A stretch of DNA of 36,465 bases from Rhodoferax sp. (GTDB taxonomy: Bacteria; Pseudomonadota; Gammaproteobacteria; Burkholderiales; Burkholderiaceae_C), in the NCBI RefSeq assembly GCF_018063565.1, contig NZ_JAGPBB010000040.1, positions 1 to 36,465 of the forward strand. The letters are read 5' to 3'. Of this stretch, positions 1-36,465 are shown piece by piece. The position numbers and the translations under genes were made by a program. Numbering within the stretch: position 1 is the first letter of the stretch; each line of letters starts with the position of its first letter. Under the pieces are notes generated by a model that was given only the letters and a program-made list of their open reading frames with translations, was not told where the DNA came from and searched no databases.

Positions 1-159
1 AGCGAAACCCATTAGGGACAGCGGCTTTGCCGCAAACAAAGTCCGAATGTACTGATGCAATCTATACCTTAAGGCCAAAACGAATTGAAAGCTTGGCATA
101 CCGGGGGCGTCCATGTACTGACTTTCAGTTTTCGTCTTCGTTTTCCCTGACCTGGCTGG

Positions 160-175
160 CTCCAGTGCAGCGTTA
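160..175 (+). repeat. Dispersed repeat core, copy 1
   Basis: The 16-mer CTCCAGTGCAGCGTTA occurs here and, on the opposite strand, at 10162-10177. A diverged form lies at 10752-10767. The flanks are also partly alike: a T-rich stretch followed by a CCTGG/TTGG-rich stretch on the left. Function unknown. Confidence 0.5.
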
Positions 176-183
176 AGAGTCGG

Positions 184-426
184 TCATCGATGTCCGATAT
201 CTGGCAGTCCAGTTAGGCATGACGTGAAAGGTAATGGCGGGACATTTCTCCAACCTTTCGATTGATGTGCCATCACTTTTTTCACTGAAGGTCTTGCAGG
301 GTTGTTCACATCCGGGTAAATCATGGTCTTACTGCCAAAGGAGTGTGGCAACGTAGGGCGGGCTTTCAAATTATCGTAGGCGGCGTCAAAGGCAAGGGCA
401 ACAGCCGGCACAAGTTGTGGATTCAT
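184..426 (-). pseudogene. galK: Probable truncated galactokinase start (galK remnant)
   Basis: An 80-codon frame starts 5 bases after the galT stop, behind a good ribosome site (GGGAGG, 9 bases before ATG), exactly where galK sits in galT-galK operons. The first ~16 residues (MNPQLVPAVALAFDAAY) resemble the short helix that opens GalK proteins. After that, the conserved substrate-binding motif that should follow (RVNLIGEHTD type) is absent and the sequence is unlike any kinase. The simplest reading is that galK was cut after its first codons and fused to unrelated DNA. The frame could still be translated as an 80-residue peptide. The GalK resemblance rests on a short stretch plus position, so confidence is moderate to low. 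Confidence 0.4.
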
Positions 427-430
427 GGCA

Positions 431-1474
431 TCAAGCCTCCCGGTAATGGATGTCGCTCAGACCGCGCAGCTGCCGTGCAGCCTGCTCGGGCGTGAGGTCA
501 CGCTGGGCTTCGGCCAGCATCTCGAAACCGACCATGAACTTGCGCACGCTGGCGGAACGTAGCAATGGCGGATAAAAGTGGGCGTGTAGCTGCCAGCCGT
601 CGGTGGCGTGTGCATCAAACGGCGCACCATGCCAACCCATCGAATACGGAAACGAGCACTCAAACAGATTGTCATATCGGCTGGTCAGCTGTTTGAGCGC
701 CAAAGCCAGATCAGCCTGTTGTGTGGCGTTGAGTTCGGGCATGCGCCGCACCCCAAAGCGCGGCAGTAGCAAAATTTCGAACGGCCAGGTGGCCCAAAAC
801 GGCACCACCGCCAGCCAATGCTCGGTTTTGACGACCACCCGCTCGTCGATTGCCACCTCGCGTTCGGCGACATCCAGCAGCATCGGACGCCGGTGTTGGG
901 CAAAGTAGGCACGCTGCCGTTCGTCTTCACGTTGACCTTCTCCCGGCAGGTAACTGGTGGCCCAGATTTGCCCATGCGGGTGCGGATTGGAGCAGCCCAT
1001 CATCGTGCCCTTGTTTTCGAAAACTTGCACCCAGGGGTAAGTGCGACCCAAACTAGTGGTCTCGGTGATCCAGGTTTGAATGACCTGGCCAATGGCTACC
1101 AGGGACAGCTCCGGTAGCGACAGGCTGTGGTCGGGTGAGAAGCAGATCACACGGCTGGTGCCCCTGGCACTCATGACCTGAAATAACTCGTCGCTCGTCT
1201 GATTCGCATCAGGGGTATCGGCCATCATGGCTGCGAAATCATTGGTGAACACAAAGGTGTGCGGGTAGTCCGGATTGCGCTCACCGGTCACCCTCAGATT
1301 GCCGGCGCACAAAAAACAGTGCGGGTCATGTTGGGGGCGCTCGCTGCGGTCGGGTGACTCTTTTTGGCCCTGCCAGGGTCGTTTGGCGCGGTGCGGTGAC
1401 ACCAATACCCATTGCCCGGTCAAGGGGTTAAGTCGCCGATGGGAGTGGTCATTGGGATCAAACATGGACGGCAT
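431..1474 (-). CDS. galT: Galactose-1-phosphate uridylyltransferase
   Basis: GalT swaps UMP between UDP-glucose and galactose-1-phosphate in the cytoplasmic Leloir pathway. The 347-residue protein has the usual length (E. coli, 348). It carries the active-site run CSNPHPHGQ at about residues 161-169, where His167 should be the uridylylated nucleophile. The expected zinc-site residues are present: Cys53 and Cys56 (CFLC), His116 (SPDH) and His165. A second ATG lies three codons downstream, and neither start has a strong ribosome site. The gene is downstream of, and on the same strand as, the organophosphate operon, 134 bases beyond the histidine phosphatase stop. The following galK is apparently broken and no galE is in the window, so its galactose role here may be incomplete. 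Confidence 0.95.
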
Positions 1475-1608
1475 CCGTGTTGCAGCCAGGTCCAGGCACC
1501 CCGCTAGTAATTGGAAACCAGGGTTGGCGTGACATAGCGCAGGACTTGCAAGCCGTCAACGGCATTAGGCAAGTACCGCGACAAGAGGTGTACCGCTCGA
1601 TCGCCGGT

Positions 1609-2199
1609 TTAAAGCACGGCGTCATCGATTGCATGCCACCAAGAAAACACACGACTCGGATTGAGCGCGAATGAATAGTAATTGCCACCATTGTTGGGCG
1701 GCTGATCCCAGCGCCGGGCAATTGGCAGCCCAGACAAATGACAATACAACAAGGTGCCTACTGCGCCGTGAGCGACGATAGCAATGTCACCTTTGGATTG
1801 ATCGGTGACAGAAACTGAGAGCACGGACTCGACAATCCGCGCTTGTGCATCCGCTGCTTTTTCCCAGCCCCGCACCGATTCAAATGGCTTGGCAAAAAAA
1901 ACATCAGCTACTGCTTCAAATTCTTGTGGCGGCAGAAAACCCGTTGCGGAGCGATCATTCTCACCGAGCGCGTGAACCTTCGTGTACCCAATAGACAGAT
2001 GATTGGCCAAGATCTCCGCACCATCAATTGCCTTCTGCTCAGTACTGCAATAGATCGACGTAACGCCGGATATCCATGGCTGACAAAGACCAACTTTCAT
2101 TCGACTGCGACCAAGATCCGACAAAGGCCATTGCGGAACCGGCACGTCTTGACTGACGACAACATTTGGGTGGGTAATGAAATAAAAGGTACGAGGCAT
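1609..2199 (-). CDS. Histidine phosphatase family protein with a THP instead of RHG motif
   Basis: This 196-residue protein belongs to the histidine phosphatase (phosphoglycerate-mutase-like) superfamily. The usual N-terminal RHG motif reads THP at residues 9-11 (FYFITHPNVV), so the phosphate-accepting His10 is kept but its Arg neighbour is Thr. A STEQKA stretch near residue 52 matches the SxxxRA region, GENDRS near 79-84 matches the proton-donor loop, and IVAHG with His144 is the second catalytic His. I chose the ATG at 2199 because GGAG lies 8 bases upstream; an in-frame start at 2256 would add 19 poor residues. It is the last gene of the ABC-transporter cluster, 185 bases after the metallophosphoesterase. 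Together the two enzymes suggest stepwise release of phosphate from an imported organophosphate. The substrate is not known from the sequence. Confidence 0.8.
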   Translation of the reverse strand: MPRTFYFITHPNVVVSQDVPVPQWPLSDLGRSRMKVGLCQPWISGVTSIYCSTEQKAIDGAEILANHLSIGYTKVHALGENDRSATGFLPPQEFEAVADVFFAKPFESVRGWEKAADAQARIVESVLSVSVTDQSKGDIAIVAHGAVGTLLYCHLSGLPIARRWDQPPNNGGNYYSFALNPSRVFSWWHAIDDAVL

Positions 2200-2384
2200 G
2201 AAACGCACTCCATCGAATGAAAATAAATACCCAGTCCCAAGCGAGGCACGCGGCACTGGCCTCGCAGCCTAGGGTAATTGCCTGCCACGATGAACCCGAC
2301 AGGTTTTTCATCAACTCACCTGAGCGGAGAGAATAGTCCAACGTAACCATTGGAAACTGCCTCGCTATCACAACGCAAGAATCT

Positions 2385-3188
2385 CTACCCGATAGCAGCA
2401 TTCTTATCCGGTAGCGTGACGTAACGTGGATGAATCGCGAAGTTGCCGTTCTCTTCACTGTGGTAGACAAAATAGGCATATGGAATATCTACTAAGGTCG
2501 GCTCGATTTCAAGTCCACGCAGGTCGAGATTCGTCTGGAACGCGGGACTGCCGGCGACCGCAAGAAACGCGCCGTTCCACATGGCCTGTGTCGGCCGATG
2601 AATGTGTCCGCACATGATGTTGAGCTTTCCCCGGTATGCCGCAACCATGCGGCCGAATTCCTCGCGGCCCTCAATCAAACCAATATTGTCGAAGAACGTC
2701 AGTCCGCTGGTATTGGGCGGGTGATGCATAAGGATCGTTGTCAGGCCAGCGAAGGATTCGGCCAACTTCCTTTCGATCCAAGCCAAATGCTGTGGGCATA
2801 AACCGCCCTCATCACTCTCCTCGACCAGAGTATCCAACGCCAGGAAGCGAATGCCGTCCTGAACGATTTCGTAGTGTGCCAACTCGCTATCGTCGAAGGG
2901 CAGGATGTCGCTGAACGCTCGACGAAAATTGCCGCGTAGGTCATGATTGCCCGGTATCGCAAGAACCCTTGCTGAAAGTGGTGCGAGTAGCTCGCGCAAA
3001 AACGCATATTCTTCCTTGGTGCCAGCCTCTGTCAGGTCGCCGGTAAGAACGACTACGTCAACAGCAGGTGTAAAGGCGGCGATATCCGCAACGATCAGTC
3101 GCAGCGCATTGGCGATGTCGGGACGGATCAGTTTCGAGTCCGAACGCTTGGCAAAAAGATGAATATCTGACAGGTGACTGATCAGCAT
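2385..3188 (-). CDS. Metallophosphoesterase, class III cyclic-nucleotide/glycerophosphodiesterase type (CpdA/GpdQ-like)
   Basis: This is a calcineurin-like binuclear metal phosphodiesterase of 267 residues. All metal-ligand motifs are present in order: DIH (Asp8, His10), GD (50-51), GNHD (80-83), HH (155-156) and GHIH (194-197). The family includes CpdA (cAMP phosphodiesterase) and GpdQ (glycerophosphodiesterase). Placement 21 bases after the second permease gene of a UgpB-type uptake system favours the GpdQ-like role, cutting an imported phosphodiester. There is no signal peptide, so it should act in the cytoplasm on imported substrate. Which diester is used cannot be read from the sequence. 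Confidence 0.88.
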   Translation of the reverse strand: MLISHLSDIHLFAKRSDSKLIRPDIANALRLIVADIAAFTPAVDVVVLTGDLTEAGTKEEYAFLRELLAPLSARVLAIPGNHDLRGNFRRAFSDILPFDDSELAHYEIVQDGIRFLALDTLVEESDEGGLCPQHLAWIERKLAESFAGLTTILMHHPPNTSGLTFFDNIGLIEGREEFGRMVAAYRGKLNIMCGHIHRPTQAMWNGAFLAVAGSPAFQTNLDLRGLEIEPTLVDIPYAYFVYHSEENGNFAIHPRYVTLPDKNAAIG

Positions 3189-3209
3189 TTAATGACTCCC
3201 AAGGGTGAT

Positions 3210-4034
3210 TCAACGGATTCCGGCGCGCATAAAACTCTGTACAAACTGGCGCTGGAATATCAGAAATGCTACGAACAGCGGTGCTACCGACAGCAGCGTG
3301 GCCGCAGTGACCAAGCTCCAATCGATTCCTTGCTCGACGGTTGCAAAGACTTGTAGGCCGACGGTGATTGGGCGTGTCTTGACCGAGTTGGTGACGATCA
3401 GTGGCCAAAGGAAATTGTTCCAGTGGTAGGAAACGGTGACCAGGCCGTAAGCGACATAGGTCGGCATGGCGATCGGAATAAAAACACGTAGCAGGATTTG
3501 CAGCGCATTCGCACCCTCGAGTCGCGCCGCCTCTTCCAGTTCCTTGGGAATGCTCTTGAAGGTCTGGCGAAACAGGAAAATACCGAAGGCGGATGCCAGA
3601 TATGGCAGTGCGATTCCCAATGTGGTGTCCAGCAGGCCAATCTTGGACAGCGTGCGATAGTTCTCGACAAGCAGCACCTCCGGCATGATCATCAGCTGCA
3701 CCAAAACAAGCATGAACAGGATGTTGGACCCGCGGAAGGGAAAGCAAACGAAAGCGTAGGCGGCCATCGTGCAAATGACAAACTGACACACCAAGATTAA
3801 TGTCACCATAAAGAAGGTATTGGCAAAGTACTGGGCAAATGGTGCAGCTCGCCAGACTCGGATAAAGTTTTCTAGCGTCCAAGGCGCAAACAAATCAAAA
3901 CTCGCTGCGAATTCTGCCGGGTGAAAGGCCGTCCAAAAGGCGTAGAGCAAAGGCAACACCCAGAGGATTGCCAAGAACCAGGCTCCAACCGTGGTCAGCG
4001 CAATAGAAGACTTGCTGCGGTGCTTGGTGCTCAT
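3210..4034 (-). CDS. ABC transporter inner-membrane permease, UgpE-like (MalG type)
   Basis: This 274-residue polytopic membrane protein has about six hydrophobic spans. It carries the permease EAA loop (EEAARLEGANALQ, near residues 170-182) that docks on the ATPase. N-terminal segment, length and the final aromatic/basic tail fit the UgpE/MalG half of carbohydrate-class ABC importers. Its ATG overlaps the stop of the preceding permease gene by 4 bases, so the two subunits are probably translationally coupled. With the partner permease it should form the channel of the importer. A ugp symbol is withheld because the substrate is inferred only from context. Confidence 0.9.
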   Translation of the reverse strand: MSTKHRSKSSIALTTVGAWFLAILWVLPLLYAFWTAFHPAEFAASFDLFAPWTLENFIRVWRAAPFAQYFANTFFMVTLILVCQFVICTMAAYAFVCFPFRGSNILFMLVLVQLMIMPEVLLVENYRTLSKIGLLDTTLGIALPYLASAFGIFLFRQTFKSIPKELEEAARLEGANALQILLRVFIPIAMPTYVAYGLVTVSYHWNNFLWPLIVTNSVKTRPITVGLQVFATVEQGIDWSLVTAATLLSVAPLFVAFLIFQRQFVQSFMRAGIR

Positions 4035-4906
4035 CGGTAGTGAACCTTCTTATCTGCATAACCGAACTGGAACAATGCAATCAACGCCAGGATGACCAGA
4101 AGTACGACGGTGAGCGCTGCTGCGTAGCCGGTATCCCAGTAGCCGAAGCCGACTTCATAGATATAAAAGAGCAGCAAAGTGGTCGCGTTGTCCGGTGCGC
4201 CTTTGGTCATCACGATGATGTGATCGACCAGTCGGAACGCACCAATGACAGCATTGATCGAAACAAACAGTGTTGTTGGCATCAAAAGCGGGAGGATGAC
4301 GCGGCGCAGCGTTTGCCAGTAGCTTGCACCTTCGAGTTCGGCTGCCTCCAACAGCGTGGGTGATACCTGCTGCAAAGCAGCCAGATAGAAAATCATGAAG
4401 AATCCGGCTTCCTTCCAGATCGTGATCACGATAAGGGCACCAAGCGCTGTGTCCGGCATTCCCAGCAAGTTCTGCCCGCCCAAACCAAATAGCGCCAAAA
4501 AACTATCAACCAACCCGTAGTCTGGCGCATAGAAGAAAAGCCATATGTTGGCGACCGCCACCATCGGCAAAATCGTTGGCGTGAAAAACGCCATGCGCAC
4601 TGCTGCCTGTCCGCGCAAGTTCGAGTTGACAAACAGCGCCATGGCCAACGCGAGTGCCATCGAAAGCGGAATGGTCGTTAGAGCATAGACTGCGTTGTTG
4701 CTCATCGCCTTCCAAAAAACAGGATCCTCGATCATCCTCTGGTACTGGTCGATGCCGATGAAGACAGCGGGCCGAGCGCCACGCGGCGTCGAGAAGAGGC
4801 TGTCAAACACCGTGCCGAGAATTGGCTGAAAAGTGAAAGCCCACAACAGGACAGCTGCCGGCAGGAGCAGCAGGCTTCCGTATAAGGCATTGCGCGAAGC
4901 TGTCAT
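4031..4906 (-). CDS. ABC transporter inner-membrane permease, UgpA-like (MalF type)
   Basis: This permease of about 291 residues pairs with the downstream UgpE-like subunit. The EAA loop (LLEAAELEGASYWQ) is clear. The start is taken at the ATG at 4906 (MTASRNALYG), where the first transmembrane helix begins at once. A TTG at 4963 would prepend 19 residues encoded by the intergenic hairpin, which is unlikely. The ribosome site before 4906 is weak, which could mean coupling to upstream translation or low expression relative to the binding protein. Confidence 0.9.
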   Translation of the reverse strand: MTASRNALYGSLLLLPAAVLLWAFTFQPILGTVFDSLFSTPRGARPAVFIGIDQYQRMIEDPVFWKAMSNNAVYALTTIPLSMALALAMALFVNSNLRGQAAVRMAFFTPTILPMVAVANIWLFFYAPDYGLVDSFLALFGLGGQNLLGMPDTALGALIVITIWKEAGFFMIFYLAALQQVSPTLLEAAELEGASYWQTLRRVILPLLMPTTLFVSINAVIGAFRLVDHIIVMTKGAPDNATTLLLFYIYEVGFGYWDTGYAAALTVVLLVILALIALFQFGYADKKVHYR

Positions 4907-4949
4907 GAGTGGAGGTTCTCGATGTAAGGCTGGTAGGTTGTTACTCTTG

Positions 4950-4974
4950 CCCCTCCACGCCAAGCGCGGAGGGG
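4950..4974 (-). other. Intercistronic hairpin between binding-protein and permease genes
   Basis: In the minus-strand transcript the arms CCCCUCC and GGAGGGG, extended by a G-U pair and CGC/GCG, make an 11-bp GC-rich stem with a 3-base loop. No U-run follows, so it is not a classical intrinsic terminator. It lies just after the binding-protein stop and before the permease start. A hairpin at this position usually protects the upstream mRNA or attenuates read-through, giving more binding protein than permease. Confidence 0.7.
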
Positions 4975-4988
4975 GCTCGTGGTTTCAA

Positions 4989-6278
4989 CTATCGATATGG
5001 CTTCAGGACCCGCTCGATATCAGCTTGGGCATCTGCAAGTGCTTTTTCCGGCGTCTTGGTTCCGGTCAACGCCGCCGCCAGCGCGTCATTCAAGATCTTA
5101 GATGTGCGTGAATTTTCATGCGTCGAGAATTCTGGCACCGACACCGCGATTTGATCGCGAGCGACCAGACTCTCGGGTACCTTGGCCGCATAGGCTTTCA
5201 AGGTGTCGGTTTTCCAGGCACCATCGCGCGGGGCTACATAGCCGGTTTTGATGCTCCAGTCGGCGAGAATTTCATCTGATGTGAGGAACTTGATGAACTT
5301 CATCGCTGCCTCTTTTTCGACGGCTGGTGCCTTCTTGAAGATGTACAGATTGCCGCCACCCAAAACCGAAGCAGGCGCTATCTTGCCGGGATAGGGCGCT
5401 AGGCCAAAGTCGAACTTTGCGCTGGCCTTCAGGTTCGTCAGGTTGCCGGTTGTCGTCCAGATCATCGCGATCCGCTCCTCCAGGAAGTCTGATGGCGTCG
5501 TGCCCCATTCCTGAATTCCCGGCGGGTGTATTCCATGCACTTTGTTCAAATCCACCCAAAACTTGAGTGCTTCCACGACTTTGGGATTGGTTAAGTCAGT
5601 TTTGTTGCCCGCATCGTTCATAAGTCGTGCACCGTTTTGCGCAGCCAGCGCCCCAAAAAGCCATTGCGCAGAGCCGACATTCCCGGGAATTCCGACACCC
5701 CAGCGTCCGACACGTCCGGTAGCATCCTTCTTGGTGACGGCCTTGCCGTATGCGACCATTTCATCCCAAGTCTTCGGGTATTTATTCGGATCCAGTCCGG
5801 CTTCAGCAAAGACTTTTTTGTTCCAATAAAGAACCGCTGTTGAGCGCTGGAATGGCACTGCCCAAAAACGACCGTCAACCTTCGCACTAGCCATATAGGC
5901 TGGCATAAAGCCGGCCAGCCAAGCCTTGTCTTCCGGGGTCTTAACAAAGTCCTCGATCGGCTGAACGGCATCCTCATCGATCAAGGTGAAGATATCTGTC
6001 GCCAACAGCACCGCTACCGTTGGCGGCGTTCCGCTCTTGGCCGCAGTCAATGCTTTTGTGGTTGTATCCAGATAGTTGCCGGAGTAGACCGGGCTGACCT
6101 TGATATCCGGATTGGCCGCTTCGAACTTGCTGACATAGCCATCGATGACTTTTGTCAGAGGGCCGCTTACCTGAACCGGATAAAAGAAAGTGACCTGCGT
6201 CGCCGCATGCGCAGCAGCGCCAGCAAGTCCCATCACCGCCAGCAATCCTCCGGTCAAGTTTGTTTTCCATTTGAACAT
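4989..6278 (-). CDS. ABC transporter substrate-binding protein, UgpB-like
   Basis: This 429-residue periplasmic solute-binding protein of the family-1 (MalE/UgpB) type has a signal peptide ending AAAHA near residue 25. UgpB-like segments include VSPVYSGNYLD, AVLYWNKKVF, AGLDPNKYPKTWDEM, GGGNLYIFKKAP and KTGYVAPR. The start at 6278 is chosen because AGGAG is 7 bases upstream and the signal peptide begins there; an upstream start at 6308 would add ten residues and put the ribosome site inside the gene. The nearest named family I recognise is glycerol-3-phosphate binding UgpB, but residues that fix substrate identity cannot be verified by eye. It lies 54 bases after the ATPase gene. Confidence 0.9.
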   Translation of the reverse strand: MFKWKTNLTGGLLAVMGLAGAAAHAATQVTFFYPVQVSGPLTKVIDGYVSKFEAANPDIKVSPVYSGNYLDTTTKALTAAKSGTPPTVAVLLATDIFTLIDEDAVQPIEDFVKTPEDKAWLAGFMPAYMASAKVDGRFWAVPFQRSTAVLYWNKKVFAEAGLDPNKYPKTWDEMVAYGKAVTKKDATGRVGRWGVGIPGNVGSAQWLFGALAAQNGARLMNDAGNKTDLTNPKVVEALKFWVDLNKVHGIHPPGIQEWGTTPSDFLEERIAMIWTTTGNLTNLKASAKFDFGLAPYPGKIAPASVLGGGNLYIFKKAPAVEKEAAMKFIKFLTSDEILADWSIKTGYVAPRDGAWKTDTLKAYAAKVPESLVARDQIAVSVPEFSTHENSRTSKILNDALAAALTGTKTPEKALADAQADIERVLKPYR

Positions 6279-6332
6279 TAACATTCTCCTAGTTAAGAAA
6301 CACCACAATCAGGAAGAAGCCTAGGCTCTTTC

Positions 6333-7379
6333 CTACCCAGCACAACGCAAACCACTGCTCTTGTCAAAGAAATGCTGTGCCGATTCGGGCCAGCTCAGAT
6401 GGACGATGTCACCCGTAGCACACGATGCTCTTCCCGGCGTACGAACCAACACGCGCTGCAGGCCAATATGACAACTGCTAATCGTGTCAGCACCAAAATA
6501 CTCGGTGCCTTCAACGATAGCGGTGTATCCGTTGTCTGTGAATCGGATGTGCTCAGGCCGAACTCCCATTTGGTAGTGACCCTCAGGCAACTGGTTGGGC
6601 AAGGTCTGTTCGGTGTTTCCGATTGTCCAGCCCTCACTGGTTCGCGTGATGTCAACGATGTTCATCGGCGGCGTGCCGATAAAGCGCGCGGCAAATGTCG
6701 ATGCTGGTTGCTCGTAAAGATCTGCTGGCGTGCCGCTTTGTTCCATCCGGCCTTCGCGCATCAAAATGATACGGTCCGCCATGCTCATGGCTTCAGTCTG
6801 GTCGTGCGTTACGAAAACCATCGCTATGCCTAGCCGACGCTGCAAGGTGCGAATCTCGTTACGCATTTCTGCACGAAGCTTTGCATCTAGATTGGAGAGC
6901 GGCTCGTCAAGCAGGCAGACAGGCGCTTCGGCGATCAGTGCACGCCCAAGCGCAACACGTTGCTGCTGGCCTCCTGATAGTTGACTGGGACGCCGGTCAA
7001 GCAGCGCAGACAGGCCCATCAGGTCGACAACCTTGGCTAGTCGCTGGTCACGCTCCGCCTTCGGGACGCCGCGGACTGACAGGCCAAAGACGATGTTATC
7101 GGCAACGGTCAAATGGGGAAACAACGCATAGGACTGGAACACCATCGACAAGTTTCGCTGCGACGAGGGCAGCGAAGTCACGTCGCGCCCGGCAATGCTG
7201 ACGCTTCCCGAGCCGACCTCTTCAAGCCCGGCGATAAGCCGAAGCGTCGTCGACTTACCGCAGCCGGATGGCCCCAGCAGCGCGACAAATTCGCAAGAAC
7301 CGGTCTCGAAGCTGACATTGTCAACCGCACAGAAGTCACCCCACCTCTTTACCAAATTCTGTACTTTTATCCCTGACAC
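6333..7379 (-). CDS. ABC transporter ATP-binding protein, UgpC/MalK-like
   Basis: The cytoplasmic ATPase powers the importer. Visible motifs are Walker A GPSGCGKST, Q-loop VFQSYALFPH, signature LSGGQQQRVALGRAL, Walker B VCLLDEP with D-loop SNLDAKLR, and H-loop FVTHDQTEAMS. A C-terminal TOBE/OB region follows (MGVRPEHIRF). I place the start at GTG 7379, because AAGGAG lies 6 bases upstream and the protein then begins at the usual point (VSGIKVQNLVKRWG). The TTG at 7415 has no support. The protein is 348 residues, normal for MalK/UgpC. It starts 22 bases after the repressor stop, so the genes are co-transcribed. Confidence 0.93.
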   Translation of the reverse strand: MSGIKVQNLVKRWGDFCAVDNVSFETGSCEFVALLGPSGCGKSTTLRLIAGLEEVGSGSVSIAGRDVTSLPSSQRNLSMVFQSYALFPHLTVADNIVFGLSVRGVPKAERDQRLAKVVDLMGLSALLDRRPSQLSGGQQQRVALGRALIAEAPVCLLDEPLSNLDAKLRAEMRNEIRTLQRRLGIAMVFVTHDQTEAMSMADRIILMREGRMEQSGTPADLYEQPASTFAARFIGTPPMNIVDITRTSEGWTIGNTEQTLPNQLPEGHYQMGVRPEHIRFTDNGYTAIVEGTEYFGADTISSCHIGLQRVLVRTPGRASCATGDIVHLSWPESAQHFFDKSSGLRCAG

Positions 7380-7401
7380 GAGAGTCTCCTTCTGTGCGGT
7401 C

Positions 7402-8211
7402 TTATGCGAACACAAACTTCTTTTTCAGTTTTTCCGGAATGGCAGCGACGGCAGAACGTGCAGCGACATCGGTGATGATGTAGTCGAGGTGCGCAACCGG
7501 CGCAATGACCGTCAGCGCGGTTCGACCAAATTTAGAGTGATCGGCCACCACGATGACCATCTGCGCGATTTCGATCATCGCCTGCTGGGCACACGCAATT
7601 TGCGGATGCGAGGTGCAGATCACCCTGCGATCGACATCGACCGCGGCCACACTGAGAATTGCTTTGTCCACATTAAATGATCGGATCATCGCAACGGCCA
7701 TCGTGCCACCAAACGATTGATTGATTGGAACGTACTCACCGCCGATGAAATGGATCGCTCGTGCTCCACCAGCTATCAAGGTTGCTAGCACAGCAGTGCC
7801 ATTGGTCACGAAAGTCAAAGTCAAATTTGACGCAAGGCGCTTGGCTACTTGCAGCGATGTTGTTCCACTGTCGATCATCACCGCATCTCCATCGGCCACC
7901 AATGCTGCAGCGGCAGCGGCAATTCGCATCTTTTCTTCAGTATTGGACGTCTCTCGAACTGCTGGCTCGTTGTCATGAGTCACCTGCGTGATGTTCACAG
8001 CGCCGCCGTGCGTGCGCCGCAACAACTTTCGGCTTTCGAGTTCAGTGAGGTCGCGACGGATGGTCGCGATCGAAACTCCCAGCTCGTCCTTTAGACCCTG
8101 GACATCGACAAACAGTCGGGACCGCACGCACTCCAATAACCGCGCTTGGCGTCGCGGTGTAGATCGGAGGTCATCCAAGGCTAAGTCGGCCAAAGGTAGG
8201 GCAGCAGCCAT
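7402..8211 (-). CDS. DeoR/GlpR-family transcriptional repressor
   Basis: This 269-residue regulator has an N-terminal winged helix-turn-helix (roughly residues 20-75; VSIATIRRDLTELESRKLLRRTHGGA is split here as VSIATIRRDLTELE and KLLRRTHGGA). The latter is the DeoR-family signature. It is followed by the DeoR sensor domain with the sugar-phosphate-isomerase-like fold (DSGTTSLQVAK, TNGTAVLATL, GGEYVP, DHSKFGR). Members usually sense a phosphorylated sugar or polyol, which fits an organophosphate importer. Being the first gene of the operon suggests autoregulation through the promoter directly upstream. Confidence 0.92.
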   Translation of the reverse strand: MAAALPLADLALDDLRSTPRRQARLLECVRSRLFVDVQGLKDELGVSIATIRRDLTELESRKLLRRTHGGAVNITQVTHDNEPAVRETSNTEEKMRIAAAAAALVADGDAVMIDSGTTSLQVAKRLASNLTLTFVTNGTAVLATLIAGGARAIHFIGGEYVPINQSFGGTMAVAMIRSFNVDKAILSVAAVDVDRRVICTSHPQIACAQQAMIEIAQMVIVVADHSKFGRTALTVIAPVAHLDYIITDVAARSAVAAIPEKLKKKFVFA

Positions 8212-8221
8212 TTTCTATCTT

Positions 8222-8270
8222 CGTTAACGTTTGTATCCGATCATTGTATGAGCGTTTTCGCGCACGTCAA
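8222..8270 (-). promoter_or_regulatory. Operon promoter with possible DeoR operator
   Basis: Reading leftwards, a -35 TTGACG (8265-8270), 16-base spacer and -10 TACAAT (8243-8248) form a near-consensus sigma-70 promoter about 30 bases before the repressor ATG. Between the -10 and the ATG is the palindrome CGTTAACG (8222-8229), a plausible operator half. The operator assignment is inference. Confidence 0.65.
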
Positions 8271-8533
8271 ACCATTTTTTCCGCAGCATTTTCCTTTTCT
8301 AGTCGCTGAGCTTTGCCGCTCACGGATAGGAATTTCAATCGCATGCGGCCAAGCGTGTCACGGGTTAAGGGCACCAAAGGGGCTTCGAGCGTTGCGTTTA
8401 TGCGCTCGAAACCTCTTAATGTTGAGACCTTGTTGTCCAGGTGGGATTTTGGTCTGCCCCGCACATATCCAACCAACTTGCACCATGTACGTTCCCCACA
8501 CTGATCTGTGAAAGTTGGCATCTTGCCACTCAT
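8267..8533 (-). CDS. Small uncharacterised ORF between intron remnant and repressor promoter
   Basis: An 88-codon frame (start MSGKMPTFTD, end NAAEKMV) fills the gap between the 3' end of the group II intron fragment and the repressor promoter. Its stop overlaps the -35 box. It is basic and has no signal peptide or recognised motif. It could be the tail of the gene or region into which the intron inserted, or a chance frame. I do not recognise it. Confidence 0.25.
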   Translation of the reverse strand: MSGKMPTFTDQCGERTWCKLVGYVRGRPKSHLDNKVSTLRGFERINATLEAPLVPLTRDTLGRMRLKFLSVSGKAQRLEKENAAEKMV

Positions 8534-8576
8534 CCGGTTGCGGTAGGGACGGAGGTTACCCCCCGCCCCCCGCACA

Positions 8577-8609
8577 GATCCGTACGTGCAGGCTTACCGC
8601 ATACGGCTC
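8577..8609 (-). ncRNA. Group II intron domain V
   Basis: On the minus strand a 33-base hairpin opens GAGCCGTATGCGG and closes GTACGGATC, pairing CCGTA with TACGG around the bulge. The AGC catalytic triad is present at positions 2-4. It starts 4 bases after the RT stop codon, the usual place for this intron class. Confidence 0.75.
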
Positions 8610-8613
8610 CTGC

Positions 8614-9261
8614 TCAGGTATGTAACACATAGAAGCGCTCCTCTGGATAGAGATGCATCTTTCGGGTCGGAATGAAACGCTCAGCAATCCGGCTGAACCT
8701 GGGCCACGGCAAACGGTGTCGCTGGCTTCTACGCACCAGCGCGTGTCGCCAAGCGCGACCAAGTTCGCTGCGCATTCCTGCCAAACGATATAAATTGCCC
8801 GGCACAGCGTGGTAGTTGAAGTACCCTTGAACCACGCGGTTTAGCCACTTGCCAACAATGGCGACGGATTCATGCCGTCGTCGCATCAACTCTGCCCGGA
8901 TGGCTTCGAGTGTCGCTCGCATTCGCTTCTTCACCGTCAAGCGTGTGACCTGAAATCTGCCCTGCCTGTCGGTACCACAATAGTGCGTAAATCCAAGGAA
9001 GTCGAACGTTTCAGGCTTGCTTTGCCCCCGACGTTTGCGATTGGTTGCTGCAAATCGACCAAACTCAATCAGCCGCGTCTTTGTCGCATTCAGGGTCAGC
9101 CCAAATCTGGCCAGCTGCTCCTTCATCGCTGTCAGAAACCGTCTGGCTGTTTCTTCACTCTTGAATCCGAACACACTGTCGTCAGCGTAGCGCACGACAA
9201 TCACATTTCCCCGTGCGTATCTGCGACGCCATTGCTGCGTCCATTGATCGAGAGTGTGTTT
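8614..9261 (-). pseudogene. ltrA: Group II intron reverse transcriptase/maturase, C-terminal fragment
   Basis: About 216 residues of an LtrA-type protein remain. They include the RT active-site run VRYADDSVFGF, the thumb-side segment TLNATKTRLIEFGR, FDFLGFTHYCG, and the maturase domain X (KWLNRVVQGYFNYHAVPGN, then the C-terminal RRSQRHRLPWPRF). Full-length proteins of this group are about 420 residues or more, so the fingers and the first palm motifs are lost. The frame is open to 9351, but the first ~30 codons there do not resemble an RT. No stop interrupts the fragment, which suggests a fairly recent truncation. Confidence 0.85.
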
Positions 9262-9265
9262 CAGC

Positions 9266-9469
9266 CTGAAAGAGTCAGTGGTCCGGGTATCGGGCAGTTT
9301 TCCGGACGGCCGGCTGTTTTGGGCTGAAAGCGGTCTGATGCGGCGATTCAAAGCAGCCGCTCAAAATGCAGTTTTGACGCTCTAGCTAAGCTGCACTGCG
9401 CAGGACCCTGCTCGAACTAGCGAAGGACTCTCCTTTGTCTGGTGTGGATTCATTTTTAAGCAATCTGAT
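9266..9469. other. Non-coding flank of the intron fragment
   Basis: About 200 bases without a supportable gene. It contains a short inverted repeat, TCAAAA-TGCAG-TTTTGA (9361-9377). Otherwise I see nothing in it. Confidence 0.4.
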
Positions 9470-9958
9470 TCAGTACTTGACACCTTTGAATACTACCGAG
9501 GAAACCTTGTTTGTGTCTTTGGGAAATGAAACACTCACAGTTCGAGTATCAAAATTTGATGAAGCCCCGGGAAGATCGTAGATGTAGGTGGTGTATGTAG
9601 GCGGACCAATCATCTGCCGTCGCTTCTTTGAATCAGGAAACATCGAATGGTTTTGTCGTGAATTGAACGTTGCTTCAAGCTCTGAGACCAGCTTTTCAGC
9701 CTCCTCTCTGGATATATGAAATGTCGCCACGAGGGTAGAATCAAAAAGGTCGCCGCAAGTTACGTTTTCCACATCAATTGATTCGGGAAGTTTCTCTATG
9801 AAGTATCCGCGGATTGCTTTTTCTTGAACATCGCGCAGACGTTTGCCGAAACCGAAATCACACACTCCCCCTAGCGCAAAGCCGATTTCAGAGGTTTTTC
9901 CGGAGAATAATATCAAAACAAGAAAGACAAGAAAAAGCACTGTCGCGATCGTCTTCAT
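9470..9958 (-). CDS. Uncharacterised membrane-anchored or secreted protein
   Basis: This 162-residue protein is of unknown family. The N-terminus (MKTIATVLFLVFLVLILFSG) is a positively charged end followed by one hydrophobic helix, either a signal peptide or an anchor. The remainder is soluble and charged with two Cys (GGVCDFGF, NVTCGDL), perhaps a disulfide if exported. Start choice is uncertain: ATG at 9958 gives the clean signal segment but has no ribosome site. A TTG at 9985 has AGGAG only 2 bases away. Base composition is visibly more A/T-rich than neighbouring genes, consistent with transfer. No function is proposed. Confidence 0.6.
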   Translation of the reverse strand: MKTIATVLFLVFLVLILFSGKTSEIGFALGGVCDFGFGKRLRDVQEKAIRGYFIEKLPESIDVENVTCGDLFDSTLVATFHISREEAEKLVSELEATFNSRQNHSMFPDSKKRRQMIGPPTYTTYIYDLPGASSNFDTRTVSVSFPKDTNKVSSVVFKGVKY

Positions 9959-10161
9959 ATTTAATTTGCTAAGTATTCCGGTCAAAACTCCTGCCTATCC
10001 AGAGAAAGTATTCTAGGTGCACCTAAGGAGTAGAAGTCGGAAATGATTTTTATGGGTTGTGGAGTTGCGTCAGTTATGTGAGCAAATGTTCCGCCTGCAA
10101 TTCTGACAGCGAATTCTCAGCCCATGTAACCCCAAAATAGGTGATGTAACTGAATGACAGC

Positions 10162-10177
10162 TAACGCTGCACTGGAG
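10162..10177 (-). repeat. Dispersed repeat core, copy 2 (inverted)
   Basis: Exact reverse complement of the 16-mer at 160-175. The similar T-rich and TTGGTGG flank is on the expected side. Confidence 0.5.
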
Positions 10178-10274
10178 TCCACCAAGGAAAAATTTCACTG
10201 AGGTAGACCGAATGACCGAAATGGAAAATCCGGTTCGCCCAATGTCTGCAATTTGGTAACTGGCCTCGGTGTCC

Positions 10275-10506
10275 GGACCTGGCCAATTGGAGTTAACCGA
10301 TCTCACCAAATCGTGGCCAGAAAGCTGACCGTGACACGCTGAGTTGAGTGGCCGCTTTGGACGAAGCAGATCACACCTTTGGGTTTTGCTTGGGCCTTTC
10401 AGTAACTCCCAATCAGCCCGACATTTCACGCCGACAAACTGCTAACCAAAACAATAGCTACTGACGCTTATTGCATAAGCGCTAGGCGCCAATTTGATAC
10501 CTATTC
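10275..10506 (+). repeat. Repeat pair, copy A (~232 bp)
   Basis: Near-identical to 19090-19322: I count 13 mismatches and one single-base gap, about 94% identity. Weaker similarity continues left to about 10178 (matching about 18996). In both copies the right end is the same TACCTATTC, which in copy B is the last codon and stop of an RND pump gene on the minus strand. Confidence 0.9.
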
Positions 10507-10554
10507 GGTGCCCAGCAGCGCCACAAACGCGCCACCGAGCGACATCGACAGCGC
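10507..10554 (-). pseudogene. Fragment of an RND efflux pump gene
   Basis: This 48-base stretch matches 19740-19787 of the intact RND pump gene at 42 of 48 positions. On the minus strand it encodes SLGGAFVALLGT and then runs directly into the GAA-TAG end of repeat copy A. In the intact pump these residues lie about 140 codons before the end. Copy A is therefore the tail of an RND gene with an internal deletion. It is too short to be functional. Confidence 0.75.
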
Positions 10555-10751
10555 AAGCCGAATTCCATCAGTGGCCGCTTCCGCGGCAAGCCAGTTTCAC
10601 TATTTCCACGTCCGATTAGCCGCAGTTCGTGTCGGTCGCCTTGGTGCCCGAAGCTGTCAGCGCTGAATGTCAGCACCGGTCATTCGCCGCCAGGATCCAA
10701 GGCACCAAGCCGACTCTCAATTTTTGTCTTCATTTTTCACGACCTGGTGGG

Positions 10752-10767
10752 CTTAAGTGCAGCGTAA
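10752..10767 (+). repeat. Dispersed repeat core, copy 3 (diverged)
   Basis: CTTAAGTGCAGCGTAA matches the 16-mer core at 13 of 16 positions. The left flank (a TTTTTCACGACCTGGTGGG-like stretch) aligns with the flank of copy 1. Confidence 0.4.
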
Positions 10768-11015
10768 ACGATTGTTCAAGTGCATGGCCCAAACTGAAAA
10801 TCCGGCTTGCCTCCTAGAATCGCGGGAGGTCAGGGTTTGGCCTTTGTCGGAATATTTTTGGCCTGTAATGGTTTCAGGCGATACCGCTGGAATCAAGGAT
10901 GAATGTCATTATCAGGAGAAAAACATGTCCGGTTATCTTGCAACGTCCAGCACATCCCATAGGTTTTTCGATCTAAACAATTGGGCTGCACAGGTCGAAT
11001 TCGCAACGCTCAAAC

Positions 11016-11738
11016 ATGAAACCTATGCGTGAATCCACCGTGTCTTCGGCATTCGATTGGCGCTTCGCACGAATCGCTGGAGCCATGTACCTACTCACAG
11101 TCGCATTGGCTCTCTTTGGTGAAGGATACGTGCGAGGCTCGCTTCTTGATGGCCAAAGTGCTGCAAGGACCGCAGCCAACCTGATCGAATCCAATCTGCT
11201 TTACCGAATCGGCCTAGCTACTGATCTTCTAACCTTCACGGGTGTTGCAGTTCTTGTTTGGTCTCTTTACCAGCTACTGCGTGGCATCGACCATCGCCTA
11301 GCTGCCTTGGCACTGGTGTTTCGGATAATCGAACTTGCTGTGCACTTTTCGGCGATTGGACTTGGGACGGTGGCGTTGTCGCTGCTTGCCGGTGGTGAGT
11401 ACACGCATGCGTTCGATGCTCAGCAAGTGCATGGCTTGGTGGGAATGGCACTCCGAGCCCAAATGGCCGGCCTGGGCATAGGCTTCATTCCACTGGGACT
11501 AGGTTCCGCCGTTTTCGCTGTCTTGCTGCTGCGTTCAGGTTATGTACCGAAGCCGCTTGCAGCCTGGGGCATCTTTGCCTCGCTGCTCTTGACTGCATAT
11601 TCGTTCGGGATCATCCTATCGCCTGACACCAGCGACTATTTCTACATCGGCATGGTGCCAATGTTCATCTATGAGGTTTCCATTGGGGCGTGGCTCCTGT
11701 TCAAGAGCAGTCCCACAACCTCACAAAGTGCAGTCTAA
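11016..11738 (+). CDS. DUF4386-family integral membrane protein
   Basis: This 240-residue protein has about six transmembrane helices, and its opening RIAGAMYLLTVALALFGEG is typical of the DUF4386 family. It has no known enzymatic motif. The family is common in bacteria and of unknown function. No good ribosome site precedes either ATG (11016 or 11025). It stands alone between two non-coding stretches, so its transcription context is unclear. Confidence 0.8.
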   Translation: MKPMRESTVSSAFDWRFARIAGAMYLLTVALALFGEGYVRGSLLDGQSAARTAANLIESNLLYRIGLATDLLTFTGVAVLVWSLYQLLRGIDHRLAALALVFRIIELAVHFSAIGLGTVALSLLAGGEYTHAFDAQQVHGLVGMALRAQMAGLGIGFIPLGLGSAVFAVLLLRSGYVPKPLAAWGIFASLLLTAYSFGIILSPDTSDYFYIGMVPMFIYEVSIGAWLLFKSSPTTSQSAV

Positions 11739-12024
11739 CTGTACGCCAGCCTCCACGTGAACCTTGGCAGGGCACTGTTTGAAGTGGACTCGGCAGGTAG
11801 CCATTCAAGCTCACGACACTTGTTGAATTCCAGATAACACCCAACCACTGGTGACAACCATGAAATGCCCTGTCTGACATTGGTGCCCAAATCAGGTGGC
11901 ATCTCGAATGTTGCAACAATTCGTTAGACCACCCAAGTTGATCGGCATACCCGGGCGTCTGAACTTAACCGTGTATGGTCATGGATCATGCGTGCCAATC
12001 CAGAAACCGGAGAGTCACCCTGGA
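11739..12024. other. Intergenic stretch without recognisable features
   Basis: About 285 bases between convergent genes. I see no gene, tRNA or clear terminator in it. Confidence 0.4.
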
Positions 12025-13077
<1,053 letters not shown>

Positions 13078-13257
13078 GGGTTGTTCTCCTTCAGTTTGAT
13101 TTGAAAGTCTTCCTTGCCCTTGGGCCAAGGATGTGGGTGCGAACGTTGCCAGCTTGGTTTCCGTCTAAGAACACAAGTGGCAGTGCATCACGCAGCAGTC
13201 ACCTGACAAAGATCAAATTCATAGGTGATCTGCTGAGCAGGAGTCTCCCGCAACGTG

Positions 13258-13273
13258 CTTAAAGTTCTCTTAA
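13258..13273. promoter_or_regulatory. CTTAA direct repeat, candidate response-regulator site
   Basis: CTTAA-N6-CTTAA (11-bp period) lies between the sensor-kinase stop and the cytochrome lipoprotein start. Such pairs are typical of OmpR/PmrA/QseB-type regulators. It is about 180 bases upstream of the lipoprotein ATG. Binding is inferred, not shown. Confidence 0.4.
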
Positions 13274-13384
13274 GATGCCGCCCAACTTGGTTTACGCCCG
13301 CAGGTGTCGCGGCACCCTTGTTAGGCCAGCAAGTCCAGCAACTGGATTTGATTCGTATGCGCTGGGGGTCGTTTTCCCGAACGC

Positions 13385-14815
13385 CTACGCGCTGGCGCCT
13401 GTGGCCGGCAACTCCAGCACCACCCGCAAACCACCCAGCGACGATTCGCCTAGTTCCACCCGGCCACCGTAGAGGCGGGTCAAATCATCCACGATGGCCA
13501 GCCCCAGGCCAGAGCCTGCCACCTGCTCATCGGCGCGCACGCCCCGGTGCATCACGGCATCACGTTGGTCGGCGGCAATGCCGGGGCCGTCGTCGTCGAG
13601 CGTCAGGCGCAAGCTGGCGGCGTCAACCTGGGCCTTCATCAGAACGGTGTGTCGAGCCCACTTGCAGGCGTTGTCCAGCAAGTTGCCCAGCATTTCCTGC
13701 AAGTCCTGCGTTTCGCCGCGAAGGCACAGGGTTTCGGCGATGGGTTCCACCGTGATTTCAAGCTGTCGCTCGGCATAAATGCGGCGCATCACCCGCACCA
13801 GCCCCTCAATGACCGGTTGCAGTGGTGTGCTGGCTCCGGGGTGGCGGACCGTGGCTGCCACCCGCGCCCGGGCCAGGTGGTAGTCCACCTGCTGGCGCGC
13901 CAGGCCGACCTGATCGATCACCAGCTGCGCCAACTCAGTGGCAGGGGTGTGTTTCTGCTCAGTCGCGTGGGCCGCATTGGACAGCACAGTCAGTGGCGTT
14001 TTAAGCGCATGCGCCAGATTGCCGGCATGGGTGCGGGCGCGGGCCACCACCTCGGCGTTTTGCAGTAGCACCTTGTTGAAGTCATCCACCAGCGGTGTCA
14101 ACTCTGCGGGAAACACACCGTCAAGCCGCTGCGTCTGGGCGTTGCGCAATTTGCCCAGTGCATCGCGCAAAGTGCGCAGTGGTGCCAGCCCCACCAGCAC
14201 CTGCACCACAGCCGCCAGCATCAAACCCAGGGCCAGCACGCCCAGCGCCAGCCACAACATGCCGTTGAAGCGCTTGACCGGTTCAACCATGAAGCGTTCA
14301 TTGGCGGCGGCAATCAGCCGAAAAACCCGAGGCTGGCCCGTACCGGCATCTTCCAGGCGAACACTGCGCTCAACCACTCCCAGCCACTGTGCCTGCGGCC
14401 CAAGAATGCGGTGCTGGTGTGTTTCGCCGTCAGCGGGGACGTCGGCCGGCAGCGCCAACACATGATCCCACAGCGAGCGCGAGCGAAGCTGGCCGACTGC
14501 CGATACTGTGCCCGCTGGCGCATCGCTGAGCTGGTCAACCTGCCAGTAATATCCCGAAAAAGGTCGGCTCAGCCGCGGGTCACTCAAAGGCTGCGTCAGT
14601 TGTGCCTTGCCCTGGGCATCCTGCGTGAGCTGGGCGGTCAGCTGGTCAAGCTCGGTCGTGAGTTCGAGGTGAAACTGTGCCGCCACATGCTGGTGAAACA
14701 GGCCGCTTAAGCCCCAGCCCGCCAACGCAATCGTGGCACTGATCCAAAACAGCGTGCCCGCCAGCAGGCGAAAGCGCAGCGAACCACGCAAAGGGGGCAG
14801 ATTCAGCCATTTCAT
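13385..14815 (-). CDS. Sensor histidine kinase, PhoQ/QseC-like
   Basis: This 476-residue inner-membrane kinase has a first transmembrane helix at about 16-38, a periplasmic sensor of about 145 residues, a second helix at about 186-210 and a HAMP-like linker. The dimerisation/phosphoacceptor box is AHALKTPLTVL (His269). The ATPase domain has an N-box (NLLDNACKWA), G1 (DDDGPGI) and G2 (GSGLGLAIV). The HALKTPL and DNACKWA spellings are those of the PhoQ-like subgroup. The ATG overlaps the response-regulator stop by 4 bases, so the pair is coupled. The signal is unknown; neighbouring haem genes suggest a redox, oxygen or nitric oxide related input. Confidence 0.93.
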   Translation of the reverse strand: MKWLNLPPLRGSLRFRLLAGTLFWISATIALAGWGLSGLFHQHVAAQFHLELTTELDQLTAQLTQDAQGKAQLTQPLSDPRLSRPFSGYYWQVDQLSDAPAGTVSAVGQLRSRSLWDHVLALPADVPADGETHQHRILGPQAQWLGVVERSVRLEDAGTGQPRVFRLIAAANERFMVEPVKRFNGMLWLALGVLALGLMLAAVVQVLVGLAPLRTLRDALGKLRNAQTQRLDGVFPAELTPLVDDFNKVLLQNAEVVARARTHAGNLAHALKTPLTVLSNAAHATEQKHTPATELAQLVIDQVGLARQQVDYHLARARVAATVRHPGASTPLQPVIEGLVRVMRRIYAERQLEITVEPIAETLCLRGETQDLQEMLGNLLDNACKWARHTVLMKAQVDAASLRLTLDDDGPGIAADQRDAVMHRGVRADEQVAGSGLGLAIVDDLTRLYGGRVELGESSLGGLRVVLELPATGASA

Positions 14816-15474
14816 GGCGGCAGCGTCAGGCGGTATCCCTGGCCGCGCACGGTTTCGATCAGGCCGGCGGGTAGCTTCTTGCGCAGGCGGGCGACAAATA
14901 CCTCGACGGTGTTGGAGTCGCGATCAAAATCTTGTGCATAAATGTGCTCTACCAGCACGCTGCGCGACACCACCTGGTCGCGGTGGTGCATCAGGTAGGC
15001 CAGCACCCGGTACTCGTGACTGGTCAGGCTGAGCGCCTGCCCGGCCAGCGTCACCCGGCTGTTGCGGGTGTCCAGCGACAGTGGGCCGCACACCAGTTCG
15101 GCACTGGCATGGCCACCGGCGCGGCGGATCAGCGCACGCAGTCGGGCAAGCAGCTCTTCCATGTGAAACGGCTTGCTCAGGTAGTCATCGGCCCCGGCGT
15201 CAATGCCGGCCACTTTTTCAGACCAGCCATCGCGCGCGGTGAGGACCAATACCGGCATGCTGCGTCCCGCAGCCCGCCATTTGCGCAACACCGACAGGCC
15301 GTCCATGCGGGGCAAGCCCAGGTCAAGCACGACCGCATCGTAGGCTTCGGTGTCACCCAGGTGGTGGGCGTGGATCCCGTTGTCGGCCAGGTCCACCACA
15401 TAACCGGCGGATTGCAGGCCCTCATCGAGCTGAAGCAGCAAGGTGGGCTCGTCTTCAACTATCAGCAGGCGCAT
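14812..15474 (-). CDS. Response regulator, OmpR/PhoP family
   Basis: This 220-residue regulator has a receiver domain with acidic pocket VEDEP (residues 6-10), phosphoacceptor Asp51 (VVLDLGLP), TARD near 80 and the conserved Lys in LSKPF. A C-terminal winged helix follows (LTSHEYRVLAYL, then SNTVEVFVARLRKKL and VRGQGYRL). It lies 55 bases after the PepSY gene and overlaps the kinase gene. Its likely targets are the symmetrical half-site array at 15942-15978 and perhaps the CTTAA pair at 13258-13273. Confidence 0.94.
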   Translation of the reverse strand: MRLLIVEDEPTLLLQLDEGLQSAGYVVDLADNGIHAHHLGDTEAYDAVVLDLGLPRMDGLSVLRKWRAAGRSMPVLVLTARDGWSEKVAGIDAGADDYLSKPFHMEELLARLRALIRRAGGHASAELVCGPLSLDTRNSRVTLAGQALSLTSHEYRVLAYLMHHRDQVVSRSVLVEHIYAQDFDRDSNTVEVFVARLRKKLPAGLIETVRGQGYRLTLPP

Positions 15475-15529
15475 GCGGGTTTGTCCAGATTGGGTGGCAA
15501 TGGGTTGTCTGCATCTTGGGGAGTGCTCA

Positions 15530-15886
15530 TTAGCGCTGAACCGGCCGATTCTTGCCTTTTTGGTCGATCAAGCTTCCATCGCGGCCATCAATCTTGAGTT
15601 TGACCAGCGCGCCACCGGGGCGCAGAAGTTTGATCTTGTACACCCAGCGCGCGCTGTCAGCATCTTTTTCACGGTCGAGTTCCACATCGAGAATCTGGCC
15701 CGCATGGTCGCGCTCCACCCGCTGCAGCACGGTGGCCAGCGGCAGAATTTCGCCCGCTTCAAGCGCGCGGCGAGCGCGGTCGTGATCGGTGTCAGCCTGG
15801 CACAGGCCGGCCACACACACCAGCAGAACAGCGCACATCCAGCGCAGTAGTTGTGGCCAGGGCTGGTCCTGTAATCGGGTTGACAT
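15530..15886 (-). CDS. PepSY-domain periplasmic protein
   Basis: This 118-residue exported protein has a signal peptide ending near GLCQA and then one PepSY module (EAGEILPLATVLQRVE, later WVYKIKLL and VKLKIDGRDGSLI). PepSY domains are small periplasmic modules often linked to two-component systems and haem or iron membrane proteins. The start at 15886 gives the best signal; an in-frame ATG at 15895 and a TTG at 15907 are possible, and all have weak ribosome sites. It heads the operon with the response regulator and kinase, and may tune the kinase or respond to it. It faces the SHP gene. Confidence 0.85.
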   Translation of the reverse strand: MSTRLQDQPWPQLLRWMCAVLLVCVAGLCQADTDHDRARRALEAGEILPLATVLQRVERDHAGQILDVELDREKDADSARWVYKIKLLRPGGALVKLKIDGRDGSLIDQKGKNRPVQR

Positions 15887-15921
15887 GAAAAACATTCTTG
15901 GGCGCAAGGTGTGTTGGCGGC

Positions 15922-15996
15922 TATTTATAACCCGGCCAACATGAACGCAGGATGAACAGCCAATTCACGCAACGTTCAGGCAGGTTTGAGCATAGT
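15922..15996. promoter_or_regulatory. Divergent promoter region with a four-part TGAAC operator
   Basis: TGAAC at 15942-15946 and 15953-15957 points one way, and ATTCA (15963-15967) and GTTCA (15974-15978) point the other, all at 10-11 bp steps. This arrangement fits two head-to-head dimers of an OmpR-type regulator. To the right, CATAGT (15991-15996) can serve as -10 for the SHP operon. To the left, TTATAAATA read on the minus strand (15922-15930) can serve as -10 for the PepSY-regulator operon. The motif is seen; the binding protein is inferred. Confidence 0.65.
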
Positions 15997-16039
15997 ACGT
16001 CCCATAACACCTTGATTCAACTCAACCGAGCCACTCATC

Positions 16040-16462
16040 ATGCACCACAAACTGTCTACTCTCCTGCTTGCCACCAGTCTGACCCTGGGCTTTTCCAGCG
16101 CCGTCTTGGCCGGCCCGCGTGAAGACCAACTGGCCCAGTACGCCAGCGCGGCCAAGGCGGCTGACCCGGCATTCTCCGGGTTTTCGGCCGTGCGCGGCAA
16201 GACCCTGCACAGCCAGACCTTTACTGGCGGCAAGCCCGACACACCGAGCTGCACCAGTTGCCACGGCACCGACCCCCGTGCCGCCGGGCGCAATGCCACT
16301 GGCCGGGCGATTGAACCGGTGGCGTTGTCCGCAGCACCCACACGCTACACCGATCCAGCCAAAGTCGAGAAGTGGTTCAAGCGCAACTGCACCGAAGTCA
16401 TGGGGCGCGAATGCAGCCCAGCAGAAAAAGGCGACTGGCTGAGCTTCATGTTCGGCCAGTAA
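16040..16462 (+). CDS. shp: SHP-type monohaem cytochrome c (DUF1924)
   Basis: This 140-residue secreted c-type cytochrome has a signal peptide ending AVLA (about residue 24) and one haem motif, CTSCH (71-75). Its tail KRNCTEVMGRECSPAEKGDW is typical of the sphaeroides haem protein family. In that family the haem is high-spin with an Asn sixth ligand that leaves on reduction so oxygen or NO can bind. Asn116 beside Cys117 is the candidate, and Cys117 and Cys125 could form the family disulfide. It is first in a four-gene plus-strand cluster with DHC, matching the known SHP-DHC gene pairing. The ligand assignment is by family analogy. Confidence 0.85.
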   Translation: MHHKLSTLLLATSLTLGFSSAVLAGPREDQLAQYASAAKAADPAFSGFSAVRGKTLHSQTFTGGKPDTPSCTSCHGTDPRAAGRNATGRAIEPVALSAAPTRYTDPAKVEKWFKRNCTEVMGRECSPAEKGDWLSFMFGQ

Positions 16463-16514
16463 CTGACTCAATAGACACGCTCATGCCGCCAACTTGCAAC
16501 CACCCGAAAACACC

Positions 16515-17006
16515 ATGAACACTCCTTATCGTCCCTTGGCCTTGGGCCTGCTTGCGCTGGGCTTTTCAGTGCTGCTGTTTAGCCGCGTGCAAGCGGGTGG
16601 CAGCCATTATTTTGCCCCGGTAGTCGACCCAGTGGTCAAGGCCGAATGCGGCACTTGCCACCTGCCTTTTGCCGCGTCGATGCTGCCAGCCAGTTCATGG
16701 AAGCGTTTGATGGGTGACTTGAAGAATCACTTTGGCGACGATGCCAGTCTGGACGCAGCCCTGAACCAAAAAATTACTGATTACCTGCAAGTCAATGCCG
16801 CCGACACCGGTGGCAGGGTGTATGGCAGCAAGCTGCTGCGCAACGTGTCGCTGACCAACGCGCCGCTGCGCATCACAGAACTGCCCAAGTGGACCAGCGC
16901 GCACGCCAAAGTGCCGGCCTGGGAGTGGCGACACAAGGATGTTCGCACCAAAGCCAACTGCACCGCCTGCCATGCAAATGCCGAACTGGGTTACTACGAC
17001 GAGTAA
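16515..17006 (+). CDS. dhc: Dihaem cytochrome c, DHC family
   Basis: This 163-residue periplasmic cytochrome has a signal peptide to about RVQAG (28) and two haem motifs, CGTCH (45-49) and CTACH (149-153). WEWRHKDVRTKANC before the second site is characteristic of DHC. In the known pairing DHC passes electrons to SHP. I start at the ATG at 16515; the TTG at 16494 lacks a ribosome site. It lies about 50 bases after the shp stop and before a PepSY gene, so the order is electron acceptor, carrier, then probable membrane donor. Confidence 0.88.
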   Translation: MNTPYRPLALGLLALGFSVLLFSRVQAGGSHYFAPVVDPVVKAECGTCHLPFAASMLPASSWKRLMGDLKNHFGDDASLDAALNQKITDYLQVNAADTGGRVYGSKLLRNVSLTNAPLRITELPKWTSAHAKVPAWEWRHKDVRTKANCTACHANAELGYYDE

Positions 17007-17054
17007 GAGCGGCTGTTTTTCGTCTTCGCCCATCACCCAACCAAGGCTCACACC

Positions 17055-17450
17055 ATGTCATTCAAACCACTTTTTGCTTTCATCGCACTGAGCAGTGCAC
17101 TACTGATGCCGGCTTTTGCCGATGACAAACGCATCACCACGGCCCCAGAGCGCCAGTGGCTGTCGATCGCCCAGGTTGCGGCCAGGCTTGAAGCCGCTGG
17201 CTACCGGCAGATCGAAAAAATTGAGCGCGAAGGGGGCGGCTACGAGGCGCGCGCCACCAACCAGGCCGGCGAGCGGACCAAGCTGTACATTAACCCACAG
17301 ACGGGTGCCCTGGCCAGTCAGCATGGCAAAGCTCGCAGTGGTGGTGCAGCCGATGGCGCAGGCAGACAGGACAGCGCGACCTGCAATGAACGCCGCTGTC
17401 GCGACGACTTACCCGCCATACCGACAACACCTACTGCAGCCGTCAAGTAG
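17055..17450 (+). CDS. PepSY-domain secreted protein
   Basis: This 131-residue protein has a clear signal peptide (cut after MPAFA, residue 22) and one PepSY-like module (WLSIAQVAARLEAAGY, then YEARATNQAGE and LYINPQTGAL). A low-complexity tail with two Cys (SATCNERRCRDD) follows. It is the second PepSY protein of this block, the other being the divergent gene at 15530. It sits between the DHC and flavocytochrome genes, so a role in assembling or modulating that electron route is plausible but unproven. Confidence 0.8.
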   Translation: MSFKPLFAFIALSSALLMPAFADDKRITTAPERQWLSIAQVAARLEAAGYRQIEKIEREGGGYEARATNQAGERTKLYINPQTGALASQHGKARSGGAADGAGRQDSATCNERRCRDDLPAIPTTPTAAVK

Positions 17451-17594
17451 TTGCATTCGATGGCCGGTGGCTTGAATCCATGCAATTCATTGGTAAAAAG
17501 AATTTATAGCCCCCGTCCTTCTCTCGCTGACAGCAATATTCTTTGAAGTTCACTCCAAGCAGCTTTGTCTCTAGATTCACCTGATTTCGTCGTC

Positions 17595-18902
17595 ATGAAA
17601 ACCATTCTTGCCAGTTTGATCGCCATTGTTACCCTTGCCTGGGGTTGGGATGTCTTGTCCAGCGTCTCGCCTGCTGGCGTGCATCCGCTGTGGGCGGCTC
17701 GCGCTGAGATGATGTACTGGAGCGGGCTGGTATCAGTGGCCATGCTGTCGCTGGTGATGTTCTTGGCCACTCGCCCGGCGTGGCTGGAGCGGCCGTTGGG
17801 GGGCATGGACCGCATTTACCGCACTCACAAGTGGGCCGGCATTCTGGCCGGCATTTTTGCCGCGCTGCACTGGCTTGGCGAAATGTCTGGCGACATCATC
17901 AAAGGCATGATTGGCCGCGAGGGACGCCTTCCCAAAGAGCAGTTCACCGGCTTGCTGGAAGTACTGCGCGACCTGGCAGGTGACATGGGCGAATGGGCCA
18001 TTTACGCCCTGCTGGCCATGCTGGCGATTACGCTGTGGAAGAAGTTCCCTTACCGCGCCTGGCGCGTGATACACCGCGCCATGCCGGTGCTGTATTTGAT
18101 GCTGGCTTTTCATGCAGCGCTGCTCGCACCCACTGACTACTGGCTGCAGCCGGTGGGCCTGCTGCTGGCGTTGTTGCTGCTGGCCGGGGTATACGGCGCT
18201 GTGCAAGCGCTGCGCAACGACATTGGCAGAGCCCGCGAGGCATCGGGCCGCATCACTGCCGTGGATCACCCGTCTCGTGACATCAGCAGCGTCCAGTGCC
18301 AGCTCGATGCCGGCTGGCGTGGCCACCGGGCCGGTCAGTTTGCATTTGTCACTTTTGATGACAAAGAGGGCGCGCACCCGTTCACCATTGCCAGCGCCGA
18401 CCGCGGCAACCAGACCGTCAGCTTTCAGATCAAGGGCCTGGGTGATTACACCCGGGGGCTGGCGGCGCGCCTGCATGTGGGTCAAAAAGTGAAGGTTGAA
18501 GGACCTTACGGGCGTTTTGATTTCACCCGCAGCAACCCCAAAGCCCGTCAAATCTGGATTGCCGGTGGCATTGGCGTGACACCGTTTCTGGCCTGGTTGG
18601 AGTCCTTGCAGGCCGACCCACAAAAAATGCCAGCGGTCGACCTGCATTACTGCACCCGTGACGCAAATGGCGATGCCTTTGTGCCGCGCTTGAAATCACT
18701 TGGCGCGGCATTGCCCGGTATCCGGCTGCACATTCATGGGGCCAGTCAAGGTTCCAGCCTGACTGCGCAGGCGCTGGCGGTTTCCAGCAAAACCGAAATC
18801 TGGTACTGCGGCCCGGCCGGTTTGGCCAACATGCTCCGCGCTGGTTTGAGGTCGATGGGCGCAATGCCCCGCTTTCATCAGGAAGCGTTCGAGATGCGGT
18901 AA
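17595..18902 (+). CDS. Ferric-reductase-like membrane flavocytochrome
   Basis: This 435-residue protein has an N-terminal ferric-reductase-like transmembrane domain with about six helices. Candidate haem-ligand pairs are His78/His92 and His160/His173. An FAD-binding domain follows (HPFTIAS at 261-267; GPYGRF at 303-308), then an NAD(P)-binding domain (IAGGIGVTP near 322 and YCGPAGL near 404). The fold carries electrons from cytoplasmic NAD(P)H through FAD and two b haems to the outer face. Its place downstream of SHP and DHC suggests DHC as acceptor, in the slot where other species carry a cytochrome b. The ATG at 17595 is preferred over a TTG at 17565 because the first helix starts there. 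Confidence in the family is high; the partner is inferred. Confidence 0.88.
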   Translation: MKTILASLIAIVTLAWGWDVLSSVSPAGVHPLWAARAEMMYWSGLVSVAMLSLVMFLATRPAWLERPLGGMDRIYRTHKWAGILAGIFAALHWLGEMSGDIIKGMIGREGRLPKEQFTGLLEVLRDLAGDMGEWAIYALLAMLAITLWKKFPYRAWRVIHRAMPVLYLMLAFHAALLAPTDYWLQPVGLLLALLLLAGVYGAVQALRNDIGRAREASGRITAVDHPSRDISSVQCQLDAGWRGHRAGQFAFVTFDDKEGAHPFTIASADRGNQTVSFQIKGLGDYTRGLAARLHVGQKVKVEGPYGRFDFTRSNPKARQIWIAGGIGVTPFLAWLESLQADPQKMPAVDLHYCTRDANGDAFVPRLKSLGAALPGIRLHIHGASQGSSLTAQALAVSSKTEIWYCGPAGLANMLRAGLRSMGAMPRFHQEAFEMR

Positions 18903-18917
18903 GGGCGCATTGCGCCC
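18903..18917 (+). terminator. GC hairpin directly after the flavocytochrome stop
   Basis: GGGCGC-ATT-GCGCCC forms a perfect 6-bp stem immediately after the TAA. No T-run follows, so it may be an RNA-end stabiliser or a weak, factor-assisted terminator. Confidence 0.45.
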
Positions 18918-19316
18918 GCATGCGTAAGGTGGTGACTGACTAGTCTGGAGCTAGCATTTCGGTGAAACCTATGTCAACAACTGCCAAGAAGCCAATCAAG
19001 GGTAAATTCCACTTTTTACAGTTTGAATGACTGCAATGGGGAATTTCGTCCGGCCAATGTCCGCAATGCGGCAACTGCCCCAAATGTCGGGACTTGGCCA
19101 ATTGGAGTTAACCGATCTCACCAAATCGTGGCCAGAAAGCTGACCGCGACACGCTGAGTTGAGTGGCCGCTTTGGACGAAGCAGATCACACCTTTGGGTT
19201 TTGCTTTGTGTCTTTAGGCAACTCCCAATCAGCCCGCCATTTCACGCCGACAAACTGCTAACTAAAACAATAGCTTCTGACGTTTATTGCATAAGCGCTA
19301 GAGGCCAATTTGATAC
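18918..19316. other. Non-coding region holding repeat copy B
   Basis: About 400 bases between convergent genes. From about 18996 it aligns with 10178 onwards, with near-identity from 19090. Frames inside it look like chance. Confidence 0.6.
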
Positions 19317-19322
19317 CTATTC
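19090..19322 (+). repeat. Repeat pair, copy B (~233 bp)
   Basis: About 94% identical to 10275-10506 in the same orientation. Its right end covers the last codon and stop (GAA TAG on the minus strand) of the RND pump gene. The repeat is therefore the natural 3' flank of this gene, or the gene and the flank were duplicated together. Confidence 0.9.
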
Positions 19323-22300
19323 CTGCAATGCCGCGCTGCGCCCCAGCAGGCGGCGCACCCACCCCCCAAAATCATCCACCACGGTGAACACTGCCGGAAT
19401 CACCAGCAGGCTCAGCACGGTCGAGGTCATCAGGCCGCCAATCACGGCGACTGCCATCGGCGAGCGAAAGCTGGCATCGGCTGCACCCCAACCTACCGCA
19501 ATCGGCAGCATGCCCGCACCCATGGCCAGCGTGGTCATGATGACCGGGCGCGCCCGTTTGTGGCAGGCATCCAGCAGCGCGTCGTGCCGGCTCATCGGGG
19601 CCACCACGGGGTGGCCGTCGCTGCCGTCATGGCCGCGGCGCGCCACGATGGCGTACTCCACCAGCAAAATCGAGTTTTTGGTGGCAATGCCCATCAGCAT
19701 GATCAGCCCGATCAGCGACGGCATCGAAAAACTCATGCCGGTGCCCAGCAACGCCACAAACGCACCACCCAGCGACAAGGGCAGCGCGGTGAGGATGGTG
19801 AACGGGTGCAAAAAGTCCTTGAACAGCAGCACCAGCACGATGTAGATGCACAAAATGCCGGTCAGCATGGCCAGGCCAAAGCTGGCAAACAGCTCGTCCA
19901 TCACTTCGGCATCACCCAGCGCCAATTGTTTTACCCCTGGCGGCAGCGATGTAATCGAGGGCAGCTTGGCCACAGCCTCGGTCACGTCACCCAGCGGCGC
20001 ACCGGAGAGCTCAATCTCGAAGGTGATGTTGCGCGAGCGGTTCAGCCGGTCGATGACGGCCGGCCCGCCAGTCAGCGACAAGCTGGCCACTTGGCTCAGC
20101 ATCACCGGCCCGCGTATGCCCGGAACCGCCAGCCGCCCCAGCAGTTCCAGATCTTGCCGCGCCACATCCGCCAGCTTGACGACGATGGGCACCTGGCGCT
20201 GGCTCAAATTGAGCTTGGCCAGACCCGCGTCGTAATCACCCACGGTGGCGATGCGCAGCGTCTCGCCAATGGCGCTGCTGGTCACGCCCAGGTCGGCAGC
20301 GCGGGCAAAGTCGGGGCGCACTGCCACCTCGGTGCGGATCAGGCTGGCGCTCGATGCAATTTGCCCCAGACCGGGAATGGTGCGCAGGTCTTTTTCCACC
20401 GCGGTGGCGGCCGTTGCCAGCGCCAGCGGGTCTTCGCCGGTCAGCACCAGCAGGTATTTTTCGCCCGAGCCGCCCAAGCCGACCTTGCTGCGTACGCCGG
20501 GCAATTCGGCCAGTAAAGCGCGGATCTCGTTTTCAATGCCCTGTTTGCGCGGGCGTTTGCCGCGCTCGGTCAGCAGCACCGTGAGTGTGGCCTTGCGCAC
20601 CTCGGTGGTGCCGGGTGGCGCAAACGGGTCTGAGCCTGCCGCCCCAGCGCCAATGGTGGTGTAGACGCTTTGCACTGTGGCCAGCCGAGTCAAAAGTTGG
20701 CGCGCGGCCTCTGCGGTGGCACGGGTCTGCGCCAGCGTGGCACCCGGTGGCAGCTCCAGATTCACCTGCGTTTGCGAGTTGTCATCGGGCGGGATAAAGC
20801 CCTTGGGCAGCAGCGGAATCAGCATCAGCGAACCCACAAAAAACGCGCCGGCGGCCGCCATGGTGAGCCAGCGGTGACTTAACGCCCAGTCGCTCCAGCG
20901 CAGGTAGCGCGCCATCCACCACGGCTCCTTGTGCTGGCGGGCGCTGGGCTTCATCACATAAGCGGCCATCATCGGGGTCAAGGCGCGCGCCACCACCAGC
21001 GAGGCCAACACGGCGAGTGCCGCCGTCCAGCCAAACTGCTTGAAAAACTTGCCCGGAATGCCGGCCATGAAGGCGGTCGGCAAAAACACCGAGACCAGCG
21101 TGAAGGTGGTGGCGATCACCGCCAGGCCAATTTCGTCAGCCGCTTCCATGGCCGCCTGGTAGGGCGTTTTGCCCATCTGCAGGTGGCGCGTGATGTTCTC
21201 CACCTCGACAATCGCATCGTCAACCAGCACACCAATCACCAGCGAGAGCGCCAAGAGCGTGATCACGTTGACCGAAAACCCCAGGTAGCCCATGCCGATA
21301 AACGCCGGAATCACCGACAGCGGCAACGCCACCGCCGACACAAAGGTGGCGCGCAGGTTGCGCAAAAACAGCCACACCACCACCACCGCCAGAATCGCAC
21401 CCTCGTACAGCAGCACCATCGAGCCGTCGTACTCTTCGGCCACCGGGGTGACAAAGTCAAACGCTTCGGTCAGCTCCATGTCGGGGTGCTGGGCCTTTAA
21501 CTCTTCGAGGGCCAGACGCACCGCCGCACCCACTTCGACCTCGCTGGCACCGCGGCTGCGCGATATCTCAAAACCCACCACCGGCACGCCATTGAGCAGG
21601 GCAATGGCACGCGGCTCGGCCACCGTGTCGGTCACGCTGGCCACTTGATCGAGCCGCAGGCGGCGGCCGTCGCTCAGGCTCAGTTCCAGTTGCGCCAGTT
21701 CGGCCACGGTTTTGACCGTGGCCAGGGTGCGCATGGGCTGCTCGCTGCCGCCAATGTCGGCGCGACCACCGGCGCTCTCGGTTTGCACCAGGCGCAACTG
21801 GCGCGAGATGTCGGCGGCCGTGGCGCCCAGCGCCTGCAGTTTGAGGGGGTCCAGCGCCACTTCCACCTGGCGCGTCACGCCGCCGACCCGGCTGATGGCA
21901 CCCACGCCCTTGACCGACAGCAGCCGGCGCGTCAGCGTGTTATCCACAAACCAGCTCAAGGCCTCGTCGTCCATGCTCGGCACGCGCACGGTGTACGCCA
22001 GAATCGGCGCGCCAGCCAGGTCCATCTTGCGCACCACCGGGTCGCGCACGTCGGTGGGCAGGTCGGCGCGCACACCTTGCACGGCCGAGCGCACGTCATC
22101 CACCGCCTCCTGCGTGGGTTTTTCCAGCCGGAACTCGGCAGTGACGGTGACACCGCCGTCCTGCACCTTGGTGTAGATGTTTTTCAGGCCCTGCAAGGCG
22201 GCGATGGCGTTCTCGATCTTGCGCGCCACCTCGGTTTCAAGCTGCGCGGGTGCCGCACCGGGCAGCGAGGCTGTCACTGTCACCGTGGGCAGGTCGAGGT

Positions 22301-22415
22301 CGGGAAACTGCTGCACCTTCATGGCCTTGAACGACAACAGGCCGGCAAAGCTCAGCAGCACAAACAGCATCACCGCCGGAATCGGGTTGCGGATCGACCA
22401 GGCTGACACATTCAT
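19317..22415 (-). CDS. RND-family efflux pump, inner-membrane transporter (AcrB/HAE1 type)
   Basis: This 1032-residue proton-driven pump has the classic duplicated layout of twelve membrane helices and two large periplasmic loops. The first helix starts at once (SIRNPIPAVMLFVLLSFAGL). The proton-relay acidic pair is in GVLVDDAIVEVENI near residue 400, and the partner Lys is in GIATKNSILLVEY near 930. The ribosome site AAGGAG lies 8 bases before the ATG. It is 12 bases downstream of the adaptor gene and last in the operon. The substrate class (drugs, solvents or others) cannot be decided. The final codon is shared with repeat copy B. Confidence 0.95.
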   Translation of the reverse strand: MNVSAWSIRNPIPAVMLFVLLSFAGLLSFKAMKVQQFPDLDLPTVTVTASLPGAAPAQLETEVARKIENAIAALQGLKNIYTKVQDGGVTVTAEFRLEKPTQEAVDDVRSAVQGVRADLPTDVRDPVVRKMDLAGAPILAYTVRVPSMDDEALSWFVDNTLTRRLLSVKGVGAISRVGGVTRQVEVALDPLKLQALGATAADISRQLRLVQTESAGGRADIGGSEQPMRTLATVKTVAELAQLELSLSDGRRLRLDQVASVTDTVAEPRAIALLNGVPVVGFEISRSRGASEVEVGAAVRLALEELKAQHPDMELTEAFDFVTPVAEEYDGSMVLLYEGAILAVVVVWLFLRNLRATFVSAVALPLSVIPAFIGMGYLGFSVNVITLLALSLVIGVLVDDAIVEVENITRHLQMGKTPYQAAMEAADEIGLAVIATTFTLVSVFLPTAFMAGIPGKFFKQFGWTAALAVLASLVVARALTPMMAAYVMKPSARQHKEPWWMARYLRWSDWALSHRWLTMAAAGAFFVGSLMLIPLLPKGFIPPDDNSQTQVNLELPPGATLAQTRATAEAARQLLTRLATVQSVYTTIGAGAAGSDPFAPPGTTEVRKATLTVLLTERGKRPRKQGIENEIRALLAELPGVRSKVGLGGSGEKYLLVLTGEDPLALATAATAVEKDLRTIPGLGQIASSASLIRTEVAVRPDFARAADLGVTSSAIGETLRIATVGDYDAGLAKLNLSQRQVPIVVKLADVARQDLELLGRLAVPGIRGPVMLSQVASLSLTGGPAVIDRLNRSRNITFEIELSGAPLGDVTEAVAKLPSITSLPPGVKQLALGDAEVMDELFASFGLAMLTGILCIYIVLVLLFKDFLHPFTILTALPLSLGGAFVALLGTGMSFSMPSLIGLIMLMGIATKNSILLVEYAIVARRGHDGSDGHPVVAPMSRHDALLDACHKRARPVIMTTLAMGAGMLPIAVGWGAADASFRSPMAVAVIGGLMTSTVLSLLVIPAVFTVVDDFGGWVRRLLGRSAALQE

Positions 22416-22427
22416 CTGGTGCGCTCC

Positions 22428-23615
22428 TTATTTACTAGCTGCTGGCGCAGGTAGCACCTGCGCTGCAGTGCTTTTTTCTTTGGAAATCGGTGCCGCTGCA
22501 TCGACCACGCGCACCAGATCGCCGTCGCTCAAGAAACTCGCGCCACTGGCGACCAGCCGGTCGTCTGGCTTGATGCCAGAGAGGATCTCAACCTGATCGC
22601 CCAGCACCCGCCCGGTTTGCACCTTGAGCTGGGTCACGCGCTGGTCCGCGCCGACGCGCATGACAAAGCTGAAGCCCTCGCGTACCAGCACCGCGCTTTG
22701 CACCACGGTCAGCGCGCTCGACTGGCCCAGCTCAAACTCGCCGCGCGCAAACATGCCCGGCTTGAAAGCCCCGGCCTTGGCACCGGCTGGCATGGGGGGC
22801 AAATCGACATACACCAGCCCGTTGCGGCTCTGCGCATCAACGGTGGGGGCCACCATGCGCACCCGGCCTTTGAGTTGCGCGCCACCCGGCGCAGTCACCA
22901 GCACGCCGGTGCCGACGCTGACGCGGCCCAGCTCGGCCGAGGTGAGTTCGGCACGCCACTCCAGCCGGCCCTGGCGAATCAGGCGAAACATTTCCACGCC
23001 CGCGCCCAGCACCGCGCCCACGGTGGCGCTTCGCGCCGAGACGATGCCAGCATCGGGCGCCAGCACCTGGGTGTGCTTCAGCCGCAGCAACTGGGTATCG
23101 AGCTGCGCCTTGGCCGACTCGACGCGGGCGCGTGCCGTCAGCTCCTGCGTCAGGTACTGGTTGACCTGTTGCGCGCTCAAGGCGCCGCTGCCCTGCACCG
23201 CGCGGGCGCGCTCGGCATTGGCACTGGCATCCAGTGCATTGGCCTGCGCCTCAGCCAAACTGGCGCGCGCCAGCGCCACATCGGCTTGCACGCTCTCAGG
23301 CGCAAAAGTGGCCAGCACCTGGCCGCGTTGCACCGCATCGCCCACGCCCGCCATCAATTCCTGCACCCGCAGGCCGTTGGCTTCTGCCCCGACGATGGCC
23401 TCTTGCCAGGCGGCCATGCTGCCGTTGGCAGCCAGCTTGATCGGCAGGCTGCCAACACGTGCCTGGGTCAGCGTGACGGTCAGGGCGGGTTTGCCAGCGG
23501 CTGCCGGTGGGCTGGCATCGGCTGCCGCCGACTGTTGACCCCACAAGCCCAGGCCGCCCAGGGCCAACGCTGCCAGCACCGCCAGAGACACCGATTGAAG
23601 TCGAATGGATCGCAT
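22428..23615 (-). CDS. RND periplasmic adaptor (membrane fusion protein)
   Basis: This 395-residue adaptor links pump and outer-membrane channel. It has an N-terminal signal or anchor (SLAVLAALALGGLGLWG), a lipoyl-like half (ANGSMAAWQEAIVGAEANG and VQRGQVLATF), an Ala-rich coiled-coil hairpin at about 110-175 (ARASLAEAQANALDASANAE), and a beta-barrel and membrane-proximal part. The start at 23615 begins a proper signal segment; 83 further upstream in-frame codons overlap the preceding gene and are rejected. It lies 28 bases after the outer-membrane factor stop. Confidence 0.93.
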   Translation of the reverse strand: MRSIRLQSVSLAVLAALALGGLGLWGQQSAAADASPPAAAGKPALTVTLTQARVGSLPIKLAANGSMAAWQEAIVGAEANGLRVQELMAGVGDAVQRGQVLATFAPESVQADVALARASLAEAQANALDASANAERARAVQGSGALSAQQVNQYLTQELTARARVESAKAQLDTQLLRLKHTQVLAPDAGIVSARSATVGAVLGAGVEMFRLIRQGRLEWRAELTSAELGRVSVGTGVLVTAPGGAQLKGRVRMVAPTVDAQSRNGLVYVDLPPMPAGAKAGAFKPGMFARGEFELGQSSALTVVQSAVLVREGFSFVMRVGADQRVTQLKVQTGRVLGDQVEILSGIKPDDRLVASGASFLSDGDLVRVVDAAAPISKEKSTAAQVLPAPAASK

Positions 23616-23643
23616 GAAAAACTCTCTTGCTGTTAATTTGAAG

Positions 23644-25041
23644 TCAACTGCGAGCCAGGTCAGGCGCAAAACCGCCACCCACTGCTCGGTACAAGGCCAC
23701 CCAGGCGCGCTGGCGCTCCAACGCCAAAGCCAGCACCGACGACTCGGACGCCAGCGCGTTGCGCCGGGCGTCTTCGAGCTCGAACAGGCTGGCCAGGCCC
23801 TGGTCAAAGCGGTTTTGCGTGGCTGCCAGCGCCTGCGCATAACCCTGGGTCGCGACCTGGGCATCGCTGGCGCGGGCCTGCGTGCCGGCCAGGGTGATCA
23901 GCGCTTCTTCGACCTCGCGCACCGCCTGGCGCACCCGCGCCTGATACACCACCACCGTGGCCTGATAGTTGGCCTGCGCCGCAGTGACCTGCGCGGCGCG
24001 CTGGCCGGCGTCAAACAGCGGCAGACTCAATGCCAACGGACCAAACGACCAGGTACTCAGGCTGGTGGTTTCACCCCCCGTGCTGACGCGCAAGCGGCCA
24101 ATCGAGCCATTCAGGCTCAGACGCGGCCACTGCTGGGCTTTCGCGCTGCCCACCTGCGCGCTGGCCAAAACCACGTCGCGCTCGGCGGCAAACACATCGG
24201 GCCGTTGCGAGATCACATCAACCGGCAAAGATGCTATTGAAAACGGTGCTGCCTGAGAATATGGGATATGCGCTAGAGCCAGTTTTTTCATCAAATCAGG
24301 CTCAGGGACACCGGTCAGGGCCACCAAGCCTTTGACATCGAGCGCGCACGCGCTGGATTGTTGCGTGACCCGGCTGGCGGCCTCTGACGCGCTGGCACGT
24401 GCCATGGCCGCCACCGACGGTGCCACAAAACCGGCCTGCGCGCTGATGGCACTCAGACGTGCCGTCTCCTGGCGCGACCCGGCGTCACGCGCCAGCACCG
24501 CCAACTGCTGCTGGCAGTGGCGTTGGCTATACAGCAGGTTGGCGACCTCAGCTGCCACCGACACGCGCGCGTCGTGCCACTGCGCCTGCGCGCCCTCGAC
24601 CTGCGACTGCGCCGCCTGGCTGACGGCCCGGTTGGCACCCACCAGGTCAAGTTCCCACGAGGCTTGCAGCCCGCCCTGCACGGTACTGGCCAGAGGCACA
24701 CCGGACTGGCTGACACCCCGGCTGGCGCTGGCCTGGGCACTGAGGTTGGGCAGCAGCGCTGCGTTGGCAGCGGCCTGGTTGGCGCGTGCCGATGCGATGC
24801 GCGCCTGCGCCTGCGCCACCGAAGGGCTGACACCTTGCGCCGCCGAGATCAGCTCGGCCAGCAACGGGTCGCCCTGGCGCTGCCACCATTCGGCCAGAGA
24901 TGCCACCGAGCCCTGGTGTGGCAGCGGCGCCTGCCAGGCGGGGGCGACCTGGCTTGGCACCTGGGTGGGTGGCATGATATGGGCACAGGCCGACAGCAGG
25001 GCAGCCAGCAGCAAGCCGGGCGTTGCGGTCATTCGATTCAT
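23644..25041 (-). CDS. Outer-membrane efflux channel, NodT/OprM-type lipoprotein
   Basis: This 465-residue outer-membrane factor has a lipobox LLSAC with Cys near residue 18. Two outer-membrane-efflux repeats follow, rich in Ala/Gln coiled coil (AQARIASARANQAAANAALLP is given in parts: AQARIASARANQ, then LLPNLSAQASAS; and a second copy VGSAKAQQWPRLSLNGSIG). The start at 25041 has AAGGAG 10 bases upstream; an ATG three codons on is possible. It is first of the three pump genes, unlike the more usual adaptor-pump-channel order, and 81 bases after the small secreted-protein gene. Confidence 0.92.
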   Translation of the reverse strand: MNRMTATPGLLLAALLSACAHIMPPTQVPSQVAPAWQAPLPHQGSVASLAEWWQRQGDPLLAELISAAQGVSPSVAQAQARIASARANQAAANAALLPNLSAQASASRGVSQSGVPLASTVQGGLQASWELDLVGANRAVSQAAQSQVEGAQAQWHDARVSVAAEVANLLYSQRHCQQQLAVLARDAGSRQETARLSAISAQAGFVAPSVAAMARASASEAASRVTQQSSACALDVKGLVALTGVPEPDLMKKLALAHIPYSQAAPFSIASLPVDVISQRPDVFAAERDVVLASAQVGSAKAQQWPRLSLNGSIGRLRVSTGGETTSLSTWSFGPLALSLPLFDAGQRAAQVTAAQANYQATVVVYQARVRQAVREVEEALITLAGTQARASDAQVATQGYAQALAATQNRFDQGLASLFELEDARRNALASESSVLALALERQRAWVALYRAVGGGFAPDLARS

Positions 25042-25122
25042 TGGACAGGCACTCCTTTTGCGCAAGATTGTCCACGAGGCCGCGTTTCGCTGCCTGCGGG
25101 CAAGCCTGGGCAAGGGGTTGGC

Positions 25123-25587
25123 TCAGGGTGGCAGGCGCTTGAGACCCAACAGTCGGTTGTTCCACTGGCCAACGGCGACACCACCTTTGACACCCATGAC
25201 GTTGATTTGCACCAACCAGCCCTTGCGTTCGTAGCTCAAGGCGGGGTAGGGCTCGCCATTCGGGTAGGACGCCAACAAAACAGCCATGTCGGGGTCTTGG
25301 GCGACTCGGGTCCATTGGGTGCCCGGTGGATTGGCCATCTTGCGCCACATGTCAGCCGATGGGGCAGGGTTGGGTCCGGCATCCACCGAAATCTTGATCT
25401 CGCGCTTGTCGTCGGCATACTCGCAGGCGGGACCCAGCAAGCCCTTCATCTGTGTGACCACCTGCATCTTCTTGCCGATCTGCTGTGACAAATAGTCAGC
25501 GTCATACGGACAATCTGCAGCAGCGGCACCCCAGGCTGGCGTGGTCGCGGTGGAAAACAGGATCGACAGTAAGGTGAAACAGCGCAT
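25123..25587 (-). CDS. Small secreted protein of unknown function
   Basis: This 154-residue protein has a signal peptide (MRCFTLLSILFSTATTPAWG, cut near AAAA). The mature part has two Cys (ADCPYD and GPACEYADD), likely a disulfide, and no domain I recognise. GGAGG lies 10 bases before the ATG. In-frame codons continue far upstream to 26439 but run antisense through two other genes and are not used. It may be co-transcribed with the efflux operon and may be a periplasmic accessory, but this is a guess. Confidence 0.75.
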   Translation of the reverse strand: MRCFTLLSILFSTATTPAWGAAAADCPYDADYLSQQIGKKMQVVTQMKGLLGPACEYADDKREIKISVDAGPNPAPSADMWRKMANPPGTQWTRVAQDPDMAVLLASYPNGEPYPALSYERKGWLVQINVMGVKGGVAVGQWNNRLLGLKRLPP

Positions 25588-25629
25588 TGATTGATTTCCT
25601 CCAGGCATGTAGAACAGGCTGCAGCAGTC

Positions 25630-25658
25630 AGTATGCCAAATCGGTATTTGCCGCGCAA
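25630..25658 (-). promoter_or_regulatory. Probable promoter for the secreted protein and RND operon
   Basis: On the minus strand TTGCGC, a 17-base spacer and CATACT lie about 45 bases upstream of the ATG at 25587. The spacing is ideal and the boxes are 4/6 matches each. Confidence 0.45.
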
Positions 25659-25746
25659 CGGTGGTGGCTCGACACTTTGTCAGCGCTAAACAGGTCCGGA
25701 TACCGTTGCTGCAGAGCAAGCAGACGCAGACGTTTATGATCCCGCC

Positions 25747-26247
25747 ATGCACTCCAACGAACACACTCTGAACCGGTTTTACAGCGCCTTTGCCGCGCTG
25801 GATGCCGACACCATGGCCGCGTGTTATGCACCCGATGCGCAGTTTCGCGACCCGGCGTTTTCGCTGGACACCCGCCGTGAAGTCAGCGGCATGTGGCACA
25901 TGCTGTGCGATGCCGTACTTGACAAGGGCCGCGAAGACTGGCGGCTTGACTTTCGCGATGTGCGCGCTGACGCCGACAGCGGTCATGTGCATTGGGAGGC
26001 GCACTACCGTTTCAGCGTGACGCGCCGTCAGGTGCACAACATCATTGAGGCCGATTTCACGTTTACACCGCAAGGCCTGATTGCGACCCACCACGACCGG
26101 TTTGACTTTTGGCGCTGGTCGCGCCAGGCGCTGGGGATGGGTGGTTGGGTGCTGGGGTGGACCCCGTTCTTCAACCGCCAGGTTCGTCAGCAAACCCACA
26201 CGGCACTGGCCCGGTATCTGGCCAAGAGCGAAGCTGCCTCGAAATGA
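25747..26247 (+). CDS. NTF2-like (SnoaL-type) protein
   Basis: This 166-residue protein has the cone-fold pattern of the NTF2/SnoaL superfamily: an initial helix (NRFYSAFAALDADTMAACYA), FRDPAFSLD, then beta strands with HWEAHYRFSV and ADFTFTPQGLI, and HHDRFDFWRWS at the end. Such proteins are small-molecule isomerases, hydrolases or binding partners. The active site cannot be assigned. Its stop overlaps the start of the next gene by 4 bases, so it is coupled to a short-chain dehydrogenase. A TATGAT box ends just 6 bases before the ATG, so a leaderless transcript is possible. Confidence 0.85.
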   Translation: MHSNEHTLNRFYSAFAALDADTMAACYAPDAQFRDPAFSLDTRREVSGMWHMLCDAVLDKGREDWRLDFRDVRADADSGHVHWEAHYRFSVTRRQVHNIIEADFTFTPQGLIATHHDRFDFWRWSRQALGMGGWVLGWTPFFNRQVRQQTHTALARYLAKSEAASK

Positions 26248-26966
26248 GCGAGGCCGGACCCTCTCCGGGCAAGCTGGCGCTGGTGATCGGTGCCAACGGA
26301 GCGATCGGCGCAGCCCTGCTCGCCGAACTGCGCCAGTCGGGCGGGTTTGCCGACGTTTTGGCCTTGTCGCGCCAAACGCAACCCGCTCTACAGCTTGCCG
26401 ACGAAAGTTCGGTCTCTGCTGCGGCGTTATGGGTGGCACAGCGCTTGGCTCAGGATCGGCTTGAACTCAAACTGGTGATCGACGCCACCGGCATGTTGCA
26501 CAGCCCGACCCATCAACCGGAAAAAAGTTGGTCACAGATCGACCCATCCCAGATGGCTGAGGCTTTTGCCGTCAATGCGATTGGCCCCGCGCTGCTCATG
26601 AAGCACCTCTTGCCGCTGCTGCCACGCCAGGGTCGATCGGTATTTGCCACGCTTTCAGCCAGAGTTGGCAGCATTGGTGACAACCGGCTGGGCGGCTGGT
26701 ACAGCTACCGCGCCAGCAAAGCCGCGCTGAATCAGCTGGTGCGTACCGCAGCCATTGAACTGCAGCGCCGCTCGCCGGGTGCCATTTGCGTGAGTTTGCA
26801 CCCGGGTACGGTCGACAGCCCGCTGTCGCGCCCGTTCGCCAAAACCGGCTTGCAGGTGCGCAGCCCACAAGAGGCAGCGCAAAACCTGCTGGCGGTGATC
26901 GTCGGTCTGCGCCTGGCCGACACCGGCCAGTTCTTCAGCTTCGATGGTGATGTGTTGCCGTGGTGA
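26244..26966 (+). CDS. Short-chain dehydrogenase/reductase, C-factor-like
   Basis: This 240-residue SDR has the nucleotide-binding motif GANGAIG near residues 16-22, the NAIGPALLMKHLL helix, catalytic Ser in FATLSARVGS, the YSYRASKAALN motif holding Tyr and Lys, and the SLHPGTVDSPLS loop. Classical SDR enzymes use NAD(P)H; the C-factor (CsgA-like) subgroup has unsettled substrates. The ATG at 26244 overlaps the preceding stop as ATGA, so translation is coupled. In-frame codons from 26109 lie inside the NTF2 gene and are rejected. Confidence 0.9.
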   Translation: MSEAGPSPGKLALVIGANGAIGAALLAELRQSGGFADVLALSRQTQPALQLADESSVSAAALWVAQRLAQDRLELKLVIDATGMLHSPTHQPEKSWSQIDPSQMAEAFAVNAIGPALLMKHLLPLLPRQGRSVFATLSARVGSIGDNRLGGWYSYRASKAALNQLVRTAAIELQRRSPGAICVSLHPGTVDSPLSRPFAKTGLQVRSPQEAAQNLLAVIVGLRLADTGQFFSFDGDVLPW

Positions 26967-27050
26967 CCATGTCTGTCGCCTGAATTTCCAGCCATTTTGT
27001 CATCCAGCGCATAAACCAGCTAGAGTGACAGCTATGGAAATAAAAGCAGT

Positions 27051-27854
27051 CTAGCCAGCACCACAGCACTTCTTGTATTTCTTGCCGCTGCCGCAAAAGC
27101 AGGGGTCGTTGCGCCCGGGCTTGGCGTCGGCGTAAACGGTCTCGACCCGCGGGCCAAACTGGCGCCAGAGGTCATACAGGTCGTACACCGCCCACATGGC
27201 GTCAGCGTAATCGTCGAGCCGCTGCTCACTCAGGGAGGGCATCGCGTCTGGGTCGGCACCCAAGGTACTGGGGGTCGCGGTGTCGTCTTCAGTCAGGGCG
27301 ACGATGCATTGCAACGCAGCATCGAGCAGCTTGGCGGCTTCGCGGTCACGCGGCGCCTGCCATTCCTCGGGCCAGGTTTCCACCACAAACATGAACCCAA
27401 TGGCCCAGATCTGTGCAAAAGACGGAATCGGCGCGTCTCCGAGTTCGGCACGTTGCTCGGGGGTCAAAGTGGCGACGGCCCCGGCCAGGTCCATGATTTC
27501 GGGTGCATAAGCGGCTTCGTCGTCGAGCTGATCCACTTCAGCCGACAGTGCCGCTTTGACTTCTTCGTAGCGCTGCAGCCATAACGCAGAAAACCGCTCG
27601 TACTGTGCTTCATCCGCAAAAGGCGACCAGGGCTGAGCATCGTCCGGCTGCAGATTCAAAAGCGCCGGAAAATACTCCGACGGCAGTATCAGGCGGCGAC
27701 AACACACCAGAGCGGCCAAGAATCCTTCACAAAATTCCCATTGCGGAGTTTCTTCATCGCGACTTCGCAGATCGTCCAGAATCTGGTCGAGTTCATCAAA
27801 GTCGTCAGCGCTCAACGCTGCCGACACAGGGGTGCTGGATGTGATGGAGGTCAT
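27051..27854 (-). CDS. YecA/UPF0149-family protein with C-terminal SEC-C zinc motif
   Basis: This protein of about 267 residues combines an acidic, helical UPF0149 (YecA-like) domain ([16 protein letters not shown], then [14 protein letters not shown]) with a C-terminal SEC-C zinc-binding knuckle ([18 protein letters not shown]). SEC-C tails also occur in SecA and bind zinc and SecB or ribosomes. YecA proteins are thought to contact ribosomes or nascent chains, but the role is not settled. The start at 27854 fits the family start; an ATG at 27893 would add 13 residues. Neither has a good ribosome site. Confidence 0.88.
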
Positions 27855-27947
27855 GCCAAAAAGGTAAATAAGTGTGACACGCCGATTGTCCATCGCGAAA
27901 ACAGCTATCCTCTGCCCGGCATCAACTTTCAGACCTCCCTCCGGCCT

Positions 27948-28988
27948 ATGCAGACCCGTTTCTTAGCACTTGGATTACTCGTTTTGCTCGGCGCTTGTGG
28001 CGGCGGCTCGTCAGAATCACCGACGCCGGTGTCATCCACGCCTGCACCCGTGTCTTCGGCTGTCACCACGCCGGCCCCGGCGGTCAGCATTCCCAGCGCC
28101 AGCTATGCCGCGGGTAGCGCCGAGTTGGGTGCCTGGAATGTGCTGCAACAGGCCAGGGTGTTGTGTGGCTTTGGTGCGCTGCAACAAAGCACCCAGCTTG
28201 ACGCGGCCGAGAAAGCGCACGCCCAGTACCTCACCAGCGCCGCCGTGAGCACCGGTGAGTCTTTGCTGAGCCACTACGAGACCGATCGAAACAACAGTTA
28301 CTACACCGGTTATTACCCTTGGGATCGGGCCAGGTATCAGGGTTACGGATCACAGGTGGCGGAAATCCTGGAAGCCACGGTCTGGCGTTATGACGTGCGT
28401 AACCCGCCGACCTTTCCGACGCTGCAACAACGGGGTGAAGCCTCAATGCTGAGTCTGATGACCACCGTGTACCACCTGATTGGTGCCATGTACGAGGGCA
28501 CCGATGTGGGGTTTGGCACCGATATCCGAACCGCAGTCGATGGCAACAGCCGACGTGAGGAATACCGGTTTGGCTCTCTTAACGGCTACCAAACCACGCG
28601 CGTGAATCTGGGCAACGGCAAACTGGTCACTTACCCCTGTGAAGGCAGCCGCAATATCCCGGTGAGTTTCGTGCCGGCCAACGAGACACCCAATCCGTTT
28701 CCGGCCATGACTGGCAGCAACCAGCAGGTGGGGCCGCCGATCTACCTCAAAGTGGATGCCGGGCAAGTGCTCAAGCTGGATGGCGCGAACCTGAACGGTG
28801 CCGGGTCCGAGGTGGCGGCCACTCTGCTGACCCAGGCCAATGACCCGCACCAGGTGATCGAAGCGAACGAGGCCTTTGTGGTTCCGACCAGGGTACTGGC
28901 CCCCGATACCACCTATCAGGTGAATCTGAGTGGCAGTATCGACGGTCGGGTATTCAGCCGCAGCTTCACCATGCGCACCGGCGCCTGA
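27948..28988 (+). CDS. CAP-domain lipoprotein
   Basis: This 346-residue lipoprotein has a lipobox LLGAC (Cys17) followed by a Gly/Ser/Pro-rich tether and a CAP (SCP/PR-1-like) domain. Features of the fold are [30 protein letters not shown] and [11 protein letters not shown] beta-rich C-terminal module closes with [18 protein letters not shown] proteins are extracytoplasmic with varied functions, some lipid-binding or proteolysis-related. No function is assigned. The start is the ATG at 27948, where the signal begins. It is convergent with the heat-shock genes 21 bases away. Confidence 0.82.
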
Positions 28989-29009
28989 CGTTGCTGCGGC
29001 GGGGTTGCC

Positions 29010-29390
29010 TCAGGCGACCACGACTTCGATCTTGCGCGGTTTGACGTGTTCAACCTTGGGAATGTGCAACCTGAGCACACCCTGCTTGAACTCGGCTGAC
29101 ACTTTGTCGCGGTCCAGTTCCTTGCCCAGCGTGAAGCTGCGTGCGTAGCGCGGCACCGGGACCTCGATGTGATTGACCTGCAGGTCCTTGACCCAGGGCA
29201 GGCTGATTTCACCTTCAATTGACAGACTGTCAGCTTCCACACGGACACTGAGCTTGTCTTTTTGTACCCCCGGCAGATCAGCGTAGAGTGTGATGCCACT
29301 GGCGTCTTCAGTCACATCCACCATGGGCAGCATCGGCGTTTGTTCCGCGGCTTCGGTTTGCGGGCCGTTGGAAGTTTCTTTTTCAAACAT
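29010..29390 (-). CDS. Small heat-shock protein, Hsp20 family (second gene)
   Basis: This 126-residue ATP-independent holdase has one alpha-crystallin domain (VTEDASGITLYADLPGV, then LSIEGEI, ARSFTLG and FKQGVLRLHIPK). The N-terminal arm is short and the C-terminal tail ends in VEVVVA-type residues (KIEVVVA). It is downstream of another Hsp20 gene with a 15-base gap and should be co-induced by heat from the same sigma-32-like promoter. Paired Hsp20 genes often form mixed oligomers. Confidence 0.92.
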   Translation of the reverse strand: MFEKETSNGPQTEAAEQTPMLPMVDVTEDASGITLYADLPGVQKDKLSVRVEADSLSIEGEISLPWVKDLQVNHIEVPVPRYARSFTLGKELDRDKVSAEFKQGVLRLHIPKVEHVKPRKIEVVVA

Positions 29391-29405
29391 GATGGGCTCC
29401 TTGAT

Positions 29406-29843
29406 TCAATGAATGTCGATCTGGCGGCGCTGGGCGGATTCGCGCCGTTTGACGCTGATGCTCAGAATACCGTCGCTGTAACGGGCGCTGACCTGAGCCG
29501 GATCGACGTCGTCAGACAGACTGATGGCGCGGCGAAATTTGCCAATAAAGCGCTCATTGATGTGAATGGCTTCGGTCTTGCTGTCCGGTTTGATGTCGGA
29601 CTTGCGCTCACCCGACAGCGTCAGCACGCCGCGCTCGACCGTCACGTCAATGGAGGTCGGGTCAAGTCCAGGCGCAAAGGCATAAATCTCGACCGATTCC
29701 GGTGTGCCACCGATGTTGATCGCCGGGAACTCCGAACGCCCAAAGCCCCGAATGTTCGAGCCCGCATTGGAATAGCGCTGGAATTGACGTTGCAAGCGAC
29801 CGAGTTCAGACAACAGGTCGCCAGAGGTGTAAGTTCTGTACAT
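29406..29843 (-). CDS. Small heat-shock protein, Hsp20 family (first gene)
   Basis: This 145-residue holdase has an alpha-crystallin domain (SVEIYAFAPGLDP, then VTVERGVLTLSGER, FRRAISL and YSDGILSISVKRRE). The start at 29843 has AAGGAG 7 bases upstream; a GTG one codon earlier is possible. It is directly behind the sigma-32-type promoter and ahead of the second Hsp20 gene. The two proteins differ clearly in sequence and in the N-terminal arm, which suggests different clients or mixed oligomers. Confidence 0.93.
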   Translation of the reverse strand: MYRTYTSGDLLSELGRLQRQFQRYSNAGSNIRGFGRSEFPAINIGGTPESVEIYAFAPGLDPTSIDVTVERGVLTLSGERKSDIKPDSKTEAIHINERFIGKFRRAISLSDDVDPAQVSARYSDGILSISVKRRESAQRRQIDIH

Positions 29844-29891
29844 CACGAGTCTCCTTCAATGCCGCCGGCCCATCCGGCAACTTCCCCAATG

Positions 29892-29920
29892 ACATAGGGG
29901 CAGACCGTTTTGATTTCAAG
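29892..29920 (-). promoter_or_regulatory. Heat-shock (sigma-32) promoter
   Basis: Reading leftwards: CTTGAAA (29914-29920), a 13-base spacer and CCCCTATGT (29892-29900). The -35 is an exact match to the sigma-32 consensus and the -10 is close to CCCCATNT. It lies about 50 bases before the first Hsp20 ATG. Confidence 0.8.
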
Positions 29921-29929
29921 ACCCGAAGT

Positions 29930-31876
29930 TCAGCCCGCCGATTTGCCCGAAGACTCCAGCCGGGCCTTGAGAAAACCACCCGTTCCGTAGCGCGTGACCC
30001 GGCTGTAGTAGCGCTGTTTGAGCCGCCCGACCATCGCAGCGTAGGAGTCGAGCAAGTGGGGCTGGATGGTGAAGCTGTCGTAATTGACCACCACCGACAC
30101 CCGTTGCGCCAGCGGCTGCAAAAGTTTGCCCACTTCGGTCTCGATGGCGTTGATGTCTTCTTCGTTCCGGATGGACAGACCTTCAAAGTTGATGAACAGC
30201 ACATGGTGATCGACGTCCAGGTCCAGCCGCTGCGACAGTGGTGTTTGCAGCAGGCGTTCACGCAGACCCATGGGGCGCTCATCGAACAGGGCTGACTCCA
30301 TGGCCTTGAGCACCGGACTGACCTGGGGCAGGAAATCCATCTGAGCCAGAATGTCGCGTTGCAGGTCGATGCCGGGCGCCAGCTCGATCAGCTCCAGTGC
30401 CGGCGTTCCCTGCACCTCAACCAGCCGGAACACGCAGCGCTCGGTCACGTAGAGCACCTCCTGCCCGCGCCTGATCGCCTCGCGCGCACTGAAGGTTCGG
30501 TGCTCCACTTCGGCCACGAACTTGCGTTGCGTGCCTTCGCGGAGAATTTCAAGGCACCCCTGTCCCACCACAAGCTGCAAGTCACCGGCGGTAAAAGTAC
30601 CCACAAACACCACCTTTTTGGCGTTCTGGCTGATGTTGATAAACCCGCCAGCCCCCGACAGGCGGCCACCGAACTTGCTGACATTGAGGTTGCCCTGGGC
30701 ATCGGCCTGCGCCAGCCCCAGCACGGCGACATCCAGTCCGCCCCCATCATAAAAATCAAACTGGTTGGGCTGATCAATGATGGCCTGGGCGTTGATGGCG
30801 GCACCAAAACTCATGCCACCCGCCGGCACACCACCAATCACGCCCGGCTCGGCTGTGAGTGTGACCAATTCAAACAGGTTTTCTTCTGCTGCCACGGCAG
30901 CCACACCTTCGGGCATGCCGATGCCCAGATTGACCACATGGTTGGGCTTGAGCTCCAGTGTGGCACGCCGCGCGATCACCTTGCGATCACCCAGCGGCAT
31001 CGGTGCCACCAGGCTCATCGGCACGCGAATCTCACCCGAATAGGCCGGGTTATAGGCTTCACTGAAGGTCTGCATGTGATGGGCGGGGTCGGTGGCAATC
31101 ACCACCGCGTCGACCAGCACGCCGGGCACCTTGACATGGCGCGGATTCAGCGTGTTGCGCTCGGCCAGGCGCTCCACCTGGGCGATCACAATGCCGCCGC
31201 TGTTCCGGGCGGCCATGGCAATGGCCAGCGCCTCCAGCGTGAGTGCCTCGCGCTCCATGCTCAGGTTGCCGTCCGGGTCCGCCGTCGTGGCTCGGATGAT
31301 CCCGACATGAATGGGCATTGCCTGATAGAACAGGTAGTCCTTGCCGTCAATCTGCAGGCGTCGCACCAGATCTGCGGTGGTGCAAGCGTTGATCTTGCCG
31401 CCACCATGCAACGGGTCGACAAAGGTGTCGAGCCCAACATGGGTCAGGGTGCCAGGCTTGCCAGCGGCGATATCACGAAACAGGTGGGTGATCACCCCTT
31501 GCGGCAGGTTGTAGGCTTCAATCTGGTTCTGGATGGCCAGTTGCTGCAGCGCCGGAACCAGTCCCCAATGTCCGCCGATCACCCGTTTGACCAGACCCGG
31601 ATGACCGAGGTGGTTGAGGCCACGCGTTTTGCCGTCCCCTTGACCTGCCGCGTAAATCAGGGTCAGGTTGCGCGGCATGCCCTGACCCGTTTCGTTTTGG
31701 GCCTGCAAAAAACGTTGTTCAAGTGCCACCGCAATCGCTTCGGCAAAGCCGATGCCGACAAAGCCGCCGGTCGCAACGGTGTCGCCATCGTGGATCAGAC
31801 GCACCGCCTCTTCGGCACTGACCACCTTGTTGCGTCGGGCATTGCTTGATTGATGCTCATTGATCGGTGTATGCAT
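29930..31876 (-). CDS. CoA-transferase of the acyl-CoA:acetate/3-ketoacid (YdiF-like) type, C-terminally extended
   Basis: This 648-residue single-chain CoA-transferase has both halves, which are separate subunits in other families, fused. An N-terminal half ([21 protein letters not shown], split as [10 protein letters not shown] and [13 protein letters not shown]) is followed by a second half with [11 protein letters not shown] and the catalytic Glu343 in [11 protein letters not shown] family member such as E. coli YdiF has 531 residues; here about 115 more follow (roughly 530-648; [16 protein letters not shown], later [18 protein letters not shown]). It should move CoA between short-chain acids and acetate in the cytoplasm. 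AGGGA lies 8 bases before the ATG. It begins 12 bases after the GGDEF gene stop, so the two are probably co-transcribed. Confidence 0.9.
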
Positions 31877-31888
31877 GGCTCCAGGTCC

Positions 31889-32926
31889 CTAGAAAAAGTC
31901 AACTTCTTCGGCCCCATCCGACGACTCTGGCAGTTCACCGGATTCCACCAGTGCCGTGAAGCTGCATAGCTGGTTGCGCCCGTGGCTTTTGGCGTAATAC
32001 ACAGCCTTGTCGGCCCGGTCAAACGCCCCGCTGGGCGTGTCGTTGTCGCGCAGCGGCGCATAACCGATGCTGACGGTGATGCTGCCCACTTGCGGAAATG
32101 GATGGCATTCGATCTGACGGCGAAAACGCTCCAGTGCCGCGGCAGCGTCGCCTGAGTTTGCGCACCGCATCAGCACCACAAACTCTTCTCCGCCAAAACG
32201 GTACAACTGATCGTGGTAGCGGAAGCTGGATTGCATTTGCCGCGCCAGCAGCAACAAGACCTCGTCACCAATCAAATGACCGAAGTTGTCGTTGACCCGC
32301 TTGAAGTGGTCGATATCCAGCACAGCCAGCCAGTAGCCGGACTGCGTCTGCGGCAGACGACGCTCGGGCTGCGTCAGCGCAGGCTCGTGCTCCTGTGCCT
32401 GGGCCGCACGCAAGAAAGCACCATCAAAGGTTTTGCGATTGAGCAACTCGGTCAAGGTGTCGCGCTCGCCATAGTCGAGCAGGCTCTGCAGGTTTTCGTA
32501 GAGATGGAGCACACTGTCAATCAGCGCCTCGGTGTCGGGAGAAACCGGCTGCTCAGACTCGACTTCGAGCAAACTGCACACCGTCACCTGGGTGTCGATA
32601 GGAAAAATGGTGGTGTAAGGGCCATCACCCGTTCGCACCACCGATTCGGTCACGATGGCGGCCTCACGGCTCACAAAATCTGCCAGCCTGGGCAGGGCAC
32701 TGACATCAAACCAGAATTGATCCCGCTCCGGCTCATGGCCCTGCGGCTCAAGCCGCCCCAGGGTCAGCCAGTGCTGGTCGTCCAGCGGGCCGACAGCGCG
32801 CAACAGCCGAACCGAGCTGAAATGCCACAAGGCGCTGTGGGCCACCAGTTTGACCAGCATCAAGTCAATCGCCTGGCGGTCTCGCAAACCGCTCAGGTAA
32901 GACAAATCGCGCAGCAACTTCTTCAT
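31889..32926 (-). CDS. Diguanylate cyclase, GGDEF family
   Basis: This 345-residue enzyme likely makes cyclic di-GMP from two GTP. The N-terminal ~140 residues lack membrane spans and look like a GAF-like sensor (VTVCSLLEVESEQPVSPD). The GGDEF domain opens with DTLTELLNRKTF (156 on), has DIDHFKRVND with metal-binding Asp, and the active-site GGEEF at 245-249. The inhibitory I-site RYHD (236-239) lies five residues before GGEEF. SIGYA closes the core. Sensor signal unknown. It precedes the CoA-transferase gene and follows uvrA on the same strand with a 32-base gap. Confidence 0.93.
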   Translation of the reverse strand: MKKLLRDLSYLSGLRDRQAIDLMLVKLVAHSALWHFSSVRLLRAVGPLDDQHWLTLGRLEPQGHEPERDQFWFDVSALPRLADFVSREAAIVTESVVRTGDGPYTTIFPIDTQVTVCSLLEVESEQPVSPDTEALIDSVLHLYENLQSLLDYGERDTLTELLNRKTFDGAFLRAAQAQEHEPALTQPERRLPQTQSGYWLAVLDIDHFKRVNDNFGHLIGDEVLLLLARQMQSSFRYHDQLYRFGGEEFVVLMRCANSGDAAAALERFRRQIECHPFPQVGSITVSIGYAPLRDNDTPSGAFDRADKAVYYAKSHGRNQLCSFTALVESGELPESSDGAEEVDFF

Positions 32927-32958
32927 GACGCAAGTCTAAGGCCGGTTCGATGTCGATT

Positions 32959-35900
32959 TCAGCTGGCTTGCAGCAATCGCGCCAGGTAACGCCCGGTATG
33001 GCTGGCAGGATTGGCTGCCAGGTCCTCAGGGGTACCGACGCCCACCACCCTGCCCCCACCACTGCCGCCTTCTGGCCCCATGTCAATCAGCCAGTCTGCC
33101 GTTTTGATCACATCCAGGTTGTGCTCGATCACGACGATGGAGTTGCCGGCATCACGCAACTGATGGAGCACCTGCAGCAGCAGCTTGATGTCGGCAAAAT
33201 GCAGACCGGTGGTGGGTTCGTCCAGTATGTAGAGCGTGCGTCCGGTGTCACGTTTGGACAGCTCAAGCGCCAGTTTGACGCGCTGTGCCTCGCCCCCAGA
33301 AAGGGTGGTGGCTGCCTGGCCGAGGCGGATGTAGGAGAGCCCCACATCCAACAGGGTGTGCAACTTGCGCTCGATGGCTGGCACTGCCTTGAAAAACTCG
33401 TGTGCCGACTCCACCGTCAAATCCAGAATTTGCGCAATGTTCTTGCCTTTGTACAGCACCTCGAGGGTCTCGCGGTTGTAACGTTTGCCGGCGCACACAT
33501 CGCAAGGCACATAGACGTCAGGCAAGAAATGCATCTCCACCTTGACCACGCCATCGCCTTCGCAGGCTTCGCAGCGCCCGCCGCCGCTGCTCTGGCTGAC
33601 GTTGAACGAGAAGCGGCCCGGGCCATAACCGCGTTCCCGTGCCGTCGGCACCTCCGCCATCAACTCGCGAATCGGGGTGAACAGACCGGTGTAGGTTGCC
33701 GGATTGGAACGCGGCGTGCGACCGATGGGGGACTGGTCTACATTGATGACCTTGTCAAAATACTCAATGCCTTCAATGCCCTGGTGCTGTGCTGGCTCGT
33801 CATGTGCGCGGTAGAGGGTGCGCGCCACCGCTTTGTACAAGGTGTCATTGACCAGCGTCGACTTGCCCGAGCCGGACACGCCAGTGACACAGGTGAACAG
33901 GCCCACCGGAAAAGCGACATCAACATTTTTCAGATTGTTGCCGCTGGCACCGATGACCCTGAGTGCTTGTACTTCGCCCTGTGTCGCTTGGTGCAGGGCT
34001 TCGCGTGCGGCACGCCTGACGGCAGCCGGGCTGGGTGCAAGGCGGCCTGTTTTGGGTTTCTCGACGGTTTTCGCCACTTCGCTGCGCAACCATGCGGTGC
34101 GGGTTGCGGGCACTCCGATGCTCAGGGTCTGCGCCAGATATTGTCCGGTCAGGGATGCCGCGTTGGCCTTGACCTGTTCGAACGTGCCTTGTGCCATGAC
34201 GCGCCCGCCGTGGACGCCTGCCCCCGGCCCGAGGTCGATGATATGGTCGGCCGCACGCATCATGTCCTCGTCGTGTTCAACCACCAGCACGCTGTTGCCA
34301 ATGTCACGCAGATGTTGCAAGGTGCTGATCAGGCGGTCGTTGTCGCGCTGGTGCAGACCAATGCTGGGTTCATCGAGCACATACATCACGCCGGTAAGGC
34401 CCGAGCCAATCTGGCTGGCCAGGCGGATGCGCTGCGACTCGCCGCCACTGAGGGTCTCGGCGCTGCGGTCCAGGCTGAGGTAGGTCAGCCCCACATCGTT
34501 GAGGAATTTCAGCCTCAGACTGATCTCTCGCACCACCTTGGCCGCAATGTCGCCTTTGGCTCCTGCCATGTGCAGAGCGGAAAAGTAGTCAAAACACTCT
34601 GCCAGGGTCAGATGGCTGAGCTCAAAAATCGCCCGCGCCTGGGCACCCTCACCCACTTTGACGTGACGCGCCTCACGCCGCAAGCGGCTGCCACCACAGT
34701 CCGGGCAGGCCTGGGTGCTGCGGTAGCGGGCCAGATCTTCACGCACCACGGAAGAGTCGGTCTCGCGGTAGCGCCGCTGCATGTTCGGAATGATGCCCTC
34801 AAACGGATGCCTTTTGCTCAAGCGTTTGCCAGCGCTGCTGCCTGAATCCAGCGTGTAGCTGAACTTGATCTCCTGCTCGCCGGAACCATGCAGCACCGCG
34901 TGCTGGACCGGGTCCGGCAAACTTTCAAACGCCTGTTCGATGTCAAATTTGTAATGTGACGCCAGGCTTTCGAGCATGGCAAAGTAATACGCATTGCGAC
35001 GGTCCCAGCCCTTGATGGCACCGCTGGCCAGACTCAAACCGGGAAAGGCAACCACCCGGGTCGGATCAAAAAAGTCCTGCTGGCCCAGACCGTCGCAACT
35101 TGGGCAGGCCCCGGTCGGCGAATTGAACGAAAACAGGCGCGGCTCCAGCTCGGCAATCGAATAGTTGCACACCGGGCAGGCAAACTTGGCGTTGAACCAG
35201 TACTCCTTTGGCCTGTAGCGCAAATCTGACAACGGTTGCTCGCTATTGATTTCGATGACAACGGCACGCCCGCCGGCGAGCCTCAGAGCGGCCTCAAAGC
35301 TCTCCGCCAGGCGTTGTTTGAGGGCAGCAAAGTCGGTCTGTGCGGCCAGCCCTGCCGCCGACAGCCCATCGGATTCAGCGGCGTCGATGGCAGGTGCATG
35401 GCGCACCTTGATACGGTCAATGACGACATCGATGTCGTGCTTTTCGGTTTTCTTGAGTGTCGGGAGCTGGTCAAACTCGAACGCTTCTCCATTGACGCGA
35501 AAACGCACATAGCCCTGGGCCTGCATGTCGGCAAACACCTCCAGAAACTCGCCTTTTTTCTCCCTTGCCAGGGGAGCGACGATCATCAGCCGGGTGTCTG
35601 GCGGCAATGCCAGCACCGTATCCACCATCTGACTCACGGTTTGGGACTGCAGCGGCACCTGATGCTCCGGACAATAGGGCGTGCCGGCGCGGGCAAACAG
35701 CAGTCGCAAGTAGTCGTGGATTTCGGTCACCGTGCCCACGGTCGAGCGCGGGTTGTGACTGGTGGCTTTTTGCTCGATCGAAATGGCGGGGCTCAGGCCC
35801 TCGATCACATCGACATCGGGCTTGTCCATCAGTTGCAGGAATTGGCGCGCGTAGGTGGACAGGCTTTCCACATAGCGGCGCTGGCCTTCGGCGTACAGCG

Positions 35901-36078
35901 TGTCAAACGCTAGGCTGGACTTGCCCGAGCCGCTCAAACCCGTAATCACCACCAACTGGTTGCGCGGGATGTCGAGGTCGATGTTTTTCAGGTTGTGCGT
36001 GCGCGCGCCCCGGACGCTGATGGTCCGGTGCTGCAGGGCTACAGCAAGGTACTTGCCGTCGTCAGGAGTGGAGTTCAA
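32959..36078 (-). CDS. uvrA: Excinuclease ABC subunit A
   Basis: The DNA damage sensor of nucleotide excision repair is about 1,039 residues, with two ABC ATPase heads. Head one has the start signature [19 protein letters not shown], Walker A GLSGSGKS, zinc ligands CPVC and CPSC ([11 protein letters not shown]), CPDCGGSRL and signature [13 protein letters not shown] with [10 protein letters not shown]. Head two has [21 protein letters not shown] and CDVCAGK zinc ligands, and [16 protein letters not shown] with DEPTTGLH. It is longer than the E. coli protein (940) because of an insert between the heads ([20 protein letters not shown]). No ATG fits. TTG at 36078 has GGCGAG 8 bases upstream; TTG 36093 and GTG 36159 are alternatives. 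Confidence 0.95.
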
Positions 36079-36465
36079 GGGTGTGCTCGCCAAAAGAGTA
36101 ACCTGACATGATAGTGAACTATGGAGGTTCAGGTCTTTGTTGCATGCTTGTTGCGGCACGCGATCATGAACGAGGCCACCGATTGGCTAAACTTCTATCA
36201 CTACAAGTGATGGCCCTCGACGCTCGGCTATGTTGTGGCAATGGGGAAAAGATCACTCTTGGGGAAATGTTTGGAAACCTCATCGACTCCGACTTTTGAA
36301 TTTGAGCAAAACAGCCTTCCGGTCTACGCGATTCGTCTCAGTATTTTCCAATTCAGGTATGAGCCTGAAGGGTGCGCAATTTGGTTGACTTCGGGGTGCG
36401 GGCTGACCGGGTTAAAAAGGGGAGTTTAAGGGCTTACTTCCCGGATCCCTGAGTACGGCTGTTTT
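36079..36465. other. Gene-free end of window
   Basis: About 390 bases upstream of uvrA without a supportable gene. An imperfect inverted repeat of ACCTGA and TCAGGT flanks 36102-36135. I did not find a CTGT-N8-ACAG SOS box here, so LexA control of uvrA is not visible in this stretch. Confidence 0.5.

Follow-up and report, generated by a model that had tools for sequence, protein, structure and literature searches.

An SHP-DHC haem operon variant in Rhodoferax sp. with a NOX-type flavocytochrome in the apparent place of the membrane cytochrome b

Introduction

Where do the electrons for the haem protein SHP come from, and what switches its genes on, when the operon carries a flavocytochrome of the NADPH oxidase (NOX) family? 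In a published description of SHP operons (Meyer, Kyndt and Cusanovich, 2010, PMC2909971), SHP is reported to bind O2, to be reduced by the dihaem cytochrome DHC and to have NO dioxygenase activity; the operons are accompanied by SK1/RR/Orf1 regulators, and homologous orf1 genes flank a divergent promoter in Rhodospirillum. The usual route was proposed to run from quinol through cytochrome b and DHC to SHP. For SHP function and for the substrates of bacterial NOX relatives, an operon joining both offers each a candidate partner. Its operator offers an experimental entry to the signal that induces it; the Cys tail of one of its PepSY proteins is a defined stretch to target.

Gene content and conservation

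The window is the whole stretch of Rhodoferax sp. DNA analysed (36,465 nucleotides, contig NZ_JAGPBB010000040.1). Seven genes were assigned, as follows:

16040-16462, forward strand: DUF1924/SHP reading frame (Pfam 3.1e-35)
16494-17006, forward strand: DHC; the frame opens at 16494, likely ATG at 16515 (Pfam 2e-35; PDB 2fw5 1.5e-31)
17055-17450, forward strand: PepSY_2 protein with a C-terminal CxxRRCRDD tail (Pfam 1e-17)
17565-18902, forward strand: NOX-family flavocytochrome; the frame opens at 17565, likely ATG at 17595 (Pfam Ferric_reduct 2.1e-17, with FAD_binding_8/6)
15530-15907, reverse strand: PepSY1, secreted, likely ATG at 15886 (Pfam PepSY 2e-7)
14812-15474, reverse strand: OmpR-type response regulator (Pfam Response_reg 9.1e-27, Trans_reg_C 5e-24)
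13385-14815, reverse strand: SK1-type sensor kinase (Pfam HATPase_c 2.6e-16)

The Pfam matches bear out an earlier note on this DNA, which had placed SHP, DHC, a PepSY protein and a flavocytochrome on one strand and a PepSY protein, response regulator and kinase on the other. The locus described there (15530-18917) holds the forward-strand genes, but the two-component genes fall outside it (13385-15474). Its picture of a module bracketed by two PepSY proteins fits SHP and DHC and not the flavocytochrome, which lies beyond the second. The SHP and DHC genes are adjacent, as the canonical SHP operon (Meyer et al., 2010) requires.

SHP aligned with PDB 1dw0 (1.6e-31). Its CxxCH motif, Trp112, Asn116, Cys117 and Cys125 (precursor numbering) were invariant in 71/71 flavocytochrome-linked rows; these residues correspond to the sixth-ligand pair Trp84/Asn88 and to Cys89-Cys97. 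The Asn-ligand motif is thus retained, and a DHC stands alongside.

Of 186 flavocytochrome relatives the best 80 were used; they were mostly metagenome bins, with isolates including Dechloromonas sp. H13 and Rhodoferax sp. U2-2l. Some loci represent one genome under two names (L050/L072, L051/L085 and several of L249-L260 with L076-L142), so the counts are of loci and not of independent events. Within this set, 68 loci had at least 4 kb upstream: SHP and DHC both adjoined the flavocytochrome in 57 and DHC in 59, and both were missing in 9. The seven-gene neighbourhood that the earlier note had singled out was complete in 42/68, and pairwise distances among the seven proteins correlated at 0.83-0.91 across these 42 loci; together these results place the layout beyond chance. 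Regulators, PepSY1 and PepSY_2 persisted in 3 of the 9 loci that lacked SHP and DHC, so the flavocytochrome can dispense with both. Conversely, three genomes (L076, L081, L252) carry DHC and flavocytochrome without a neighbouring SHP, which ties DHC to the flavocytochrome; a search of DHC-only loci for SHP remnants found none in L076 and L250 (best E 7.9) and gave zero matches in L081 and L251.

The membrane donor

In FastTree trees of these short proteins, flavocytochrome-linked SHP (71 rows, support 95) and flavocytochrome-linked DHC (74 rows, support 99) each fell on one side of a branch, apart from their cytochrome-b-linked counterparts. At locus L207, divergent regulators of this kind accompany SHP-DHC and an operator with one mismatch, and cytochrome b561 occupies the donor slot. 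Because of the separate clades and L207, an exchange of the membrane donor of the SHP operon, cytochrome b for flavocytochrome, is well supported by sequence comparison, and the flavocytochrome does occupy the donor place, as had been proposed. No cytochrome b561 match was found among the module genes (Pfam), and only 6/80 relatives had a cytochrome b 6 kb or less from the flavocytochrome (own model; best 80 of 186). The genome itself additionally carries an SHP operon of the canonical, cytochrome-b type. Among the titles and passages searched in the open-licence literature, none was found to pair SHP with a flavocytochrome. The operon of Meyer et al. (2010) resembles this one in SHP, DHC, SK1-motif kinase, RR and Orf1, and in Rhodospirillum also in its divergent arrangement with two orf1 genes; its donor is a membrane cytochrome b, and 'flavo' is absent from that text (PMC2909971), whereas here a NOX-type flavocytochrome and PepSY_2 occupy that position.

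The flavocytochrome consists of a two-haem membrane part and an FAD/NAD(P)H domain and has the NOX fold; its closest match was SpNOX, by sequence (1.2e-34) and by fold (E 6.8e-24). NAD_binding_1 scored 21.1 bits, slightly below the cut-off of 22, and four His, HPFT, CGP and FHQEAF were conserved across 83 flavocytochrome rows. The donor thus appears to have been replaced by a relative of the animal NADPH oxidase. Fold, domain order, the four His and the FAD and NAD(P)H domain are shared with SpNOX, which makes superoxide and reduces cytochrome c under argon at lower efficiency (PMC5676040); unlike that superoxide maker, the present protein is encoded alongside a dihaem cytochrome and SHP, an operon context that suggests a protein acceptor. 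MsrQ-like systems (PMC8238504) also combine a PF01794 membrane part, often an NAD-binding domain, and an extracytosolic acceptor. They are defined by ApbE or flavinylated partners, whereas the candidate acceptor here is DHC, and Pfam found no ApbE or flavinylated domain in any of the seven genes or in the one at 12025-13128. No general downstream partner of the flavocytochrome emerged, the commonest neighbour families recurring in at most 11 loci.

Regulators and operator

HisKA in the kinase scored 19.6 bits, below cut-off. The earlier label of a PhoQ-like kinase holds in that PhoQ was the best NCBIfam match, but the score was far below cut-off (165.6 of 497 bits). The periplasmic part of the kinase carries SGYYWQ and RSRSLWD, conserved in 59 rows, and the motifs given for SK1 kinases are SGVYWQ- and RSRSLWD-like (PMC2909971), so that kinase, regulator and PepSY1 form an SK1/RR/Orf1 cassette. 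An RSRS[LF]W kinase with adjoining PepSY1 was present in 56/57 flavocytochrome-type SHP clusters, and PepSY1 corresponds, by position and kinase motif, to the SK1-linked Orf1. A small secreted PepSY protein beside regulator and kinase is also the layout of DbfQRS and BqsPQRS in Pseudomonas aeruginosa, which likewise has two PepSY proteins (PMC12714742, PMC12666569, PMC4682146). Those systems differ in their target genes, and the BqsR operator is pentamer-N6-pentamer (PMC12666569, PMC4682146), whereas here a four-box symmetric TGAA/TTCA operator serves both divergent units. The two PepSY proteins and their role, which had been called undescribed, have published precedents: the SK1/RR/Orf1 regulators with two orf1 genes at a divergent promoter (Meyer et al., 2010, PMC2909971) and DbfQ, a PepSY protein that binds the sensor domain of the kinase DbfS (PMC12714742).

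The elements between the divergent units, identified in this analysis, are as follows:

15942-15978, no strand: candidate symmetric operator TGAA-N7-TGAA-N7-TTCA-N7-TTCA
15924-15929, reverse strand: -10-like hexamer TATAAA on the regulator/PepSY1 side, 12 bp outside the operator
15991-15996, forward strand: -10-like hexamer CATAGT on the SHP side, 12 bp outside the operator

The operator was exact in 57/62 loci and absent from all of 200 shuffles. At the 12-bp spacing, the regulator-side hexamer had at least 4/6 matches in 57/61 loci and the weak SHP-side hexamer in 28/61; for the SHP-side hexamer the other spacings tried gave at most 2/61. No second operator with up to two mismatches was found in the genome itself, where a backward control pattern also gave 1; with the operator shared by both units, this makes the two-component system look dedicated, as the earlier note had it. 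Among 399 genomes of the same order, 16 had an exact operator (control 0); by our reading, 10 of the sites adjoin PepSY, flavocytochrome, regulator or PepSY_TM genes and the remaining 6 (G750, G755, G617, G706, G677, G632) resemble repeats or chance. In cytochrome-b SHP clusters with PepSY1, TTCA-N7-TTCA occurred in 14/21 (maximum 3 in 5 shuffles). BqsR-type TTAAG boxes were considered and rejected, TTAA-N7-TTAA being present in 2/21.

The PepSY_2 tail

PepSY_2 has a folded core and a disordered tail in which CxxRRCRDD is conserved. Alignment row L074 was dropped (wrong-frame stretch), L098 was omitted from the tail count (frameshifted), and L147 was scored as lacking SHP/DHC because its SHP belongs to a cytochrome-b operon. 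The tail occurred together with SHP and DHC in 53 rows, 7 rows had neither, and 1 was mismatched (a second flavocytochrome in L086); just 3 of the pairs behind this association are independent of one another, giving a sign test p of 0.25. L252, with tail and DHC and no SHP, links the tail to DHC. In L237/L238 the tail is present with neither SHP nor DHC adjoining, and L140 has two extra PepSY_2 copies without a tail. That the Cys tail tracks DHC, also a result of this analysis, is suggestive only.

Proposed mechanism and alternatives

From the gene content, layout, clades and operator observed, we judge that the seven genes are probably regulated together as a variant SHP operon, forming an NAD(P)H-fed SHP line with a NOX-type donor and its own PepSY1/SK1-type switch. 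Electrons taken from NAD(P)H on the cytoplasmic side would travel in the flavocytochrome via FAD and a pair of b haems across the membrane to periplasmic DHC, which would reduce SHP and leave it able to bind O2 or NO. Secreted PepSY1 may modulate the kinase as DbfQ modulates DbfS; the kinase would activate the regulator, which would bind the two opposed direct repeats and fire both promoters. PepSY_2 is provisionally assigned to the reductase and its tail to DHC. Points that count against this reading are the loci whose flavocytochrome does without SHP and DHC, the canonical SHP operon present in the same genome and the weak SHP-side hexamer. The weakest points are the signal and the output. 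The sequence gives no preference to the diatomic gas, or to the nitrogen/oxygen stress, once suggested, and published hints for this regulator class, drawn from other regulators and organisms, point to a metal or envelope signal; BqsS binds Fe2+ (PMC12666569). The signal would most likely be a divalent metal (Fe2+) or envelope damage, and the output periplasmic O2/NO chemistry by SHP, for example NO dioxygenation.

The same genes could instead encode a metal (ferric) reductase made of flavocytochrome and PepSY_2, with SHP and DHC merely co-regulated by the same metal/envelope sensor and fed from elsewhere, for example by the canonical cytochrome b. PepSY_2-flavocytochrome pairs with the regulators and without SHP/DHC (L138, L143, L149, L154, L245) fit this arrangement, as does L239, in which this operator is followed by genes for PepSY_2, a PepSY_TM-flavodoxin-FNR protein and ApbE. 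Fe2+ binding by BqsS agrees with it too. Plasmid relatives (52-53% identity) adjoin PepSY, DUF2271, a second PepSY and a VIT1/CCC1 transporter, and MsrQ-like clusters with VIT1 have been proposed to be iron reductases (PMC8238504); the plasmid clusters, however, lack the SK1 motif (kinase read in frame) and the operator at fewer than 3 mismatches. No Thiobacillus Fe(II) expression data were found in the open-licence literature. Retention of SHP and DHC in most loci (57/68; DHC 59/68), SHP and DHC clades specific to the flavocytochrome and a tail that goes with DHC argue against a plain metal reductase, which we regard as unlikely. A true oxidase releasing periplasmic superoxide, with DHC and SHP handling the product or the surrounding O2, would match SpNOX, the nearest solved relative and a superoxide maker, and O2 binding by SHP; a dedicated SHP-reducing dihaem cytochrome would be an odd partner, and no dismutase or peroxidase family was found in the module genes or 7 further window proteins (E up to 1e-10), which makes this alternative quite improbable.

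Beyond the preferred NAD(P)H-fed SHP line, a fuller combination is rather doubtful as a whole. A NOX-family enzyme would have a dedicated dihaem cytochrome, and not O2 or Fe(III), as its physiological acceptor, wiring NAD(P)H to an O2/NO-binding c-type haem protein. A secreted PepSY_2 bearing the CxxRRCRDD tail would serve between reductase and DHC, either for docking or as a redox switch, and a metal- or envelope-sensing PepSY-kinase pair would fire the unit via one symmetric operator. The membrane reductases combined with this regulator class might then be interchangeable (cytochrome b561, NOX-type, PepSY_TM).

A neighbouring RND pump (19317-25113, reverse strand) converges on the flavocytochrome and was considered as a partner; no link was found. 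Multidrug models gave it the higher score (656 bits, against 334 bits for CusA/CzcA); neither reached its cut-off.

Gene content of the unit

Open frames and Pfam searches confirmed the arrangement described in the earlier note: SHP, DHC, PepSY and flavocytochrome genes on one strand, with divergent PepSY, regulator and kinase genes. The features are as follows, the likely starts of DHC, the flavocytochrome and PepSY1 being judged from the sequence and its relatives:

13385-14815, - strand: kinase
14812-15474, - strand: response regulator
15530-15907 (likely start ATG 15886, chosen 3' of the -10), - strand: PepSY1 (PepSY)
16040-16462, + strand: SHP (DUF1924)
16494-17006 (likely start ATG 16515), + strand: DHC
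17055-17450, + strand: PepSY_2
17565-18902 (likely start ATG 17595), + strand: flavocytochrome (Ferric_reduct, FAD_binding_8, FAD_binding_6 and NAD_binding_1, the last slightly below the Pfam cut-off)

The closest PDB matches were 1dw0 for SHP (1.6e-31), which we take to be Rhodobacter sphaeroides SHP, and 2fw5, an entry named DHC, for DHC (1.5e-31). A cytochrome c (Cytochrome_CBB3, Pfam; 12025-13128, - strand), preceded by a long Thr-Pro repeat linker, adjoins the kinase.

The closest solved sequence to the flavocytochrome was SpNOX (1.2e-34), also the top structural match (E 6.8e-24, TM 0.73/0.79), followed by NOX5 and DUOX1, of the AlphaFold2 model (pLDDT 84.7, pTM 0.80). Across 83 aligned rows, conservation was at least 98% for four His (88, 102, 170, 183), HPFT, CGP and the C-terminal FHQEAF. 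We infer both the use of NAD(P)H by the flavocytochrome and its electron acceptor. A second, distant NOX-type flavocytochrome is encoded in the same genome (L160:5605-6954, contig C109).

Conservation in relatives

Species genomes were scanned with the flavocytochrome alignment and the best 80 of 186 relatives were analysed, including Rhodoferax, Accumulibacter, Propionivibrio, Dechloromonas, Azonexus, Thiobacillus, Sulfuritalea, Gallionellales and others. The seven-gene neighbourhood, a search for which had been proposed in the earlier note, was complete at 42 of the 68 loci with at least 4 kb upstream; it is real and conserved. Only PepSY_2 was missing at 10 loci. The regulators were not in place beside SHP-DHC-PepSY_2 (4/68) or SHP-DHC (1/68); regulators and PepSY1 were accompanied by PepSY_2 without SHP or DHC (3/68), or by DHC without SHP and PepSY_2 (2/68). 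The flavocytochrome had only PepSY_2 beside it at one locus and stood alone at five. Across the 42 complete loci, pairwise distances among the seven proteins correlated (0.83-0.91).

In the class sample, SHP was present in 58 of 369 genomes and a flavocytochrome (E 1e-60) in 9 of 369, and the flavocytochrome-linked form is a minority among SHP clusters within the class. Within the genus, 21/89 genomes carried a flavocytochrome at E 1e-100. An open frame 5' of the flavocytochrome in a Zoogloea bin (L119:7664-7984) resembles an in-frame fusion of the SHP start to the DHC end, and looks like a decayed copy.

In PepSY_2 the core is folded and the tail, with C-x4-C within the C-terminal CxxRRCRDD, is disordered. 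Among 63 distinct PepSY_2 sequences, the tail occurred with SHP and DHC in 49, and tail and SHP-DHC were all lacking in 9; 3 had SHP and DHC without the tail, and 2 had the tail without both SHP and DHC. On the flavocytochrome tree this amounts to only 3 independent pairs, 2.8 of 3 agreeing on average (p 0.25). The sister loci L149 and L124 (support 100) differ in the tail along with SHP and DHC; at L252, tail and DHC are present and SHP is absent.

Probable exchange of the electron donor

The individual parts of the unit are each already known; no description of the donor swap, a flavocytochrome in place of the membrane cytochrome b, was found in the open-licence literature searched. In FastTree analyses, a single branch (support 95) separated 71 flavocytochrome-linked SHPs from 80 cytochrome-b-linked and 11 unassigned ones, in a short alignment with few forks resolved; another (support 99) likewise separated 74 flavocytochrome-linked DHCs from 84 cytochrome-b-linked and 6 unassigned. 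CxxCH, Trp112, Asn116, Cys117 and Cys125 of SHP were invariant in both types (71/71 and 80/80). Arg80, Tyr103 and Trp133 were each fixed among flavocytochrome-type SHPs and occurred in a minority of those of the cytochrome-b type.

The window's genome holds a second SHP within a canonical operon (L033), and both cluster kinds lie side by side at L106, L110 and L147. L207 belongs to the window's family; there SHP-DHC-cytochrome b561 diverges from PepSY1, a regulator and a kinase with the SK1 motif, and the operator carries one mismatch. At L152 (6952-10124) a distant flavocytochrome, its match containing one TAA by the genome search count, lies immediately 5' of SHP-DHC-cytochrome b-RR-HK, perhaps an independent pairing.

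PepSY1 and the kinase

The SK1 motif, a periplasmic kinase signature, and an adjoining PepSY1 were found together for 56 of 57 kinases of flavocytochrome-type SHP clusters, the remaining one being a fragment. For the 44 kinases of cytochrome-b-type clusters, both were found in 13, PepSY1 without the strict motif in 8, and neither in 23. This pairing identifies Orf1 of Meyer 2010, by position, as a PepSY protein. The earlier note had presented two PepSY proteins in one divergent unit as a novelty; this was largely anticipated, as homologous orf1 genes are stated to flank a divergent promoter on either side (Meyer 2010, PMC2909971). In Pseudomonas aeruginosa, two PepSY proteins of this kind adjoin BqsRS (PMC12714742). 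Another, DbfQ, is reported to favour phosphatase activity and to bind the sensor domain of DbfS with a Kd of 30 nM (PMC12714742).

Operator and promoters

Intergenic regions were compared at 62 loci, window included. Direct repeats of 6 bases with a 5-base gap occurred at up to 51 loci (at most 3 in shuffles), and TGAA-N7-TGAA-N7-TTCA-N7-TTCA was exact at 57 (0 over 200 shuffles of three-base blocks). A -10-like hexamer lies exactly 12 bp outside either operator end: at least 4/6 positions matched at 57/61 loci on the PepSY1 side (at most 10 at other spacings tried) and at 28/61 on the SHP side (at most 2). PhoP-class regulators sit about 12 bp from the -10.

The operator was retained where SHP is absent, and lies 5' of lone flavocytochrome genes (L125, L136, L139). 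Two copies occurred at 11/80 loci, the second before PepSY_2 in 9 of the 11. The 80 loci were rechecked (19 by hand, the rest by script), and no operator within 2 mismatches was found at L108, L145, L147, L150 or L153. At L086 and L090, inserted genes divide the unit in two, and one exact copy of the operator precedes each of the separated halves. Of 21 cytochrome-b SHP clusters that include PepSY1, 14 contain TTCA-N7-TTCA half-boxes; both cluster types thus seem to share a regulator class. The TTAAG-N6-TTAAG boxes of BqsR have the same layout (PMC4682146).

Proposed working

Electrons would most likely pass from NAD(P)H through FAD and two b haems to DHC and then SHP, which would then bind O2 or NO. 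For Rhodobacter, electron transfer from DHC to SHP and NO dioxygenase activity of SHP are stated (PMC2909971); SpNOX is reported to reduce cytochrome c under argon, at lower efficiency (PMC5676040).

The main rival is that the flavocytochrome is a metal reductase. Analogy hints at a metal or envelope signal, which would fit this too: BqsS is reported to bind Fe2+ (PMC12666569), DbfR to be activated by outer-membrane damage (PMC12714742), and DUF1924 of Allochromatium vinosum to rise on pyrite versus sulfide (log2FC 7.10) with two DHC genes, cytochrome b561, a regulator and FieF, although that SHP operon is of the cytochrome-b type and pyrite does not cleanly isolate an effect of metal (PMC11267869). 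The rival also draws on L239 (3692-8057), where genes for PepSY_2, a PepSY_TM-flavodoxin-FNR protein and ApbE follow the operator, another membrane reductase apparently under the same switch, and on plasmid-borne flavocytochrome relatives adjoining a VIT1/CCC1 transporter.

Such relatives were found in 18 plasmid records in all. In conjugative plasmids of Marinobacter (L247:8168-14372) and Citrobacter (L248:8167-14369), whose clusters contain no operator with fewer than 3 mismatches, the relative is followed by PepSY, DUF2271, a large PepSY protein and the transporter, with a regulator and kinase diverging from the cluster.
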